A DNA stretch of 64,000 bases from Microbacterium sp. Clip185. Lineage in GTDB: Bacteria > Actinomycetota > Actinomycetes > Actinomycetales > Microbacteriaceae. The number at the start of each line of letters is the position of its first letter. Within the stretch, counting starts at the first letter, position 1. The notes under the pieces are model-generated. The model was not told the DNA's origin. It did no database searches and was given only the letters and a program-made list of their open reading frames with translations. Positions 1 through 64,000 of the stretch are shown piece by piece. The position numbers and the translations under genes were made by a program. The stretch covers positions 558,001 through 622,000 of the forward strand of contig NZ_CP117996.1 in assembly GCF_028743715.1 (NCBI RefSeq), read 5' to 3'.

Positions 1-417
1 GTCTCGGCGATCGAGCGGCTGCGTCTCGCCGAGGCGAGTCTGAGCCGGCGTCGCCAGACCGCCTGCGGCCCGAGCGAGAACGCGCGCGCCGCAATGCGTC
101 TGATCCTCGAACGCGCGGATGCGGGGGAGGATCTGACTCCCGGCGACATCGCGGAGCACCTGGGCGTCTCGCCCGCGGCGGTCAGCGGCATCCTCGACAA
201 GCTTCACGCCGGCGGGCTGGTGGCCTTCCGGACCAATCCCGATGATCGGCGCAGCAAGCTCGTCGTGCCCTTCGACCGCGACACGGACATCGACGACCTC
301 GACCCGGTGGGAGCCCGCATCCGTCAGGCGGTCGGCGAACTCGACCCCGAGGTGTCGGCCGCCGTGGTGCAGTTGATGGAGAAGATCACGCAGGCTGTCG
401 ATGCGGAGTGTCGCTGA
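1..417 (+). CDS. MarR-family transcriptional regulator (5' end outside window)
   Basis: The frame is open from base 1, so the start lies before the window; 138 codons are visible. A winged helix-turn-helix is clear: the stretch PGDIAEHLGVSPAAVSGILD (bases about 139-198) is the HTH and NPDDRRSKLV the wing, as in MarR proteins that sense phenolics, oxidants or drugs. The last 32 bases overlap the end of the convergent DUF7882 gene. Its target is unknown; AT-rich repeats at 737-766 are a candidate operator. Family call is firm; ligand is not readable. Confidence 0.85.
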   Translation, partial: VSAIERLRLAEASLSRRRQTACGPSENARAAMRLILERADAGEDLTPGDIAEHLGVSPAAVSGILDKLHAGGLVAFRTNPDDRRSKLVVPFDRDTDIDDLDPVGARIRQAVGELDPEVSAAVVQLMEKITQAVDAECR

Positions 418-709
418 CAGCGGGCTCCGGCGAGAGCGTGAGTCCGTTCGGTCCGTTGGCCTCCGCCATCATGGCGTCGAGCCATTCCCTGTTGAGCGCG
501 GGGTTACGGCTGCCGTAGAAGGAGAAGACGAGCGAGATCGACGGGTGCACCCAGAGGCTGCGCGTGCCGATGCCGCTCGTGTCCGCGAGGTGCAGCAGGA
601 AGGGTTCTCCGCGCCGCAGCTTGTTCATGAAGACGAGGCGCAGATGCGCGAGGGCTCGGTCATCGATGTCGAAAGACTGGCTCCCTCCGTCGTAAAGCAA
701 TTGGCCCAT
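386..709 (-). CDS. DUF7882 family small protein
   Basis: A 107-residue protein with the marks of the Microbacteriaceae DUF7882 family: MGQLLYDG start, DDRALAHLRLVFMNKLRRGE, a central SLWVHPSISLVF and FYGSRNPALNREWLDAMM. Such proteins are small, soluble and often mis-annotated as DNA ligase fragments; the function is unknown. Its 3' end runs 32 bases into the convergent MarR gene, so the two transcripts would be antisense there. Upstream lie three TTAACTA repeats. Family confidence is high; role is not known. Confidence 0.85.
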   Translation of the reverse strand: MGQLLYDGGSQSFDIDDRALAHLRLVFMNKLRRGEPFLLHLADTSGIGTRSLWVHPSISLVFSFYGSRNPALNREWLDAMMAEANGPNGLTLSPEPAVSDTPHRQPA

Positions 710-736
710 TGCCCTAAGGTAACCCCGGGGGCGCGC

Positions 737-766
737 TTAACTAATTCCGTTTAACTAGCTTAACTA
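737..766 (-). promoter_or_regulatory. Three TTAACTA direct repeats, candidate operator/promoter of the DUF7882 gene
   Basis: TTAACTA occurs at 737-743, 751-757 and 760-766, an AT-rich island in a GC-rich genome, 28-57 bases upstream of the DUF7882 start. The third copy includes the stop codon of the DUF6328 gene. AT-rich repeats next to a MarR gene suggest a MarR or other repressor site; this is inference. Confidence 0.45.
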
Positions 767-1257
767 CTTTGGGTATCATGCCGGAACCGGCGGGGGAGCA
801 CGACCCAGAGTCCCACAACCAGCACCGCGCCCACGATGAGTGCCACCGCTCCGGCCGTCCGGCCGAGGACGACGTCCACGATGAGGGCCGTGACGCCGAT
901 GCTGAGCAGGGCGATGACAGCGAGGTCCACCGCGATGATCTGTGCGGCGACGCGTACGAGGGCGGGCTTCATCCGGCGGGCGAAGACGGTGCGGTGCAGG
1001 GTGACGGGAGCCAGTGCGAGAAGCGTCGAGAGGCCGGCGAGCACGACGAGCGCGATGTAGAGCGCGACCTGCACGCCGTCGAGGTCGGCGAAGCGGGGCT
1101 GGAAGGCGACGGCGAGCAGGAATCCGGTGAGGATCTGGGTGCCCGTCTGCATCACGCGAAGCTCCTGCATGAGCTCGTCCCAGTTGCGATCCGCCCGTTC
1201 GTTCGCGCTCTCGTCGCGGCCGTCTCCCGGTACGGCATCCCGTGGTTGCTCCAACAT
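760..1257 (-). CDS. DUF6328 family membrane protein
   Basis: A 165-residue protein. The N-terminal cytoplasmic part carries NWDELMQELRVMQTGTQILT, the signature of DUF6328, followed by four hydrophobic segments (roughly residues 43-60, 66-88, 105-128 and 135-155) with short loops. An excellent Shine-Dalgarno (AGGAGG, 5 bases before the ATG) fixes the start. Function unknown. It reads toward the DUF7882 gene, and its stop codon sits in the TTAACTA repeat block, so read-through expression of DUF7882 is possible. Confidence 0.85.
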   Translation of the reverse strand: MLEQPRDAVPGDGRDESANERADRNWDELMQELRVMQTGTQILTGFLLAVAFQPRFADLDGVQVALYIALVVLAGLSTLLALAPVTLHRTVFARRMKPALVRVAAQIIAVDLAVIALLSIGVTALIVDVVLGRTAGAVALIVGAVLVVGLWVVLPRRFRHDTQSS

Positions 1258-1364
1258 GTCGCCTCCTCTGTGCCTCCCGTGACTAGCAGATCGATTCTTC
1301 GGCTGCCAGGGGCACCCGGGTGTCGGAGGTTCGACGCAGAATCTCGGATGTGGAAGCTCACACG

Positions 1365-1589
1365 ATGATCCAGCGGATGCCCGACGCGGCGCCGCGGGCG
1401 CTGTGGGTGCAGGTCGAGCATGGTCTCCACGTCGCCAGCACCGTGTCCGCGTTCGTCGGCACCGTCACCGAGACGGCGAACGGCTTCGAGGCCGTGGACG
1501 GGCTCGGCACCTGCCGGGGCGTCTTCGCAAGTCTCGACGACGCCAAGGCCGTGCTCGAAGCCGCAGCCTCCGCCGACGCGGTGCTCTGA
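1365..1589 (+). CDS. Small hypothetical protein
   Basis: A 74-residue protein starting MIQRMPDAAPRALWVQVE. I chose the ATG at 1365 because GGAAG lies 8 bases before it; an in-frame GTG at 1320 has no such site and would add 15 residues. The sequence WVQVEHGLHVASTVSAFVGTV looks like a small beta-rich fold, then a helix with FASLDDAKAVLEAA. No membrane segment or known catalytic motif. It ends four bases before the convergent YbjQ-like gene. I do not recognise a function. Confidence 0.65.
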   Translation: MIQRMPDAAPRALWVQVEHGLHVASTVSAFVGTVTETANGFEAVDGLGTCRGVFASLDDAKAVLEAAASADAVL

Positions 1590-1593
1590 CGCG

Positions 1594-1911
1594 TCAGGCG
1601 ATCGTCACCGCGGTGCCGTAGGCGCAGACCTCCACGCCACCGGTGTCGCCGTAGTCGTTCGTCTCGAACCGGAACGCGACGACCGCATTCGCGCCCTTCT
1701 GCTGCGCCTCCGCGGCGAGGCGTGACAGGGCCTCGGTGCGGGTCTCCTGCAGCAGCTCGGTGATGCCCTTCAACTCGCCGCCGGCGAGAGCCTTGAAAGA
1801 CGCGCCGATGTTCGAGCCGATATGGCGCGAGCGCACGGTGAGGCCGAAGACCTCGCCGTGCACCTCGGTGATCGTGCGGCCGGGGATGTCGTTCGTCGTG
1901 ACGATGATCAT
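1594..1911 (-). CDS. YbjQ/UPF0145 family heavy-metal-binding-domain protein
   Basis: A 105-residue protein, the usual length of the YbjQ (UPF0145) family. It starts MIIVTTNDIPGRTITEVHGEV and has the conserved SRHIGSNIGASFKALAGGEL and GANAVVAFRFETND blocks. Members form pentameric rings of unknown role; metal binding is only proposed. The ATG at 1911 is preceded at 7 bases by TAGGGT, which looks like a -10 box of a leaderless transcript. Upstream frame extension to 2028 lacks family similarity and is rejected. Confidence 0.88.
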   Translation of the reverse strand: MIIVTTNDIPGRTITEVHGEVFGLTVRSRHIGSNIGASFKALAGGELKGITELLQETRTEALSRLAAEAQQKGANAVVAFRFETNDYGDTGGVEVCAYGTAVTIA

Positions 1912-2118
1912 GCGCCACACCCTAGGGCAGGCCCTCCCGCATCCGACAGGGTCCTCGGCGCGCCGCGCGGCGGGGTGAGCAGGGTGTGAGGATCCGCCGG
2001 ACGGGCGTTCGGATTCCGTTAGGACCACGGGATCCGGCCCACGCAGGGCGTTCGATCGACGAGTGCCCCGAGTGGGGCGCCCGCGCCGACCGCGCGGCGT
2101 GTTCTCTGGAGAGTCCCC

Positions 2119-2259
2119 GTGCTCGATCTCGTCTACGTTCTCGCGACGCTCGCGCTGTTCGCGCTCGTCGCCCTCGTGCTGAAGGGGGTCGACGCACTGC
2201 AGGCGGGCGACCGTGCGTCCACCCGCCCGGCCGCCACCGCCCGGAGCGAGCGCTCATGA
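2119..2259 (+). CDS. 46-residue membrane peptide at the head of the kdp operon
   Basis: GTG start after GGAGAG (spacing 5). The peptide begins [20 protein letters not shown], one transmembrane helix, and ends in a polar tail rich in Arg/Ala. Its TGA overlaps the kdpF ATG in an ATGA junction, so the two are probably translationally coupled. Small membrane peptides at this position occur in other actinobacterial kdp operons, but no role is established. It may assist assembly or stability of the Kdp complex (inference). Confidence 0.7.
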
Positions 2260-2345
2260 TCGTCATCTCCCTCGTGGCCGCGGCCCTCGCCGTCGCCGCC
2301 GTCGTCTACCTCGTGATCGCGCTCGTGCGCCCGGAGAAGTTCTGA
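2256..2345 (+). CDS. kdpF: KdpF, small subunit of the potassium-transporting ATPase
   Basis: 29 residues: a single transmembrane helix ([20 protein letters not shown]) ending in RPEKF, the hallmark of KdpF, which stabilises the KdpABC complex in the membrane. The stop codon overlaps the kdpA start by one base (TGATG). Position directly before kdpA is the standard one. Confidence 0.93.
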
Positions 2346-4027
2346 TGGATGCGGAGTCGATCACCTTCGGCATCCTCCAGATCGCGACCCTGCTGCTGGC
2401 TCTGGGGCTCGCCTATCGGCCGCTCGGGGACCTCATCGCCTTCGTCTTCACCTCGCCCCGCCACGCGCGCATCGAACGCGGCGTCTACCGTGTGATCGGT
2501 GTCGACGCGGACGCGGAGCAGAGCTGGCAGGCCTACGCGCGCGGCGTGCTGATCTTCTCCGCGGCCGGCGTGCTGCTGGTCTACCTCCTGCAGCGCACGC
2601 AGCAGTTCCTCCCGTACGCACTGGGCCTTCCCGCGGTGCCGGAGGGGCTCGCTTTCAACACCGCCGTCTCCTTCGTGACCAACACGAACTGGCAGTCCTA
2701 CTCGCCCGAAGCCACCCTCGGCTACACCGTGCAGTTCGCGGGACTGGCCGTGCAGAACTTCCTCTCCGCCGCCGTCGGGCTCGCGGTCGCCATCGCGCTC
2801 GTGCGCGGCTTCGCGCGGCGCGGCTCCGCAACGATCGGGAACTTCTGGGTCGATCTCGTTCGCGGTGTCGGCCGCATCCTCCTTCCCCTCGCGGTCGTCG
2901 CAGCGATCGTGCTCATCATCGGCGGCGTCGTGCAGAACGTCGCGGGGTTCACCCCCGTCGACACGATCAGCGGCGCGGTGCAGAACCTGCCCGGCGGTCC
3001 CGTCGCCTCCCAGGAAGCGATCAAGGAGCTCGGCACCAACGGCGGCGGCTTCTTCAACGCCAACTCCGCGCATCCGTTCGAGAACCCGACACCGTGGACC
3101 AATCTCTTCGAGATCTTCTTGATGCTCGTGATCCCCGTGTCGCTGCCCCGCGCCTTCGGTCGGATGGTGGGCGACAACCGTCAGGGCTACGCGATCCTCG
3201 CGGTGATGGGGACGCTCTTCGCGGTGTCGCTGTCGCTGCTGACCTGGTTCGAGGTACAGGGCTTCGGCAGCGCGCCGCAGCTGGCCGGCGGTGCGATGGA
3301 GGGCAAGGAGACCCGGTTCGGCATCTGGGCCTCCACCCTGTTCGCCACCTCCACGACCACCACCTCCACCGGTGCCGTCAACTCGATGCACGACTCGTAC
3401 ACGGCCGGCGGCGGAGCCATGACCATGATCAACATGATGCTCGGCGAGGTCGCGCCAGGCGGTGTCGGATCGGGTCTGTACGGGATGCTGATCCTCGCCG
3501 TCATCGCGGTGTTCATCGGCGGACTGCTGGTGGGTCGCACCCCCGAATACCTCGGCAAGAAGATCGGTCCCAGCGAGATCAAGCTCGCGAGCCTGTACAT
3601 CCTCGTGACCCCCGTGCTCGTGCTCGCCGGAACCGCTCTGAGCTTCGCGGTGCCGGGCGTGCGCGACGACGTCGAGTCCACCTCGATCCTCAACCCCGGA
3701 CTGCACGGCTTCAGCGAGGTGCTCTACGCGTTCACCTCCGCGGCCAACAACAACGGTTCGGCGTTCGCCGGGCTCACCGCGAACACCCCGTGGCTGAACA
3801 CCGCGCTCGGCATCGTGATGCTGCTCGGGCGCTTCATCCCGATCGTGCTGGTGCTGGCGCTCGCGGGCTCGCTCGCCGCGCAGGAGCGCATCCCCGGCAC
3901 CTCCGGCACCCTCCCGACTCACCGGCCGCAGTTCGTCGGCCTCCTCCTGGTCGTGAGCGTGCTCATCACCGCACTCACCTATTTCCCCGTTCTCACGCTG
4001 GGTCCCCTGGCGGAAGGGCTTCTGTGA
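2345..4027 (+). CDS. kdpA: KdpA, potassium-binding and translocating subunit of Kdp ATPase
   Basis: 560 residues, typical for KdpA, a ten-helix channel-like subunit of the high-affinity ATP-driven K+ importer. The four selectivity loops are visible: [46 protein letters not shown] and [14 protein letters not shown]. The ATG at 2345 overlaps the kdpF stop; a longer upstream extension of the frame reads through kdpF and is not plausible. It overlaps kdpB by four bases (GTGA), so subunits are made from one transcript. Confidence 0.98.
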
Positions 4028-6198
4028 CCTTGTCCCGACTTCCCGCATCCCCCGATCTCGTCGAGCCGGCCGAACCCGCGCCATCGGGTGCCGCACACGG
4101 CGCCCGCCGCGCATTCGGCGCGGCGCAGATCGCCGAGGCGCTGCCCGGCGCGCTCGCCAAGCTCAACCCCGCAGCGCTGTGGCGCAACCCCGTCATGTTC
4201 CTCGTGTGGGTGGGAGCGGCGCTCACGACCGTCATCGCGATCGCGGAGCCCTTCCTCGGCGGCCCCGAGAGCACGGGCGGCTCGCCCGTGCCGTTCGGCT
4301 TCACGTGGGGCATCGCTCTCTGGCTGTGGCTGACCGTGATCTTCGCGAACCTCGCCGAGGCCGTCGCCGAGGGGCGCGGCAAGGCGCAGGCGCAGGCGCT
4401 GCGCTCGACACGCACGAGCACGATGGCGCGGCGCCTGCTCGCCTACGACCCCGAACGCGACCGTGCGGCCGAGAAGACGGCGACGACCCAGGTGGCCTCC
4501 AGCGAGCTGACCCTCGGCGACGTCGTCGTGGTCTCGGCGGGTGAGCTCATCCCCGGCGACGGCGACATCGTGTGGGGCATCGCGACCGTCGACGAGTCCG
4601 CCATCACGGGCGAATCGGCGCCCGTCGTGCGCGAATCCGGCGGCGACCGCAGCGCCGTCACCGGCGGCACGCGCGTGCTCAGCGACCGCATCGTCGTGCG
4701 CATCACCTCACGCCCCGGCGAGACCTTCGTCGACCGCATGATCGCGCTCGTCGAGGGCGCCTCGCGTCAGAAGACGCCCAACGAGATCGCCCTCAACATC
4801 CTGCTGGCGAGCCTGTCGATCGTCTTCGTGGTGGTCGTTCTCACGCTGAACCCGATCGCCTCCTACGCCGCGGCCCCCGTCTCGGTGCCGGTGCTCGTGG
4901 CACTGCTCGTCTGCCTGATTCCGACCACGATCGGAGCCCTCCTCTCCGCGATCGGCATCGCCGGCATGGACCGTCTCGTGCAGCGAAACGTGCTCGCGAT
5001 GTCGGGCCGTGCCGTCGAAGCGGCCGGCGACGTCACGACGCTGCTGCTGGACAAGACCGGCACGATCACCTACGGCAACCGCCGCGCGACCGCGTTCGTT
5101 GCGCTACCGCAGGTCGAGGCCGAGGAACTGGCCCGTACGGCCGCGCTCTCCTCGCTCGCCGACCCGACCCCCGAGGGCACCTCCGTCGTCGACCTCGCGC
5201 GCACGCAGGGCATCGACGCCGTCGAACCCGAGGGTGCGGTCGTCGTGCCCTTCACCGCGCAGACCCGGATGAGCGGGCTCGACCTCCCCGACGGCACCCG
5301 CATCCGCAAGGGCGCCGGTTCCGCGATCATCGCGTGGGTCGAGTCGGAGGGGAGCACGATCGCCACGGCGACCAGGGCTCAGCTGACCAGCGAGGTCGAG
5401 GCGATCTCCTCCGCCGGCGGCACCCCGCTCGTCGTCGCCGTGGCGGATGCGGCCGGCGCCCGCATCCTGGGCGTCATCCACCTCAAGGACATCGTCAAGG
5501 AGGGACTGCGCGAACGCTTCGACGAGCTGCGCGCCATGGGCATCCGCACCGTGATGATCACGGGCGACAACCCCCTGACCGCCCGGGCGATCGCCGCCGA
5601 GGCCGGTGTCGACGACTACCTCGCCGAGGCCACCCCCGAGGACAAGCTGGCCCTCATCCGCAAGGAGCAGGCCGGCGGCAACCTCGTCGCCATGACCGGT
5701 GACGGCACGAACGACGCGCCCGCTCTCGCGCAGGCGGATGTGGGCGTCGCGATGAACACGGGCACGTCGGCCGCGAAGGAGGCCGGCAACATGGTCGACC
5801 TCGACAGCGACCCGACCAAGCTCATCGACATCGTCCGCATCGGCAAGCAGTTGCTCATCACTCGCGGCGCCCTCACCACGTTCTCGCTCGCGAACGACGT
5901 CGCGAAGTACTTCGCGATCATCCCCGCGATGTTCATGGGCGTCTTCCCGGGGTTGGCGGCGTTGAACATCATGCAGCTCAGCTCGCCGGCATCCGCCGTC
6001 ACGAGCGCAATCATCTTCAACGCCATCGTGATCGTGTTCCTCATCCCGCTCGCCCTGCGCGGCGTGACCTACCGTCCCGCATCCGCGTCGCAGGTGCTCA
6101 GCCGCAACCTCCTCATCTACGGACTCGGCGGCGTCATCGCCCCGTTCATCGGCATCAAGCTCATCGACCTGCTCGTGAGCCTCATCCCGGGCTTCTGA
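4024..6198 (+). CDS. kdpB: KdpB, P-type ATPase subunit of the potassium importer
   Basis: 724 residues from the GTG that overlaps the kdpA stop. It has the P-type ATPase set: TGES dephosphorylation loop at about 195-198, phosphorylation site DKTGT with Asp343, and GDGTNDAP at about 559-566. The N-terminal 40 residues are a variable cytoplasmic leader rich in Ala/Pro. It hydrolyses ATP to drive K+ through KdpA. kdpC follows after 20 bases with its own GGAG site. Confidence 0.98.
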
Positions 6199-6218
6199 GC
6201 CCCTCTGGAGACGACACC

Positions 6219-6827
6219 ATGTCCCTTCGTTCCGCCCTCCGCCAGTCCGGCGTCGCCGTGCGCACCATGCTCGCGGCGACTCTCGTGCTCGGCATCGGCT
6301 ACACCGCCCTCATCACGGGTATCGGCCAGCTCGCCCTGCCGGCGCAGGCGAACGGCTCGCGCGTGACGGATGCCGCCGGCACGGTCGTCGGCAGCGCGCT
6401 GATCGGTCAGTCGTTCACAGATGCCGACGGCGCCGCCCTGCCGCAGTACTTCCAGTCGCGGCCCTCCGCCGCCGGTGACGGCTACGACCCGGCCGCATCG
6501 TCCGGCTCCAACCTGGGGCCCGAGAACCCCGACCTGCTCGCCTCGATCGCCGAGCGCCGGCAGGCGGTCGCCGAGCTGGAGGGCGTCGACCCCGCATCCG
6601 TGCCGGTCGATGCGCTCACCGCATCCGGGTCCGGACTCGACCCGCACATCAGCCCCGCCTACGCCGATCTGCAGGTGGCCCGCGTCGCCCGCGCGCGCGG
6701 ACTCGACGAGGGGGAGGTGCGCCAGCTCGTGGCGGCGCACACCACAGGTTCCGACCTCGGCTACCTGGGCGAGCCGCGGGTGAACGTGCTCGAGCTGAAC
6801 CTCGCCCTCGACGCCCTGAATCGGTGA
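6219..6827 (+). CDS. kdpC: KdpC, accessory subunit of the potassium importer
   Basis: 202 residues: one N-terminal transmembrane helix (about 15-38) and a periplasmic-side domain with the KdpC motifs SLIGQ-like SALIGQSFTD, QYFQSRPSA, SGSNLGPENP and DPHISPAYADLQVARVA. KdpC holds the KdpA-KdpB complex together. The GGAG site 12 bases before the ATG supports the start. Slightly variable loop lengths but no missing motif. Confidence 0.97.
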   Translation: MSLRSALRQSGVAVRTMLAATLVLGIGYTALITGIGQLALPAQANGSRVTDAAGTVVGSALIGQSFTDADGAALPQYFQSRPSAAGDGYDPAASSGSNLGPENPDLLASIAERRQAVAELEGVDPASVPVDALTASGSGLDPHISPAYADLQVARVARARGLDEGEVRQLVAAHTTGSDLGYLGEPRVNVLELNLALDALNR

Positions 6828-6860
6828 GGCGGGCTCGCTGGCGGAGATTAGGGTGAGGGC

Positions 6861-9374
6861 ATGAAGCGCGGGAAGCTGCGCGTGCTGCTGGGCGCGGCGC
6901 CGGGCGTCGGCAAGACCTTCCAGATGCTGCGCGAGGGAACCAGGCTCGCCCAGGAGGGCAGCGACGTCGTCATCGCCGTCGTGGAGACCCACGGGCGGGC
7001 CGCCACCGCGCAGCAGGCAGAGGCGCTCGCGCAGATCCCCCGCCGGCGGTGGGCGCATCGCGGCGTGGAGCTCGACGAGATGGATCTGGATGCGGTCATC
7101 GAGCGGCATCCGGATGTCGCCCTCATCGACGAGCTCGCCCACACCAACGCCCCCGGATCGCGCAACGAGAAGCGCTGGCAGGACGTCGAGGAGGTGCTCG
7201 CGGCGGGCATCGACGTGATCACCACGGTCAACGTGCAGCACATCGCCTCGCTGGGCGATGTGGTGGAGCAGATCACGGGCGTCGCCCAGCGCGAGACCGT
7301 CCCCGACACGGTCGTGCGCGGGGCGGACCAGGTGGAGGTCGTCGACCTGGCGCCCCAGTCGCTGCGCGACCGGCTCTCGGCGGGGCTCGTCTATCCCGCC
7401 GAGCGGGTGGATGCGGCGCTGTCCAACTACTTCCGCCTCGGCAACCTCACGGCGCTTCGCGAGCTCGCCCTGCTGTGGCTCGCCGACGAGGTCGACAGCG
7501 CTCTCAACGACTACCGGAGTGCGAACGGCATCCGGGGCACGTGGCAGACGCGCGAGCGGGTGGTGGTCGCTCTCACCGGGGGCCCGGAGGGGGAGACTCT
7601 CCTCCGTCGCGGCGCCCGGATCGCGGCGCGCTCGGCCGGCGGCGAGCTGCTGGCGGTGCATGTCTCCAGCGCCGAGGGGCTGCGCCGCGCGACACCGGGC
7701 GCGCTCGCACAGCAGCGCGCGTTGGTCGAATCGCTCGGCGGCACCTACCACCAGCTCGTCGGCGACGACGTCCCGCGCGCCCTCGTCGACTTCGCGCGCT
7801 CGGTCAACGCGAGCCAGCTCGTCATCGGCGTCAGCCGCCGCTCCCGATGGGCAGCAGCCGTCACCGGTCCCGGCATCGGGGCCACCGTCATCCGGCTCTC
7901 GGGTGATATCGACGTGCACATCGTGAGCCACGCGGCCGCTGCCGGCGGACGGATGCGGCTGCCCTCTGTGCAGCGCGGAGCGCTGAGCGTGAAGCGCCGC
8001 ATCCTCGGCTTCGTGATCGCACTGACCGCCGGTCCTTTGCTCTCCGCGCTGCTGTTCGCCTTCCGCAGCGACGAGTCCATCACCTCCGACGTGCTCGCCT
8101 TCCAACTGCTCGTGGTGGTGGTCGCTCTCGTGGGCGGCATCTGGCCCGCGCTGTTCGCCGCGGTCCTATCGGGGCTGACACTGGACTTCCTCTTCGTCGC
8201 GCCGACCTTCACCGTGTCGATCGCGCATCCGCTGCACGCACTCGCCCTCGGGCTGTATGTCGTGATCGCGATCCTCGTCAGCTACATCGTCGACCAGGCC
8301 GCCCGCCGCACCCGCCGTGCGGAACGAGCCGCGGCCGAATCCGAGCTGCTGGCCACCGTGGCGGGCTCCGTGCTGCGCGGCGAGAGCGCCGTACCCGCCC
8401 TCATCACGCGCACCCGCGAGGCGTTCGGACTCGCGGGGGTGCGCCTCGTCGCCGCCGACGGCGAGGTCATCGCGACCGATGGCGAACCGGTGCGCGGCGG
8501 TGACTTCACCACGCTCCCCGTCGGTGACGCGGTGCTCGAGCTGCACGGACCCGACCCGGATGCGTCGGCCCGCCGCCTGTTGGAGGTGATCGTCGCGCAG
8601 CTCGCCGCCGCCCTCGAGCACACCGACCTGTCGGCGGCGGCGCGAGAGGTCGATGCGCTCGCCGCCACCGATCAGGTGCGTACCGCCCTGCTCTCCGCGG
8701 TCAGTCACGACCTCCGTCGCCCGCTGGCCGCCGCCGTCGCGGCCATCGGGGGCCTCCGAGCCGCGGGGGCGCACATGAGTCCCGCCGATCGGCGGGAGCT
8801 GCTCGATACCGCGGAGGAGAGCCTCGCGACCCTGTCGACGCTCGTGACCGACCTGCTCGACGTGAGCCGGGTGGAGGCCGGCGTGCTCGCGGTCGCGCTC
8901 GCGCCGGTGGACGCCGCCGGCTCCGTCCTCGCCGCTCTCGACGAACTGGGACTCGGTCCCGACCGGGTCGAGCTCGCGCTCGACCCGGCCCTGCCCGCGC
9001 TCGCCGCCGATCCCGTGCTGCTGCAGCGCGTGATCGTCAACGTGCTCGCGAACGCCGCGCGCCACTCGCCGCCCGATGCGCGGGTGCGGGTGGCGACCAG
9101 CAGCCTCGGCGAACGGGCCGAGATCCGCATCGTCGACCGCGGCGAGGGGGTACCGGCGGAGCGTCGGGACGACATGTTCGCGCCCTTCCAGCGTCTCGGC
9201 GACACCGACAACACGGTCGGTCTCGGCCTCGGGCTCGCGCTGTCGCGGGGGTTCGCCGAGGGAATGGGCGGCACACTCACCGCGGAGGACACGCCCGGCG
9301 GCGGGCTCACGATGGTCGTCTCGCTCCGGCTCTGGCCAGCGGATGCGGCATCCGAGGGGAGGATGGGCTCGTGA
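6861..9374 (+). CDS. kdpD: KdpD, sensor histidine kinase for potassium/turgor
   Basis: 837 residues. Order: KdpD N-terminal domain with Walker A GAAPGVGKT (11-19) and LIDELAHTNAPGS (88-100); a universal-stress-like domain (about 230-360); four membrane segments of the DUF4118 type (about 375-480); a short GAF-like region; HisKA with SHDLRRPL and phospho-acceptor His616; HATPase ending GLGLALSRGF. It senses K+ limitation and phosphorylates KdpE. TAGGGT six bases before the ATG could start a leaderless transcript, so kdpDE may also be made alone. It overlaps kdpE by four bases. Confidence 0.97.
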   Translation: MKRGKLRVLLGAAPGVGKTFQMLREGTRLAQEGSDVVIAVVETHGRAATAQQAEALAQIPRRRWAHRGVELDEMDLDAVIERHPDVALIDELAHTNAPGSRNEKRWQDVEEVLAAGIDVITTVNVQHIASLGDVVEQITGVAQRETVPDTVVRGADQVEVVDLAPQSLRDRLSAGLVYPAERVDAALSNYFRLGNLTALRELALLWLADEVDSALNDYRSANGIRGTWQTRERVVVALTGGPEGETLLRRGARIAARSAGGELLAVHVSSAEGLRRATPGALAQQRALVESLGGTYHQLVGDDVPRALVDFARSVNASQLVIGVSRRSRWAAAVTGPGIGATVIRLSGDIDVHIVSHAAAAGGRMRLPSVQRGALSVKRRILGFVIALTAGPLLSALLFAFRSDESITSDVLAFQLLVVVVALVGGIWPALFAAVLSGLTLDFLFVAPTFTVSIAHPLHALALGLYVVIAILVSYIVDQAARRTRRAERAAAESELLATVAGSVLRGESAVPALITRTREAFGLAGVRLVAADGEVIATDGEPVRGGDFTTLPVGDAVLELHGPDPDASARRLLEVIVAQLAAALEHTDLSAAAREVDALAATDQVRTALLSAVSHDLRRPLAAAVAAIGGLRAAGAHMSPADRRELLDTAEESLATLSTLVTDLLDVSRVEAGVLAVALAPVDAAGSVLAALDELGLGPDRVELALDPALPALAADPVLLQRVIVNVLANAARHSPPDARVRVATSSLGERAEIRIVDRGEGVPAERRDDMFAPFQRLGDTDNTVGLGLGLALSRGFAEGMGGTLTAEDTPGGGLTMVVSLRLWPADAASEGRMGS

Positions 9375-10042
9375 AGATCCTGGTCGCGGACGACGACCCG
9401 CAACTCGTGCGCGCCCTGCGCATCACCCTCGCCGCGCACGGCTACGACGTGGTCGCCGCCGCCGACGGTGCCGCGGCGATCACCCTGGCCGCGCAGTCGC
9501 ACCCCGACATCGTGCTGCTCGATCTCGGCATGCCGCATCTGGACGGCGTGCAGGTGATCGAGGCGCTGCGCGGGTGGACCACCGCGCCGATCATCGTCGT
9601 CTCCGGCCGCACCGGTTCCGCCGACAAGGTGGACGCACTGGATGCGGGTGCCGACGACTATGTGACCAAGCCGTTCCAGATCGACGAGCTGCTGGCGCGG
9701 CTGCGCGCGCTCGGGCGACGGGCCGCCGCATCCGTCGACGATCCGGTCGTGCGCTTCGGTGACGTCGAACTGGATCTGGCGACCAAGACGGTCACGCGCG
9801 CGGGTGTCCGGGTGCATCTGACTCCCACGGAGTGGCGGATGCTGGAGTTCCTCGCGCGGCATCCGGGTGCCCTCGTGACGCGCCAGAGCCTGCTGAAGGA
9901 GATCTGGGCGAGCGAGAACGTCAACGACTCCGGGTATCTGCGCCTCTACATGTCGCAATTGCGAAAGAAGCTGGAGGCGGACCCCGCACGGCCGGTGCAT
10001 CTGCTCACCGAGACCGGAATGGGATACCGCCTCCAGCTCTGA
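9371..10042 (+). CDS. kdpE: KdpE, response regulator of the kdp operon
   Basis: 223 residues, OmpR/PhoB type. Receiver domain begins MKILVADDDPQLVRAL with phospho-acceptor Asp51 (VLLDLGMP) and K at TKPF; the C-terminal winged helix (about 125-223) has LTPTEWRMLEFLARHPG and ends MGYRLQL. The GTG start overlaps kdpD (GTGA). Partner of KdpD; target is presumably the promoter before 2119. It ends seven bases from the convergent ohr gene with no terminator between. Confidence 0.97.
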   Translation: MKILVADDDPQLVRALRITLAAHGYDVVAAADGAAAITLAAQSHPDIVLLDLGMPHLDGVQVIEALRGWTTAPIIVVSGRTGSADKVDALDAGADDYVTKPFQIDELLARLRALGRRAAASVDDPVVRFGDVELDLATKTVTRAGVRVHLTPTEWRMLEFLARHPGALVTRQSLLKEIWASENVNDSGYLRLYMSQLRKKLEADPARPVHLLTETGMGYRLQL

Positions 10043-10049
10043 GGGAGGA

Positions 10050-10472
10050 TCAGTCCTCGACGACGCGAACCGTGACCTCGATGTTGCCGCGGGTGGCGTT
10101 CGAGTAGGGGCAGACCTGGTGAGCGGCGTCGGCGAGGGCCTGCGCCTGGTCGGCGGGGAGATCGGGGATGACGACCTCGAGCTCGACGGCCAGCTGGAAA
10201 CCGCCCTGGCCGTTGGAGCCGATGCCGACGCGCGCGCCGACGCTCGTGTCGTGGATCGCGACCTTCTGCATCCGGGCGACCGACAGCAGCGCGCTGTGGA
10301 AGCAGGCCGAGTAGCCGGCGGCGAACAGCAGCTCGGGGTTCAGTGCGCCGCCCGCTCCGCCCATCTCCTTGGGAACGCGCACGTCGGCGTCGAGCAGCCC
10401 GTCGCTCGTGGCGACGTGTCCGTTGCGGCCGTCTCCGGTGGCGAGGGCTTCTGCGGTGTAGAGGATGTCCAT
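10050..10472 (-). CDS. ohr: Ohr, organic hydroperoxide reductase (OsmC family)
   Basis: 140 residues, the size of Ohr. Both redox cysteines are present: Cys57 in GYSACFHSAL and Cys121 in HQVCPYSNATRGN; the PKEMGG loop with its conserved Arg nearby (RVPKEMGG) is typical. It reduces fatty-acid and other organic peroxides using lipoyl thiols. It lies 40 bases downstream of ohrR in the same direction, so repressor and enzyme are probably one transcript. Confidence 0.95.
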   Translation of the reverse strand: MDILYTAEALATGDGRNGHVATSDGLLDADVRVPKEMGGAGGALNPELLFAAGYSACFHSALLSVARMQKVAIHDTSVGARVGIGSNGQGGFQLAVELEVVIPDLPADQAQALADAAHQVCPYSNATRGNIEVTVRVVED

Positions 10473-10512
10473 GGGGGATACCTTTCGTTGATTCTTCGGG
10501 GGGTCTTCGGGC

Positions 10513-10956
10513 TCAGTCGGCGTCGGCGTGCAACGTGTCCGTGAGCGAGTGGAGCGCCGTCAGCAATGCGCGGGCTGCATCCGGTTCGAGTCCGTAGCAG
10601 TTCCACATCTGGGAGGGCAGATCGGACATCTCGGCGCGCAGGGCGGTGCCGCGCTCGGTCGGTGCGACAGTAACCACGCGTCCGTCACCGTCGGCGCGGG
10701 TGCGGCTGACGAGTCCCGCCTTCTCGAGGCGCTTGAGAAGCGGCGACAGCGTGCCCGAGTCCAGTCCGAGCCCGTCGCCGAGCTGACTGACGGTGCGCGG
10801 CCCGCGGTCCCAGAGCTCGACGAGCACGAGGTACTGCGGGTAGGTGAGCTGCCACGGTTCGAGCAGGCGACGGTACACCTGGGTCGTCGCTCTGCTCGCC
10901 GAGTAGAGCGAGAAGCACAGCATCCGATCCAGCGCCGGTCCCGTCGTCTCCGTCAT
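10513..10956 (-). CDS. ohrR: OhrR, peroxide-sensing MarR-family repressor
   Basis: 147 residues with the OhrR pattern: the peroxide-reactive Cys14 in RMLCFSLYSASRA, LTYPQYLVLVELW, the recognition helix region GTLSPLLKRLEKAG and wing. Oxidation of Cys14 releases the DNA and induces ohr. The only other cysteine is in WNCYG near the C-terminus, which may allow a two-Cys mechanism. A perfect 14-bp palindrome lies 24-37 bases upstream of the start. Confidence 0.94.
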   Translation of the reverse strand: MTETTGPALDRMLCFSLYSASRATTQVYRRLLEPWQLTYPQYLVLVELWDRGPRTVSQLGDGLGLDSGTLSPLLKRLEKAGLVSRTRADGDGRVVTVAPTERGTALRAEMSDLPSQMWNCYGLEPDAARALLTALHSLTDTLHADAD

Positions 10957-10979
10957 GGAAGAAGCATTGCACGCAATTC

Positions 10980-10993
10980 AGTTGTGCACAACT
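10980..10993. promoter_or_regulatory. Probable OhrR operator
   Basis: AGTTGTGCACAACT is a perfect 14-bp palindrome just upstream of ohrR. An imperfect partner, ATTGCACGCAAT, lies at about 10966-10977. The TTG-rich/CAA-rich dyad resembles OhrR boxes. It should autoregulate ohrR-ohr. The divergent sulfurtransferase promoter lies on the other side. Confidence 0.7.
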
Positions 10994-11025
10994 CATGTTC
11001 TCATCTCTGGCTCTGAGCGCGCTCT

Positions 11026-11041
11026 GTGACGGGGTGTGACG
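11026..11041 (+). promoter_or_regulatory. CGTCA-N5-CGTCA-type box upstream of the sulfurtransferase
   Basis: Reads GTGACGGGGTGTGACG on the + strand, i.e. two TGACG half-sites ten bases apart, 63 bases before the sulfurtransferase start. The same word occurs (reverse complement) at 17996-18009 and, with one change, at 18016-18031, both next to sulfur genes. Shared control is inference. Confidence 0.4.
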
Positions 11042-11103
11042 TCGAGTGACGTGCTGTTGCGGCGGGCCGTGAAAGCCGGATGCCGGGCGTGCAGGCTCGC
11101 GGT

Positions 11104-11967
11104 ATGACGTCCCCACCCGTCATCGACACCCACGACCTCCGCAGCGCGCTCGCCGACGCTCGGCGCCCCGTGCGGCTGCTCGACGTGCGCTGGCGGCTCG
11201 ACGTGCCGGAGGGTCGCCCGGCCTATCTCGCAGGGCACCTGCCGGGCGCCGTCTACGTCGACCTGGAACGAGAGCTCGCGCGTCCCGGGCACCCGGAGGA
11301 GGGCCGGCATCCGCTGCCGACGCTCGCCGACCTGGAGCGTTCCGCGCGCGCCTGGGGGCTGGATGCGGGGGACATCGTCGTGGCGTATGACGACAACGAC
11401 GGCGTCGCCGCGGCCCGAGCATGGTGGCTGCTGCGCCGACGGGGCGTTCAGGTGCGCGTGCTGGACGGAGGACTTCGCGCGTGGATCGCTGACGGGGGGC
11501 TGCTGGAGGGCGGCGACGTGCGCCCGGAGCCGGGCGACGTCGTGCTCGAGGACGTCGACCCCGGCATCGCCTCGATCGATGCCGCCGCCCGGGCACCGCA
11601 GGACGGCGCGCTGATCGATGCCCGTGCTCCGCAGCACTACCGGGGTCTCGCCCCCACCGCGGATCCCGCAGCGGGCCACATCCCCGGTGCGATCAACGTG
11701 CCGACCCTCGCCCACATGCAGGCCGACGGGCGGCTGCGGCCTGCCGCCGATGTGCGGCGGACGCTCGCGGATGCGGGCGTCGACGCATCCGCCGAACTCG
11801 TCCTCACGTGCAGCTCGGGTATCGCTGCCGCTCACAGTGCGCTCGCGCTCGCGGCCGCCGGCATCGAGGCGCGAGTGTTCCCAGGCGGCTGGAGCCGCTG
11901 GTCCCGCGCCCCCGGGCGCCCGGTCGCCGTCGGTCCCACGCCCTGGGGCGAGGTCTTCGCCCGCTGA
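11104..11967 (+). CDS. Two-domain rhodanese sulfurtransferase
   Basis: 287 residues from ATG 11104. Two rhodanese domains: the N-terminal one (about 1-135) is inactive, with Asp in place of the catalytic Cys (VAYDDNDG); the C-terminal one has catalytic Cys236 in CSSGIAA. The variant loop CSSGIA differs from CGSGVTA of mercaptopyruvate sulfurtransferases, so thiosulfate or another sulfur donor is possible. An in-frame ATG at 11080 is an alternative start. Neighbouring sulfur genes and the upstream CGTCA box place it in sulfur handling. Confidence 0.9.
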   Translation: MTSPPVIDTHDLRSALADARRPVRLLDVRWRLDVPEGRPAYLAGHLPGAVYVDLERELARPGHPEEGRHPLPTLADLERSARAWGLDAGDIVVAYDDNDGVAAARAWWLLRRRGVQVRVLDGGLRAWIADGGLLEGGDVRPEPGDVVLEDVDPGIASIDAAARAPQDGALIDARAPQHYRGLAPTADPAAGHIPGAINVPTLAHMQADGRLRPAADVRRTLADAGVDASAELVLTCSSGIAAAHSALALAAAGIEARVFPGGWSRWSRAPGRPVAVGPTPWGEVFAR

Positions 11968-11991
11968 GTCGGCCTCGGCGCGCCTGCCCCG

Positions 11992-12113
11992 CCGCGTGCG
12001 TGCTCCGCCGCGTGCGTGCTTTGCCGCGTGCGTGTCCCACCGCGTGCGTGCTTTGCCGCGTGCGTGTCCCACCGCGTGCGTGCTTTGCCGCGTGCGTGTC
12101 CACCGCGTGCGTG
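11992..12113. repeat. Eight tandem copies of an 11-bp core (CCGCGTGCGTG), period 15-16
   Basis: CCGCGTGCGTG starts at 11992, 12008, 12024, 12040, 12056, 12072, 12088 and 12103. Linkers alternate between CTTTG and TCCCA, so the higher-order unit is about 32 bp. It begins 25 bases after the sulfurtransferase stop and runs directly into the 83-bp repeat array. The open frames through it have no codon-level conservation; I read it as non-coding. Confidence 0.85.
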
Positions 12114-12493
12114 TCTCACTTGTGCACGCCGACGGGCGCTTTCCCGTGAACGGTTGGGACATGGAGGTGTGGGTTCGTCGGGCAGAGGGTTGCGTGTCTC
12201 ACTTGTGCACGCGGGCGGGCGCTTTTCCGTGAACGGTTGGGACATGGAGGTGTGGGTTCGTCGGGCAGAGGGTTGCGTGTCTCACTTGTGCACGCCGACG
12301 GGCCCTTTCGCGTGAACGGTTGAGACACGGAGGTCTGCGTTCGCGCGGGGAGGGTTGCGTGTCTCACTTGTGCATGCGGGCGGGCGCTTTCGCGTGAACG
12401 GTTGGGACATGGAGGTGTGGGTTCGTCGGGCAGAGAGATGCGTGTCCCACTTGTGCACGCCGACGGGCGCTTTCCCGTGAACGGTTGAGACAG
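12111..12493. repeat. 83-bp tandem repeat array (four full units plus a partial)
   Basis: Units start with GTGTCTCAC or GTGTCCCAC at 12111, 12194, 12277, 12359 and 12442 (periods 83, 83, 82, 83). Each holds a near inverted repeat: GTGTCTCACTTGTGCAC on the left and GTGAACGGTTGGGAC on the right, around a loop, then a roughly 30-bp spacer. The array fills the gap between the convergent sulfurtransferase and monooxygenase genes. A related array with the same 83-bp period is at 22528. The rest of the gap (12494-12555) is unremarkable. Confidence 0.9.
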
Positions 12494-12555
12494 GCATGCT
12501 CCGACGCCCGTGCGGGAGGGGCGCCCCGTGCGGGAGGCGGGAGGCGGGATGCGGG

Positions 12556-13899
12556 TCAGCGGCGGGCAGGATGGGTCTCGGGCAGATGATCGCCGGCGCC
12601 GAACAGGCGGTCGCGCAGGGTGGTGGGCTCGCTGTCTTCGCGGAGCCGCCCGCGTCGGCGGAGTTCCGGAACGACGAGCTCCGCGACATCCCGGAGCGTG
12701 TCGAACGAGTGGTACTGGCGCAGGTTGATCCCGTCGATGCCGTCCTCATCCAGCCACCGTTCGACCTCGTCTGCCACGACCCCGGGGGTGCCCACCACGA
12801 AGTACCTGTCCTCCCTGCTGCGCCGGAACGCGTCGAGGGTCTCGGCGACCGTCCGCTCGAGAGCGAGCCCCAGGCCGGTGACGTCCGCACCCGCCAGCGC
12901 CGCCGCCTCTGCGACGGTCAGGGACCCGTCGAAGGCGGTCAGATCCAGGGGCACGCTCGCATGGGCGAGGATGCCGTCGAGACTCGTGAACTGCCGGTAG
13001 GTGTCCCACTTGCGCGTCGCCTCCGCCTCGGTCCGTCCCACGACGATCCCCGCCTGCACGAGGAAACGAAGATCGTCGGGCGAGCGCCCTGCAGCGGCGG
13101 CGGCGTCCCGCATCCGGGCTCTGTTGCGGCGGAAGTCCTCGGCGCTCTTGCCGCCGGTGAAGACCACCTCGGCGTGGCGGCCCGCGAGGGCGATCCCGGC
13201 GGGAGATCCCGTCGCCTGGAACAGCACGGGGGTGCGCTGCGGCGTCGGCTCGACGAGGTGCGGCCCGGCGACGCGGAAGCTCTCGCCGACGTGATCGATG
13301 TAGTGCACCTTCGCCGGGTCCGTCACGACAGCCCCATCCGCGTCGAACACCACCGCGTCCTCGTCCCACGAGCGCTCCCAGAGCGCGTACACGACCGAGA
13401 GGAACTCGTCGGCGATCCGATACCGCTCGTCGTGCGGGATCTGCTCGTCCAGGCCGAAGTTGCGCGCGGCGTTGGGCAGATAGGACGTGACGATGTTCCA
13501 CCCCACGCGCCCCCTCGTCAGGGCGTCGAACGTCGACATCCGTCGGGCGAAGGTGAACGGCGGCTCGTAGCTCGTGGAGAACGTGATGCCGAATCCGAGA
13601 CGGCGGGTCACGGCAGCCATGAGGGGAACGACGAGCAGTGGGTCGTGCGACGGGATCTGCAACCCCTCCCGCACCGCCGTCTCGGGGCCGCCGCGGAAAA
13701 CGTCGTAGGCGCCGACGACGTCGGCGAGGAAGACCGCGTCGAAGCCGCCCGCCTCCGCCAGCTGGGCGAGCTCCTGCCAGTATGCGATCTCACCGTGGCG
13801 GTGCCGGTTGTTTCCGGGCAGGCGCCAGAGCCCGTGCGTGATATGGCTGACCGTGTTCATCTCGAACAGGTTGAGGATGAGCTTCTTCGGCTCGGGCAT
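12556..13899 (-). CDS. NtaA/SnaA/DszA-type flavin monooxygenase (LLM class)
   Basis: 447 residues, luciferase-like fold. It shows the NtaA/SnaA/DszA family features: LILNLFEMNTVSHITHGLWR start, ARRMSTFDALTRGRVGWNIVTSY, NAARNFGL, and PQRTPVLFQATGSPAGIALAGRHAEVVFT. Such enzymes use reduced FMN and oxygen to cleave C-S or C-N bonds. It is the last gene of the metQ-metN-metI-ACAD operon, 21 bases after the dehydrogenase-like gene, which argues for an organosulfur substrate. No flavin reductase is encoded nearby. Confidence 0.9.
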   Translation of the reverse strand: MPEPKKLILNLFEMNTVSHITHGLWRLPGNNRHRHGEIAYWQELAQLAEAGGFDAVFLADVVGAYDVFRGGPETAVREGLQIPSHDPLLVVPLMAAVTRRLGFGITFSTSYEPPFTFARRMSTFDALTRGRVGWNIVTSYLPNAARNFGLDEQIPHDERYRIADEFLSVVYALWERSWDEDAVVFDADGAVVTDPAKVHYIDHVGESFRVAGPHLVEPTPQRTPVLFQATGSPAGIALAGRHAEVVFTGGKSAEDFRRNRARMRDAAAAAGRSPDDLRFLVQAGIVVGRTEAEATRKWDTYRQFTSLDGILAHASVPLDLTAFDGSLTVAEAAALAGADVTGLGLALERTVAETLDAFRRSREDRYFVVGTPGVVADEVERWLDEDGIDGINLRQYHSFDTLRDVAELVVPELRRRGRLREDSEPTTLRDRLFGAGDHLPETHPARR

Positions 13900-13920
13900 G
13901 GGGCTCTCCCGCGGTCGGGT

Positions 13921-15108
13921 TCAGGTGGCAGGAACGGATGCGGCGACACGCGTCGCAGCGCCCGGGGCGGCCCAGGCCGGCCGCGTCCCGTCCAGTTCGA
14001 AGCGTCCCACGGCGGCCACGCGCTGCAGGACCGGATTGTGGGAGGCGATGGTGCGCACATTGCGCCAGTGGCGATCCAGCCCCCGTGACCGCGAGGTGGC
14101 GCTCGCTCCGCCGACCTCGAAGAGACGGCTGGTCGCGGTCAGCACGCTCTCGGTGACCGTGTGCTGCGCGCGATACACGTCGAGTTCGGCCCTTGTGAGA
14201 AGCTCCGCGTCGCGGACGGATGCGGCCGTCTCCAGGTCGGCGGCGACGCCGAGCACGATGCGTCTGGCGGCGGATGCGGTCGCGCTGATCTCTCCGACGA
14301 CGAGATGGACCAGCGGATCATCGATCGGGCGGGTCTCGCCGGCGTGGCCGAAGGTGCGGCGGCGCGGACGGACGAAGTCGACGGTATCCGCCACGGCGCG
14401 CCGCGCGATACCGGCGACCACGGCGAGCAGGCTGAGCTGGTACACCCCGCGCAGATAGCGGTGGCGGTCCTCGTCCTCGGGTGTCACGGGGAACACATCG
14501 GCGGGGTCGACCGCGACGGCGTCGAGGATCGTCGTGCCGGATGCGGTCAGCGGCTGACCGAAGCCGTCCCAATCGTCGATGATGCTGACGCCGGGGGAGT
14601 CGGTGCGAACCGCCAGCGCGACGCGCTCGCCGGATGGGGCGATGGCTGCCACGTGCACCCAGTCCGCGTAGAGAGAGCCCGTCGTGTAGTGCTTGGTCCC
14701 CGTCACCCGCAGTCCGTCCTGACCCGTGTCGACGAGGCGCGTCGTGAGCTCGGCCGTCTCGGCCCGCTCGCTGAACGCGTTGCCCATGACCTCGCCGGCG
14801 GCCAGACGCGGGAGCCAACGCGCTGCGGCATCCGTGTGCCACCCGTCCCAGCGCAGCTGCTCGACGAAGGCGATGTGCCCGCGCCAGATGTGCGCGAGGT
14901 TCGAGTCCACCTCGGCGAGTTCCACGATGCGGGTGAGCACGTCGACCAGCGAGGCGTCGGCGCCGCCGATGGTCCGTGGCAGACGGAGGGCGCCGAAGCG
15001 CTGCTCGCGCAGCTCGGCGACGGCCGCGAACGGCAGATCGCGCCCCCGCTCGCGTTCTGCGGCGCCCGTGCGCCATCTCGCGAGCAGATCGTTCCATGCG
15101 TCGGGCAT
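13921..15108 (-). CDS. Acyl-CoA-dehydrogenase-like flavoenzyme (DszC/SfnB type)
   Basis: 395 residues. Acyl-CoA dehydrogenase fold with LRLPRTIGGADASLVDVL, GEVMGNAFSERAE, VTGTKHYTTGSLYADWV and a C-terminal helical domain (RLFEVGGASATSRSRGLDRHWRNVRTI). The TGTKHYTTG and HWRNVRT motifs are those of DszC/SfnB-like monooxygenases rather than beta-oxidation enzymes. The ATG at 15108 overlaps the metI stop by one base. With the next gene it probably oxidises an imported sulfur compound (inference). Confidence 0.9.
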   Translation of the reverse strand: MPDAWNDLLARWRTGAAERERGRDLPFAAVAELREQRFGALRLPRTIGGADASLVDVLTRIVELAEVDSNLAHIWRGHIAFVEQLRWDGWHTDAAARWLPRLAAGEVMGNAFSERAETAELTTRLVDTGQDGLRVTGTKHYTTGSLYADWVHVAAIAPSGERVALAVRTDSPGVSIIDDWDGFGQPLTASGTTILDAVAVDPADVFPVTPEDEDRHRYLRGVYQLSLLAVVAGIARRAVADTVDFVRPRRRTFGHAGETRPIDDPLVHLVVGEISATASAARRIVLGVAADLETAASVRDAELLTRAELDVYRAQHTVTESVLTATSRLFEVGGASATSRSRGLDRHWRNVRTIASHNPVLQRVAAVGRFELDGTRPAWAAPGAATRVAASVPAT

Positions 15109-15770
15109 CAGTGCATCACCTTTCTCGAGACCCAGTTGCCGAGCAGCTGGGCGGCCTGGACGAGGACGATCAGGACGACGACGATCACGAGCACCACGAA
15201 CCAGTCGAAGCGCTGATAGCCGTACTTGAGCGCGAGATCGCCGAGCCCGCCTCCCCCGATCGCGCCGGCGACGGCCGTGGTGTCGACGAGGGCGACGACG
15301 ATGTAGGTCAGTCCCAGCGTCAGCGGTCCCATGGACTCGGGGAGCACGACGGTGAACAGCACGCGCACCGGGCTCGCCCCCATCGCCACGGCCGCTTCTA
15401 TGGCTCCCGGATCGACCGCAACGAGGTTCGATTCGACGATGCGCGCGATCGCCATGGACGCCACGATCGTGATCGGCACGGTCGCCGCGAGCGGTCCGAT
15501 GCTCGTGCCGATCAGCAACCGGGTGAGGGGGATGATCGAGACCGCCAGGATGATGAACGGCACCGGTCGCACGATGTTGATGACGAGGTTCAGCCCGCCG
15601 AAGACGACCCGGTTGGCGAGCAGGTTGCCCGGCCGGGTCGCGTACAGGAGCAGGCCCAGGCCGAGCCCGAGGATCGTGGCCAGAGTGAACGAGATCGTCA
15701 CCATGAGCAGGGTCTCGAACAGCGCCCGGCCGATGCGCGGCAGCAGAGCGTCGAGGTAGGCCGCATCCAT
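15108..15770 (-). CDS. metI: MetI-type ABC transporter permease
   Basis: 220 residues with five transmembrane helices (about 18-45, 55-80, 90-110, 150-172, 190-212). The EAA loop reads VDPGAIEAAVAMGASPVRVL. Closest in layout to MetI of methionine importers. It overlaps metN by one base and the dehydrogenase-like gene by one base, a tightly coupled operon. Substrate could be methionine, its sulfoxide or another organosulfur compound, given the flavoenzymes behind it. Confidence 0.93.
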   Translation of the reverse strand: MDAAYLDALLPRIGRALFETLLMVTISFTLATILGLGLGLLLYATRPGNLLANRVVFGGLNLVINIVRPVPFIILAVSIIPLTRLLIGTSIGPLAATVPITIVASMAIARIVESNLVAVDPGAIEAAVAMGASPVRVLFTVVLPESMGPLTLGLTYIVVALVDTTAVAGAIGGGGLGDLALKYGYQRFDWFVVLVIVVVLIVLVQAAQLLGNWVSRKVMH

Positions 15771-16804
15771 CAGCGTGCTCCTTCCAGCTCGGTGACCAGC
15801 GCCGCATCCCGAAGATCGGCGAGCGCGCGATCCACGTTCTCGTCGGTGCCGAGCAGCTCCACCGTGAGGCTGCCGAACAGACGCGCCTGCAGCTCGTCGA
15901 CGCCGCCGTAGACGACGTTCACGTCGACGTCGTGAGCCCGCGAGATGCGGGAGAGGAAAGGATCGTTGGACTCGCGGTTCTCGATGTGCAGCTGCGCGAG
16001 GCGCCCGGTGTGCACCGTGCGGATGCGGCGGATCGTCTCGGCCGAGGGCAGGTGGTGCAGCACGGAGGACACGAAGCGCCGCGAGGTCGGGTGCTGCGGG
16101 TGCGCGAACACGTCGTACACGCTGCCCTGCTCGACCACGCGGCCGTCCTGCATCACCGCGACACGGTTGCAGACGTCGCGGATCACCTCCATCTCGTGCG
16201 TGACCACGAGGATGGTGATGCCGTACTCCGCGTGCACACGGCGCAGCAGATCCAGGACCTCGCCCGTGGTCTGCGGATCGAGCGCGCTCGTGGCCTCGTC
16301 GCTGATGAGCACGTCGGGACGGTTCGCGAGCGCGCGGGCGATGCCCACACGCTGCTTCTGCCCGCCGGAGAGCTGCGAGGGGTACTGGAGTGCCTTGTCG
16401 GACAGTCCCACGAACTCGAGCAGCTCGGCCACCCGGTCGATCGTTTCGCTCTCCGAGACGCCCGCGAGCCGCAGCGGGTAGGCGATGTTCTTGTAGACGG
16501 TGCGAGAGCGCAGCAGGTTGAACTGCTGGAAGATCATGCCGATCCGCTGACGCGCTCGACGCAGCCGGGCCGCATCGAGCGCCGTGATCTCCCGATCGCC
16601 CACGAACACCCGTCCGCTCGTCGGGCGCTCCAGCGCGTTGACGGTGCGCAGCAGCGTGGACTTGCCGGCGCCGGAGTATCCGACGATGCCGTAGATGTCG
16701 CCGGCGTCGATGGCGAGGTTCACATCGTCGAGCGCGGTGAGGGTGCGCCCGCGGGTCGTGGTGAAGGTCTTCGAGACGTGCTCGAAGCGGACGGCGGTGC
16801 TCAT
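15770..16804 (-). CDS. metN: MetN-type ABC transporter ATP-binding protein
   Basis: 344 residues. Walker A GYSGAGKST (about 43-51), Q-loop FQQFNLL, signature LSGGQKQRVGIARAL, Walker B VLISDEATSALD and the switch His in VVTHEMEV. The C-terminal 80 residues form a NIL domain, the regulatory ligand-binding module of MetN. ATG at 16804. It follows metQ after an 89-base gap that holds a strong hairpin. Confidence 0.95.
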   Translation of the reverse strand: MSTAVRFEHVSKTFTTTRGRTLTALDDVNLAIDAGDIYGIVGYSGAGKSTLLRTVNALERPTSGRVFVGDREITALDAARLRRARQRIGMIFQQFNLLRSRTVYKNIAYPLRLAGVSESETIDRVAELLEFVGLSDKALQYPSQLSGGQKQRVGIARALANRPDVLISDEATSALDPQTTGEVLDLLRRVHAEYGITILVVTHEMEVIRDVCNRVAVMQDGRVVEQGSVYDVFAHPQHPTSRRFVSSVLHHLPSAETIRRIRTVHTGRLAQLHIENRESNDPFLSRISRAHDVDVNVVYGGVDELQARLFGSLTVELLGTDENVDRALADLRDAALVTELEGAR

Positions 16805-16837
16805 GCTCCTCCAGGCAATGGATGCGGGGTGTCGATC

Positions 16838-16881
16838 CGCCCGCTCGACGACCGAGGCTCCTGTCGGCCGTCGAGCGGGCG
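16838..16881. other. Intercistronic inverted repeat between metQ and metN
   Basis: CGCCCGCTCGACG (16838-16850) pairs perfectly with CGTCGAGCGGGCG (16869-16881) around an 18-base loop. It lies just after the metQ stop and before metN. A hairpin here would protect the metQ message or partly terminate, giving more binding protein than transporter. No T-run follows in the direction of transcription. Confidence 0.75.
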
Positions 16882-16893
16882 AGGCGGTACCGA

Positions 16894-17874
16894 TCAGCCG
16901 TTGGCGGCTGCGGACTTCTCCAGATCGGCCAGCTTCGTACGCAGCGTCTCGACGGGCACCTGCACGAGGACCGTGGCACCCTTGTCCTCCTTCTCGAGAG
17001 CGGCGGCCGCCCGCGGGTCGGCGTACGCCTCCTCGAGGATCTTCCAGGCCGGGTCGTCCGCGTTGTCGGCGCGGCTGGCGACGACGTTGATGTACGGAAG
17101 GTTCTTCTCATCCAGCGAGTCGTCCAGGTACAGCGCCTTGTCGGCAGTGATGCCCTGCGAGGGGTCGAAGTAGGACAGGCCGACGACGACGGCGGACAGG
17201 CTCGGGTCGTCGAACTGCTGCGGAATTGTCGTCGCCGCGATCGGCACGAACTCCAGGTTCTTCGGGTTGGCGGTCACGTCGTCGACCGAGGGGAAGTCGC
17301 CCGCATCCTCACTCAGCTCGATGAGTCCCGCCGAGGCCAGGATGCCGAGTGCGCGCCCGCCGTTGGAGGGATCGTCGGGAATCGCGATGCGGCCGCCGTC
17401 GGGGATCTCGTCGGTGTCGCCGAGGGTCGCAGAGAAGATGCCCCACTGGGTGATGAGCGTCGAGAAGACCGGCGTGAGGTCCTCTCCGTTCTGGGCATTG
17501 AAGTTGGAGAGGTACAGGATGTGCTGGAACGCGTTGCCGTCGACCGTTCCGGCGGCGAGCTCCGTGTTCGGCAGCACCCAGTCGTCGACGTTGACCCAGG
17601 TCACGTCGAGCCCCTTCTCGGAGGCGATGTCGGCGACGGCGGCCTGGAAGTCGTTGTCCTCGCTGACGGCGATGCGCAGCGCCGCACGCTCGGTGCCGGC
17701 CGCCGCGGCAGCAGGCTCCTCCGACCGGGTGAGGTTCGCGACGATCGCGACGACGCCGACGATGACGGCCACGACGGCGACGGCCGCGACGCTCAGCCAG
17801 GTGGTGCGCCGACGCCTGCGCGACGCGTCGAGGGCGGTACGCAGGTCGGGGGATTCGGGTGACTTCTCGGACAT
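16894..17874 (-). CDS. metQ: MetQ/NlpA-type substrate-binding protein with membrane anchor
   Basis: 326 residues. After an N-terminal basic segment (about 1-24) comes a transmembrane helix (about 25-47), then a MetQ-like binding domain: LRIAVSEDNDFQAAVADIA, GTVDGNAFQHILYL, IAIPDDPSNGGRALGILASAGLI and AYADPRAAAALEKE. MetQ proteins are normally lipoproteins; here there is no lipobox Cys, so the protein is anchored by the helix or cleaved after it. First gene of the operon to 12556. Substrate is not certain. Confidence 0.9.
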   Translation of the reverse strand: MSEKSPESPDLRTALDASRRRRRTTWLSVAAVAVVAVIVGVVAIVANLTRSEEPAAAAAGTERAALRIAVSEDNDFQAAVADIASEKGLDVTWVNVDDWVLPNTELAAGTVDGNAFQHILYLSNFNAQNGEDLTPVFSTLITQWGIFSATLGDTDEIPDGGRIAIPDDPSNGGRALGILASAGLIELSEDAGDFPSVDDVTANPKNLEFVPIAATTIPQQFDDPSLSAVVVGLSYFDPSQGITADKALYLDDSLDEKNLPYINVVASRADNADDPAWKILEEAYADPRAAAALEKEDKGATVLVQVPVETLRTKLADLEKSAAANG

Positions 17875-17995
17875 GGATCTCTGCCTCTCTGGCCGAGGCG
17901 CCGGTGACGCTCACGGCTCGGTGTGCTGTGCGGGGGCGACGCGGGGTCGCGATGCCCCATTGCGCCACGCGGAATCGGTCGGGCTCCACCGCATC

Positions 17996-18031
17996 CGTCA
18001 CACCCCGTCGTCGGTCGTCACATCCCGTCAC
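17996..18031. promoter_or_regulatory. Tandem CGTCA-N5-CGTC boxes between metQ and the cysteine leader
   Basis: CGTCACACCCCGTC at 17996-18009 and CGTCACATCCCGTCAC at 18016-18031, start to start 20 bases (two helical turns). The first is identical over 14 bases to the complement of the site at 11026-11041. They sit 122 bases before metQ and about 55 before the leader-peptide start, so they could serve either or both divergent promoters. Confidence 0.45.
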
Positions 18032-18073
18032 GCGCGGCCGGCGGATGCGGCGAGAGGGAGAGCCGGGCTCTGG

Positions 18074-18138
18074 TAGGGTCGCAGCGTGCTTACCTGTCGT
18101 TGTTGTCGCTGAGTGATCCCGTGCGCCCTCTCGCGCAC
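18074..18138 (+). promoter_or_regulatory. Leaderless promoter and attenuator region for the transsulfuration operon
   Basis: TAGGGT (18074-18079) is six bases from the GTG of the Cys-rich leader peptide, the spacing of a -10 box of a leaderless transcript. After the peptide stop, GTGCGC (18121-18126) can pair with GCGCAC (18133-18138). This small hairpin, and the 95-base leader up to the next gene, fit a ribosome-stalling attenuator; no U-run is seen, so the exact mechanism is open. Confidence 0.55.
18086..18112 (+). CDS. Cysteine-rich leader peptide (MLTCRCCR)
   Basis: GTG CTT ACC TGT CGT TGT TGT CGC TGA: eight codons, three of them Cys. It lies 95 bases before a cystathionine beta-synthase-like gene. 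Short Cys-rich upstream frames that sense cysteine supply by ribosome stalling are described for sulfur operons in mycobacteria. Here low Cys-tRNA would slow the ribosome and raise downstream expression (inference). Confidence 0.7.
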   Translation: MLTCRCCR

Positions 18139-18207
18139 CCTCACCGATAACCTCCGACAATCCGCGGGCTCCCGATCTCAGGCCCCGCCGCACCCAGGGA
18201 CACCTCC

Positions 18208-19218
18208 ATGCGTTACGCATCCAACGTCGCCGCGCTCGTCGGCAACACCCCGCTCGTCAAGCTCAACCGCGTCACCGACGGCATCGCTGCCACGGTGCTC
18301 GCCAAGGTCGAGTACTTCAACCCCGGCGGCTCCGCCAAGGACCGCATCGCGAAGAACATCATCGACGCCGCGGAGCGCGACGGCCTGCTGCGCCCGGGCG
18401 GCACGATCGTCGAGCCCACGAGCGGCAACACCGGCGTGGGCCTTGCGCTGGTGGCTCTCGAGCGCGGCTACCGCATGATCTTCGTCGTCCCCGACAAGTT
18501 CGCCGGCGAGAAGGTCGCGGTGCTGCGGGCCTACGGTGCCGAGGTCGTGATGACTCCGACCTCGGTTCCACCCGAGCATCCGGACTCCTACTACAGCGTG
18601 TCCGACCGGCTGGCGAGTGAGATCCCCGGGGCGTTCAAGCCGAATCAGTTCGCCAACCAGAACGGCCCGCGCGGACACTTCGAGACCACGGGGCCGGAGA
18701 TCTGGGCCGACACCGACGGTGCCGTCACCCACTTCGTCGCCGGCATCGGCACCGGCGGCACGATCAGCGGCACGGGTCGCTTCCTCAAGCAGGCGTCCGA
18801 GGGACGCGTCACGGTGATCGGCGCCGATCCCGAGGGGTCGATCTACTCCGGCGGCCCGTTGCACGGATACCTCGTCGAGGGCGTCGGCGAGGACTTCTGG
18901 CCGACCACCTTCGACCCCGCCGTCGTCGACCGGTACGAGCGCGTGGACGACGCCGAGGCCTTCGCCATGACGCGCCGCCTCGCGCGCGAGGAGGGTCTGC
19001 TCGTGGGCGGATCGGGCGGGATGGCGGTGGTCGCCGCCCTGCGCGCAGCCCGCGAGCTGCCCGCCGATGCCGTGGTCGTCGTGGTGCTGCCCGATCACGG
19101 CCGCGGCTACCTCAGCAAGATCTTCGACGACACCTGGATGACAGACCACGGATTCGCCGTCGAACCCACCACGAGCCGGCTCGCCGAAGCGGGCACCGAC
19201 GAAGGAGCACAACGATGA
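18208..19218 (+). CDS. Cystathionine beta-synthase-like PLP enzyme
   Basis: 336 residues, fold type II PLP enzyme. PLP lysine Lys44 in NPGGSAKDRIA, phosphate/substrate loop TSGNTG (71-76), GIGTGGTISGTGRFLK, and PLHGYLVEGVGEDFWP, the last being typical of cystathionine beta-synthases rather than CysK/CysM. The C-terminal CBS-domain pair seen in many full-length enzymes is absent. It would condense serine and homocysteine to cystathionine. It overlaps the next gene by four bases (ATGA), giving a two-enzyme transsulfuration unit. Confidence 0.9.
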   Translation: MRYASNVAALVGNTPLVKLNRVTDGIAATVLAKVEYFNPGGSAKDRIAKNIIDAAERDGLLRPGGTIVEPTSGNTGVGLALVALERGYRMIFVVPDKFAGEKVAVLRAYGAEVVMTPTSVPPEHPDSYYSVSDRLASEIPGAFKPNQFANQNGPRGHFETTGPEIWADTDGAVTHFVAGIGTGGTISGTGRFLKQASEGRVTVIGADPEGSIYSGGPLHGYLVEGVGEDFWPTTFDPAVVDRYERVDDAEAFAMTRRLAREEGLLVGGSGGMAVVAALRAARELPADAVVVVVLPDHGRGYLSKIFDDTWMTDHGFAVEPTTSRLAEAGTDEGAQR

Positions 19219-20372
19219 CCAACCCCGCAGCCCGCGCCTTCGCCAGCCTCGCGGTTCACGCAGGCCAGGACTTCGATCCGACCACGGGGGCGGTCATCCC
19301 CCCGATCCACATGAGCACCACGTTCGCCCAGGACGGTATCGGGGGCCTTCGCGGCGGCTACGAGTACGGCCGCAGCGGCAACCCCACCCGCACCGCGCTG
19401 GAGACGCAGCTCGCCGCCATCGAGCACGGCGAGCACGCGCTGTCGTTCTCCTCGGGCCTTGCCGCAGAAGACGCACTGCTGCGCGCCGTGCTGAAGCCGG
19501 GCGACGAGGTGCTCCTCGGCAGCGACGTCTACGGCGGCACCTACCGGCTGCTCGCCCGCGTGCTCGGCCCGTGGGGCGTCACGCTCCGCGTGGTCGACAT
19601 GAGTGATCTGGATGCGGTCGCTGCCGCCCTCGAGGAGCGGCCCGCCCGCATCCTCTGGGTCGAGACACCGTCCAATCCGCTGCTGAAGGTCAGCGACATC
19701 GCGGGACTCGCCCGCCTCGGGCACGCGGCGGGCGCACTCGTCGTGGTCGACAACACGTTCGCGACCCCGGCGCTGCAGCAGCCGCTGGCTCTCGGCGCGG
19801 ACGTGGTCGTGCACTCCACGACCAAGTATCTGGGCGGCCACTCCGACGTCGTGGGCGGGGCGCTCGTGACGAACGACGCGGAGCTCGCCGAGGCGGCGCG
19901 TTTCCTGCAGTTCGCGGTCGGCGCGGTCTCGAGCCCGTTCGACGCCTGGCTGACCACGCGCGGCATCAAGACCCTCGGTGTGCGCATGCAGCGGCACAGC
20001 GAGAACGGCGACGCCGTCGCGCGCTTCCTCGCCGGCCACGAGCGTGTCGCCGCCGTCTACTACCCGGGGCTCTCGACCCATCCCGGCCACGATGTTGCAC
20101 GCACCCAGATGAGCGGGTTCGGCGGCATCGTGTCGCTCGCGCTCGCCGACCAGGCCGCAGCCCGCCGCTTCGCCGAGTCGACGCGCCTGTTCACCCTCGC
20201 CGAGTCGCTCGGAGGCGTCGAGTCCCTGGTGAACTACCCCGATGCCATGACCCACGCGTCGGTGCGGGGAACCGAGCTCGCGGTCCCCACCGAGGTCGTG
20301 CGGCTCTCGGTGGGCATCGAGGACGCGGAGGATCTCATCGTAGATCTGGATGCGGCACTCGCCACGCTCTGA
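19215..20372 (+). CDS. Cystathionine gamma-synthase/gamma-lyase
   Basis: 385 residues, Cys/Met metabolism PLP family (fold type I). Motifs: GYEYGRSGNPTR, SFSSGLAAEDA, WVETPSNPLLKVSDI, VDNTFATP and PLP lysine Lys204 in STTKYLGGHSD; C-terminal SLGGVESL and VRLSVGIED. Sequence alone does not separate synthase (MetB) from lyase. Coupling to a cystathionine beta-synthase and control by a Cys leader favour the lyase direction, making cysteine from homocysteine. Confidence 0.92.
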   Translation: MTNPAARAFASLAVHAGQDFDPTTGAVIPPIHMSTTFAQDGIGGLRGGYEYGRSGNPTRTALETQLAAIEHGEHALSFSSGLAAEDALLRAVLKPGDEVLLGSDVYGGTYRLLARVLGPWGVTLRVVDMSDLDAVAAALEERPARILWVETPSNPLLKVSDIAGLARLGHAAGALVVVDNTFATPALQQPLALGADVVVHSTTKYLGGHSDVVGGALVTNDAELAEAARFLQFAVGAVSSPFDAWLTTRGIKTLGVRMQRHSENGDAVARFLAGHERVAAVYYPGLSTHPGHDVARTQMSGFGGIVSLALADQAAARRFAESTRLFTLAESLGGVESLVNYPDAMTHASVRGTELAVPTEVVRLSVGIEDAEDLIVDLDAALATL

Positions 20373-20410
20373 GCGCAGACCTCCGACGCCGCGAACGCGA
20401 AACGCAGCGT

Positions 20411-20428
20411 GACGCCCCGTCGGGCGTC
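20411..20428 (+). terminator. Hairpin after the transsulfuration operon
   Basis: GACGCCC-CGTC-GGGCGTC: seven perfect base pairs with a tetraloop, 38 bases after the stop. No T-run. Directly downstream, TACAGT (20437-20442) is a -10 candidate for the next gene. Confidence 0.55.
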
Positions 20429-20483
20429 CGGCTGGGTACAGTAGTCGCGCAAAGCAGGTCGACCCGACGGCCTGAGGGGATCT

Positions 20484-20561
20484 ATGAGATCGATCGTGCG
20501 CGGAGGTTCCGTGTCGTCGAATGCGTCCAGCGACGCCGTGACCGGACGGAACCGGCGATGA
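20484..20561 (+). CDS. Possible 25-residue upstream peptide coupled to the sensor kinase
   Basis: ATG after GAGGGGA (spacing 3); 25 codons rich in Ser/Arg ending in a TGA that overlaps the ATG of the kinase gene (ATGA). It has no recognisable domain. The coupling junction and Shine-Dalgarno are the only support; it may instead be an untranslated leader. Confidence 0.35.
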   Translation: MRSIVRGGSVSSNASSDAVTGRNRR

Positions 20562-22321
20562 CGCCTGCCCGCGCGTACGCCGAGATCCGCGGCGGTGGTG
20601 TCCGCGCCGGTGTGCGACGCGTGGCGCGCATCTGGTGGGGAACGCTGACCAGCGGCCGCTTCTTCAGCGGATGGAGCGCCGCCGTCTCGCTCCTGATCGC
20701 GGTGACCGTGCTCGGTGCCTACCGCTCGGTGAACTCGACGGCGGAGTATCTTCCCGCCATCGGCATCTCGGTGCTCGTCTGGGCCGTGCTGGTGGTGCTC
20801 GTGCTGCCGGTGGCGTGGGCCGAACGCCGGGTACGGCGCCGTCGCTGGCGCGCCGTTCTGGTGCTCGGCACGGTCGCCGCCGCGGGTGCCGCGAGGCCCC
20901 TGCTCAACGATGCTGCCGGCCTCGTGCTGCTCGGCGAGCCGAGCAGCGGGTCATGGCTCGAGCGCATCACGACGAACGTGGTCATCTGGCTTCTCGTGCT
21001 CTCCCTCGTCGCGACGGCGACGGTCGCCTACGACGCCACCCGCAGCGCGGGCGCGCGTCTGCGGGTCGCGCTGGCGGACTTGGGCGAGGCCGACCGACGC
21101 GCCGACGCCTACGCTCGCCGCACCCGCATCCTGCTGCACGAGCAGATCGCCAAGCTCCGCGCCGCGCTCGCGGAGCTGGTGGTGCGAAGCCCCGGCTTCG
21201 ACGAGGTCAGCGCCTTCTCGCAGTCGGTGCGCTCGGTCAGCCACGACCTCGAGGACGAGGCAGGGCTGCCGCTGTCCGAGATCGCCGCGGGAACCGGGCC
21301 GGTGGAGGTGCCCACACCTCCCCGGCGCCCGCTTCTGGCTCGACTGCGGCCGCCGAGCCCGGTCGTCGTCAGCATCGCCTACGTGGTCGGCAGTCTTCCC
21401 TACACGCTGACGACCGTGCCGACGTGGCTCGCCCTCATCGCCGTCGTGCTGGTCTTCGTGTGCGGGTTCGTGGCGAACGCGGTCGCCCGCAGATCCGCGC
21501 GCCGTCGATCCGCCACGGCGCGCGGCGGCGCCATCCTGTTCGCCTGGTTCGCGGCCGGGGTGCTGTTCTCGTCCGTCGCGATCCTGCTCGCGCCGCACAC
21601 CCTGCCCACGGCCCTCGTGCCGATCCTCGCCTTCCCCCTGCTGGCGGCCATCATCGGTGTCTCTTCCGACGCCATCCACAGCTCGATCGTCCAGACGCGT
21701 CGCCTCTCGCGCGCCCTCGCCGCGCAGACGGATGCGGTGGCCACGCGCACGATGCGCGCGCGCGGCGAGCTGCGCCGTGCGGCTGAGCAGTTGCATGGGC
21801 GTGTGCAGGGGCGGTGCGTGCTGTTCGCCGCGACGGTCGACGAGCGCGCCGCGACGTCCGAGGAGCTCGATGCGTTTGCGACGACGATCGCACGCTCCCT
21901 CGCGGAGATCGAGGGCACGGCCCCGGCACTCGCCGCGCCCGTGCCGGTAGCACCGTCGGATGCTCTCGCCCAGACGATCGAGACCTGGTCGCATGTGCTC
22001 GAGATCTCCAGCGACATCGACGAAGAGGCACGGCTCGCCCTCGGCGACGATGAGGTGACGCGTCGTGTCGTCGACATCGCGAGCGAGGGCTTCCTCAACG
22101 CGGTGAAGCACTCCGCAGCGAAGCGGGCGAGGCTCGAGGTGACTCACGGTGACCCGGATGCGGCTCCGGGGCTGCGCGTGGAGGTCTCGTCGCCCGGAAG
22201 GCTCGGTTCGGCGCTGCCGCTCACCTCCGGTCGAGGCATCGCGAATCTGGGCGGTGCGCATCTGTTCCAGCGGGGTCGTGACGTCGTGCTCGAGGCGCGG
22301 GTGCCGTTGCCCGCCGCCTGA
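20558..22321 (+). CDS. Membrane sensor kinase-like protein with NarL-type ATPase domain
   Basis: 587 residues. Two membrane blocks: four helices at about 38-165 and four at about 275-375, separated by a coiled segment (about 170-230). The C-terminal domain (about 470-585) is a HATPase with N-box ASEGFLNAVKHSAAKRARLEV and a G-box near TSGRGIANLGGA. A classical HisKA box is not obvious, and no response regulator follows, so it is an orphan or degenerate kinase. It ends against a repeat region. Confidence 0.78.
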   Translation: MTPARAYAEIRGGGVRAGVRRVARIWWGTLTSGRFFSGWSAAVSLLIAVTVLGAYRSVNSTAEYLPAIGISVLVWAVLVVLVLPVAWAERRVRRRRWRAVLVLGTVAAAGAARPLLNDAAGLVLLGEPSSGSWLERITTNVVIWLLVLSLVATATVAYDATRSAGARLRVALADLGEADRRADAYARRTRILLHEQIAKLRAALAELVVRSPGFDEVSAFSQSVRSVSHDLEDEAGLPLSEIAAGTGPVEVPTPPRRPLLARLRPPSPVVVSIAYVVGSLPYTLTTVPTWLALIAVVLVFVCGFVANAVARRSARRRSATARGGAILFAWFAAGVLFSSVAILLAPHTLPTALVPILAFPLLAAIIGVSSDAIHSSIVQTRRLSRALAAQTDAVATRTMRARGELRRAAEQLHGRVQGRCVLFAATVDERAATSEELDAFATTIARSLAEIEGTAPALAAPVPVAPSDALAQTIETWSHVLEISSDIDEEARLALGDDEVTRRVVDIASEGFLNAVKHSAAKRARLEVTHGDPDAAPGLRVEVSSPGRLGSALPLTSGRGIANLGGAHLFQRGRDVVLEARVPLPAA

Positions 22322-22527
22322 CCGCCGCGCGTGTCGGCGGTGCCCCCGTGGTGCGGCGGCGGCCGTGTGGGCACAGGGGCCGCGCCGCGCGTGGTGCCCC
22401 GTGGCGAGCCCGGTGTGCCCCCGCGTGTGGCATGCCGCGGTGCGGGGCATGCCGTGGTGTGTAGGCGTGCCCCGGTGTGGCGAGCCCCGTGCGAGCGAGC
22501 CCCGGTTCGCGATAAGCCCTGCTCTGC

Positions 22528-22690
22528 GTGTCTCAGTTGTGCACGGTGGGGCGTGGGTTTGCGTGCATTTGTGAGACACGGAGTGAGGGTGGCGGTGTCT
22601 TCGAGCCTGCGTGTCTCAGTTGTGCACGTTGGGGCGTGGGTTTGCGTGCATTTGTGAGACACGCAGTGAGGGTGGCGGTGAGCCCAGGCG
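22528..22690. repeat. Two 83-bp hairpin repeats related to the 12111 array
   Basis: Copies start at 22528 and 22611 (period 83). In each, GTGTCTCAGTTGTGCAC pairs with GTGCATTTGTGAGACAC to form a long stem around a G-rich loop (22528-22579 and 22611-22662), followed by a GTGAGGGTGGCGGTG spacer. The left arm differs from the 12111 array by one base. The array lies between two convergent kinase genes. The remaining gap, 22322-22527, is low-complexity GC-rich sequence (GTGTG, GCCCCG runs) with no convincing gene. Confidence 0.85.
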
Positions 22691-22738
22691 GGTGCGCGCG
22701 TCGGCGGTGTCCGTCGACCGGCTGCGGGGGTGAGACGC

Positions 22739-24727
22739 TCAGGCGGACTGGGGAGCCGCCGGCAACCGCAGCACCGCGCGCAGGCCACCGGATGCGGGTG
22801 AGACGAGCTCCAGCGTCCCGCCGTTGCGCTTCGCGAGCCGCTGCGCGATCGACAGGCCGAGACCGACGCCGGGCGTGCCCGACTGCTCCGCCTCCGGGGC
22901 TCGGAAGAACCGGTCGAACGCACGTTCCCGGTCGGTGTCGCTCATGCCGGGCCCGCTGTCGCTGATCGAGAACTCGGTGGTCTCGCCGTCGTCGCGCACG
23001 CGCACGAGGACGTCGCCGTCGACCGGCGTGAACAGGATCGCGTTCGACAGGAGGGCGGCTAGGGAACGGTGGATGTCGGCGGGAACGCCGTGCACGTTGG
23101 TTCCGGCATCGATGTCGATCTCGAGGCGCAACCGCTTCTCGTCGGCCGCCGCGCCGTGCGATGCGACGATGGCCGCCACCACGGAACGGGTCGAGATCGT
23201 GCGCTGCTCGCCGGGGCTCACCGGCGTGGCGTGAGCGCCGCCGACCATCAGCAGGTCCTCCACGAGATCCGACAGGCGCAGACCGTTCCGCCGGATGCGG
23301 GCGACCCAGTCGCGCTCGAGCGCGGTCAGCGCGGGCGACTCCTCGAGAAGTTCCGCGTAGCCCAGCACATTGGTCAAGGGCGTCCGGAGTTCGTGACTCG
23401 TGGTCGAGATGAAGTCGTCGCGCTGTCGGCTGAGGTCGGCCCGCAGTTCCGTAGCTGCGGCGCGCTCGCGCTCCGCGTCCGCGCGCGCCTGGATCATGCG
23501 GACGGTGCTGGACACATCGAGCAGCTGCACGGCGAACAGCCCGGGATCGTTCTCGATCGGGTTCGCCACGAGACGGAGCGAAGTGTCGCCGTCGGTGTGC
23601 ACCCGCTCCACGCCGTCGCGGCTCGCGTGACGGGCGACGTGCTCGAGCGGTCCCTTCCAGTCGTCGCCGTCGAGTTCCGCCGCGATCAGGGAGCGGGCGG
23701 CGGGATTTGCCCACAGCAGCTGTGTGCTCTCACCGTCGCGGCGCGCGACGGCGAGACCCACTTCGGTCTCCACCAGGCCGCCCGAGAGCAGGTGGCTGGT
23801 GCGTGCTGTCACGCGCGCCGCCTCCCGCTGCTCCGCGCGCGCGGTGAGCAGCAGCAGCGATACGGTGGCCAGCGCGATCAGGAAGATCTCGACGGTGACC
23901 GCGCGCTCGGCGGGGGAGAGCCCGAGCGCGAAGGGTCCTCGGCCCGCCAGGGTGACCATGAGGATCGCGACGCCCGCGATCACCACTTCGATGAGGGCGA
24001 CGACGAACGGCAGGCGCAGGCATCCCCACGCGATGATCATGAACGGCAGGAAGGTGAGGGGGATCTCCACGCGCGGGAATGCGACGAACGCGAGCACGCC
24101 GAACAGCAGCGCGGGCTGCAGCACCGCCTCCCAGCGCGGTACCGGTGTAGGACCGGAGGACGGCGGGATGCAGGCGAACGGAGCGAACAGAAGGATGGCG
24201 GCAGCGTGGGAGGGGAACACGCTGAACACCGTCTCCGGGAAGTCGCCGCCGCCGAGCAGCGCGGCCGTCGCAGCGGCGATCACCGCGGCCACGACGGCGC
24301 CGGTGAGGCTGGCGACCACGAGGACGAGTGCTTCGCGCGGCCGTCGCAGCACGAACGGGTTGGATCCGCGATAGCCCCAGATCGCCAGCACGGCCAGCAG
24401 CGCTGCGATCTCGGCCGCGTTGCCGAGCGCATAGCCCACAGCCACCGCGAGCGAACGTCCGTGGATGAGGTTGGGGATCACGGTGACGACGAGCACGAGG
24501 AGGACGACGGCTCCGCGACGGCGCGGTGGGTTGAGGAGCGCGAAGAGGGCGGCCGCTCCCGCGGCCGGCCACCATGCCGCGGTGCTGCCACCGGGGGGCG
24601 TGAAGATCGTCCCCGTGAGGCCGAGGACAGCGATGACGATCGCGGCGATCGGCCACGCCCACCACGGGGGGATCCATTCGGACCTCGACGGGGCGCCGAG
24701 TGTCGCGAACGGGGCCGCAGCCTTCAT
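22739..24727 (-). CDS. Hybrid-free sensor histidine kinase with MASE1-like membrane domain
   Basis: 662 residues. About nine transmembrane helices form a MASE1-like sensor (about 20-315), then a PAS-like region (about 325-415), a coiled linker, HisKA with TTSHELRTPL (phospho-acceptor His445), N-box LSNAILFTP and G-boxes DSGPGMSD and GVGLGLSIAQRLAKRNGG. ATG 24727. The divergent response regulator 60 bases away is the likely partner. The signal is unknown. Confidence 0.93.
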   Translation of the reverse strand: MKAAAPFATLGAPSRSEWIPPWWAWPIAAIVIAVLGLTGTIFTPPGGSTAAWWPAAGAAALFALLNPPRRRGAVVLLVLVVTVIPNLIHGRSLAVAVGYALGNAAEIAALLAVLAIWGYRGSNPFVLRRPREALVLVVASLTGAVVAAVIAAATAALLGGGDFPETVFSVFPSHAAAILLFAPFACIPPSSGPTPVPRWEAVLQPALLFGVLAFVAFPRVEIPLTFLPFMIIAWGCLRLPFVVALIEVVIAGVAILMVTLAGRGPFALGLSPAERAVTVEIFLIALATVSLLLLTARAEQREAARVTARTSHLLSGGLVETEVGLAVARRDGESTQLLWANPAARSLIAAELDGDDWKGPLEHVARHASRDGVERVHTDGDTSLRLVANPIENDPGLFAVQLLDVSSTVRMIQARADAERERAAATELRADLSRQRDDFISTTSHELRTPLTNVLGYAELLEESPALTALERDWVARIRRNGLRLSDLVEDLLMVGGAHATPVSPGEQRTISTRSVVAAIVASHGAAADEKRLRLEIDIDAGTNVHGVPADIHRSLAALLSNAILFTPVDGDVLVRVRDDGETTEFSISDSGPGMSDTDRERAFDRFFRAPEAEQSGTPGVGLGLSIAQRLAKRNGGTLELVSPASGGLRAVLRLPAAPQSA

Positions 24728-24787
24728 ACTGTGAACGTACCCTCTCGGCGGCACCCGCCCCGTACACGGGGCACGGGTTGCAAGGAG

Positions 24788-25162
24788 GTGGCGGCCATCG
24801 CGAGCATCCTGGTCGTCGAGGACGACGCCGATGTGGCGCAGCTGATCCAGCACCGTCTGGCGGCGTCGGGCCACGAGGTCGCTGTGGCCGGGGACGGTGA
24901 ACAGGGCCTCGTCGCCGCGCGCGACGCGCGCCCCTCCCTCGTCATCCTCGACTGGATGATGCCGCACCGCACCGGCCTGGAGGTGTGCGCCGAGCTGCGA
25001 AGTGACACATCGTTCGCCGGCACCCGCATCATGATGCTCACCGCCAGGGCGCAGGACGAGGACATCGCGCGCGCGTTCTCCGCAGGCGCCGACGACTACA
25101 TGACGAAGCCCTTCTCGCCGCGCGAGCTCGTCGCGCGTGTGGGGGCCCTCCTCGCCTCGTGA
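24788..25162 (+). CDS. Single-domain response regulator
   Basis: About 124 residues, a lone receiver domain: ILVVEDDADVAQLIQHRL, phospho-acceptor Asp55 in VILDWMMPHRTG, MLTARAQDED and Lys in MTKPFSPREL. No output domain, so it must act by protein contact. Start is uncertain: GTG 24788 fits the frame but directly abuts the perfect AAGGAGG; GTG 24731 would add 19 residues. The stop overlaps the GH114 gene by four bases. Confidence 0.85.
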   Translation: MAAIASILVVEDDADVAQLIQHRLAASGHEVAVAGDGEQGLVAARDARPSLVILDWMMPHRTGLEVCAELRSDTSFAGTRIMMLTARAQDEDIARAFSAGADDYMTKPFSPRELVARVGALLAS

Positions 25163-26031
25163 CGCGCCGCCGGACGGCTTTCGCGCGGATGCGGGCCGCG
25201 TCCGCCCTCGTGCTGGTCGCCGGTGTCGGCATCGCTGTCGCCGCGTGCGCGAACCAGCCTGCTGAGACGTCGGCTGCTCCCTCTTCGCCATCGACCCCGC
25301 TCTCTGCGTCGCCGCCGCCCGCCGCGACCCCGGTCGACTATCAGCTCGGCGGCGCGTACCCGCCGGATCCGCGGGTGGGGATCGTGGCGCGCGATCGTAC
25401 GGCGGCGCCCGCCGACGGGGTGTACTCGATCTGCTACCTCAACGCCTTCCAGACGCAGCCGGGCGAGCGCGAGGAGTGGGCCGACGACCTCGTGCTGCGC
25501 CAGGACGGCACGGACGTGATGGATCCGGACTGGCCAGATGAAGCGCTTCTCGACACCCGTTCGGACGATGCCCGCCAGCGAATCGCGGCGCGTGTCGGCG
25601 AGTGGATCGACGGCTGCCAGGCTGCGGGCTACGACGCCGTGGAGTTCGACAACCTCGACACCTACACCCGCTCCGACGGTCTGTTGAGCGCCGAGGACAA
25701 CCTCGCGCTCGCGACGCTGCTCGTCGAGTGGGCGCACCACGCAGGCCTCGCGGCGGGTCAGAAGAACGCGGCGGAGGATGCCGAGCGCTTGCGCGCCGAG
25801 GCCGGCTTCGACTTCGCCGTGGTGGAGGAGTGCGCGTACTACCGGGAGTGCGCGGCCTATACCGATGTCTACGGTGACGCCGTGGTGGCCATCGAGTACA
25901 CCGACGCGATCGACCGGCCGTTCGAGGACCTCTGCGCCGACCCCGCCGTGCCCGCATCCCTCGTGCTTCGCGATCGCGACCTCACGACGCCGGGGGATGC
26001 GGACTACGCCTTCGAGATCTGCCCGCGCTGA
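25159..26031 (+). CDS. GH114-like (endo-alpha-1,4-polygalactosaminidase family) lipoprotein
   Basis: 290 residues. Signal peptide with lipobox ending VAAC at Cys30, a Ser/Pro/Ala linker (about 31-60), then a TIM-barrel domain of the GH114/TM1410 type: VYSICYLNAFQTQPGE, GYDAVEFDNLDTYTRSDG, AAGQKNAAEDAERL, DFAVVEECAYYREC and AIEYTDAIDRPFED. The acidic pair in EFDN and the Glu-rich EEC loop are the expected active-site elements. It would cleave an amino-sugar polymer outside the cell. Overlap with the response regulator gene suggests co-expression. Confidence 0.85.
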   Translation: MTRRRTAFARMRAASALVLVAGVGIAVAACANQPAETSAAPSSPSTPLSASPPPAATPVDYQLGGAYPPDPRVGIVARDRTAAPADGVYSICYLNAFQTQPGEREEWADDLVLRQDGTDVMDPDWPDEALLDTRSDDARQRIAARVGEWIDGCQAAGYDAVEFDNLDTYTRSDGLLSAEDNLALATLLVEWAHHAGLAAGQKNAAEDAERLRAEAGFDFAVVEECAYYRECAAYTDVYGDAVVAIEYTDAIDRPFEDLCADPAVPASLVLRDRDLTTPGDADYAFEICPR

Positions 26032-26034
26032 CGC

Positions 26035-26061
26035 GACTCCCGCCCCCCCGGGGCGGGAGTC
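26035..26061. terminator. Bidirectional hairpin between convergent genes
   Basis: GACTCCCGCCCC (26035-26046) pairs perfectly with GGGGCGGGAGTC (26050-26061) around a three-base loop. It lies between the convergent GH114 and TerC genes. No T-run, as is common in actinobacterial terminators. Confidence 0.85.
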
Positions 26062-26066
26062 GGATG

Positions 26067-27107
26067 TCAGTGGTCGTCGACCTCTGCCGCGGCGACGGGG
26101 TGTCCCTGCACCTGGTCGCGGTCGGCCTTCAGCCGGTCGCCGCGCGTCTTCAGCAGGCTCGCGACGGTGGCCACCGCGATGGTCGCGCCGATGAACAGCA
26201 GTGAGAACCAGATCGGGATCTCGGGGACCCACTCGATGTGCTGCCCGCCGTTGATGAAGGGGAGCTCATTGACGTGCAGGGCGTGGAAGACGAGCTTCAC
26301 ACCGATGAAGGCGAGGATGACCGCGAGCCCCTGCGCCAGGTACACCAGGCGCTCCAGCAGGCCGCCGATGAGGAAGAAGAGCTGACGCAGACCCATCAGG
26401 GCGAAGGCGTTCGCGGTGAAGACGATGTATGCCTCCTGCGTGAGCCCGTAGATCGCGGGGATCGAGTCGAGGGCGAAGACCAGGTCGATGAATCCGACCG
26501 CCACGATCGTGAGCAGCATCGGGGTGACGAAGCGCTTGCCGTCGATCTTCACGGTCAGTCGGTCGCCGTGGTACTCGTCGTGCACCGGAAGGATGCGGCG
26601 CATGAACCGCACGATGCGTCCGTTCGAGGGGTCGGACTCGTGGCTCGAGAACGCCTGCTGCCAGGCCAGGTAGAGCAGGAAGGCGCCGAAGATGTAGAAG
26701 ACCCAGGAGAAGTTCTCGATGAGGGTGGCGCCCAGTGCGATGAAGGCGCCGCGCATGATGAGCGCGATCACGATGCCGATCATGAGCACCTTCTGCTGGT
26801 ACTCCTTCGGCACCGCGAAGCCCGTCATGATGATGAGGAAGACGAAGAGGTTGTCGATCGACAGCGCCTTCTCCGTCAGATAGCCGGCGAAGTACTCGCC
26901 GCCGAAGCTCCATCCCGAGACCACGCCGATCCCGACGCCGAACAGCAGCGCCAGACCGATGTAGAAGGCCGACCAGACGGCGGACTCACGGATGGTGGGG
27001 GCGTGCGGCTTGCGCACGTGCACGAAGAACTCGAAGACGAAGAAGGCGATCGTGATCGCGATCGTGATGAGCCAGATGGCGGGGGTGACGTTCACGGAGA
27101 ACTCCAA
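26067..27107 (-). CDS. TerC/Alx family membrane protein
   Basis: 346 residues, nine or so transmembrane helices, with TerC signatures: FEFFVHVRKPHAPTIRESAV, EKALSIDNLFVFLIIM, VFALDSIPAIYGLT and NAFALMGLRQLFFLI. The acidic residues in the helices (D of SIDN and LDSIP) are the presumed metal path. TerC/Alx proteins export manganese; the riboswitch upstream agrees with that. ATG 27107. The C-terminal tail is polar and His/Asp-ended. Confidence 0.94.
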   Translation of the reverse strand: MEFSVNVTPAIWLITIAITIAFFVFEFFVHVRKPHAPTIRESAVWSAFYIGLALLFGVGIGVVSGWSFGGEYFAGYLTEKALSIDNLFVFLIIMTGFAVPKEYQQKVLMIGIVIALIMRGAFIALGATLIENFSWVFYIFGAFLLYLAWQQAFSSHESDPSNGRIVRFMRRILPVHDEYHGDRLTVKIDGKRFVTPMLLTIVAVGFIDLVFALDSIPAIYGLTQEAYIVFTANAFALMGLRQLFFLIGGLLERLVYLAQGLAVILAFIGVKLVFHALHVNELPFINGGQHIEWVPEIPIWFSLLFIGATIAVATVASLLKTRGDRLKADRDQVQGHPVAAAEVDDH

Positions 27108-27129
27108 GGGGTGGGCGTACGGTCATGAC

Positions 27130-27234
27130 GCCAAGGTCTCCTCCGCCCCGATGCTGGTCGGGACCGGCGGCCCGGGATCCGACGTTGGATCCGTACTGAC
27201 GAGCCGACCGCGAGCGGGAGTACTCCCCTTGCTT
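27130..27234 (-). promoter_or_regulatory. yybP-ykoY manganese riboswitch upstream of terC
   Basis: On the minus strand the leader starts CAAGGGGAGTACTCCC and ends GGAGACCTTGGC. GCAAGG and CCTTGGC close helix P1, and GGGGAGTA plus GAGACCTT are the conserved parts of the yybP-ykoY motif, with GC-rich P2/P3 arms between. A -10 box TATTCT (27242-27247, minus strand) would start transcription at its 5' edge. In this family Mn2+ binding turns the gene on, which fits a TerC-type exporter. Confidence 0.82.
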
Positions 27235-27294
27235 GAATGACAGAATACGGCATCCGCGGCGCGCCGGGAGCACGCCGGCGGTAGCGTCGGATCT

Positions 27295-28446
27295 GTGACG
27301 CATCCTTACGACGAACGCGGCCGCGAGACGCTCGATCGGCCGGAGAGTCGCAAGTGGAGCCTGCATCCGGGCAAGATCGGCGCGTGGGTGGCTGAGATGG
27401 ACTTCGGCACGGCGCCGGTGGTGAGCGCTGCGCTGCACCGTGCGGTCGAGGAGGAGACGCTCGGCTATCTGTCGCCGGCCCTTGCCGAGCGGATGTCGGT
27501 CGCGACGGCGGGATGGATGCGGCGCGCCTACGGATGGAGCATCGAGCCACAGCGCGTGCACCCCGTCGCCGACGTGATGGCGGCGCTGGGTGTCGCGGTG
27601 CGGACGTTCGCCCCCGCCGGTTCGCCGGTGATCGTTCCCACGCCCGCCTACATGCCGTTCCTCACCTACTTGCCGGCCATCGGGCATCCGGTGATCCCGG
27701 TGCCGGGTCGCGTGGTGTCCGGGCGGTGGGAGCACGACATCGACGGCATCGACGCCGCGTTCTCCGCGGGCGCGCGCACGCTCGTGCTGTGCAACCCGCA
27801 CAACCCGACCGGCTCGGTCCTCAGCCGTGAGGAGCTCCGCCGGATCGCCGATGTCGTCGACCGCCACGGCGGGCGCGTCTTCGCCGACGAGATCCATGCG
27901 CCGCTGCGCTACGGCGGCCGTGCGCATGTGCCGTACGCCTCCCTCTCCGAGGCGACCGCCGCGCATACCGTCACCGGCACGAGCGCGTCGAAGGCGTGGA
28001 ACGTCCCAGGTGTCAAGGCCGCGCAGCTCATCACATCGAACCAGAACGACGACGACATCTACCGGCGAGTCGGTTTCGCCCACGTGCACGGTGCATCGAC
28101 ACTCGGTGTCGTCGCATCCATCGCCGCGTACGAGGACGGAGAGCCCTGGCTCGCCGAGACCCTCGACTACCTCGACGGCAATCGCATGCTGCTGGCGGAC
28201 CTGCTGGCCGAGCACCTGCCCGAGGTGCGATACGCGCCGCCCGAGGGCACCTACCTCGCGTGGCTCGACGCGCGCAGCCTCGAGCTGCCGGGCGCGCCCG
28301 CCGACTTCTTCCGCGAGCGCGCCGGCGTCGTGCTGACCGACGGCGCGCTGTGCGCGGCTCCCGGATTCCTCCGGCTCGTGCTCGCGATGCCTCGGCCGTT
28401 GCTCACCGAGGCGGTCACGGCCATGGCCGCGAGCGCGCGCGAGTAG
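27295..28446 (+). CDS. MalY/PatB-type PLP-dependent C-S lyase
   Basis: 383 residues, fold type I aminotransferase. GAWVAEMDFGTAP, LGYLSP, CNPHNPTGSVLSREEL, FADEIHAPLRYGG and PLP lysine Lys233 in TGTSASKAWNVPGVK. These are marks of PatB/MalY cystathionine beta-lyases. It would split cystathionine to homocysteine, pyruvate and ammonia, or act on other C-S bonds. The GTG at 27295 follows TAGCGT by seven bases, a leaderless layout. It is divergent from terC. Confidence 0.92.
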   Translation: MTHPYDERGRETLDRPESRKWSLHPGKIGAWVAEMDFGTAPVVSAALHRAVEEETLGYLSPALAERMSVATAGWMRRAYGWSIEPQRVHPVADVMAALGVAVRTFAPAGSPVIVPTPAYMPFLTYLPAIGHPVIPVPGRVVSGRWEHDIDGIDAAFSAGARTLVLCNPHNPTGSVLSREELRRIADVVDRHGGRVFADEIHAPLRYGGRAHVPYASLSEATAAHTVTGTSASKAWNVPGVKAAQLITSNQNDDDIYRRVGFAHVHGASTLGVVASIAAYEDGEPWLAETLDYLDGNRMLLADLLAEHLPEVRYAPPEGTYLAWLDARSLELPGAPADFFRERAGVVLTDGALCAAPGFLRLVLAMPRPLLTEAVTAMAASARE

Positions 28447-28522
28447 ACCGGTCGCAGCCGATACGCAACCCCCGTGGCGCGTCGCATCCGCCGACCTACC
28501 GTGATCGCAGCAGGAGGCGGTC

Positions 28523-28687
28523 ATGAGTATCAAGGAGCACGACGATCTGCGCGATGACGCGGACTACTTCGAGGATGACGTGCGGCGGGAGTTCGAGGAG
28601 CGCTTCGGTACCGCTCGGCCGGAGCCGGCCAGCCCCGTCAGCAAGCCCATTCCCATCCCGAGCTTCCGGCCACTGCGACGGCGGTAA
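28523..28687 (+). CDS. Small acidic/basic hypothetical protein (54 residues)
   Basis: ATG after AGGAGG (spacing 6), a strong ribosome site. The N-terminal half is acidic and helical (DDLRDDADYFEDDVRREFEE), the C-terminal half proline-rich and basic, ending SFRPLRRR. No membrane helix. I do not recognise a family; the Shine-Dalgarno and codon pattern are the support. Confidence 0.7.
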   Translation: MSIKEHDDLRDDADYFEDDVRREFEERFGTARPEPASPVSKPIPIPSFRPLRRR

Positions 28688-28773
28688 CGCAACGGGTTTC
28701 TCCGTCCTCGGCTGACCGAGGCGCCGTCTCCCGCGTAGCATGGCGTTCTCATTCTGCGGCGGAAGGGACGGCC

Positions 28774-29814
28774 ATGGACGCGATGACCGGCCTGCCGCTG
28801 GTGGGCGTCAGCATCGTCGCGACATTCGTCGTTCTCGCGGCCTTCCTCTGGGTGCGCGGCCCCGCCTATCGTTCGGGGTCCTTCCTCGGTATCGCCACCG
28901 CCTCCGCGGTGTTCGCGGTCTTCTCCAGCCTGCTTTACGTCGTCTACTTCTCGTTCCCGCACATGGCGTGGACCCTTGCCGCGGGCGACGCGGCCATGGT
29001 GCTGGCGCCGGCTCTGCTGTGGGTGGCGGTCGGTGCGCTGAACGACAGACGCCCGTGGCGCCTGTGGGTCGTGATCGCCGGCGGCGCCGCGATGTTCGTG
29101 TGCAGCACGCTGCTGTCGGAGACGGTGTCGTCGGGGATCAAGATCCTGCTGCTGATCGTTGGCTGCACGCTCACCGCCGTCGAGGCGCGCATCGGCCGCG
29201 CGCGTGCCACGAGCGGCACGCTGGCGATCGCGGCCACGATGGCCGGCTACGCGATCTACTCCGTCGGTCGCGCGATCTTCCTGGCGATCAACGGCCTGTA
29301 CGACGGGATCTACGCGCAGTTCTTCTCGACCGGTCCGACCACGATCGCGGGCGTGATCGCCGTGATCCTCCTGGCTTTCGGCGTGCTCGCCGCCGCCCGA
29401 GACGAGCGAGCCAGCCGCCGGGTGCAGCAGGTGAGCACGCGCGACCGGCTCGCGGCTCGTGCCCGGACGATCCTCGCCGAGAACGGGGCGGTCTCCTGGC
29501 GCGTGGCGACCGTCGACGAGCTGGAGCTCATCCGCGAATCGTTCGGTCAGGAGTACATCGACGAGGTCAACACGGCGCTGGTCGCCGCCTGCACAGCAAC
29601 GCTCGCGGGGGATGCGGAGGTCGGGCTCATCGGCGCCGGTCGAGTCGCCATGGTGTGCCCCGTCACGATCCCTGAGGTGGCCGCTGATGAGCTCCGTCAG
29701 CGGTTCGCGCAGAGTTCGGCCCGGCTGCGCGAGACGTATGTGCCCGACCTCGAGGTGGCCGCGACGAAGATCGAATCCGACGTCGTCCTGGACAGCGTGG
29801 TCGCCCACAGCTGA
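28774..29814 (+). CDS. Seven-helix-type membrane protein with cytoplasmic C-terminal domain
   Basis: 346 residues, ATG after GGAAGGGACGG. About six to seven transmembrane helices (about 8-28, 38-60, 68-90, 98-115, 120-140, 150-170, 188-210), then a 135-residue soluble domain starting RDERASRRVQQVSTRDRLAARA. The layout resembles membrane diguanylate cyclases, and the soluble part is about that size, but no GGDEF motif is present. It could be a degenerate relative. Function unknown. A strong terminator follows. Confidence 0.7.
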   Translation: MDAMTGLPLVGVSIVATFVVLAAFLWVRGPAYRSGSFLGIATASAVFAVFSSLLYVVYFSFPHMAWTLAAGDAAMVLAPALLWVAVGALNDRRPWRLWVVIAGGAAMFVCSTLLSETVSSGIKILLLIVGCTLTAVEARIGRARATSGTLAIAATMAGYAIYSVGRAIFLAINGLYDGIYAQFFSTGPTTIAGVIAVILLAFGVLAAARDERASRRVQQVSTRDRLAARARTILAENGAVSWRVATVDELELIRESFGQEYIDEVNTALVAACTATLAGDAEVGLIGAGRVAMVCPVTIPEVAADELRQRFAQSSARLRETYVPDLEVAATKIESDVVLDSVVAHS

Positions 29815-29824
29815 GCTCCGAGAG

Positions 29825-29858
29825 AACGGCCCCTCGCCGGCGATGGCGAGGGGCCGTT
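29825..29858. terminator. Strong terminator hairpin between convergent genes
   Basis: AACGGCCCCTCGCC pairs over all 14 bases with GGCGAGGGGCCGTT, six-base loop GGCGAT. It lies ten bases after the membrane protein gene, facing the convergent kinase gene. Confidence 0.9.
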
Positions 29859-29958
29859 ACGGAGTGTGAGCGCTCGGGCCTTCGCGGGGAGCGGGCGCTC
29901 GCTGCGAGTAAACCACGAGACGCCGCCGCCGTGGAAGAGGCGAGCCGTGAGAATGCCC

Positions 29959-31038
29959 TCACCGGGCGGAGACAGGCACCGTGAGCATCACGACGGCACC
30001 CGCGCCGGGCTCGCTGACGATGTCGATCGCGCCGCCATGCGTGTGGGCGATCGCGCGCGAGACCGCGAGTCCGAGGCCGAGACCCGGTACGGCGCTCGCG
30101 CGTGCGTCGCGGCCGCGGTGGAAGGGTTCGAACACGTGCGCCAGTTCCGTCGGCCGGAACCCGGGCCCCTCGTCGATCACGACGATCTCCACCCGATCGG
30201 CAGCACCGGAGGTGAGGGCGACGGTGACGGTCCCGCCGCGCGGTGAGAAGCGCACGGCGTTGCCGACGAGCGCGTCGACCGCCATCTGCAGGCGTTCCGC
30301 ATCCGCCACGATCGTCGTCGGCGCGACGTCGAGGAGGATGCGCACTTCTCGCGCCCTCGCATCCTCCGCGCGCGCGGCGACCGCCGCCGCGACCACACTC
30401 GCGGCATCGCACTCAGCCATCACGAGCCGTGGGGCCAGGTGCTCCAACAGGAGCAGTTCGTCGAGTCGGCGGACCACGCGGTCGACGTTGCGTCGCAGGA
30501 TCGCGAGCCGAGCGGATGCGGTCTCGTCGCCGTCGCCGAGGTCGTCGGAGAGGAGCTCGAGGTGCCCGACGATCGGGGTGAGGGGGTTGCGCAGTTCATG
30601 CGACGTCGAGGCGAGGAGGTCGTGGGGGAGCCGGTCATGGTGGGCGCGTCGCGACACGTCGCGGGTGAGCAGCGCGGTGCCCTCGAGGCCGTCGGTGGCT
30701 GACACGATGCGGTGCGACGACTTGCGCAGCGCGCGGCGGCGGTCCACGGGGCCCGCCCACACGGTGCGTTGCGCCTCTCGACCCTGGGCCGCGGCGAGGA
30801 TGACGGACTGCTCGACGCGCAGCGGCGCGTCGTCGATGTCGTAGCCGTGCGGGCCCTCCCGCAGGGACCGGGCGAGGTCCGCGTCGTGCAGATCGACCCC
30901 CTGCAGTCGGGCGAAGCGGTGCGCTGCGGCGTTTGCGGCGCGCAGGCGACCGGCCGGATCGAAGATCGCGATCCCGGTGTCGAGGTGGTCGAGGAATCCG
31001 GCGTCGACCGGGAACCCCCCGACTGGCGGTGCGCCCAT
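29959..31038 (-). CDS. Soluble PAS-containing sensor histidine kinase
   Basis: 359 residues from ATG 31038, chosen for the GAGAGG site five bases upstream; ATG 31062 would add eight residues. No membrane segment. PAS domain (about 12-60, GIAIFDPAGRLRAANAAAHRF), a second PAS-like part, HisKA with STSHELRNPLTPI, N-box VGNAVRFSPRGG and G-boxes DEGPGF and GLGLGLAVSRAIA. No response regulator is adjacent, so it is an orphan kinase that would sense a cytoplasmic signal. Confidence 0.88.
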   Translation of the reverse strand: MGAPPVGGFPVDAGFLDHLDTGIAIFDPAGRLRAANAAAHRFARLQGVDLHDADLARSLREGPHGYDIDDAPLRVEQSVILAAAQGREAQRTVWAGPVDRRRALRKSSHRIVSATDGLEGTALLTRDVSRRAHHDRLPHDLLASTSHELRNPLTPIVGHLELLSDDLGDGDETASARLAILRRNVDRVVRRLDELLLLEHLAPRLVMAECDAASVVAAAVAARAEDARAREVRILLDVAPTTIVADAERLQMAVDALVGNAVRFSPRGGTVTVALTSGAADRVEIVVIDEGPGFRPTELAHVFEPFHRGRDARASAVPGLGLGLAVSRAIAHTHGGAIDIVSEPGAGAVVMLTVPVSAR

Positions 31039-31237
31039 CACGGCCTCTCTTCTCTGTCGCATTCTGCCTGCTGACGCGGGCGGGTCAGGGCCGGTGACGG
31101 AAAAATACTCACTCGCAACCTGCTGGAAAACATGCGCGGGTATCGTCGGGACAGTTCGGCGGATACGGGCTTCCGGCCCTGATGCCGCCGAGTTTCACGG
31201 TCTTTCCTGTTCAACCGTTCGGTCCTTGGGAGGACAC

Positions 31238-31450
31238 ATGGAGGCGACGCACTCGCGCTCAGAATATCGGTCGAGCATCGAGGCGCGCGAAGCCGGATCG
31301 CGCGGGCCGCAGGCGAAGTCGCGCGCCCGGCGGCGGCGACGTCTGCGCCGCCAGCTCTCGCAGCGCATCCACTGGAGCCTGTATGTCGGCGTCGGCCTGC
31401 TCGGCGCCGGAGTGATCTCGCTCGTCGCCGCGGCTCTGATCACGCGCTGA
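31238..31450 (+). CDS. Small single-pass membrane protein with basic N-terminus
   Basis: 70 residues, ATG after GGGAGG (spacing 5). An Arg-rich cytoplasmic part (SRARRRRRLRRQLSQRI) precedes one transmembrane helix near the C-terminus ([20 protein letters not shown]). The arrangement suggests a membrane-tethered nucleic-acid or phospholipid contact, but no family is recognised. A G/C hairpin follows 15 bases after the stop. Confidence 0.65.
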   Translation: MEATHSRSEYRSSIEAREAGSRGPQAKSRARRRRRLRRQLSQRIHWSLYVGVGLLGAGVISLVAAALITR

Positions 31451-31464
31451 GCCGAGAGGAGGAA

Positions 31465-31494
31465 CCCCCTCCCACGGCGGCGCCGGGGAGGGGG
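31465..31494. terminator. Terminator hairpin after the 70-residue gene
   Basis: CCCCCTCCC (31465-31473) pairs with GGGAGGGGG (31486-31494) around a 12-base loop that itself contains GGCGCC. Lies between convergent genes. The rest of the gap to 31672 is relatively AT-rich and shows no gene. Confidence 0.75.
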
Positions 31495-31672
31495 GTATGA
31501 GCTTTCGGCCAGGGCCCCCAGCTCGGGTTGGAGCGGCCGGGCCTTCGCGGGGAACGGACACTCGTTGTTATTACATCACATTGCGGAGGTTTCTCTCGAT
31601 TTTTCGTCGTGTTGCTCCCCGAGAATCCCGAAGATTCCTCATCTTGTGCGGAGACTCTCTCACTTCGACGGG

Positions 31673-33031
31673 TCAGTCGCCCTCGCGCTCGCCGTTCTCC
31701 GTGCCGCCCTCGGCGTTCTCATCGCTCTCCGTGACGGCGGAGCTCAGCACGCCCTCGGGGCGGATCAGCTCGCGCACCTCCGACATGAAGCTCGTGAGCT
31801 GCTGCTGCTGCCAGCGCAGCGCACGGGTGCGATCCTCCGCGTCGCGCAGCACCGTGGTGGAGTGCTCGATCACGGTCGAGACGATCTTCTGGGCCTTCGT
31901 GCGCGCCCGGTCGAGGTTCTCCTGCGCGCGCATGTGCGCATCGGCCTCGATCTGAGCGGCCTGGGCGCGCATGAGCTTCTCGTAGTCGTCCGCCTTGGCG
32001 GAGATCCGCTGCGCGTGCTCCAGGGACGCGGCGACCTGCTCGTTGGCGTCCGAGGTGATGCGTTCCGCGTGCGCCACGGCCTGATTGTGCAGCACCAGGA
32101 ACTCCTGCTGCGCGTCATCCTGGCGACGGGTGAGCGTCTCCTCGAACTCGAGCAGTCGCGCGTTCATCTCCCGCACGTCGCGCTCGGTGTCGCTGCGCAG
32201 CTGCGCCGTCTCGCGGGTCACCATCGCGCGCAGCGCCGCGGCACCCTTCTCGGCCTCCGAGCGGATCGTCTCGGCCTCGCGTTCGGCCTGCGCGAGCTTC
32301 TCGGCCGCGTGCGCCGCCTCGCGCTGAATGGTCGCCTCGTGCGCCGTGTATTCCGTGTCGATGCGCAGGCGCACCTGATCGGCGTCGTGCTGCGCCTGCG
32401 CCTGGATGCGGGCGACGTCCGCCTGCGCCTGTGCGCGCTGGGTCGCGACCTCCTCACGCGCGGCCTCGAGAAGGCGTTCGGCCTGCGCCGCTGCGTTCTG
32501 CACGATGAGATTCGCCTGCTCCTCGGCGACGCGCAGGACCGCCTCGAACTGATCACGCGTCGACGGGTCGTCGGATGACGACGCGGCCGCATCCGAGCCT
32601 TCCTCACCGTCCGGACGCTCGACGAGCTGGGCGGTCAGAGCGGCGATGCGCGCCTCGGCCTCGGAGATCTGCGCGGTCGCCGTCTGCAGGTCCGCCTCGA
32701 GGCGAGCGGCCTGTTCGCGCTGCTCCTCGCGCGCCCGGTTGACGGACTCCTCGGTTTCGGCCACGAGCCGTTCGATCTCGGCCTGCTGATCGGCGCGGAG
32801 GCGATCCATCGTCTCGCGCTGCCGGGCCTCCGCCGCGCCGAGCTCTCCCGTCACCCGCTGCAGTCGACTGGTCAGATCGGAGATCGCGGCGTCGACCTCG
32901 TGCCGGTCGTAGCCGCGGAAGCCGACGGAGAAGGTGCTGCCCTCTTCGCCCGAGGCGGGGCGCATCAGCTCGTCGAACGGGCTGGAGCCCGTCTGCGTGT
33001 CGTCGGGGGAATCGGGGCGCGCGTCGCTCAT
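31673..33031 (-). CDS. DivIVA-like long coiled-coil protein
   Basis: 452 residues. A DivIVA-type N-terminal motif (TFSVGFRGYDRHEVDAAISD, about 33-52) is followed by nearly 350 residues of Ala/Glu/Gln/Arg-rich coiled coil, with an acidic linker near residue 145 (DGEEGSDAAASSSDD). This layout matches actinobacterial polar-growth scaffolds (Wag31/DivIVA, Scy, FilP class). It probably forms a filament under the membrane at growth zones. No enzyme motif. Confidence 0.88.
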   Translation of the reverse strand: MSDARPDSPDDTQTGSSPFDELMRPASGEEGSTFSVGFRGYDRHEVDAAISDLTSRLQRVTGELGAAEARQRETMDRLRADQQAEIERLVAETEESVNRAREEQREQAARLEADLQTATAQISEAEARIAALTAQLVERPDGEEGSDAAASSSDDPSTRDQFEAVLRVAEEQANLIVQNAAAQAERLLEAAREEVATQRAQAQADVARIQAQAQHDADQVRLRIDTEYTAHEATIQREAAHAAEKLAQAEREAETIRSEAEKGAAALRAMVTRETAQLRSDTERDVREMNARLLEFEETLTRRQDDAQQEFLVLHNQAVAHAERITSDANEQVAASLEHAQRISAKADDYEKLMRAQAAQIEADAHMRAQENLDRARTKAQKIVSTVIEHSTTVLRDAEDRTRALRWQQQQLTSFMSEVRELIRPEGVLSSAVTESDENAEGGTENGEREGD

Positions 33032-33163
33032 GCCTTGCCTTCCGGAAGGGGGTGGAGGGTGTGTGTTTCTACTCTGCCCGTTCTCGCCGACTTATGGGCA
33101 GGGAAGAACCCCTGCTTCACCCGTTCGGTGGTGATGAAGGCGCACGCACGTCGCCCGAGCCGG

Positions 33164-34054
33164 TCAGAGACGGGTGGCGAGCTCCTTGATCCAGTCCGCC
33201 AGATCGGGTCCGAGGTCGGGGCGGTCGAGGGCCAGCTGGACGTTCGACTTGATGTAGTCGAGCCGGTCGCCGGTGTCGTACCGGCGGCCGCGGAAGACGA
33301 CGCCCAAGACCGGGCCGCCGATGCCCTCGTCCTCGGCCAGCGCTTCCAGGGCATCGGTGAGCTGGATCTCGCCGCCCTTGCCGGGGGCGGTCTTCTCGAG
33401 CACGTCGAAGATCTCGGGTTTGAGCACGTAGCGTCCGATGACGGCGAGGTTGCTGGGCGCATCGGCGGCAGACGGCTTCTCGACGAGGCCCGTGATGGTC
33501 ACGACGTCCGCCTCTTCTGTGGGCGCGACGGCCGCGCAGCCGTAGAGATGGATCTGCGACGGTTCGACCTCCATGAGGGCGACGACGGTCGCCGACCGTG
33601 CCTGGGACACCTCGATCATGCGCGCGAGCAGCACGTCGCGGGCGTCGATCAGATCGTCGCCCAGGAGGACGGCGAACGTCTCGCGACCCACGTGCTTGCG
33701 GGCGCGGAGGACGGCATGGCCGAGTCCGAGCGGGTCGCCCTGGCGCACGAAGTGCACATCGGCCAGGCGGCTCGCCTGCATGACCTTCTCGAGCCTCGCG
33801 GCATCGCCCTTCTGCTCGAGCGTGTGCTCGAGCTCGGCGACACGGTCGAAGTGGTTGGCCAGTGCGTTCTTGTTGCGTCCCACGATCACGAGGACGTCGT
33901 CGCTTCCCGCGGCCACCGCCTCCTCGACCACGTATTGGATGGCGGGCTTGTCGACGACCGGGAGCATCTCCTTGGGCATCGCCTTCGTGGCGGGCAGGAA
34001 GCGGGTACCGAGTCCCGCGGCGGGGATGACGGCCTTGATCGGTGCGTGTGCCAT
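33164..34054 (-). CDS. galU: UTP-glucose-1-phosphate uridylyltransferase
   Basis: 296 residues, standard GalU length. Nucleotide-binding IPAAGLGTRFLPATKAMPKEMLPVVDKPAI, then VRQGDPLGLGHAVL, LLGDDLID, LVEKPS and FRGRRYDTGDRLDYIKSNV. It makes UDP-glucose for envelope polysaccharides. TAGTGT lies seven bases before the ATG (leaderless). The pyruvyl transferase and glycosyltransferases downstream may use its product. Confidence 0.97.
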   Translation of the reverse strand: MAHAPIKAVIPAAGLGTRFLPATKAMPKEMLPVVDKPAIQYVVEEAVAAGSDDVLVIVGRNKNALANHFDRVAELEHTLEQKGDAARLEKVMQASRLADVHFVRQGDPLGLGHAVLRARKHVGRETFAVLLGDDLIDARDVLLARMIEVSQARSATVVALMEVEPSQIHLYGCAAVAPTEEADVVTITGLVEKPSAADAPSNLAVIGRYVLKPEIFDVLEKTAPGKGGEIQLTDALEALAEDEGIGGPVLGVVFRGRRYDTGDRLDYIKSNVQLALDRPDLGPDLADWIKELATRL

Positions 34055-34219
34055 GCGCCGAACACTAGGGATCCTTCATGAACGCGGTGTTTCCGGTTGA
34101 GCAGTTCTTCGCGCCCGTGCAACGGGTGAATCATCGGGCGAAATCACATGACCCGCAGGGTGGGTACCCGAGTCCATCGAAGATGATGGGCGCTGCAAGG
34201 TCCCCGCGAAGGCTCTTGC

Positions 34220-34257
34220 GCGGCGGGCCCCGGTCCCGAACATCCGGGGCCCGCCGC
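34220..34257. terminator. Perfect 14-bp hairpin between divergent genes
   Basis: GCGGCGGGCCCCGG (34220-34233) pairs with CCGGGGCCCGCCGC (34244-34257) around TCCCGAACAT. It looks like a terminator but lies upstream of both galU and the + strand gene at 34428, so what it would end is unclear. The 373-base gap (34055-34427) otherwise holds galU's start region and the promoter below. Confidence 0.6.
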
Positions 34258-34291
34258 TCATCTCGGTTCGCCATCGATCGCGTCACATCCA

Positions 34292-34403
34292 TTGCCCGGA
34301 CCGGGTGGGGGAGTAGTCTTCTCCTGTACACCTCATGTGTCACGTCTGACGGGCCACCCCGACCCCCTCTGAACGCGGCACGACCCGGGCGTCTCTGCCC
34401 GGG
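34292..34403 (+). promoter_or_regulatory. Candidate promoter and leader hairpin for the 34428 gene
   Basis: TTGCCC (34292-34297), 16 bases, TAGTCT (34314-34319) is a fair sigma-70-type promoter. In the leader, CCCGGGC (34384-34390) and GCCCGGG (34397-34403) form a seven-pair hairpin 24 bases before the ATG. Confidence 0.4.
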
Positions 34404-34427
34404 GGCCGCAGTGGAAGAGGGAGCGTC

Positions 34428-35144
34428 ATGGACCTGATCGTCTGGGCACGCGAGAACCCCGTTCTCGTCGTCACCGCCCTCGCGATCGCTGCCCTGATCG
34501 TGGTGGCGATGCGGATGGCGCGCGTGCCCGACAGCGCGGAGGAGCCGCATCCGACGGTCGCCGAACGCCCCGCCGTCGAGAAGGCCGTACCGCCGCGCGT
34601 GCCCTTCGCGCGGTCGATGCCCGCACCGCCGCAGCCGGTTGCCGTGGCGCAGCCCGCACCGCAGGTCGCGCCCGCCGGCTACGTCCCGCTCGAGGTCCCG
34701 GAGCTCTGGGAGCCCCCGGTCGGGTACCTCGGCGCAGCGGGTGCGCCGTCATCCGCGCCGTCGACACCCGTGAACCGCGCCGCTGCGACCTCGCCGGCGG
34801 GGCCGGGATCTCCCGCAAGATACCCCGCTCGTACTGCTCCGTTCGTGCAGCCTGTCGCCCGCGCACAGGCTCCTTCCTCGACTCCGCTCGCGCCGGCCGC
34901 GCCGAGCCGCCCGCCGCGGTCCTTCGACGACCTCCGCAGCGGTGCGCTCGCGGGCCGCACCTTCGAGTCGCTGCAGCAGTTCGCGGTCGCTGCGGTCGTC
35001 GAGGCCGGGCATCCGGTGGTACTCGTCGCCCGTATCTTCCGCGTGCCGAGCTGGAAGCTCGAGAGCTGGGTCGAGGCGGCTTTCCACGCCGCGCCGGTGC
35101 CCGTGCATCGGCCGTGGCGCGGCACGATGCCCCGCGCCGTCTGA
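34428..35144 (+). CDS. Membrane-anchored Pro/Ala-rich protein with C-terminal helical domain
   Basis: 238 residues, ATG after GAGGGAG. One N-terminal transmembrane helix (about 11-31), a disordered Pro/Ala/Val linker (about 35-165), then a helical end with FAVAAVVEAGHPVVLVARIF and RVPSWKLESWVEAAF, which has the spacing of a small helix-turn-helix. Whether it binds DNA is not known. No family recognised. Confidence 0.65.
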   Translation: MDLIVWARENPVLVVTALAIAALIVVAMRMARVPDSAEEPHPTVAERPAVEKAVPPRVPFARSMPAPPQPVAVAQPAPQVAPAGYVPLEVPELWEPPVGYLGAAGAPSSAPSTPVNRAAATSPAGPGSPARYPARTAPFVQPVARAQAPSSTPLAPAAPSRPPRSFDDLRSGALAGRTFESLQQFAVAAVVEAGHPVVLVARIFRVPSWKLESWVEAAFHAAPVPVHRPWRGTMPRAV

Positions 35145-35231
35145 CGGTCTCCGCGCGAATCGTCCCCGAGGCGGATGCGGGTCATCCCGGCGTCTGATGT
35201 GCTCGAACGCCCGGGTGGCGAGGCTTATGGC

Positions 35232-35414
35232 ATGACCACCGAGAACCTCCGCACGCTGTCCTTCCACCCGCCGCTGCGTCCGCGTGGCGGAGGGTCCGCG
35301 CTGGCGCTCGTCGTGCTCGGATGGATCGGCGTCATCGGTCTCGTGGCCGTCGCGGCCGCTGCCCCGTTCGTCTTGGCCGGCGGCTGGGTGCTCACCCAGG
35401 TGATGGGTCGCTGA
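35232..35414 (+). CDS. Small single-pass membrane protein (60 residues)
   Basis: ATG 35232 gives MTTENLRTLSFHPPLRPRGG and then a hydrophobic pair of segments (LALVVLGWIGVIGLVAV and APFVLAGGWVLT), one long or two short helices. An in-frame ATG at 35175 is possible but adds a charged, unlikely stretch. Function unknown. The stop lies in a hairpin shared with the convergent LuxR gene. Confidence 0.6.
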   Translation: MTTENLRTLSFHPPLRPRGGGSALALVVLGWIGVIGLVAVAAAAPFVLAGGWVLTQVMGR

Positions 35415-35434
35415 CGCGGCTGTCGGCCGTCAGC
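35410..35434. terminator. Small convergent-gene hairpin
   Basis: GCTGACG (35410-35416) and CGTCAGC (35428-35434) form seven pairs with an 11-base loop. The arms contain the stop codons of the converging genes. Confidence 0.4.
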
Positions 35435-37001
35435 CCAGCCCGAGGCGCCGGACGGCTGCCTCCGCCTCCTTGCGCGAGGAGACGCCCAGCTTGCGATAGG
35501 CGCTGCTGAGCTGCGTCTTGACCGTGTTGGGGCTCACGAACAGCCGTTCGGCGATCTGGGCGGTGGTGGCGCCGGTCGCCAGCTCCCGCAACACCGCGCG
35601 CTCCCTGGCGGTCAGCTGCGGCGCGGATGCGGCATCGGGGAACTGGGCCCGCTCGTGCACGAGGGTGACGAGATCGTCGTCCTGCAACGCCGCCGCCGCG
35701 GTCAGCTGGACGAAGTCGCTGTGGCCGACCGTCGCCATGCTGCCGGCGAGGCCGTACTCCCGGGCGAGGCGCAGGGCGTGGCGCATCGCGCCGGCGGCGT
35801 TCTCGGGCTCCTCGAGACGCAGGCAGGCGACGGCGGCCGCCATCAGAGCCTCGGTCAGCAGTCGCGGACGCGACCCCGCCTCCTCCACCAGAGCCGTGAG
35901 CGTGGCGAGGGCGCGGCGATGCTGCCCGGATGCGGACTCCACGCGCGCCCTGGCGAGCGTGAGGTGACCCGGCTCCGCGGGCCACAGCTCGAACCCGTCG
36001 AGGCGCGAGCCGCGGGCGAGCGCATCCTCCGCACGTTCGAGCTCGGCTGTCGCACGTGTCAGGTCCCCCCGACGCAGCAGCAGGTCGATACGCGCGCTCG
36101 CCAGCAGCTCTCCGGCCAGGCCCGCCTCGCTCAGAGGGTCCGGGTGCGCAGCCGCGGCGACATCGATCTCGATGAGCAGGGCCCCCGCATCCTCCGCCGG
36201 CGTGATCCGTGCCTTCGCGTGCAGCACGTGGGCCCAGTACTCGCCGAGCGTTGCGGGATCGATCGCGGCGAGCGTGCGCCGGGCCGCGTCGTCCTGCATC
36301 CGGTCATGCTCCCGCAGCGCCTGGGCGACCCGGGCCGGCACTGCGTACTTCGCGGCGGCGCCCAGCGCATCCGGCGCGGCGATGCGCGACCAGTGGTCGG
36401 CGGCGGAACGGTGTCCGGCGAGCGCGTGGATGCCGGCGAGCGATGCCGATGCCGATGCGCGGATGAGGGCGTCCTCCATCAGCACGGCGAGGTCGTACGC
36501 ATCCTGGTACTCGGTGACCGCCTGCTCGATCTGCCCGGCGAACTCTCGCACTCGCGCCCATTGGGCGTGCAGGTGCGGGAGTGCCGACTGGGCCGCTTCC
36601 ACGGCCTCGGTCGAGGCCGCGTGGAGCGCGTCGCGACCTCGTTCTACGCGGGCGACGGCGGCCGCCACGTGCCCGGCGCTGCGCTCGGCTGCCGCGCGGC
36701 TCGTGTGCTCGACGAGCACGTCGAGCAGTGCCGTCGGCCGCTCGAAGGTGGAGTGTCGGTAGCGGTGCACGCTGCCCGTGCCCTCGGAGAGGTGTCGCAG
36801 ATAGGTGCGCGCGGCGAGGTAGCGCGGCTGCGCGGCGAGCGTGGACGCCGGGAGGCGTTCCAGAGCGCGGAGGAGCGCGGGGGCGTCGGTGAGGATCAGT
36901 GCCGACCAGTGCTCGGCGATCAGCGCGGTCACGCGATCCCAGTCCTCGTCGTCGACGGCGCTGTTCAGGGCGCGTTGCGGTTCACGGGTGACATCGCTCA
37001 C
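35430..37001 (-). CDS. LuxR-type transcriptional regulator with long helical-repeat domain
   Basis: 523 residues from GTG 37001 (GAGAGG 11 bases upstream). Residues about 20-440 are TPR-like helical repeats, as in the C-terminal half of MalT/LAL regulators; no nucleotide-binding domain is present. The last 60 residues are a LuxR helix-turn-helix: LTARERAVLRELATGATTAQ then FVSPNTVKTQLSSAYRKLGV. A bipartite element 55-91 bases upstream is shared with the 38719 gene. The open frame continues to 38414 but that extension is the shadow of the sigma-factor gene. Confidence 0.88.
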   Translation of the reverse strand: MSDVTREPQRALNSAVDDEDWDRVTALIAEHWSALILTDAPALLRALERLPASTLAAQPRYLAARTYLRHLSEGTGSVHRYRHSTFERPTALLDVLVEHTSRAAAERSAGHVAAAVARVERGRDALHAASTEAVEAAQSALPHLHAQWARVREFAGQIEQAVTEYQDAYDLAVLMEDALIRASASASLAGIHALAGHRSAADHWSRIAAPDALGAAAKYAVPARVAQALREHDRMQDDAARRTLAAIDPATLGEYWAHVLHAKARITPAEDAGALLIEIDVAAAAHPDPLSEAGLAGELLASARIDLLLRRGDLTRATAELERAEDALARGSRLDGFELWPAEPGHLTLARARVESASGQHRRALATLTALVEEAGSRPRLLTEALMAAAVACLRLEEPENAAGAMRHALRLAREYGLAGSMATVGHSDFVQLTAAAALQDDDLVTLVHERAQFPDAASAPQLTARERAVLRELATGATTAQIAERLFVSPNTVKTQLSSAYRKLGVSSRKEAEAAVRRLGLG

Positions 37002-37055
37002 GATCTGCGTGGCCTCTCGGGTGTGCGGTGACGCGGAGATCGCGTTTCCTACGAG

Positions 37056-37092
37056 GAGAGATGCGTCGCACGCGGTTTCGTGACGCGGTTTC
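37056..37092 (-). promoter_or_regulatory. Bipartite element, copy 1 (upstream of the LuxR gene)
   Basis: On the minus strand: GAAACCGCGTCACG, 14 bases, GCATCTCTC. Both blocks and the exact spacing recur at 39122-39158. Within the spacer a second AAACCGCGT follows directly. GAAAC resembles the -35 of ECF sigma promoters. It lies 55 bases before the LuxR start. Confidence 0.6.
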
Positions 37093-37105
37093 CGAGATTC
37101 GTCGA

Positions 37106-38662
37106 TCAGAACGGGAAGCAGAACCATTCCCAGGGCCACGGGCATCCCGGCTCCGTGGGCTCCGTGGGCCCGCTCGGGCTCGGCGAGGGACTGGGGCTCG
37201 GCGACTCGCTCGGGGTCGGGCTCGGTGTCGGCGTCGGGCTCGGGGTTGGGCTCGGTGTCGGCGAGGGCGACGGGCTCAGGGAGGGGGCAGGTGTCGCTGA
37301 CGGCGAGGGCGACGGGCTCGGGGAGGGGGCCGGTGTCGGTGACGGCGAGGGAGTCGCGGAAGGTGAGGGCGTCGCGGAGGGCGATGGCGAAGGGCTGGGA
37401 GACGGCGCGGATGTCGGTGACGGCGATGCGCTGGGCGTCGGTGCGGGCGTGGGACGCGGTGTCGGCGCCGGTGTGGCCGCGGGGATGACGGGGGCGGGGC
37501 CTTCGGCCGCGGGGGAGCTCTCGGGGCGGGGTGTGCGCGGGGTGCGCGGCGTGGGCTGGGGTTCGGGCGCCAGCGTTGCGGTCGGGGTCACGGACGCCTC
37601 GGGTGAGGAGATCGCCGCGTCCGCAGCGGGGGCGGCGGGCGCTTCCGCGGCCGCCGGTGCGACGACCGAGGAGTCGGACGGGGCGAGGAGTCCACCCAGG
37701 CCCCCGGTCGCAGCCCACGTCACCCCGCCTGCGACCACCGCGACCGCCGACACCGCGACGACCGTCGCGAGCTGCCAAGAGCTCCGGCCGGCTCCGCGCG
37801 GGCGGAGCAGGCCCAGCAGTCCACCGCTCGCGTTCGAGGCGGCCTGTCCGCTGCCCGCGGCCATGGCCACGGCTGCGGCCTGCGCGCCGCCGGACTGCGC
37901 CCACGCCGCGTAACTGGCTGTCGCCGACACGCCGACGACGAGCGGGATGAGCACGAGGGCGAGCCGCGACGCGACGTCGCGCGCCTCGCTCCAGGCCAGC
38001 GCGCATCCGGTGCAGGTCTCCAGATGGGCATCGACGCGACGCGCGTCGCGCCGGGACAGGGCGCCACGGGTGTGCGTGCCTAGCAGCGGAAGGGTCTCGT
38101 GGCAGTCGGGGCCGCTCGGGTTGCGCAGCTGCGCCGTGACCCACGCGTCGCGGAATCCGCGGCGGGCTCGCACCACGAGGGCGGAGGCGGCGTTGGGCGC
38201 GAGTCCCATCAGCGGCGCGAACTGTCGCGGCTTCAGGCCGTCGACCTCGCTGTACCAGAGCGCCTCCTGCCAGCGGGTCGGCAGGCCCCGGAACACATCC
38301 GCGGTCGTGCCGCGCTCCAGGGCCGACAGAGCGGCATGCTCTGCGTCGACGGATGCGGCCGCCGCCGCATTCTCGAGGTCGGTCGTGTCGGCCTTGGTCT
38401 GTCGCGCACCCCATTCGGCCGCGACGTTACGCACCGACGTCAGCAGATACGGGCGGAAGCCCATGACCGGTCCTTGGCCGCGTCCGATCGCGGCGAGGAT
38501 GCGGGTGAAGGCCTCGGCCACCACATCGTCGGGATCGAGCGAGGTGAAGGCGCGCGCGACCGCGTGCGCGGCGGCGGAGTGGCGCAGCCACAGTTCGCCG
38601 TAGGCACGGGAGTCGCTCGCGCGGGCGCGCTCGACGAGATCGTCGTCAGACAGCTCGGGCAT
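37106..38662 (-). CDS. ECF-type sigma factor fused to zinc-finger anti-sigma domain, membrane helices and Ser/Pro-rich tail
   Basis: 518 residues from ATG 38662 (ATG 38701 would add 13). Order: sigma region 2 (about 8-60, AYGELWLRHSAAAHAVARAF, DPDDVVAEAFTRIL); region 4 (about 120-175, LPTRWQEALWYSEVDGLKPR); a ZAS-type anti-sigma zinc finger with Cys187-His188 and His213-x3-Cys217-x2-Cys220; two transmembrane helices (about 234-255 and 296-318); then about 160 residues of Ser/Pro/Thr/Ala repeats, ending in an aromatic cap (CPWPWEWFCFPF). The fusion suggests self-inhibition released by a surface signal (inference). Confidence 0.9.
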   Translation of the reverse strand: MPELSDDDLVERARASDSRAYGELWLRHSAAAHAVARAFTSLDPDDVVAEAFTRILAAIGRGQGPVMGFRPYLLTSVRNVAAEWGARQTKADTTDLENAAAAASVDAEHAALSALERGTTADVFRGLPTRWQEALWYSEVDGLKPRQFAPLMGLAPNAASALVVRARRGFRDAWVTAQLRNPSGPDCHETLPLLGTHTRGALSRRDARRVDAHLETCTGCALAWSEARDVASRLALVLIPLVVGVSATASYAAWAQSGGAQAAAVAMAAGSGQAASNASGGLLGLLRPRGAGRSSWQLATVVAVSAVAVVAGGVTWAATGGLGGLLAPSDSSVVAPAAAEAPAAPAADAAISSPEASVTPTATLAPEPQPTPRTPRTPRPESSPAAEGPAPVIPAATPAPTPRPTPAPTPSASPSPTSAPSPSPSPSPSATPSPSATPSPSPTPAPSPSPSPSPSATPAPSLSPSPSPTPSPTPSPTPTPSPTPSESPSPSPSPSPSGPTEPTEPGCPWPWEWFCFPF

Positions 38663-38718
38663 GGGCTTTCGGGTCTTCGGGAATTCTGAGAAAGCTCTCA
38701 TCTTCGGGTCCGTCCAGA

Positions 38719-39117
38719 CTAGGGCGACGGCGCGGTCAAGCGGGAGAGATCCCAGGGATCCTGTGCAGAATCGCCGATCGACTCGAAGTTCCGGAGATGG
38801 CGGACGAGGTCGGTGAAGGTGTCATCCGCGAATGCGCGGCAGTCCAGGACCCGCGGCGCACCCCCGGTGACGTTCGCGACGATGCAACGGCGCAGGCGCC
38901 GACCCGCGACCGCATCCGTCGGGCGGGGAACCGAGAAGTGCACCAGCCCTCTCCGCCAGATCGCGGTGTCGGCGCCGTGATAGAGGTGCACGAGCGGGCC
39001 TCGGATGACGATGCGTTCGGGCCGGATGGCGCCACGCGAACCGGCCAGTCGCCGCGGCAGCCAGCGTCGCCAGGCGCGAAGGACCGGGACGGCGAACTCG
39101 GTGTGTGCGGGATGCAT
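38719..39117 (-). CDS. Hypothetical protein (132 residues)
   Basis: MHPAHTEFAVPVLRAWRRWL start, basic N-terminal region, then a beta-rich part (RIVIRGPLVHLYHG, LVHFSVPRP, RRLRRCIVANVTGGAPRVLD) and a C-terminal DPWDLSRL. No membrane helix, no known domain. The bipartite element ends four bases before the ATG, so transcripts would have almost no leader. It lies next to the sigma/anti-sigma fusion and is a candidate target of it. Confidence 0.6.
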   Translation of the reverse strand: MHPAHTEFAVPVLRAWRRWLPRRLAGSRGAIRPERIVIRGPLVHLYHGADTAIWRRGLVHFSVPRPTDAVAGRRLRRCIVANVTGGAPRVLDCRAFADDTFTDLVRHLRNFESIGDSAQDPWDLSRLTAPSP

Positions 39118-39121
39118 ACCT

Positions 39122-39158
39122 GAGAGATGCGATTGCTCGCAGAACGTGACGCGGTTTC
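39122..39158 (-). promoter_or_regulatory. Bipartite element, copy 2 (upstream of the 38719 gene)
   Basis: On the minus strand GAAACCGCGTCACG, 14 unrelated bases, GCATCTCTC; both blocks identical to the copy at 37056-37092. It ends directly before AGGT-ATG of the 132-residue gene. Confidence 0.6.
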
Positions 39159-39220
39159 ACGAACTTTCTTCGCCCGTCAAGGGGGCCGATTCCGTGGCGG
39201 GCGCCGCGCAGACTGGGCTC

Positions 39221-39379
39221 ATGGTCGGAATCGCTGTTCTCCTCGTCATCATCGGCATCGTCCTGCTTCTTCTGGGCGTCTTCGTCGAAGCGGTGAAGTT
39301 CCTGCTCTGGATCGGGCTGATCATCCTCGTCATCGGGATCATCGCGGCCCTCATGCGATTCATCCGACGACAGGCGTAG
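39221..39379 (+). CDS. Small two-helix membrane protein (52 residues)
   Basis: MVGIAVLLVIIGIVLLLLGV forms one helix, FLLWIGLIILVIGIIAALMR the second, with a short EAVK loop and a basic end. Composition like small DUF-type phage-shock or stress peptides, but no family is certain. CAGACT six bases before the ATG may be a leaderless -10 box. Confidence 0.65.
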   Translation: MVGIAVLLVIIGIVLLLLGVFVEAVKFLLWIGLIILVIGIIAALMRFIRRQA

Positions 39380-39403
39380 TCCAACCGGCTCGCGCGTTCG
39401 TCC

Positions 39404-39434
39404 GGTCGTTGAGCGAACGCAGCGAGACGAAACG
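39404..39434. repeat. Single copy of a REP-like element (cgttgagcgaacgcagcgag type)
   Basis: GGTCGTTGAGCGAACGCAGC followed by GAGACGAAACG. This word is familiar as a dispersed intergenic repeat in Microbacteriaceae genomes. CGTT and AACG ends make a short hairpin. It lies between convergent genes at 39379 and 39456. Confidence 0.6.
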
Positions 39435-39455
39435 CCGACGCCGCGGCCGCGCGTG

Positions 39456-40151
39456 TCAGGCCGCGGGGCAGAGCGTGATGCCGTCGGTGCGATCGCCCTC
39501 GCGAGGGGTCCCGTTCAACGCGGCCACGACCCGTACCGCGCGGTCCCAGAACCGGGCGTAGTGCAGCGGATCCGCGTTGACCTGCGTCTCGTGCGCGACC
39601 TGGGTGGGATCGAGAGACGCCCGATCGGGCACACGTTCGGCCATGGCACGGTAGAAGATCGTGGCGGCCGTGTACGGGTCGAGCCGTTCGTCGCGGGAGC
39701 CCCAAGAGTCCTGCTGCTGGAACAGCCCGATCGAGGTCGTGGGTGTCCCATCGGGATTCGTGACGCCGCTCGTCTCCCAATCGCCGTAGTCGAGGTTTCG
39801 CAGCGACGACTCGCCCATCGCCGTCATGATCGCGATGGTCTGATCGCGTTCGTCGAAACCGAGATCGCGCCCCGCGGCGAGGATGGTGCACGCGTTGGCG
39901 AGCTGGCCCGACCCGTATCCTGCGATCGCCGGCTGGGCGATGCCGGGCGGGCGCGGTGCATCGCCGATTCCGACGTCGATCCGGTCGGCGGAATCGAAGG
40001 CGCCGATCGCGGCGCTGCCGGCGGCCAGGAGCGCCACGATGAGGATGAGGGGCGCGGCGGCCAAGGCGATGACCGCGGCGACGAGTCCACCGCGCGCGCC
40101 GCGTCGGCGGGCGGGCGGGCGGCGCCTGCGGGTCGAGGGACGTCGGGCCAT
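39456..40151 (-). CDS. Membrane-anchored lysozyme-like/transglycosylase-like protein
   Basis: 231 residues. An Arg-rich N-terminus (RRRRPPARRRGARGG), one transmembrane helix (about 22-48), then a domain with ACTILAAGRDLGFDERDQTI, MTAMGESSLRNLDYGD, TTSIGLFQQQDSWGS and DPYTAATIFYRAM. The Glu of MGESS and the SIGLFQQ block have the layout of lytic transglycosylase folds. Likely acts on peptidoglycan outside the membrane. Enzyme activity is inference. Confidence 0.72.
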   Translation of the reverse strand: MARRPSTRRRRPPARRRGARGGLVAAVIALAAAPLILIVALLAAGSAAIGAFDSADRIDVGIGDAPRPPGIAQPAIAGYGSGQLANACTILAAGRDLGFDERDQTIAIMTAMGESSLRNLDYGDWETSGVTNPDGTPTTSIGLFQQQDSWGSRDERLDPYTAATIFYRAMAERVPDRASLDPTQVAHETQVNADPLHYARFWDRAVRVVAALNGTPREGDRTDGITLCPAA

Positions 40152-40193
40152 CGCGGTCAGCGTAGAGGGTGCACCTGGAGTTCCCCCGGGGGC

Positions 40194-41363
40194 TCAGCCG
40201 AGGGTCGCCGCCACGTCGTCCCACCACTGCGAGGCGCGTGCGCGGTGCGCGTCGAATCGCTCGGTCGCCGCTTCGCGCAGGAACGCGGCGCGGGAGACGA
40301 GGGCGGGCAGCAGAGCGGATGCGGCCGCGGCGTCGTCGATGTCGATCACACCCTCCTGGCCCCAAGGCTCGAGGGCGCCTGTCAGCTTGATCCGCGTGTA
40401 CTCGTCCGCCGCGAGGGCGAGCACGGGCACCCCCGACGGTGCCGCGAACACCACGGGGTGGTAGCGGGAGCTGATGAGCAGGCGTGCGGAGCGGGCGAGC
40501 GCGACGGCGTGCGCCGTGTCCGCCGTGGTCTCCAACCTGCTGGGGGTGCGCAGATGAGCGCGGACGCGTTCGTGCACGACGACGTCGCCGCGCACGTCGC
40601 CGTCGGTGAGCGGACCGAAGTGCGCGTGGAAGACGACGGGCGCGTCTGTGACCTCTGCGGCCGCGTCGATCATGCGGGCGAGGGCGGCGTCGACCGCATC
40701 CGTCGGGCGGTGCGCATACCAGCCGGACAGGCTCACGAGCAGCGGTCCGGATGCGGGCGCGACGACGGGGGCGTCGAGGAAGGACGCGTCGTCGACCTGC
40801 CGGCGGGGATGCAGCCCCCACGAGTGCACGAGCGCCTCGGTGCTGCCCTCGCGCACACCGACGAGCGCGGCGTCCGCGAGCGCCGCGCGCAGCCGCGTCT
40901 CATCATCGGTGGTCAGGTCGGGCCCGAAGGTCTGCCCGCTGAAGACGACCGGCAGCCCGCGCGCGGCAGCCATCCGGCTGAGCGTCGTGCGCTCGTAGAT
41001 GTGCACCGGCCACCGCGAGGCGAGGTTGCCGCCGCCGGTGTGCAGCACTCCGGTGACCCCGTCGAGCGCATCGAGCACGCCCCGAGCCGTGTCGTCGGCG
41101 GTGAGCACGGTGCGACCGTCCGCCGCATCCACCAGCTGCTCGCTCCGGCGGGCCGCAGCGTCTCGATCGAGTCCCGTGAAACCGAGTCGGTTGACAGCGG
41201 AGATCCCGTAACGCTCGCGGGTCTCGGCGGGAGCCGAGGAGACACCGATCGTGTCGAGGCCGCGACGGCGGAGCTCGACGACGGCGGCGTCGAACATCGC
41301 CTCGTCGCCGACATGGAACAGATCGTCGACGACGCCGACGTCGCCGATGGCAAGAACGCTCAC
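40194..41363 (-). CDS. Polysaccharide pyruvyl transferase family protein
   Basis: 389 residues from GTG 41363. Family features: SVLAIGDVGVVDDLFHVGDEAM, GVLHTGGGNLASRWPVHIYE, SGQTFGPDLT, VGVREGSTEALV, ISSRYHPVVFAAPSGVPVLAL. Members add pyruvate ketals to cell-wall sugars (CsaB/WcaK class), though related proteins act in other ways. Divergent from two glycosyltransferases that it probably serves. Confidence 0.88.
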   Translation of the reverse strand: MSVLAIGDVGVVDDLFHVGDEAMFDAAVVELRRRGLDTIGVSSAPAETRERYGISAVNRLGFTGLDRDAAARRSEQLVDAADGRTVLTADDTARGVLDALDGVTGVLHTGGGNLASRWPVHIYERTTLSRMAAARGLPVVFSGQTFGPDLTTDDETRLRAALADAALVGVREGSTEALVHSWGLHPRRQVDDASFLDAPVVAPASGPLLVSLSGWYAHRPTDAVDAALARMIDAAAEVTDAPVVFHAHFGPLTDGDVRGDVVVHERVRAHLRTPSRLETTADTAHAVALARSARLLISSRYHPVVFAAPSGVPVLALAADEYTRIKLTGALEPWGQEGVIDIDDAAAASALLPALVSRAAFLREAATERFDAHRARASQWWDDVAATLG

Positions 41364-41482
41364 GCGGGCTCCGGGATCGTAGCGGGGGAAGGGGTGCGAC
41401 TCAACGCTAGCCTGCTGCACAGACGTGTTCTCTACGATCGATCCGCTCGTGGCCGTCCGGCGACGGTGAAGGGAAGTGGGAC

Positions 41483-43630
41483 GTGGGGATTCAGACGTCC
41501 ATGGATGCGGTGCAGAGCGCTCCGACGATCGTCGATGCGCTGCGCCGCGCCGACGAGCTGGCGTTCGAGGCGGGCCGCGAGCCCGGTGTGCGCTCGTTGC
41601 GTCATCTGGCCGCGGCGCTTGCGAGCGAGGACGACGTGCGCGCGATCGCGGCCGTGCACGCGCTGGGAGCGATGACCGACGAGGAAGCCGGCAGGATGCT
41701 GGCGGCGCTGCTGTCGGACCGCCGTGCGTACGTGCGCGAGCACGCGGCGTGGGCGCTGTCGCAGGGACTGCCGCGGCTCGACGCGGTCGGGCGTCTGATC
41801 GCGATGGTCGCCGCCGGCGGGTTCTCCGCCATGCTCGCCCAGCGCACCCTCGAGGGCTGGTCGGTCCCCTCCGGCGAGGTCCTGGCCGTCGCTCTCGAGG
41901 CCGCGCTCGTGTCCACCGACGACCCCGCCGCCCGGGCGCGCCTGGTCGAGACCCTCGGGCTCGTGCGCGCACCGCTGGCGACGAGACCTCTGCTCGCGAT
42001 CGCCCGCGACGAGGCGGAGGACGACGCGGTGCGCGAAGCCGCCATCGCCGCGCTCGGCCAGCGCCCGGGACACCCCGGCGTCGAGAGCACCCTCGACGAG
42101 CTCATGGCGGGCGCGGGCCGGTTGGCGTCCGTGGCCCGACTGGCGCTGCTCGATCTCGTCCCGCCGCGACCGGACGCGGCCGACGCGCCGCGCACGATCG
42201 CGCAGCTGTTCCTGCATGCCGACATGGACGCGCAGCTGGCGACGGCCGGCGCGGGGGACAACGGCGGCATCGCCACGCTGCTCGTGCGCCTCGGTGACGC
42301 GCTGGTCGCCGACGAGTCGGGACTCGTGGAGCGCGTGATCACTCTCGGACGCGGCAGCGTCGACCAGGCCGCGAGCGACCTCCTGGACGTCGCGGGCACC
42401 CGCGGCGGACACCGCTTCGGGCGTGTGCCCATGGCGGCCTCGCCCGTTCCCTCCGCCGCGGCGTGGGGACTGCGCGTGCAGGCGCGGCGCGGTATCCGCC
42501 GGGTGCTGCGGGCCGCGGGCCGCGTGGACGTGCTGCATCTGCGCATGGCGGATGTGGGAAGCCTCGCGGCGGTCGATGTCGCCCGCGAGCTCGGCATCCC
42601 CACCGTGTTCACGCTGGCACCCGACCCGCACTCCGTGATCACCTCGCTCGAGGAGTCCGGCCAGCTCACCCGCGAAGGCTTCGGCGACGCCGACCTCCGC
42701 GAGCACTACTGGTTCCGTGCCCGGCTCGTGCAGTCGCTGGCGGCGGGCGCCGAACACACCGTGCTCTTTCCCCGGCCCACGCTCGCCGACGACATGAAGC
42801 GGCTGGTCGGTGTGGACATCACCACGCACGCCGAGCGGCACACCGTGGTCGCCGAGGGTGTCGACCTCGCCGTCGTCGACGACGCGGTGTCCCGCGTCGC
42901 CGCATACGGCGCCGAAGGAGAAGCGCCGGAAGGTCTGGCCGAACTCGAGCGGATGCTGGGAGAGCTGCCGGAGGAGCGCCGCGGCCTGCCGCTGCTGGTG
43001 AGCGTCGGGCGCCTCCACCGGGTGAAGGGCATGGCGTCGCTCGTCGAGGCGTGGAGCACCTCCGACGTCGCCGCGCGCGCGAATCTGCTGATCATCGGCG
43101 GCGACCTCACGCATCCGTCCGTCGACGAGCGGGAGCAGCTCGAGCGCATCGACGCGATCGTCCCGCCCGCCGAGCGCGCCACGCGGGGCCTCCTGCTTCC
43201 CGGACACCGCCCGAACGGCGTCACCGCGCTGTGGCTGGCGGCCGCCCGGCTCGGGCTGCCTTCCCTCGCTGCGCCCGGCGGTGTGTACGTCTGCGCGAGC
43301 ATCAAGGAGGAGTTCGGCATCGCCCTGCTCGAGGCGATGGCGACGGGCCTCGTCGTCGTGGCGCCGGATGCCGGCGGCCCCGCCACCTACGTCGAGCCCG
43401 GCCGCACCGGGTTCCTGGCGCCGACCTGGGATCGGGAGCGCTTCGTCGCAGCGATCACCGAGGCGCTCGCCCACGCGGTGATCGATCCGGAGGCGATCGC
43501 TCAGCGCTCGCACGCGATGGTGGCCGAGCGGTTCACCATCCAGGCGATGGCGGCGACCCTCGCCCCGCTGTACCAGGCCGTCGCGTCGCAGAACGAGGAC
43601 CTGGCCCGGCTGGCGGTGCTGCCCTCGTGA
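41483..43630 (+). CDS. HEAT-like repeat domain fused to GT4 glycosyltransferase
   Basis: 715 residues, GTG after GAAGGGAAG. Residues about 1-270 are Ala-rich helical repeats of HEAT/ARM character (RAYVREHAAWALSQG, DDAVREAAIAALGQRP). Residues about 335-700 are a GT-B glycosyltransferase of the GT4 type: PLLVSVGRLHRVKGMASLVEA, LLIIGGDL, and the donor site VCASIKEEFGIALLEAMATGLVVVAPDAGGPATYV. HEAT-GT4 fusions are unusual. It overlaps the next gene by four bases. Acceptor unknown. Confidence 0.88.
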   Translation: MGIQTSMDAVQSAPTIVDALRRADELAFEAGREPGVRSLRHLAAALASEDDVRAIAAVHALGAMTDEEAGRMLAALLSDRRAYVREHAAWALSQGLPRLDAVGRLIAMVAAGGFSAMLAQRTLEGWSVPSGEVLAVALEAALVSTDDPAARARLVETLGLVRAPLATRPLLAIARDEAEDDAVREAAIAALGQRPGHPGVESTLDELMAGAGRLASVARLALLDLVPPRPDAADAPRTIAQLFLHADMDAQLATAGAGDNGGIATLLVRLGDALVADESGLVERVITLGRGSVDQAASDLLDVAGTRGGHRFGRVPMAASPVPSAAAWGLRVQARRGIRRVLRAAGRVDVLHLRMADVGSLAAVDVARELGIPTVFTLAPDPHSVITSLEESGQLTREGFGDADLREHYWFRARLVQSLAAGAEHTVLFPRPTLADDMKRLVGVDITTHAERHTVVAEGVDLAVVDDAVSRVAAYGAEGEAPEGLAELERMLGELPEERRGLPLLVSVGRLHRVKGMASLVEAWSTSDVAARANLLIIGGDLTHPSVDEREQLERIDAIVPPAERATRGLLLPGHRPNGVTALWLAAARLGLPSLAAPGGVYVCASIKEEFGIALLEAMATGLVVVAPDAGGPATYVEPGRTGFLAPTWDRERFVAAITEALAHAVIDPEAIAQRSHAMVAERFTIQAMAATLAPLYQAVASQNEDLARLAVLPS

Positions 43631-44916
43631 GGCTTCTCGTCATCAGCCCGGACTACGCCTCGCACCTGCTCCCGCTCGCGACTCTCGCGACCGCCTGGCA
43701 GGAGCGCGGGCACGAGGTGACCGTGGCGACCGGGCCCGCGACGGCCCCCATCGTCGCGGAGGCCGGATTCGCCCACGTCGAGCTGTCGCTGGGGCGAGGC
43801 GCGAACGCCGGCGTGATGCGCACCGCCCAGCAGCAGGCGGATGAGGCGTCCTCGCTGGAGGGGTTCTTCGCCGCGACGCGCCTGGGCATGGTCGAGACGC
43901 TCACCTACCAGGCGCGCGAGCGGCTGACGGATCTCATGTGGGACCCGGTCGGCCGTGGCCGGCAGACACTGGAGATCATCGATCGGGTGCAGCCCGACCG
44001 CATCCTGGTCGACCACCTCGCCTTCAGCGCCCGCATGGCGATGCAGGCCGCGGGTGTCGCGTACGGCGACGTGGTGCTGGGTCACCCGACCGCCCTGCCG
44101 GTGGCGGGGGAGCTCTACGGCGTGCCGCCGTTCTGGCCCCGCGCCTTCGACCCGGATGCGGCGAGCCTGGCGGCGTTGCGCACGCTGGCGGCGGAGGTGT
44201 CCGAGCGGTTCACCGCGCAGTGGAACGCCGCCGCATCCGAGATCGATCCCGCGGCTCCCGTCGTGGCCGACGCCTTCGCGTCGCACGGTGCGACGGTGCT
44301 CTACAACTACCCGGAGCAGCTCGCCGCCGGCGACGGCCGGGCCATGCCGGCCGGGGTGTTCCTCGGCTCGACGCTGCGTGAGGAGGCCGTCGATGCGTCG
44401 ATCTCCGGGTGGATCGACGAGGGCGAGCCGTACGTGTACGTGAGCTTCGGCAGCTTCCTGTCGGTGCGCGACGACGTGCTGGCCCGTGTCGCCGATGCGC
44501 TGCGCTCGCTCGGCGTGCGCGCCGCGATCGCGACGGGCGCCGCCGACACCTCGGCGTGGGGCGAGATCCCCGCCGACTGGCTCGTGCGCGAATACCTGCC
44601 GCAGGTGCGCCTGCTCGGCTCAGCGGCGGCCGCGATCACCCACGGCGGCAACAACTCCGTCACCGAGGCGTGCGCGCAGGGTGTGCCGCTGGTGGTGCTG
44701 CCGTTCTCGACGGATCAGTTCGCGGGTGCCGCGGCGCTGGAGCGCACGGGAGTGGGCATCGCGTGCGATCCCAACCGCGCGAGCGCGGCCGAGCTCGCCG
44801 ACGCTGTCGCCCGGCAGCTGCGACCGGATGCGGCCAGTCCCGCGCTGCGGGCGCAGATGCGCCGCGACGGCCGTGAGCGCCCCGGGCCGCTCCGGGCCTT
44901 CGACGCGCTGGCCTGA
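43627..44916 (+). CDS. GT1 (UGT/MGT-type) glycosyltransferase
   Basis: 429 residues from the GTG overlapping the previous stop (GTGA). N-terminal LLVISPDYASHLLPLATLAT with HEVTVATGP; donor-site region YVYVSFGSFLSVRDDVLARV, VREYLPQVRLL, AAITHGGNNSVTEACAQGVPLVVLPFSTDQFAGA. Such enzymes move sugars to small lipids, macrolides or carotenoids. Paired with the HEAT-GT4 protein, it may build a glycolipid (inference). Confidence 0.9.
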   Translation: MRLLVISPDYASHLLPLATLATAWQERGHEVTVATGPATAPIVAEAGFAHVELSLGRGANAGVMRTAQQQADEASSLEGFFAATRLGMVETLTYQARERLTDLMWDPVGRGRQTLEIIDRVQPDRILVDHLAFSARMAMQAAGVAYGDVVLGHPTALPVAGELYGVPPFWPRAFDPDAASLAALRTLAAEVSERFTAQWNAAASEIDPAAPVVADAFASHGATVLYNYPEQLAAGDGRAMPAGVFLGSTLREEAVDASISGWIDEGEPYVYVSFGSFLSVRDDVLARVADALRSLGVRAAIATGAADTSAWGEIPADWLVREYLPQVRLLGSAAAAITHGGNNSVTEACAQGVPLVVLPFSTDQFAGAAALERTGVGIACDPNRASAAELADAVARQLRPDAASPALRAQMRRDGRERPGPLRAFDALA

Positions 44917-44926
44917 CTCCCCCGTC

Positions 44927-44967
44927 GTGGCGCCAGCCCGGTGGCGCCAGCCCGTGACGCCAGCCCG
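44927..44967. repeat. Three tandem 14-bp repeats
   Basis: GTGGCGCCAGCCCG at 44927-44940 and 44941-44954, and TGACGCCAGCCCG at 44955-44967. Non-coding, just after the glycosyltransferase stop. Confidence 0.8.
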
Positions 44968-44974
44968 GCGGCGC

Positions 44975-45040
44975 GAGTGAGCATTCGTTCATCGAGTGAG
45001 CATCCGATCGAGTGCTCGTTCGATGAAAGGATGCTCGCTC
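44975..45040. repeat. REP-like inverted repeat between convergent genes
   Basis: GAGTGAGCATTCGTTCATCG (44975-44994) faces the complement of GATGAAAGGATGCTCGCTC (45022-45040); about 18 of 21 positions pair. An internal GAGTGAGCATCC adds an alternative stem. It may act as a bidirectional terminator. Confidence 0.7.
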
Positions 45041-45057
45041 GGCGAGAGTTTTCGGGA

Positions 45058-45738
45058 TCAGGAGATACCGACGAGGCGCGCGATGGCGCCGGGGTCGCTG
45101 GCCGCAGCGCGGTAGAGGCCCATGCGCGCCTCGTTAGCCTCGTAGCCGGCGCCGACGCGCTGCTCTGCGGCGTGGTGCAGCGCGTACACGCGTCCGGTAT
45201 GGCGGCGCGGCGGCTCGCCGAGCACAGCCTGATGGGTGAGGTACCAGGCGGCGTCCTCGAACCCCCATCCGCGAAACGCCTCGTCCTGCCCGCCGTGCGC
45301 GAACCAGGTCTGCGGCGTGGCGACGTAGACGCCGGAGCAGGCGCCCTCGACGTACTGCTCCACCGTGCAGTCGACGAGCGGCGTGCCGGACGCGTACTCG
45401 GCCGAGCCGCTCGCGCCGAGCCAGCGGTACTCGTCATAGGGCAGGTGCACGCGCCCGCTCGTGCGTGCGGCGGCGATCGCGGCGCGCAGCGGCTCCTGCT
45501 CGGGAAGGGTGTCGGCGTCGCCGATCACGACCACGGCGTCCGGATGCGCGGTGCGCATCGCGAGGTTGCGGCACGCGGCGAGCACGAACACGTCGTCGTC
45601 GGTGTCGATCGTGCGCACCGAGGCCTCGGGCAGGTGGGTCTCGTACCAGCGGCGGACGAGGGCGAACGGGGCGCGGCGGGTCGGCGCGTCCCGCCAGGGG
45701 ATCACGACCTCGACGGGGGGAACGAGAGCTGTGGACAT
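45058..45738 (-). CDS. Glycosyltransferase with GT-A fold
   Basis: 226 residues from ATG 45738 (ATG 45756 is an alternative). VEVVIPWRDAP begins a GT-A Rossmann-like domain; VVIGDADTLP is the metal-binding DxD-type motif; YVEGACSGVYVATPQTWFAHGGQDEAFRGWGFEDA matches the galactosyltransferase C-terminal (GT7/GT27-like) acceptor region. Small for the family. Substrate unknown. Confidence 0.82.
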   Translation of the reverse strand: MSTALVPPVEVVIPWRDAPTRRAPFALVRRWYETHLPEASVRTIDTDDDVFVLAACRNLAMRTAHPDAVVVIGDADTLPEQEPLRAAIAAARTSGRVHLPYDEYRWLGASGSAEYASGTPLVDCTVEQYVEGACSGVYVATPQTWFAHGGQDEAFRGWGFEDAAWYLTHQAVLGEPPRRHTGRVYALHHAAEQRVGAGYEANEARMGLYRAAASDPGAIARLVGIS

Positions 45739-45875
45739 CGCGCTCAGCATAAGCATGTTCCGGGCCCCCGCTGACCCCTTGCGCTCACCGGGTTCGGCTC
45801 ACTGGGTTGCTGGCCGCATCCGCCGGTCGTGGGGCGCATCCGTTGGTCGCGGGGCGCCGGGAAGGGCGCGCCTGC

Positions 45876-46682
45876 TCAGTCGCAGATGACGGTGACCCCG
45901 GCGGCGGCGAGGGCCGCGGCAAGGTCGGCGGGCGGGGGAGCGTCGGTGATGAGGTAGTCGGCGCCCTCGAGAGCCGTGACCTGCGCGAAGAGGCGGCGCC
46001 CGAGCTTGGTGGAGTCCGCGAGGATGGCGGTGCGATCGGCGCGCTGGATCATCTCGGCCATCATCGTCGAGTCGCCGAGGTTGGATGCGGAGTATCCGGA
46101 TGCGTCCACGGCGCCCACCGCGACGAAGGCGATGTCCGCGCGGATGTCCACATCCGGGCCGGCCGAGGTCATCGCGAGGGTCACCGGCCCCGTCGTCGCC
46201 TGGGTGATGGTGCGCACGGCGCCGCCGAACACGTACAGGTCGCGGAAGACGCTCGGCGGGATCTCGGCGGGGACCCGCAGGTTGTTCGTGGCGATCGTGA
46301 GGTCGCGGTGGTTGCGCAGCGCGCGGACGAGGGCGAGCACGGTCGTGCCGCCGTTGATCATGAGCACCGCGCCGTCGTCGACGAGCTCGGCGGCGAGCTT
46401 GCCGATCTTCTCCTTCTCGGGCACTTGCATACGCAGGCGCACATCCAGTCCGCGGTCGCGGCCCGGGCCCTCGGAGGCGCTCATCGCGCCGCCGTGCGTG
46501 CGCACGAGCGCGCCCTGGCGATCGAGCTCGTCCAGGTCGCGGCGGATGGTGTCGATCGAGACGCCGAAGTGGGCCGAGAGGTCGGCGACCGTGACCTGTC
46601 CGACCTCCTCCACGTAGGCGGCGAGATCCGCCTTGCGTCCGGCGGGCAGTCGACGGGAGGTGCTTTTGCGCTGCGCGTCCAT
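45876..46682 (-). CDS. DeoR/GlpR-family sugar-operon regulator
   Basis: 268 residues from ATG 46682 (GTG 46709 is less likely). N-terminal DeoR helix-turn-helix: VTVADLSAHFGVSIDTIRRDLDEL and VRTHGGA. The C-terminal sugar-phosphate sensor has MINGGTTVLALVRAL, NNLRVPAEI, GDSTMMAEMI and ADSTKLGRRLFAQV. Divergent from the ABC/aldolase operon it most likely represses; an intermediate such as a ketose phosphate would be the inducer. Confidence 0.92.
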   Translation of the reverse strand: MDAQRKSTSRRLPAGRKADLAAYVEEVGQVTVADLSAHFGVSIDTIRRDLDELDRQGALVRTHGGAMSASEGPGRDRGLDVRLRMQVPEKEKIGKLAAELVDDGAVLMINGGTTVLALVRALRNHRDLTIATNNLRVPAEIPPSVFRDLYVFGGAVRTITQATTGPVTLAMTSAGPDVDIRADIAFVAVGAVDASGYSASNLGDSTMMAEMIQRADRTAILADSTKLGRRLFAQVTALEGADYLITDAPPPADLAAALAAAGVTVICD

Positions 46683-46817
46683 GGCCTCATATCTAGCACA
46701 GGACTGCACAAAACGGCGGAGACAGCCGCACGCATCCGCAACATTTTGGACCGGGAGTCCATCGCGAAACTCCCCAGAATCGCCGTGTTTCGGCGCCTCT
46801 CGTGATCAATCCGTGTC

Positions 46818-46864
46818 TTGACGGGATGCAGGCATCGCTGCATAATCGTGCTTAAACAGGCACG
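46818..46864 (+). promoter_or_regulatory. Sigma-70 promoter and operator of the sugar operon
   Basis: TTGACG (46818-46823), 17 bases, CATAAT (46841-46846): a near-consensus promoter. Directly downstream CGTGC-TTAAACAG-GCACG (46847-46864) is an inverted repeat over the start point, a good place for the DeoR repressor. GCTGCA occurs on both sides of it. A GAGGAG site precedes the ATG at 46913. Confidence 0.75.
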
Positions 46865-46912
46865 AAGCTGCAGAAATCAGCGGAATGCCGCACCATCTCG
46901 AAGAGGAGAGAC

Positions 46913-48208
46913 ATGTCCGCATTCCGGCGAGGACGCCGTACCGCAATCATGCTCATGGGTGTCGCGACAGCGGCGACCACGCTTCTGGCTCTGACGGGCT
47001 GCTCGTCGGGCGGCAGCGGTTCGGGCGACAGCGGCGGCGACGTCACGATCGAATTCGCGCAGTGGTGGGAGCCCGAACTCCCCGACGGCGAGTTCCGCGC
47101 CCTCATGGACGAGTTCGAACAGGCCAACCCCGGCATCAAGGTCGACCTCGTCAGCGGCCCGTACGCATCGACGAAGGAACAGCTCTTCGCCGGCGCCGCA
47201 TCCGGCACGATGCCCGACGTCGTCGGCCTCGACGGCGCATGGGTCAACGACTTCGCCTCCAAGGGCGTCATCACCGACCTCGGTCCGCTGCTGAAGGACG
47301 CCGGCTTCGACGAGAGCGAGCTGGCCGCCCAGATCAAGGTCGACGACAAGACGTACATGATCCCGGTGGTCAACTTCGTCTACCCGATGTTCACCAACGA
47401 CGCCCTGCTCTCGCAGGCGGGAGTCAGCGCACCGCCGTCCACCCGCACCGAGTTCGAGGATGCGGCCAAGAAGATCACGGCCCTCGGCGGCGACGTGCAC
47501 GGCTGGGTGCTGCCGCTCTCGCTCGAGGCGCCGAACGGCGTGCAGAACGACGTCATGTCGTGGGTCTGGGCCTCGGGCGGCACGATGCTCGACGGCGGCA
47601 AGCCCGACCTCACCAACGACGACGTCACGAGCGCCGTCGAGTACATCGGCGACCTGTGGAACGAGGGCGTGATCGCCCCCGGCAGCTTCACCATGAAGGA
47701 ACAGGACAAGGTCGAGGAGTTCACCAACGGTCGGGTCGGCATGATGATCGACTCGCTCGCGCACATCAATCTGATCCGCGAGAACAACCCCGACCTGAAG
47801 TTCTCGATCTCGGCGATCCCCGCCGAGGACGGCTTCACCGGTGAGCGCGGCATCCCTTACGCCTCGTGGGGCATCGGTGTGGCCGAGAACTCGCAGCACA
47901 AGGATGCGGCCGCCAAGCTCGTCTCCTTCCTGATGAGCAAGGACACCAACTCGAAGCTGTCGACGATGGCGAAGGCCTTCCCCGGCAACACCGGCTCGGA
48001 GCCGGACTTCGTGAACGACGACGAGCTGTTCAAGACGGCGTTCGAGATCTACAAGGCCGGCTACCCGGCGAACGAGTTCACGGGCCTCCCCGTGGCCGAG
48101 GACCTCATGCGTCAGCTCGGCGAGCAGCTGCAGTCCGCTCTCGACGGACAGCAGTCCATCCCCGACGCGCTGAAGAAGGCGCAGGAGAGCTGGACGGCGG
48201 AGTTCTGA
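46913..48208 (+). CDS. Sugar ABC transporter substrate-binding lipoprotein
   Basis: 431 residues, family 1 solute-binding protein. Lipobox LTGC with Cys30, a Gly/Ser linker, then IEFAQWWEPELPDGEFRALMDEFEQANPGIKVDLV, PDVVGLDGAWVNDFASKGVI and MMIDSLAHINLI. It captures a sugar or oligosaccharide at the cell surface for the two permeases behind it. First gene of the operon; a perfect hairpin follows. Confidence 0.95.
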   Translation: MSAFRRGRRTAIMLMGVATAATTLLALTGCSSGGSGSGDSGGDVTIEFAQWWEPELPDGEFRALMDEFEQANPGIKVDLVSGPYASTKEQLFAGAASGTMPDVVGLDGAWVNDFASKGVITDLGPLLKDAGFDESELAAQIKVDDKTYMIPVVNFVYPMFTNDALLSQAGVSAPPSTRTEFEDAAKKITALGGDVHGWVLPLSLEAPNGVQNDVMSWVWASGGTMLDGGKPDLTNDDVTSAVEYIGDLWNEGVIAPGSFTMKEQDKVEEFTNGRVGMMIDSLAHINLIRENNPDLKFSISAIPAEDGFTGERGIPYASWGIGVAENSQHKDAAAKLVSFLMSKDTNSKLSTMAKAFPGNTGSEPDFVNDDELFKTAFEIYKAGYPANEFTGLPVAEDLMRQLGEQLQSALDGQQSIPDALKKAQESWTAEF

Positions 48209-48221
48209 TCCCCTTCCGCCA

Positions 48222-48253
48222 CCGGGTGCCGCACCGCGCGGTGCGGCACCCGG
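48222..48253. other. Intercistronic palindrome after the binding-protein gene
   Basis: A perfect 32-base palindrome (CCGGGTGCCGCACCGC and its complement). It lies between the binding protein and first permease gene and probably stabilises the upstream message or limits read-through, so that binding protein exceeds permease. Same layout as the metQ/metN hairpin. Confidence 0.85.
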
Positions 48254-48275
48254 ATACGTCAGGAGTTGACCGAGC

Positions 48276-49205
48276 ATGACACTCAGAACGCTGACCGCGC
48301 CCGACACGGAGACACTCGTCACCGGCCGGCCGCCCGGCAAGAAGCGCCGCCAGCTGCGGCGCACGACGGAGTCGTACGGCTTCCTCGCCCCCACCCTCAT
48401 CCTGCTGTTCATCCTGATGGTCGTGCCGATCGTCATGGTCATCGGCTACTCGCTGCAGGACAGCGCGATCCTCGGACCCCCACCGGAGTTCGTCGGCATC
48501 CAGAACTACCTGACGGTCCTCGGCGACCCGGGCTTCTGGAAGGCGACCGGCAACACGATCTTCTTCAGCGTCGTCAGCGTCGCCGCCCACCTCGTGCTGG
48601 GTCTCGGCTTCGCGATGATGCTCAACAGCCGCCTGCTCGGCGCGCTCACCCGCACGGTCTTCCGCGCCCTCTACGTGCTGCCGTGGCTGTTCACCGCCGC
48701 CGTCATCGCGGTGCTGTGGCGGATGCTGCTCGCACCCAACGGCGTCATCAACTTCCTGCTCAACACGAACATCGAGTGGCTCGCCTCGCCGCAGCTGGCG
48801 CTGGGCACCGTCACCTTCATCAACATCTGGGCGGGCTACCCGTTCTTCATGGTCAGCCTCCTCGCGGGGCTGCAGGGCATCCCGCAGGACCTGTACGAAG
48901 CCGCGACCGTCGACGGCGCGACCGCGTGGCAGCGCTTCTGGAACGTCACCGTTCCGCAGCTGCGTCCGATCATCATCAGCCTCGTGCTGCTGGATCTCAT
49001 CTGGACCTCGCAGCAGTTCGCGCTCATCTGGATGACCACCGGCGGCGGCCCGATCGATGTGACCGAGATGCTCAGCACGTTCACCTACAAGCTCGCCTTC
49101 GCCAAGTACGACTTCTCGCTGGCGGCCACATCCGCCGTGCTCGTGCTGCTCATGTCGATGGTGCTGGCCGTGTTCTACGTGCGCCACCAGAAGGCGAGGG
49201 ACTGA
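48276..49205 (+). CDS. Sugar ABC transporter permease 1
   Basis: 309 residues, six transmembrane helices after a basic N-terminal tail. EAA motif EAATVDGATAWQRFWNVTVPQL is the contact with the ATPase. MalF/UgpA type. It is followed after one base by the second permease gene. Confidence 0.94.
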   Translation: MTLRTLTAPDTETLVTGRPPGKKRRQLRRTTESYGFLAPTLILLFILMVVPIVMVIGYSLQDSAILGPPPEFVGIQNYLTVLGDPGFWKATGNTIFFSVVSVAAHLVLGLGFAMMLNSRLLGALTRTVFRALYVLPWLFTAAVIAVLWRMLLAPNGVINFLLNTNIEWLASPQLALGTVTFINIWAGYPFFMVSLLAGLQGIPQDLYEAATVDGATAWQRFWNVTVPQLRPIIISLVLLDLIWTSQQFALIWMTTGGGPIDVTEMLSTFTYKLAFAKYDFSLAATSAVLVLLMSMVLAVFYVRHQKARD

Positions 49206-49206
49206 C

Positions 49207-50052
49207 ATGTCGATGACCACCGCTTCGCGCACGCGTCTCGCACGCACCCTGTTGCTCGTCGGCCTCGTGGCCGGTGCCGTGTTCGCCGCAGGTCCGGTGC
49301 TCTGGATGCTGTCGAGCTCGTTCAAGCCCAACACGCAGATCTTCGAGAGCCCGCCGCGACTGGTGACCGACGCGTTCTCGTTCGACGCCTACGTCAAGAT
49401 CTTCACCAACGCCGAGACGATGCGGTTCTTCCTGAACAGCTACATCGTCGCCGGAGCCGTGACGATCCTGACCCTGCTGGTCGCGATCCAGGCGGCGTAC
49501 GCGTTCAGCCGCTTCGACTTCCGCGGCAAGCGGGTGCTCAACGTCATCATCGTCAGCGTCCAGGCTGTCCCGCCGATCACGCTGCTGATCCCGTACTTCG
49601 GTCTGATGGTCGCCCTGGGGCTGTACAACACCTACCCGGGCCTCATCTTCACCTACATGGTGTTCACGCTGCCCTACGCGATCATCATGATGACGGGGTA
49701 CTTCAACACCCTGCCGCGCGAGCTCGACGAGGCCGTGCGCGTCGACGGAGCGGGCTCGTTCACCGCGCTGTGGCGCGTGCTGGTGCCGATCTCGGTACCG
49801 GGCATCGTCTCGGTCGGCATCTACACGTTCATGATCGCGTGGAACGAGTACCTGTTCGCCCTGACCCTGACCCGCACGACCGACATGCGCACGGTGCCGA
49901 TCGGCATCCAGCTGCTCATGGGTCAGCACTCGTACGAGTGGAACCAGATCATGGCGATGAGCATCCTCGGCTCGATCCCGGTGCTGATCCTCTTCCTCGT
50001 GCTGCAGCGCTTCTTCATCAGCGGCCTCACGGCCGGCTCGGTCAAGAGCTGA
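49207..50052 (+). CDS. Sugar ABC transporter permease 2
   Basis: 281 residues, six helices, MalG/UgpE type, with EAA motif DEAVRVDGAGSFTALWRVLVP and the N-terminal GPVLWMLSSSFKPNTQI. It forms a heterodimer with permease 1. No ATPase gene is in this operon, so a shared MsiK-like ATPase encoded elsewhere is expected. Confidence 0.94.
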   Translation: MSMTTASRTRLARTLLLVGLVAGAVFAAGPVLWMLSSSFKPNTQIFESPPRLVTDAFSFDAYVKIFTNAETMRFFLNSYIVAGAVTILTLLVAIQAAYAFSRFDFRGKRVLNVIIVSVQAVPPITLLIPYFGLMVALGLYNTYPGLIFTYMVFTLPYAIIMMTGYFNTLPRELDEAVRVDGAGSFTALWRVLVPISVPGIVSVGIYTFMIAWNEYLFALTLTRTTDMRTVPIGIQLLMGQHSYEWNQIMAMSILGSIPVLILFLVLQRFFISGLTAGSVKS

Positions 50053-50112
50053 CCCGCACCACACGTTTGTTCCCGACGTCCTGTCACCCACCCCACTCAA
50101 GGAGAATCCATC

Positions 50113-50976
50113 GTGCTGTACACCGGTAAGTCCATCCTCGACGTCGCCAACGAGCACAACTTCGCCATCCCCGCGTTCAACATCAGCGACTGGGCGATGT
50201 TCAACGGCGTCATGGACATCAGCGAGGAGAAGCAGGCCCCGGTGATCATCGCGATCCACCCGGATGAGGTCTCGCACATCACCACCGACCTGATCGCCGC
50301 CATGCACTCCCGCGCCCACCGCTCCTCGGTGCCCGTCGCGATCCACTGGGATCACGGCGGCAGCTACGAGCAGATGATCGTGGCCATCAAGTCCGGCTTC
50401 ACCTCGGTGATGATCGACGCCTCGCTCCTGCCGTTCGAGGAGAACGTGGCCCTGACCCGCAAGGTCGTCGAGGCCGCGCACGCCGTCGGCATCCAGGTGG
50501 AGGGCGAGCTCGGCACGATCGGCGCGAACGACAGCTACGGCGAGTCGGGCGCCGCGGAGATCATCTACACGAACGTGGCGGATGCGGTGCGCTTCGTCGA
50601 GGAGACCGGCGTCGACAGCCTCGCGATCGCGATCGGCACCTCGCACGGTCTGTACCCCGCCGACAAGAACCCCGAGCTGCGCCACGACCTGCTCGAGGAG
50701 ATCAAGGCGGCCGTCGGCATCCCGCTCGTCCTGCACGGCGGATCGGCGAACCCGGATGCGGAGCTGCGCCGGGCTGTGGAGCTGGGCGTCAACAAGATCA
50801 ACATCTCCAGCGACATCAAGGTCTCGTACCACAACAAGATGCGCGAGATCCTCGGTACGGACGAGCGTCTGCGTGAGCCGAACGCCATCCAGCCGGGTGC
50901 GATCGCGGCGCTGAAGGTCACCGCGGCCGAGAAGATCGACCTGTTCGGGGCCACCGGCAAGGCCGCGCTGTACTGA
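50113..50976 (+). CDS. Class II ketose-bisphosphate aldolase
   Basis: 287 residues from GTG 50113 (GGAG upstream). Zinc site and catalytic residues are present: HWDH with Asp80 and His81, Glu132 in VEGELGTIG, His178 in GTSHGLY and His208 in LVLHGGSA; NKINISSDIK binds phosphate. Belongs to the FbaA/GatY/KbaY group; the sequence does not settle fructose- versus tagatose-bisphosphate. It would split the product of the next gene's kinase. Confidence 0.93.
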   Translation: MLYTGKSILDVANEHNFAIPAFNISDWAMFNGVMDISEEKQAPVIIAIHPDEVSHITTDLIAAMHSRAHRSSVPVAIHWDHGGSYEQMIVAIKSGFTSVMIDASLLPFEENVALTRKVVEAAHAVGIQVEGELGTIGANDSYGESGAAEIIYTNVADAVRFVEETGVDSLAIAIGTSHGLYPADKNPELRHDLLEEIKAAVGIPLVLHGGSANPDAELRRAVELGVNKINISSDIKVSYHNKMREILGTDERLREPNAIQPGAIAALKVTAAEKIDLFGATGKAALY

Positions 50977-51010
50977 CCGGCAGGGTCACAGGATTCACGA
51001 GAGGGACGCC

Positions 51011-52180
51011 GTGGTGGGAAAGCTCGTTCTGGGGCTCGGTGGCACCGTCGACTATGAAGTGCGATGGGATGCGGCCGTGCTCGAGCAGCTGGCGCGCGCG
51101 TACGGCGTGCGTCGGGGCGAGCTGACCACCGCGGCGCCCATCGACGACGAGCGCGCACTCGTCGTCACGGTGCTGGGCTTCCTGGCCGCCGGAGGCGGCG
51201 GCGAGCGGTTCGTGGCCGCATCCGAGATCGTGACGCGGTTCGCCGCCCGGTTCGAGACGCGGGTGACCCTGGGCGGCACGGGCGTGCGCGCGGGGCTCGC
51301 GCTGGCGAGACTCGGCATCCCGAGCGTGCAGCACCTCGTGAGCATCGACGACAACGTGCGGCGGCTGCTGCCGCCCGAGCTCTCCTACGTCTGCTCGGCG
51401 ACCCACGACACCCTCGACCCGCACCTCATCGTGCAGTACCCGGCGGGTGCCCGTGTCGGCCTCGTCGACGGCGAGGTGATCGCGCCCGCGCCGAACCGGA
51501 TCATCTTCGCGAACGACGCGCCCAACCGCGAGATGGCACTGGCGCCGGAGCTGGCCGACGCGCTCGCCGACGCCGACGCCTTCCTCGTCTCCGGCTTCAA
51601 CACGATGCAGGATGAGGCGCTGCTGCGTTCGCGCCTCGACCATCTGCGGGCGGCGATGACGCGCCTGCCCGCGGATGCGCTCGTCTACTACGAGGATGCG
51701 GGCTTCTACCGCCGCGAGTTCTCCGACATCGTCCGCGCGCGCCTCGGCGAGGTCATCGACGTGCACGGCATGAACGAGGACGAGCTGCAGGAGTACGTCG
51801 GGCGGCCCGTGTCGCTGACCGACGCCGCGGATGTCGCCGACGCGCTCGCCGCGGCCCAGCGGCTGATCGCGGCCCCTGCGCTCGTCGTGCACACGCGCTA
51901 CTGGGCGATCGCGACAGGGCCGGAGGCCGGCCGCCACGGTCGGGCGCTCGAGAACGCCGTGCGGCTCGCCGCCACCCGGTACCGGCTCGGCGACGCCGCC
52001 ACCGCGGACGACATGGCGGCCACGGCCGGGTTCGACCGGCATCCGGATGGTGAACGTGTCGTGTCGGAGGTGGCGCGCCTGGTCCCCGGCGCGGTGGGTG
52101 TCGCCGCGTACCGCATCGAGGTCGACTCCCCGACGACGATCGGCCTCGGCGACACGTTCGTCGGCGGGTTCCTGGCATGA
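51011..52180 (+). CDS. ADP-dependent phosphofructokinase/glucokinase-family sugar kinase
   Basis: 389 residues, GTG after GAGAGGG. Family marks of ADP-PFK/GK: VTLGGTGVRAGLALARLG, NRIIFANDAPNREM, FLVSGFNTMQDEALL, and catalytic Asp381 in GLGDTFVGGF. These enzymes use ADP, not ATP, as donor and are best known from archaea. Placed between an aldolase and an isomerase it probably makes a ketose bisphosphate. Nucleotide use should be tested. Confidence 0.85.
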   Translation: MVGKLVLGLGGTVDYEVRWDAAVLEQLARAYGVRRGELTTAAPIDDERALVVTVLGFLAAGGGGERFVAASEIVTRFAARFETRVTLGGTGVRAGLALARLGIPSVQHLVSIDDNVRRLLPPELSYVCSATHDTLDPHLIVQYPAGARVGLVDGEVIAPAPNRIIFANDAPNREMALAPELADALADADAFLVSGFNTMQDEALLRSRLDHLRAAMTRLPADALVYYEDAGFYRREFSDIVRARLGEVIDVHGMNEDELQEYVGRPVSLTDAADVADALAAAQRLIAAPALVVHTRYWAIATGPEAGRHGRALENAVRLAATRYRLGDAATADDMAATAGFDRHPDGERVVSEVARLVPGAVGVAAYRIEVDSPTTIGLGDTFVGGFLA

Positions 52181-52193
52181 GCGGGTTGCCGTC

Positions 52194-53177
52194 ATGATCG
52201 TGCGGCTGCCGTCGAACCGGCCTGCCCGCCGCTTCTACCGCGGCGGGCGCGGGATCACCGACTTCCGTCGCGAGGCGCCCGCCGGCAGCTACGAGCCGGA
52301 GGACTGGATCGCCTCGTGCACGAGCGTGTTCGGTGAGCGCGAGGTCGGGTTGAGCCGGCTGCCCGGCGGCGCTCTACTGCGCGAGGAGATCGCGGCAGAC
52401 CCCGAGCGCTGGCTCGGCGACGCGCACGTCGCCCGGTGGGGTGCCGACCCCCTGCTGCTCGTGAAGCTCTTGGATGCGGGGCAGCGGTTGCCCGTGCATG
52501 CCCATCCCGACGACGCGTTCGCCGCCGAGAGGCTGGGGCACGCGCACGGTAAGGCGGAGGGCTGGTACATCCTCCGCGGCGGCTGGGTGCATGTGGGCCT
52601 GCGTCGTCCCGTGGCGGCCAGTGAGCTGCACGACCTCGTCGAGAACCAGGACACGGCAGCGCTGCTCGATCTGCTGCACGCCGTTCCGGTGCGACCGGGC
52701 GATGTGGTGTGGATCCCGCCCGGCGAGCTCCACGCGATCGGCGAGGGCGTGCTCCTGCTGGAGCTGCAACAGCCCGAGGACCTCTCGATCCTGCTGGAGT
52801 GGCGCGGCTTCGAGCTCGACGGCGCCCGTGACGGGCACCTCGGCCTCGGCTTCGCGCGAGCGCTCGAGGCCGTGAACCTGGACCGCCGCGCGCCGGCCGA
52901 TCTCGCCCGGCTCGTGCAGCACGCGCCCTTCGCGGCCAGGCCCGCGTCCGTGTTCCCGCCCGAGGCAGACCCGTTCGTGCGGCTCGAACGGCATCGCGTG
53001 ACGGATGCGGTGCGTCTCGCGGCGGGCTTCGCGGTGCTCGTGGTGACCCGCGGAGTGCTCGACATCGCCGGGGAGCGCGCTCCGGCGGGGAGCGTGTTCC
53101 TCGTTCCGGCGGCCGAGGGCGACGTGGCGGTGACCGGGGAGGGCGAATTGCTCGTCGCCCGCCCGCCCGCGCCCTGA
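52194..53177 (+). CDS. manA: Class I mannose-6-phosphate isomerase-like cupin
   Basis: 327 residues from ATG 52194. Zinc ligands His102 and His104 in VHAHPDD and His180 in PPGELHAIGEG, plus KAEGWYIL. It resembles type I phosphomannose isomerases but is shorter than ManA of enterobacteria (about 390). In this operon it may isomerise an imported sugar phosphate or a free aldose for the kinase. Last gene of the operon. Confidence 0.85.
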   Translation: MIVRLPSNRPARRFYRGGRGITDFRREAPAGSYEPEDWIASCTSVFGEREVGLSRLPGGALLREEIAADPERWLGDAHVARWGADPLLLVKLLDAGQRLPVHAHPDDAFAAERLGHAHGKAEGWYILRGGWVHVGLRRPVAASELHDLVENQDTAALLDLLHAVPVRPGDVVWIPPGELHAIGEGVLLLELQQPEDLSILLEWRGFELDGARDGHLGLGFARALEAVNLDRRAPADLARLVQHAPFAARPASVFPPEADPFVRLERHRVTDAVRLAAGFAVLVVTRGVLDIAGERAPAGSVFLVPAAEGDVAVTGEGELLVARPPAP

Positions 53178-53235
53178 CCGGGAATCTTGCGGCCGCATCC
53201 GTCCGGGCGCGGCGGGCGCGTCTTAGGCTCGGGGC

Positions 53236-53646
53236 ATGACGGATGCGCTGCTCGCCCACCTCGATGCCACCTCGACCGTGACCGTGGTCACGACCCGCCG
53301 CGACGGGGGCGCCGTCGCAACTCCGATCTGGGCGGTGGTCGTCGGTGACGCCGCTTACGTGCGCGCCGCGTACGGCGACAAGACGGCGTGGTTCCGCCGC
53401 GCCGTGTCCGGACGACCCGCCGCGTTCACGCTCGCCGACGGTGCGCGCGCCGAGCAGGATCCGGTGGCCGCCCTCGACGACCCGCGGGTCGCGGTGACAT
53501 TCGAGCGCGTGGCCGCCGACGACCCGGTGCAGGATGCGGTCTCCGCCGCCTACGAGGCGAAGTACGCGGCCGACTTCCCCGAGCACGTGCCGCCCGTGGT
53601 CAGTGCCGAGTCGCTGCAGTACACGCTCCTCGTCCGCCCCGCCTGA
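53236..53646 (+). CDS. DUF2255 family (flavin-reductase-like beta-barrel) protein
   Basis: 136 residues. VTVVTTRRDGGAVATPIWAVVVGDAAYVRAAYGDKTAWFRRA has the pattern of DUF2255/PPOX-like split barrels that bind FMN or F420. Own leaderless promoter (TAGGCT six bases before ATG). Not part of the sugar operon in an obvious way. Enzyme role unknown. Confidence 0.75.
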   Translation: MTDALLAHLDATSTVTVVTTRRDGGAVATPIWAVVVGDAAYVRAAYGDKTAWFRRAVSGRPAAFTLADGARAEQDPVAALDDPRVAVTFERVAADDPVQDAVSAAYEAKYAADFPEHVPPVVSAESLQYTLLVRPA

Positions 53647-53671
53647 GCGGGAGGAAGCCCGGGAGGGCGGG

Positions 53672-55042
53672 TCAGCGCCGGTAGCGGGCGGCGGGGTGCC
53701 AGTCGGGAAGGCGTGGGCCGTCGGCATCCGTGAGCATCTCGCGGAGCGTTCCGGTGCGGGGCGTCTCGGGGAGAAGCCCCCGGCGGCGCAGCTCCGGCAT
53801 GAGCTGGTCGGTGAACTCGGTGTAGCCCTCGATGCCGCCGTACCAGTTCTCGACGAGGAAGCCGTCGACATCCGTTTCGGCGACGAACGCCTCGACCTGA
53901 TCGGCGACCGAGGTGACGGTGCCGGTGAACTTCATGCCGCCGAAGGTCGAGGGCAGCGAGTCGAGGATCTCGCCGATCGTCGGGCTCGTGCCGTCGGGGC
54001 TGCGCCACATGGCGAGCATCGTGTGGCCGACCTCCGTCGACACGTCGTCGAGCGTCGCCTCGGGGTCGAGCTGCGCGAGGTCGACACCCGACCAGCCCAG
54101 GAAGAGAGCGGCCGTCGCCTCGCGGGTCGCGGTCGAGTTGAGCTCGGCGCGCAGGCGCTGTGCCTCTTCCTCGGTGTCGGCGATGATGAACGACGCACCG
54201 TTGACGACCTTGATGGATGAGGCGGGGCGGCCCGCATCCACCGCCTTCTGACGCAGGCGGGCGATGCCCGCCGCGAGGCGCGCGGCGTTGCGGTCCTGCG
54301 TGAACACGCACTCCGCGTACTGCGCAGCGAACGTCGTGCCCGCCTCGGAGGTGCCCGCCTGGAACAGCGTGGGCGTGCGTTGCGGCGACGGCGTCGCGGG
54401 GAAGTAGCCGTCGAAGGTGAAGTACGTGCCGTCGCGGCGGATGCGGTGCACCTTGCTCGGGTCGGCGAAGACCTTGTTCTTCTTGTCGGCGCGGACGGCG
54501 TCGTCCTCCCAGGCGCCCTCCCAGAGCTCCAGGTCGAGGTCGACGAACTCGGTCGCTGCCGCGTAGCGCTCATCGTGCGGGGTGACCTGGGTGCGGCCGA
54601 GCAAACGCACGAGGGCCTGTTGGTTGTCGCTCGTGACGATGTTCCAGCCGATGCGCCCGCCGGTCAGGTGATCGAGCGTCGTGAAGGTGCGCGCATTCAG
54701 CAGGGGCTGCTGTGCGGTCGTGGATGCGGTCGCGACGAAGCCGATGCGCGGGGTCGCCGCCGCCAGCGCCGACATGATCGTGAGCGGGTCGTGCACGGGG
54801 AACTGCACGGCCTCGCGGATGACGGCCTCCGGCACCTCGCCGGCGTCGTTCATGGGGTAGCCGATGGCCTCGGCCATGAAGAAGAAGTCGAAGCCCGCCG
54901 CATCCAGCTTGGTGACCATGTCGGTCCAGAACTCGAGCGTGGCGAAGGCGGCCGTGTCGCCGCGCTCGTGGTGCCAGCTGTTGCCGATGAAGTTGGGTGT
55001 GAACTCCTCGAACGCGCCGAGGACGAGCTGTTTGGTGGGCAT
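53672..55042 (-). CDS. NtaA/SnaA-type flavin monooxygenase (second copy of the family)
   Basis: 456 residues, luciferase-like. KQLVLGAFEEFTPNFIGNSWHH, LLNARTFTTLDHLTGGRIGWNIVTSD, PQRTPTLFQAGTSEAGTTFAAQYAECVFT. Clearly a different gene from the 12556 homologue (different N-terminal substrate loop). FMNH2-dependent oxidation of an unknown substrate. TAGCGT lies six bases before the ATG. An XRE-cupin regulator is immediately upstream. Confidence 0.9.
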   Translation of the reverse strand: MPTKQLVLGAFEEFTPNFIGNSWHHERGDTAAFATLEFWTDMVTKLDAAGFDFFFMAEAIGYPMNDAGEVPEAVIREAVQFPVHDPLTIMSALAAATPRIGFVATASTTAQQPLLNARTFTTLDHLTGGRIGWNIVTSDNQQALVRLLGRTQVTPHDERYAAATEFVDLDLELWEGAWEDDAVRADKKNKVFADPSKVHRIRRDGTYFTFDGYFPATPSPQRTPTLFQAGTSEAGTTFAAQYAECVFTQDRNAARLAAGIARLRQKAVDAGRPASSIKVVNGASFIIADTEEEAQRLRAELNSTATREATAALFLGWSGVDLAQLDPEATLDDVSTEVGHTMLAMWRSPDGTSPTIGEILDSLPSTFGGMKFTGTVTSVADQVEAFVAETDVDGFLVENWYGGIEGYTEFTDQLMPELRRRGLLPETPRTGTLREMLTDADGPRLPDWHPAARYRR

Positions 55043-55114
55043 GCGGCCACGCTAGGAATCGCGTGTTTCGCGGGTGTGACCGCCGCCCGCCGTCGATGTA
55101 ACGATTCGTGTGAG

Positions 55115-55741
55115 TTATCGCTCAGGGTCAGCGCTGGAGCCGTGGCGGTGCGTTGCTCCCGCGGCGGTGATGAGCAGGAGCTCGGTGATGCCGGTCTGCG
55201 CCGTGGGCACCGTCCAGGAGTGCGCGTTGCGCGCGTCGACCCAGAGGGTGTCGCCGGAGTGCAGCTCGACGTCGTCATGCTCGGCGTAACGGTAGATCAG
55301 CGAGCCTGCGAGCACGTGCACGATGTCCTCCCCGTCGTGCGCGTAGGTCTCGTCTTCGTAACCCGGCGTGAGCTCGAACCGGTACGCCCCGAGCTGACGC
55401 CCCCGCGCGCCGGCGATGAGCTGCGTGTAAGTCTCCCGGTCACTGCTCTTGTCGCCGTCGCCGTCGCGCATCGGGATGCGGGAGCCGCCGCCGGCGCGGA
55501 CGACCTCCAAGCGGATGGGCTGCTCGGGCAGCAGCGCCGCGGCGGAGACCCCGAGGGCGCCGGCGAGGCTGTAGAGCGAGGCGATGCTGGGCATGACCCT
55601 GCCGTTCTCGACGTTGGTCAGAAACGGCTGCGAGACCCCGGCGGCCGCCGCCAGCGCGCGTGTCGAGAGCTGACGGCGCGTGCGCTCCTCGCGCACGGCG
55701 CGGCCGATGGCGGCGGCGGTGGGGGAGGGCGGCTCGCTCAT
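55115..55741 (-). CDS. XRE-family regulator with C-terminal cupin domain
   Basis: 208 residues. N-terminal helix-turn-helix (about 10-65, LSTRALAAAAGVSQPFLTNVENG), then a cupin barrel (about 95-190) with GYEDETYAHDGEDIVHVLAG and HSGDTLWVDARNAHSW. Such regulators sense a small molecule in the barrel. TAGGCT seven bases before the ATG suggests a leaderless transcript. It may control the monooxygenase downstream. Confidence 0.9.
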   Translation of the reverse strand: MSEPPSPTAAAIGRAVREERTRRQLSTRALAAAAGVSQPFLTNVENGRVMPSIASLYSLAGALGVSAAALLPEQPIRLEVVRAGGGSRIPMRDGDGDKSSDRETYTQLIAGARGRQLGAYRFELTPGYEDETYAHDGEDIVHVLAGSLIYRYAEHDDVELHSGDTLWVDARNAHSWTVPTAQTGITELLLITAAGATHRHGSSADPER

Positions 55742-55791
55742 GCGCCCCAGCCTAGGTGAGGCGACGTGTGCGATTCGTCGTCGCTATCGGA

Positions 55792-56610
55792 TCAGCGCAC
55801 GGCGTAAAGCACGACATCGTCCAGGTAGCGCCAGACCGTGCCCGTTTCGCGAAAGCCCGCGCTCCGCAGGGCCGCGAGATGGAACTCCAGCGACACGGTG
55901 GGTGGGGCGACGTGCAGTTCGTCGCCCCAGACCCGTTCCCGTGCCGCGAACGCGTCGCGGTAGCGCTCGACGGATGCGGCTGCCGCCCACCAGGCGTCCC
56001 ATATGTCAACCTTCGACTCTGCGGCGTCGCCGGTGAAGGATGCGTGCTGCATCGCAGCGTCGTCTTTGGCCGCGATCTCGCGCAGCGTGGGCTCAGCGGC
56101 CGCATCGTACGAGAGATGGTCGCCGTTGAGCACGATGCCGCCGGGGCGCACCAGTTCGGCCAGCTCGCGATACACCCGCACGAGCGTCTCGGGCTGCAGC
56201 CAGTGCAGCGCGGTCGAACTGACGACGGCATCGAAGGGCGCTGCGGCGACGGCGGGAGCCTGTGTCCATGCCGCATCCGCCAGATCGACCGCGACCACCT
56301 CGGCGTGCGCGTCGCCCGCGAACGTGTCTGCGGCGATCTGCAGGAGGACCGGGTCCTTGTCGGCCACGACGAGGTGACCAGCGGGTACCTCGGCGCGCAC
56401 GGCGCGGGCGAGGGATCCGGGCCCCGCGGCGAGGTCCAGGATGCGTGGTGCAGACGTGCCGTCGACGACGGCCGCCACGACGCGCGCGATGGTCTGGAAT
56501 CGCTCGGCGCGATGGCGGATGTACCCGGTCTGCTGCGCGTCCCAGCGGGCGAGCAACGTGCGGGCCTCGGTCAGTTCGGCGGGAGTTGCGGAGTCGGCGG
56601 CGAGAGTCAT
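55792..56610 (-). CDS. SAM-dependent methyltransferase in the FecCD-type import operon
   Basis: 272 residues from ATG 56610. Class I fold with SAM loop ILDLAAGPGSLARAV, VVADKDPVLLQ, FDAVVSSTALHWL and PGGIVLNGDHLS. It overlaps the ATP-binding gene by four bases, so it is the last gene of the importer operon. Similar methyltransferases accompany F420-0-type importer cassettes in actinobacteria. Substrate unknown. Confidence 0.88.
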   Translation of the reverse strand: MTLAADSATPAELTEARTLLARWDAQQTGYIRHRAERFQTIARVVAAVVDGTSAPRILDLAAGPGSLARAVRAEVPAGHLVVADKDPVLLQIAADTFAGDAHAEVVAVDLADAAWTQAPAVAAAPFDAVVSSTALHWLQPETLVRVYRELAELVRPGGIVLNGDHLSYDAAAEPTLREIAAKDDAAMQHASFTGDAAESKVDIWDAWWAAAASVERYRDAFAARERVWGDELHVAPPTVSLEFHLAALRSAGFRETGTVWRYLDDVVLYAVR

Positions 56611-57395
56611 GCGGGTTTCTTTCCGTGGAGGGGGCTGGCTGTGGGGGAGTGTCGGCGGAACGCGAGGGCGGTGTCGCCCTCGCCGGTCGGGAGCTCGAGG
56701 GTGCGCACGCGATAGAGCGGATCGATGACGGTGGCGGTGAGTACGTCTGCCGCGGAACCGGATGCGGCCACTCGCCCATCGTCGAGGACGAGGATGTCGT
56801 CGCACACGTGCGCGGCGAGTTCGAGATCGTGGAGGACGACCACGACAGTCTCGGCCACGCGCCGCAGGAGCGCGCCGATCTCGAGACGATGGTGGATGTC
56901 GAGATGGTTGGTCGGCTCGTCGAGCACGGCATGCGATGCGCCGTGGGCGATGGCGCGGGCCAGACTCACGCGCTGCAGCTCGCCGCCGGACAGCTCGGCG
57001 ACGCGTCGCCGCGCGTGCGGGAGAAGTCCGACCGCGTCGAGGGCGTTCACCACCCGGCGGTCCGTCTCGGCCGCACCGCGCACGCGCGCCGACAGCGCGC
57101 CGAGGGCGACCTCGTCGCTGACGCGCACCGAGGGATCGGGGTCGACGTGCTGACCGACGAAGGCGATGCGCTCTGCGGCCCACCGGCGTGATCGGCGGTG
57201 GAGGATGGCGCCGTCCAGTGCGACGGTGCCGCTGCGCGGGGTGCGGGCGCCGACCAGGCAGCGCACGAGGGTCGACTTGCCGCTGCCGTTCGGTCCGACG
57301 ATGCCGGTGACCCGGCCGGTGCGAGCGACCAGGTCGACGCCGCGCAGCACGAGGTGCCCGCCCAGCTCGACGACCAGGCCGCTCGCGGAGATCAC
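56607..57395 (-). CDS. ABC importer ATP-binding protein (FecE/BtuD class)
   Basis: 262 residues. Walker A GPNGSGKST, Q-loop FVGQH, signature LSGGELQRVSLARA, Walker B HAVLDEPTNHLD, switch His in VVLHDLEL. It powers the FecCD-type permease. It overlaps both neighbours by four bases. Family class shared by ferric siderophore, heme, cobalamin and proposed F420-0 importers. Confidence 0.93.
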   Translation of the reverse strand: MISASGLVVELGGHLVLRGVDLVARTGRVTGIVGPNGSGKSTLVRCLVGARTPRSGTVALDGAILHRRSRRWAAERIAFVGQHVDPDPSVRVSDEVALGALSARVRGAAETDRRVVNALDAVGLLPHARRRVAELSGGELQRVSLARAIAHGASHAVLDEPTNHLDIHHRLEIGALLRRVAETVVVVLHDLELAAHVCDDILVLDDGRVAASGSAADVLTATVIDPLYRVRTLELPTGEGDTALAFRRHSPTASPLHGKKPA

Positions 57396-58399
57396 GGCAG
57401 TTCCGCGAGGAGCTTGCTGAGCTCGGCCGGCCCGCGGGTCGAGAGTACCGACGGCGGGTCGGTGTAGGGGAACGCGAGGGCGACGACGCGGCCGCCCTGC
57501 ACGGCGGAGAGGCCCGAGACGCCGGGCGCGGAAAGGAACGCGTCGATCGTGGCCTGCGGGTCGCCGCCGGAGTACAGCAGCACGATGGTGTGCGGATCCC
57601 GTGAGAGGAGGTCTTCGAGGCTCGCGTCGAACACACGCTCCGGAGTGTCGGTGTAGACGTTCTGCAGCCCCGCCGCGGCGAACACGGGGGTGACCATGCT
57701 GGGCCCGCCGTAGGGCGAGAGTGTCGTGCCGCCCGACGATACGTACAGTGCTGCCGCGGTGCCCTTATCGGCGACGCCGGTGCTGCCCAGCTCCGCCTGT
57801 GCGTCGGCGATGGCGGACGCGGCGAGCTCGGGCACGCCGAGCATGGCGCCGAACATCGTCAGCTCGTCCCAGACGCGCTGGAAGGTCGCCGTCTGCGTAT
57901 ATGCGGGCGGCGGGTTCTGGCAGTACGCACTGGGGCTGTAGACAGGAATGCCCGCCGCGGTGAGGGCGGCCCGGTCGACAGCGCTTTCCGGGGCGATGAC
58001 GAGGTCGGGCTGCGCCCCCAGGATGCTCTCCTGCGAGACGATCGAGCCGCCGGTGGCGTTCTTCTGCGTCGAGAGCACGGAGAGCTTGTCGATCATCGCG
58101 ACCGTAGCGGGCTGGTACAGCTCTGCCTGCGGGGTGGCAGTGACAGCGACGACGCGGTCGACCGCATCCAGTGCCTCGAGCGTGGCAAGCGCATCGTTGT
58201 TAACCATGACGATGCGCTGCGGTGCGTGCGTGAGTGTCACGTCGGATCCGCAGTTGTCGATCGTCAGCGGGTACTGCGCGTCCGCCGTGGGGGAAGCGGG
58301 GGCATTCGATGCCGTGGATGCGCTCGTGCACGCAGTGAGCGATGCGGCCGCCAGGACGACGGCGATCAATCCCGCGATGCGGGGAGGGTGGGCTTTCAT
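57392..58399 (-). CDS. FecB/BtuF-type substrate-binding lipoprotein (F420-0/siderophore class)
   Basis: 335 residues. Lipobox LTAC with Cys24. YPLTIDNCGSDVTLTHAPQR start, RIVMVNNDALATLEALDAVD, QESILGAQPDLVIAPESAV and VRDP-like DLLSRDPHTIVLLYSGG belong to class III binding proteins. The DNCG...APQR pattern matches proteins annotated as proposed F420-0 binding, but siderophore or heme is equally possible. A Fur/Zur-type box in front of the operon favours a metal-linked ligand. Confidence 0.88.
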   Translation of the reverse strand: MKAHPPRIAGLIAVVLAAASLTACTSASTASNAPASPTADAQYPLTIDNCGSDVTLTHAPQRIVMVNNDALATLEALDAVDRVVAVTATPQAELYQPATVAMIDKLSVLSTQKNATGGSIVSQESILGAQPDLVIAPESAVDRAALTAAGIPVYSPSAYCQNPPPAYTQTATFQRVWDELTMFGAMLGVPELAASAIADAQAELGSTGVADKGTAAALYVSSGGTTLSPYGGPSMVTPVFAAAGLQNVYTDTPERVFDASLEDLLSRDPHTIVLLYSGGDPQATIDAFLSAPGVSGLSAVQGGRVVALAFPYTDPPSVLSTRGPAELSKLLAELP

Positions 58400-58424
58400 G
58401 GGGTCCTTTCGGGTGGGGACGGGC

Positions 58425-59507
58425 TCAGCTGTGGCTGCGTCGGAGTAGGAGGAGGAGGACGGGGGCGCCGAGGGCGCCCGTGATGACCCCGACGGGGATC
58501 TCCTGGGGGGCGAAGGCGGTGCGCGCGACGGTGTCGGCTGCGACCAGGAGCGCGGCGCCCAAGGCCGCAGCGGCGGGCAGCGCGAAGCGGTGCCGCGCTC
58601 CCACGAGCGCGCGGGCGGCGTGGGGGACGATGAGCCCGATGAAGCCGACGCCGCCGACGCCCGAGACGACGATCCCCACCATCGCCGACGTTCCGGCCAT
58701 GAAGGCGAACCGTGCGTGTTCAGGATCGAGGCCCACGGCTCGGGCCGAGTCGTCGCCGGAGGCGAGTGCGTCCAGACGCCCGGAGAGCAGGGAGAGCAGC
58801 AGCAGACCGACGATGGTGGCGATCGCTGCAGCGGTCAGAACCGCTGGCTGAACACTCGTGAGCGAGCCCAGAAGCCAGAACAGCACGGACCGTGCCGCCT
58901 CGGGTGAGTCGGTCCAGAACAGCAGGAAACTCGTGATGGCTGTCAGTGCGTAGCCGACGGCGAGCCCCGACAGCACGAGCCGGGAGGGCCCGCGCATGGC
59001 GGCGCCCCCGGCGATCGCGAGCACGAGGACGGTCGCCAGGACCGCGCCGGCGAGAGCCGCTCCCGAGAGTGCGAGGCCTGTGGCCGCGCCCGCCACGAGC
59101 ACGACGAGTGCGACACCGGCGGATGCGCCCCCGTTGATGCCGAGCAGGTATGGATCGGCGAGCCCGTTGCGGGTGAGGGACTGCAGCACGATGCCCGCGA
59201 CGGCCAGCGCTGCCCCGGCCACGACGGCCATCGCGATGCGGGGCGTCCGCGTCGTCCAGACGATCTGGTCGGCCATGGGCGGGATGTCGGCGGGCAGCGC
59301 AGATCCGGTGACGTGTGCGGCGATGATGCGCACGATCATGGCGGGGTCGAGGGGCACCGGCCCGATGCCGAGCGCCGCGATGGCCACGATCAAGGCGGCG
59401 AGCCACAGCACGGCCACGGTCGAAAGGGCATGCCGGCGCGATGCTGCCAAGGCGACGAGGACGCGGGTGCGCGTGGGTGGCGCCGCTGTTGCGGTGGCGT
59501 CGAGCAC
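58425..59507 (-). CDS. FecCD-type ABC importer permease
   Basis: 360 residues from GTG 59507, about nine to ten transmembrane helices. Conserved RTPRIAMAVVAGAALAVAG, GLADPYLLGINGGASAGV, GGVGFIGLIVPHAARALVG and EIPVGVITGALGAPVLLLLL. First gene of the operon, with a palindromic operator 19 bases upstream. The next gene starts after 25 bases. Confidence 0.94.
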   Translation of the reverse strand: MLDATATAAPPTRTRVLVALAASRRHALSTVAVLWLAALIVAIAALGIGPVPLDPAMIVRIIAAHVTGSALPADIPPMADQIVWTTRTPRIAMAVVAGAALAVAGIVLQSLTRNGLADPYLLGINGGASAGVALVVLVAGAATGLALSGAALAGAVLATVLVLAIAGGAAMRGPSRLVLSGLAVGYALTAITSFLLFWTDSPEAARSVLFWLLGSLTSVQPAVLTAAAIATIVGLLLLSLLSGRLDALASGDDSARAVGLDPEHARFAFMAGTSAMVGIVVSGVGGVGFIGLIVPHAARALVGARHRFALPAAAALGAALLVAADTVARTAFAPQEIPVGVITGALGAPVLLLLLRRSHS

Positions 59508-59525
59508 GGAGATCTACCTGTCTTA

Positions 59526-59547
59526 TTGAGAACCATTCTCAACTATA
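59526..59547 (-). promoter_or_regulatory. Fur/Zur-type operator overlapping the -10 box of the importer operon
   Basis: TTGAGAACCATTCTCAA (59526-59542) is a 17-base near-perfect dyad; its 7-1-7 core TGAGAACCATTCTCA matches the architecture of Fur-family boxes. TATAGT (59542-59547, minus strand) is the -10 element, so bound repressor would block the start point. Suggests iron, zinc or another metal control. Confidence 0.72.
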
Positions 59548-59596
59548 CGGGATGTGGGGCACGGTCCTGACCGTTCCGCATCCGTACACTCGACGC

Positions 59597-60226
59597 GTGA
59601 CTGATCTCGCCGCCGACGCAGCGTTCCGGGCGCAGGAGTCGCGGATGCGGATGCGGCACAGGGCGCAGCTGCTGTGGGCGCTGGTCGTGATGTGCGTCGT
59701 GGTGAGCGCACTCATCTGGGCGTTGTGGGTGGTGCCGGTGTCGCGGTCGGTCGCGGCGGCGCAGCCGGTGCCGCTGGGCCAGACGGTCGAGCTGCCCGCG
59801 GAGGGCGTCACGGGAGTGTGGGCGTCGGGAACGGCGCCGCTGCTGGGACTCGTCGAGTGCCGAGCCGAGACCGCCGACGGGCGCGCGCTCGGCACCTGGT
59901 CGGTGCCGTCGCCGGGATGGGACGACACGCTGTGGTGGATGACCCACGGCGGCGGCTTCTCGCCCGTGCTGAGTATCGCGGATGCGGGCGGCGCTGCCGC
60001 ATTCGTCACCTGTTCTTCGCAGCTCGACGCGTACGACGGGCAGTTCCTGCTGGCCGGCGACGTGACCGCCGGCGGCGGTGGCGTGGGCCTCGGGCGGATG
60101 GGAAACGTCGACTATCGCACAGGCACGCTCCTCGCGCTCGGCGCCGTGGGGCTGCCGCTGTTCGCGTTCCTCATGACGATCGTGCTGCTCGTGCAAGGCC
60201 TGCGTGCCCGTCGCTCGGGCCGATAG
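59597..60226 (+). CDS. Two-helix membrane protein of unknown function
   Basis: 209 residues from GTG 59597, six bases after TACACT. Transmembrane helices near the N-terminus (about 25-47) and C-terminus (about 178-200) enclose an extracellular-side domain of about 130 residues with two Cys (LVECRAET, FVTCSSQ) that could form a disulfide. GWDDTLWWMTHGGGFSPVLS is conserved-looking. No family recognised. Confidence 0.75.
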   Translation: MTDLAADAAFRAQESRMRMRHRAQLLWALVVMCVVVSALIWALWVVPVSRSVAAAQPVPLGQTVELPAEGVTGVWASGTAPLLGLVECRAETADGRALGTWSVPSPGWDDTLWWMTHGGGFSPVLSIADAGGAAAFVTCSSQLDAYDGQFLLAGDVTAGGGGVGLGRMGNVDYRTGTLLALGAVGLPLFAFLMTIVLLVQGLRARRSGR

Positions 60227-60237
60227 CCTCGATCGGT

Positions 60238-60702
60238 ATGAGCGCCGTCACCTACTCCTGTGTCGAGCCGGACTGCGGATGGCATCAGACCGTTCCCTCG
60301 CACCGCGCGCGGTCGACGGATGCGGCGCGCGAGCGGACCGAGCACGGCGGCTCCCATGAGCCCGAGGCGAGCTTCTCGGTGCGGGAGCGCTGGGTGTGGC
60401 TCTGGCCCCTGTTCGTCATCAACCTCGTGTGGCTGGGGGTGAGCGTGTACGCGGCGGTCGAGAACGACTTCACGCTCGGGGTCTTCGCGCCGCAGGTGGC
60501 GATGCTGCAGGCGTGGTGGATCGGGGCGATCGAGGCCGTGATCATCGCGGTCGGCACCTTCTCGTATGCGTCGACCGTGCCGGCAGGCGCGTCGTTCTGG
60601 CGTCGCGCCTTCGCGGGGCTCACGATGTCGGCCGTGCTCGTGATGATCGGCAATGGGGCGGCCGTCCTGGCGTTCCTGGGCTGGATCTCGTCGGCGCTGT
60701 GA
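60238..60702 (+). CDS. Membrane protein with N-terminal zinc-ribbon-like knuckle
   Basis: 154 residues. VTYSCVEPDCGW begins a Cys-x4-Cys knuckle with His nearby (WHQTVPSH), a charged linker with HGGSHEPE, then three helices (about 55-77, 88-112, 125-150). TAGCCT eight bases before the ATG. Function unknown; the knuckle may be half of a zinc site shared between subunits. Confidence 0.72.
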   Translation: MSAVTYSCVEPDCGWHQTVPSHRARSTDAARERTEHGGSHEPEASFSVRERWVWLWPLFVINLVWLGVSVYAAVENDFTLGVFAPQVAMLQAWWIGAIEAVIIAVGTFSYASTVPAGASFWRRAFAGLTMSAVLVMIGNGAAVLAFLGWISSAL

Positions 60703-60773
60703 TCGCCCGTCTCGCGGTGACGGATGCGTGCCACCCGCCCCTTCTCGCCGGGGCCGCCGACGATACTGGTGGC

Positions 60774-61181
60774 ATGTTTGCCTTCGACGATTCGCCCCAG
60801 CGGGCGCGACGGACACCCGCTGTCGTGACCGAGCTCGCCGACGGCGAGGTGTTCGTGTTCGGCAGCAACGCGAGCGGCCACCACGGTGCGGGGGCGGCGC
60901 GCGCCGCCTTCGAGAATTTCGGTGCCGAGTGGGGCGTGGGTGTCGGGCCGACGGGTCGCTCCTACGCGATCGACACGATGAGCGGCTTCGACACGATGAT
61001 CGAGCAGATCGTCGACTTCCTCGACTACGCCCGCGCGCATCCCGACACGACCTTTCTCGTCACGCCCATCGGCACGGGCATCGCCGGACACAAGGTGGAG
61101 GACGTCGCGCCGCTCTTCCAGGGTGCTCCCGCGAACGTCGTGCTCCCGCAGGTGTTCGTCGACGCGTTCGACGCGCAGTGA
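60774..61181 (+). CDS. A1S_2505-like conserved protein
   Basis: 135 residues from ATG 60774, six bases after GATACT. VFVFGSNASGHHGAGAARAA, SYAIDTMSG and TFLVTPIGTGIAGHKVEDVAPLF match the A1S_2505 family of small proteins found in phages and bacteria. The GSN...GHHGAGAA loop suggests phosphate or nucleotide binding. Activity not known. The last four bases overlap the next gene. Confidence 0.85.
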   Translation: MFAFDDSPQRARRTPAVVTELADGEVFVFGSNASGHHGAGAARAAFENFGAEWGVGVGPTGRSYAIDTMSGFDTMIEQIVDFLDYARAHPDTTFLVTPIGTGIAGHKVEDVAPLFQGAPANVVLPQVFVDAFDAQ

Positions 61182-61444
61182 GCGCAGAGCCGCCCCGTCG
61201 CCGCTTCCGGCCGCCGCGCACCGTGCTGTGGCGGCTGTTCGGAATACAGATGTGCGGGATCGTCCTGATCGTGGTGGGCACGGTCCTGCATGTGCACCTC
61301 GCGGTCGTGCTCCTGGCCGCCTTCCTCGTGCTCGTCAGTCTGCTGCGCGTGTGGTGGGAGCCGTTGCCGACGACCCGCTGGATGGCATGGATCTCGCCGG
61401 TGCTGCTGGTCGCGGCGGTCATCGTCTGGCTTGTCGCGGGCTGA
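61178..61444 (+). CDS. Small membrane protein (88 residues)
   Basis: GTG overlapping the previous stop (GTGA). Three hydrophobic segments (about 18-40, 42-60, 68-87) after a basic PPRRRFRPPR start. Probably translated by coupling with the A1S_2505-like gene. No family recognised. Confidence 0.68.
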   Translation: MSAEPPRRRFRPPRTVLWRLFGIQMCGIVLIVVGTVLHVHLAVVLLAAFLVLVSLLRVWWEPLPTTRWMAWISPVLLVAAVIVWLVAG

Positions 61445-61540
61445 GCGCGGCTTGCTCGCATCCGCGCTTTCTCCGACGAACGGCGGGATGCGGGCTACGC
61501 GACCGTTGCGCTCGGCGACTCGCTGCGGCACGTTGGATGT

Positions 61541-61918
61541 ATGCCGTTCCTCGCGTTGATCATCTTCGCCGTCATGGTGGTCGCGCTCATCGATGCCATC
61601 ACGCGCCGCGACGATCAGATCCGGTTCCTGCCGAAGGTCGCGTGGATCTTCTTCATCGTGCTGCTGCCGCTCGTCGGCTCCATCCTGTGGTTCACGCTCG
61701 GCCGTGAGCACGGCGGCGGGCGCGAGGCCATGAGCTTCGGCGACCCGCGTCGCTGGTCGAAGGAGGAGGCGGCCCCTGCTCCCGCGCCGCGTCCGCGCGA
61801 CACCCGTACGACCGAACAGCAGCTCGCCGACCTTGAGCGCGAGGAACGTGCGGCTGCCCTGGAGGCGGAGATCCGCCGGCGCCGGGCCGCGAAGGACGGC
61901 GGCTCCGCGAGCGCGTGA
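61541..61918 (+). CDS. PLDc_N-domain membrane protein
   Basis: 125 residues. Two helices, with RFLPKVAWIFFIVLLPLVGSILWFTLGR matching the PLDc_N (phospholipase D N-terminal/cardiolipin synthase leader) domain. A charged coiled tail (EQQLADLEREERAAALEAEI) follows. The catalytic PLD domains are absent, as in many stand-alone actinobacterial members. Role unclear. Confidence 0.85.
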   Translation: MPFLALIIFAVMVVALIDAITRRDDQIRFLPKVAWIFFIVLLPLVGSILWFTLGREHGGGREAMSFGDPRRWSKEEAAPAPAPRPRDTRTTEQQLADLEREERAAALEAEIRRRRAAKDGGSASA

Positions 61919-62013
61919 GCGGCGCAGGGTTCTTCTTCCGCACGCGCTTCTTCCTCACACGCTGAGGCGTGCCGGGTGGGTTGCCGGTGGGGTGGGATGT
62001 GGCGGAGTTGTGT

Positions 62014-62082
62014 CCGAACTCCTGCGGAACCAGATGTGGGGGCCGATTCGGCGCCGGATAGGTCGAATCTGCAGGAGTTCGG
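62014..62082. repeat. REP-like hairpin between convergent genes
   Basis: CCGAACTCCTGC (62014-62025) pairs perfectly with GCAGGAGTTCGG (62071-62082); the stem extends by GGA/TCT with one G-T pair. Inside are CCGATTCGG and GGCGCC. It lies 18 bases before the end of the kinase gene and may end both transcripts. The rest of 61919-62099 holds nothing recognised. Confidence 0.75.
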
Positions 62083-62099
62083 GCTCGAGAGGGTCCGGC

Positions 62100-63749
62100 T
62101 CAGGGGCTGCTGAGGGGGTAGGGGTGCTGCGGGATCTCCAGGGTGAAGGTGGTGCGCTCGCCGGGCTCGCTCTCGATGTGGATGTGGCCGCCGTGCGCCG
62201 CGACGATGGCGCGCGCGTTGGTGAGGCCGAGGCCGAAGCCCTGGATCGCCTGCGCGCGGGCGTAGGGCGCGCGGTAGAAGCGGTCGAAGGCGCGGCGCTG
62301 TTCCGAGAGGGTGAGTCCCTGGCCGGTGTTGGTGACGGCGAGCATCACGCGGCCCTTCGCGACGCCGTAGCGGAGGATGACGGCCGCATCCGCCGCGCCG
62401 AACTTGATGGCGTTCGTCAGGAGCTCGGCGACCGCGATCGTGAGCTGCTCCTGGTCGGCATGCACGGGGAGCGCCTCGGGACCGGTGAGCTCGATGCGCA
62501 CGTTGCGTGTCTGGGCGAGGGCGGCGACACGTTCGGATGCCGCCCGGCAGATGCGGGCGGCGTCGGTCTCGACCCAGTCGAGCACCTTGTTGCTGTCGTT
62601 CGCGGCGAGCAGGTCACGGACGCGATCGAGCAGGTCGTTGGTCTTGCGGGTGACGATGTCGATGTAGCCGCGAACCTTCGTGTCGGCGGGGTCGACCGCG
62701 TCGTCGATCAGGTCGAGGAAGCCCGTGATGCTCGTGATGGGGGTGCGCAGCTCGTGCGAGACCGTGCGCAGGAACTGCTCGCGCACCTCGATCGCGTCGG
62801 CGAGTTCGGTGACGTCGTAGGCGACGACGACCGTTCCCAGCAGCTCGCCGTCTTCGCGGCGCACCTGGCCTGACGAGGCGATGATGGCGATCTGCGAGTC
62901 GGGCGGGCCGATCCACTCGAGGTGGTCCTCGATGGCCTCGCCGCGCAGGGCTCGCGGGATGATCTGCTCGTCGTAGGGGATGCGGGTCACGCGGTCGGCG
63001 GCGAAGGCGTTCTCGCCGCTGTAGGGCGGGATGTCGAGGCGGAAGCCGGCGACGACGGTCATCTCGCGCGCGGTGGTGTTGGCCACGTCGAGCCGGCCTT
63101 CGGCGTCGAAGAAGGCGACGCCCGCGCTGACGGTGTTCAGGATGCCGAGGGCGATCGCCTCCGCATCCTTCGCGTCGCGCAGCGCTTCGGCCTGCGCGCG
63201 GGATGCTGCAGCCAGGCGCACGCCGTTGCGGCGCAGGGTGCCCGCGGCGACGAACACGATGACCGCGACGCCGATGATGAGGATCGGGAAGGAGACCACG
63301 TTGGCCCATTCGACCGCGGTGTCGGGCCAGTCGGAGGTGTAGAAGAAGCGGAACGAGGTGATGAACGCGCCCCCGAGGACGCCGGCGATCATCCCGTACC
63401 AGGGGAAGCCGTAGGCGAGCCAGAGGATCGGGAAGAGCGACAGGATCGTGACCGCGGCGACGCTGGCGCCGATCTCCGCGCGGAAGAAGGCGACGGCGAG
63501 CAGGTCGAGGGCGGCGACGGTGATCATCCAGGAGCGGTGGATGCGTTCCCACGGCACCGCGAGGGCACCGAGCGTGGCCACGACGGTGAGCACGACACCG
63601 GCGATCATCGGCCATGCGCCCCACCGGGCGGGCTCGACGAGGGTGGTCAGTGCGGCGATGTAGATGACGCCGAGTGCGAACGGAAGCTGCGCGCGGAGGA
63701 AGACGCGCAGGCGGCCCCGGGGGCTCGCCTCCATCTCGAACAACGGCAT
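62100..63749 (-). CDS. Membrane sensor histidine kinase with PAS domain
   Basis: 549 residues from ATG 63749 (GAGGAG five bases upstream). Five to six transmembrane helices (about 18-175), a coiled linker, PAS (about 205-325, LNTVSAGVAFFDAEGRLDVANTTAREM), HisKA with RTVSHELRTPITSI, N-box LLTNAIKFGAAD and G-boxes TNTGQGLT and GFGLGLTNARAIVAAHGG. No response regulator in view; it may pair with one beyond the window. Confidence 0.92.
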   Translation of the reverse strand: MPLFEMEASPRGRLRVFLRAQLPFALGVIYIAALTTLVEPARWGAWPMIAGVVLTVVATLGALAVPWERIHRSWMITVAALDLLAVAFFRAEIGASVAAVTILSLFPILWLAYGFPWYGMIAGVLGGAFITSFRFFYTSDWPDTAVEWANVVSFPILIIGVAVIVFVAAGTLRRNGVRLAAASRAQAEALRDAKDAEAIALGILNTVSAGVAFFDAEGRLDVANTTAREMTVVAGFRLDIPPYSGENAFAADRVTRIPYDEQIIPRALRGEAIEDHLEWIGPPDSQIAIIASSGQVRREDGELLGTVVVAYDVTELADAIEVREQFLRTVSHELRTPITSITGFLDLIDDAVDPADTKVRGYIDIVTRKTNDLLDRVRDLLAANDSNKVLDWVETDAARICRAASERVAALAQTRNVRIELTGPEALPVHADQEQLTIAVAELLTNAIKFGAADAAVILRYGVAKGRVMLAVTNTGQGLTLSEQRRAFDRFYRAPYARAQAIQGFGLGLTNARAIVAAHGGHIHIESEPGERTTFTLEIPQHPYPLSSP

Positions 63750-63836
63750 TGCTGCTCCTCGGGTCGCCTCTTCTGAGATGACCATGCCATTGCGGAGCGC
63801 TGAGCGCCACAATCGGGCGTCCCGGCCGATCCTGCG

Positions 63837-64000
63837 CTATGTGCGCTGCGGCTTGGGATAGGCGGCGCGGAGGTAGTCCGATTGCAGGTAGTCCGAGACG
63901 CCGATCAGCAGGATGGCGAAGACGATCTGCTCGCTGATGACCCACCACGGATAGAGGCCGGGGATCGCCGCGAGCACGAGCGCGATGATCGGGAAGATGC
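63837..64000 (-). CDS. C-terminal end of a membrane protein (rest outside window)
   Basis: The last 54 codons are visible: hydrophobic IFPIIALVLAAIPGLYPWWV, then SEQIVFAILLIGVSDYLQSD and a polar end YPKPQRT with TAG. At least two helices. Family cannot be told from this part. Confidence 0.65.
   Translation of the reverse strand, partial: IFPIIALVLAAIPGLYPWWVISEQIVFAILLIGVSDYLQSDYLRAAYPKPQRT

Follow-up and report, generated by a model that had tools for sequence, protein, structure and literature searches.

Proteolysis is expected to release the sigma of fused sigma/anti-sigma chains, according to passages of a review (PMC8999054). The closest described systems are the ECF48, ECF52 and ECF53 groups of Actinobacteria (for example SCO4117 of Streptomyces coelicolor, ECF52), in which a sigma domain, a zinc finger, transmembrane segments and a Pro-rich extension lie in one chain, and for which positive autoregulation has been proposed in passages of two publications (PMC5826349, PMC8999054). 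The passages of the ECF52 study describe the promoter signature of this group as still to be established, and the motif proposed there for SCO4117, CSGYN-17-SRHA, is theoretical according to its authors (PMC5826349). A second point of comparison is ECF41, which has a C-terminal extension and a very small local regulon and for which passages of PMC3426412 give the promoter TGTCACA-n16-CGTC, located before a neighbouring target gene and often before the sigma gene.

Here we analyzed a 64,000-nucleotide stretch of the Microbacterium sp. Clip185 genome (the window) that encodes a sigma factor of this general kind. Like ECF52 proteins, the window sigma has a zinc finger within the chain, hydrophobic segments after it and a proline-rich extension. 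The carbohydrate-binding domain present at the C-terminus of ECF52 proteins found no match in it (Pfam, E<=0.1), and because this domain is missing we call the protein ECF52-like and do not file it in ECF52, a naming that compares features and does not apply the ECF group models. The motif proposed for SCO4117 fits neither of the two sites described below when compared by eye, and the ECF52 passages mention neither a LuxR gene nor a leaderless small gene. The likeness to ECF41, as far as the passages on that group go, lies in the small local regulon and in a promoter that is close, but not identical, to the core found here (CGTCACG-N15-CRTC). Unlike ECF41, the extension of the window sigma consists of a zinc finger and membrane segments, with no Pfam match to the SnoaL-like domain, and its neighbours are not carboxymuconolactone decarboxylases, oxidoreductases or epimerases. 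A full-text literature search, conducted largely outside subscription papers, found neither the module nor the motif in print.

Organization of the locus

The three genes lie on the minus strand in the order small gene, sigma gene, LuxR-type gene (Table 1), and the flanking genes match the original prediction, which had described a 132-codon gene and a LuxR-type gene on either side of an ECF-type sigma. The assignment of the sigma itself also stands, as its protein only just passed the ECF superfamily model TIGR02937 (43.0 bits against a cut-off of 42.9) and carries a fused zf-HC2 domain at residues 187-221 (Pfam, 31.0 bits, cut-off 22.2); the Pfam models Sigma70_r2 (21.8 bits, cut-off 24) and Sigma70_r4_2 (15.4 bits, cut-off 25.7) both stayed below cut-off. 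The chain, which has 531 residues from the ATG at 38701 or 518 from the ATG at 38662, runs from the sigma domain through the zinc finger and two hydrophobic segments to a Pro/Ser/Thr-rich tail. A simple hydropathy scan placed the peaks after the zinc finger at residues 227-245 and 298-316 (a putative topology), and the tail reads as rich in Ala as well as in Pro, Ser and Thr. The end of the small gene and the ATG at 38701 are 17 bases apart, so the small gene and the sigma gene probably share site B. The GTG given in Table 1 is the most likely start of the LuxR-type gene.

Table 1. Features of the sigma locus, in window coordinates
Feature	Position	Strand	Basis
Site B, predicted promoter of the small gene-sigma operon	39122..39158	-	predicted, by comparison
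Site B predicted -35, CGCGTCACG, followed by N15	39153-39145	-	
Site B predicted -10, CATCTC	39129-39124	-	
Site B predicted +1, A of ATG	39117	-	
Small gene, first of operon, 132 residues/codons	38719..39117	-	reading frame and homologues
ECF-type sigma fused to zinc-finger anti-sigma domain	37106..38701	-	domain models
Site A, predicted promoter of the LuxR-type gene	37056..37092	-	predicted, by comparison
Site A predicted -35, CGCGTCACG, followed by N15	37087-37079	-	
Site A predicted -10, CATCTC	37063-37058	-	
Site A predicted +1, leader of ~50 bases	near 37051	-	
LuxR-type regulator, 523 residues from GTG 37001	35430..37001	-	C-terminal GerE DNA-binding domain

The repeated element

A search of the window recovered the bipartite element GAAACCGCGTCACG-N14-GCATCTCTC at sites A and B with 0 mismatches, bearing out what had been claimed for it: both copies with their coordinates, the minus strand, 23 identical positions at fixed spacing and 14-base spacers that differ. 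At <=3 mismatches the window contains these 2 matches against 0.01 expected (100 shuffles). The original prediction had proposed a genome scan, and in the single contig of 3,305,635 bases searched as the Clip185 genome we found exactly these two copies at the same threshold and none with the reversed control, so the element does not have many unrelated occurrences there. Across 198 Microbacterium genomes, 5 have a match at <=3 mismatches (reversed control 0), with 2 copies each in Clip185 and G135 and 1 each in G041, G106 and G177. The G177 match, which has 3 mismatches and lies on a different contig from that genome's sigma homologue, may have arisen by chance.

There was no sign of a larger regulon in the Clip185 genome, as the looser core at <=2 mismatches gave 75 matches versus 77 for the reversed control. 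Eight one-mismatch matches in this genome (L046-L053) all lie inside long stop-free frames; this is a weak test, since the two real sites do likewise. A short hydrophobic reading frame on the plus strand (39223-39381) starts divergently from site B in a common intergenic region.

A conserved core in close sigma orthologues

Close relatives of the sigma gene comprise a 94% identical orthologue in G135 and seven orthologues with 65-74% identity (L220-L226), six of them from Microbacterium and L220 from a metagenome bin called Actinomycetales. Seven other Microbacterium loci with a close orthologue of sigma have the element at the small gene-sigma operon, and we aligned these (G135 and L221-L226) with the window; L220 was omitted because its best candidate differs at 3 positions. 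The aligned copies share CGCGTCAYG-N15-CRTCTC at <=1 mismatch (e.g., TGTCTC in L223 and CATCTG in L224/L225). Only CGCGTCAYG of the left block is kept by the relatives, which narrows the left block as originally described. The five bases 5' of the core vary (gaaac, gaaac, gcaat, caaac, and gattc-like or tttt-like sequences). GAAAC had been likened to an ECF -35 box; we rejected this, as it varies among relatives and sits at -41..-37, too far upstream.

In all eight aligned loci a start codon lies 6-7 bases below the -10 of the site B copy, the distance being 6 bases in the window, G135, L221, L223 and L226, and 7 bases in L222 and, with GTG, in L224 and L225. If the message starts at the start codon, the two boxes occupy -36..-28 and -12..-7, which is normal ECF geometry. 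Because the core spacing and the start-codon distance recur in relatives, we read both elements as promoters. In eight whole genomes (Clip185, G135 and the six containing L221-L226) the exact core CGCGTCAYG-N15-CRTCTS has 13 matches, 12 of them at the module, versus 1 for the reversed control. The remaining match, in G399, lies 6 bases above the ATG of a 69-residue frame, and G396 is without an exact core, having two copies with 1 mismatch each. Two further features were seen around the module: a long frame for a repeat-bearing surface protein ends just upstream of it in L224 (1-3417) and L225 (3-3410), and in L226 the LuxR-type gene and the small gene are separated by a DUF222 protein gene (1729-3126), with similar frames in L222 and L223.

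The small protein family

The original prediction had called the 132-residue gene an orphan, a description that no longer fits, as homologues with 32-38% identity precede the sigma gene in five further loci (L220, L221, L222, L223 and L226). At E<=1e-3 the gene is found in the window and G135 only among the 198 Microbacterium genomes, and a scan of genome contigs with the 132-residue protein confirmed no homologue. Because the 32-38% identical relatives later surfaced in loci of the same collection, we attribute the failure of the contig scan to missed sensitivity. An alignment of six members shows invariant residues in IRP, W-R and RHLRN, and the family motifs are IRPxxIxI and RHLRNFE(A/S)I. 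In L224 and L225 frames of 171 and 173 codons occupy the place of the small gene and contain RHVRLF, a resemblance seen by eye. None of the six members had a Pfam match, and a PDB search of the family gave only a chance-level match (E 0.34). Our guess is that the small protein acts as a co-regulator of sigma activity.

The LuxR-type gene

A LuxR-type HTH is found in 6 of the 7 module loci (G135, L222, L223, L224, L225 and L226), and each of these genes has an element of its own; the seventh locus, L221, stops at a contig edge. The gene lies downstream of sigma in G135, L224 and L225, and on the far side of sigma on the opposite strand in L222, L223 and L226. From the -10 down to its start codon the distance is 5 bases in L224/L225 and about 56 bases in the window. 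These proteins share the DNA-binding end, and full-length likeness is confined to the G135 protein (76%). The DNA-binding end was found in none of 28 loci of distant sigma homologues with 1.5 kb flanks and in neither of two with 12-14 kb. Given that 6 of the 7 module loci have it and that it was not found in these 28 and 2 distant loci, the LuxR-type regulator looks like an output of the switch. Small gene, sigma gene, LuxR-type gene and both elements recur together in other Microbacterium, as expected of the three-gene module originally proposed.

The core at distant sigma homologues

We extended the comparison to 108 loci of Microbacterium homologues that are ~42-51% identical to the window sigma (28 of the first 30, excluding the window and G135, and 80 added). 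With a spacing of 15 and <=1 mismatch, the core precedes sigma in 61 of the 108 and is present divergently in 84, the reversed controls giving 0 and 0. Other spacings from 8 to 21 gave 0-2 matches, except for divergent spacing 20 with 26. At <=2 mismatches 60 loci have the core in both directions, 4 in the forward direction only, 32 divergently only and 12 in neither. The association with sigma extends to whole genomes: the exact genus form CGCGTNATG-N15-CGTCTC occurs in 81 of the 198 genus genomes (reversed control in 10), and it is found in 79 of the 144 with a sigma homologue (E<=1e-15) versus 2 of the 54 without (G069, G123), leaving 65 sigma-bearing genomes without the exact form. The Fisher p value for this co-occurrence, 2e-12, is too small, since the genomes are related.

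Of 31 named loci beyond the close group, 8 contain the core at <=1 mismatch, in every case no more than ~360 bases upstream of sigma, and the other 23 are without it at this threshold. Loci with the core include those of Compostimonas, Glaciibacter, Humibacter, Sediminihabitans and Nakamurella; the fused sigma family itself is represented, at E<=1e-20, in 45 of the 85 genera of the bacterial family that were sampled.

In L014-L039 a SigA-like promoter (TGGnCA, 17 bases, GAGAAT) lies just above the forward core. This core is frequently an inverted repeat, AGACGCGTGA...TCACGCGTCT, and in these relatives it could thus also act as a 5' hairpin. We do not prefer a pure RNA hairpin, as the same core and spacing occur divergently without the inverted repeat.

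Possible other targets and a putative divergent RNA in relatives

Of 21 distal exact sites elsewhere in relatives, those in L157, L159, L160 and L162 and the second one in L173 have a start codon 6-7 bases below, and several (e.g., L158, L161, L163 and L170) are without a clear gene. L159, L160 and L162 encode a near-leaderless family of ~144-156 residues that shares ALDLSIDEE or a close variant of this string, and which L157 resembles by eye; the L159 protein, the only member tested, had no Pfam match. Hand-picked distal sites precede, besides this family, small hydrophobic proteins in L154, L155, L156, L164 and L173 and large secreted proteins in L166 (SdrD_B and SpaA), L167 (PKD and Laminin_G_3) and L173 (DUF11). 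These putative targets point to the cell surface.

Directly below the divergent copy, hairpins with G-rich (GGGG-type) loops are present in L031, L026, L128, L106 and other genus loci. An initial consensus fold computed from 84 sequences gave no structure. For a fold of 18 pairs in 48 sequences, derived from the same 48 sequences on which it was tested and which were chosen by loop pattern, pairing is seen in 91.1% of cells versus 81.9% in shuffles (maximum 83.9%), with 73 two-sided changes versus 22.9 (maximum 36 in 500 shuffles). A copy of the RNA in G159 (L172, site at 600) lies away from sigma and has the same promoter core, which favours the G-rich strand as the putative transcript; the folding-energy comparison of the strands gave a mean difference of -9.13 versus -9.55 in shuffles and thus favours neither strand. 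We rejected the C-rich strand as the Actinobacterial 6C RNA, for which there was no Rfam match. At gathering level Rfam reported only two ZTP riboswitches in 13 sources, and at E<=1 in 9 sources the G-rich/C-rich element was without a match. A ZMP/ZTP riboswitch (RF01750) lies at 2008-2089 of L040 and at 10278-10359 of L041, an unrelated part of these loci. We regard the divergent RNA as a candidate sigma-dependent small RNA.

Proposed mechanism and alternatives

We consider it highly probable, on comparative grounds, that both elements are promoters read by the membrane-tethered ECF sigma encoded between them. The fused zinc-finger anti-sigma region and the two hydrophobic segments would hold the sigma inactive at the membrane until a signal at the surface releases it, probably through proteolysis. 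The released sigma would then recognize the -35 CGCGTCAYG and the -10 CRTCTC, 15 bases apart. Starting at site B, it would produce a leaderless message for the small protein and then for the sigma itself, giving positive feedback, and starting at site A it would produce the LuxR-type regulator, which would relay the signal further. What we observe is the sequences with their exact spacing, how they are conserved and how they are linked to the sigma gene; we infer transcription from both sites, sigma as the reader, the release step and every downstream effect.

The link to sigma is one of position and co-occurrence, and a different sigma, or another regulator that follows the same gene with the same distribution, would fit it as well. 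We judge such a reader improbable in view of the motif's occurrence in 79 of 144 sigma-bearing versus 2 of 54 other genomes, and of a core that adjoins the sigma gene even in other genera.

The original prediction had named either the sigma or the LuxR protein as driving both sites. An operator through which the LuxR-type protein regulates itself and the operon would agree with the copies that accompany LuxR-type genes in 6 of 7 module loci, and with GAAACCGCGT, which is present twice inside site A (37079-37092 and 37065-37078, 14 bases apart) and largely so in G135 too. Against this, the 28 and 2 distant loci described above have the core at sigma homologues without a LuxR match, a LuxR orthologue (E<=1e-20) occurs in 7 of the 198 genus genomes, 5 of them having only a remote one, versus 81 for the exact genus form, and the -10/-35 geometry relative to the leaderless starts is that of a promoter. 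We therefore think a LuxR operator very unlikely. Because the core is found at many distant sigma genes that are without LuxR where tested, sigma is the likely reader; this part of the earlier proposal is supported by the comparison, and the LuxR part is not.

A coincidental match, or a recent duplication that serves no function, has nothing for it beyond the copy number of two and is a negligible possibility given the 0.01 matches expected in the window, the differing spacers and the independent recurrence of both copies in other species, where spacers and flanks differ.

For the family, with the sigma as the preferred reader, a tentative and rather doubtful reading is that the fused-sigma lineage recognizes CGCGTnAYG-N15-CRTCTC and in many Microbacterium drives the GGGG-loop RNA, divergently from its own gene and outside any Rfam family, together with near-leaderless small proteins and surface proteins, and that the lineage of the window may have rewired this RNA output to a transcription factor, the conserved small protein and the LuxR regulator replacing the RNA. 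The element provides a precise candidate recognition sequence for a related and poorly understood fused-sigma family, and it connects this sigma with a LuxR regulator and with a small protein that is itself conserved.
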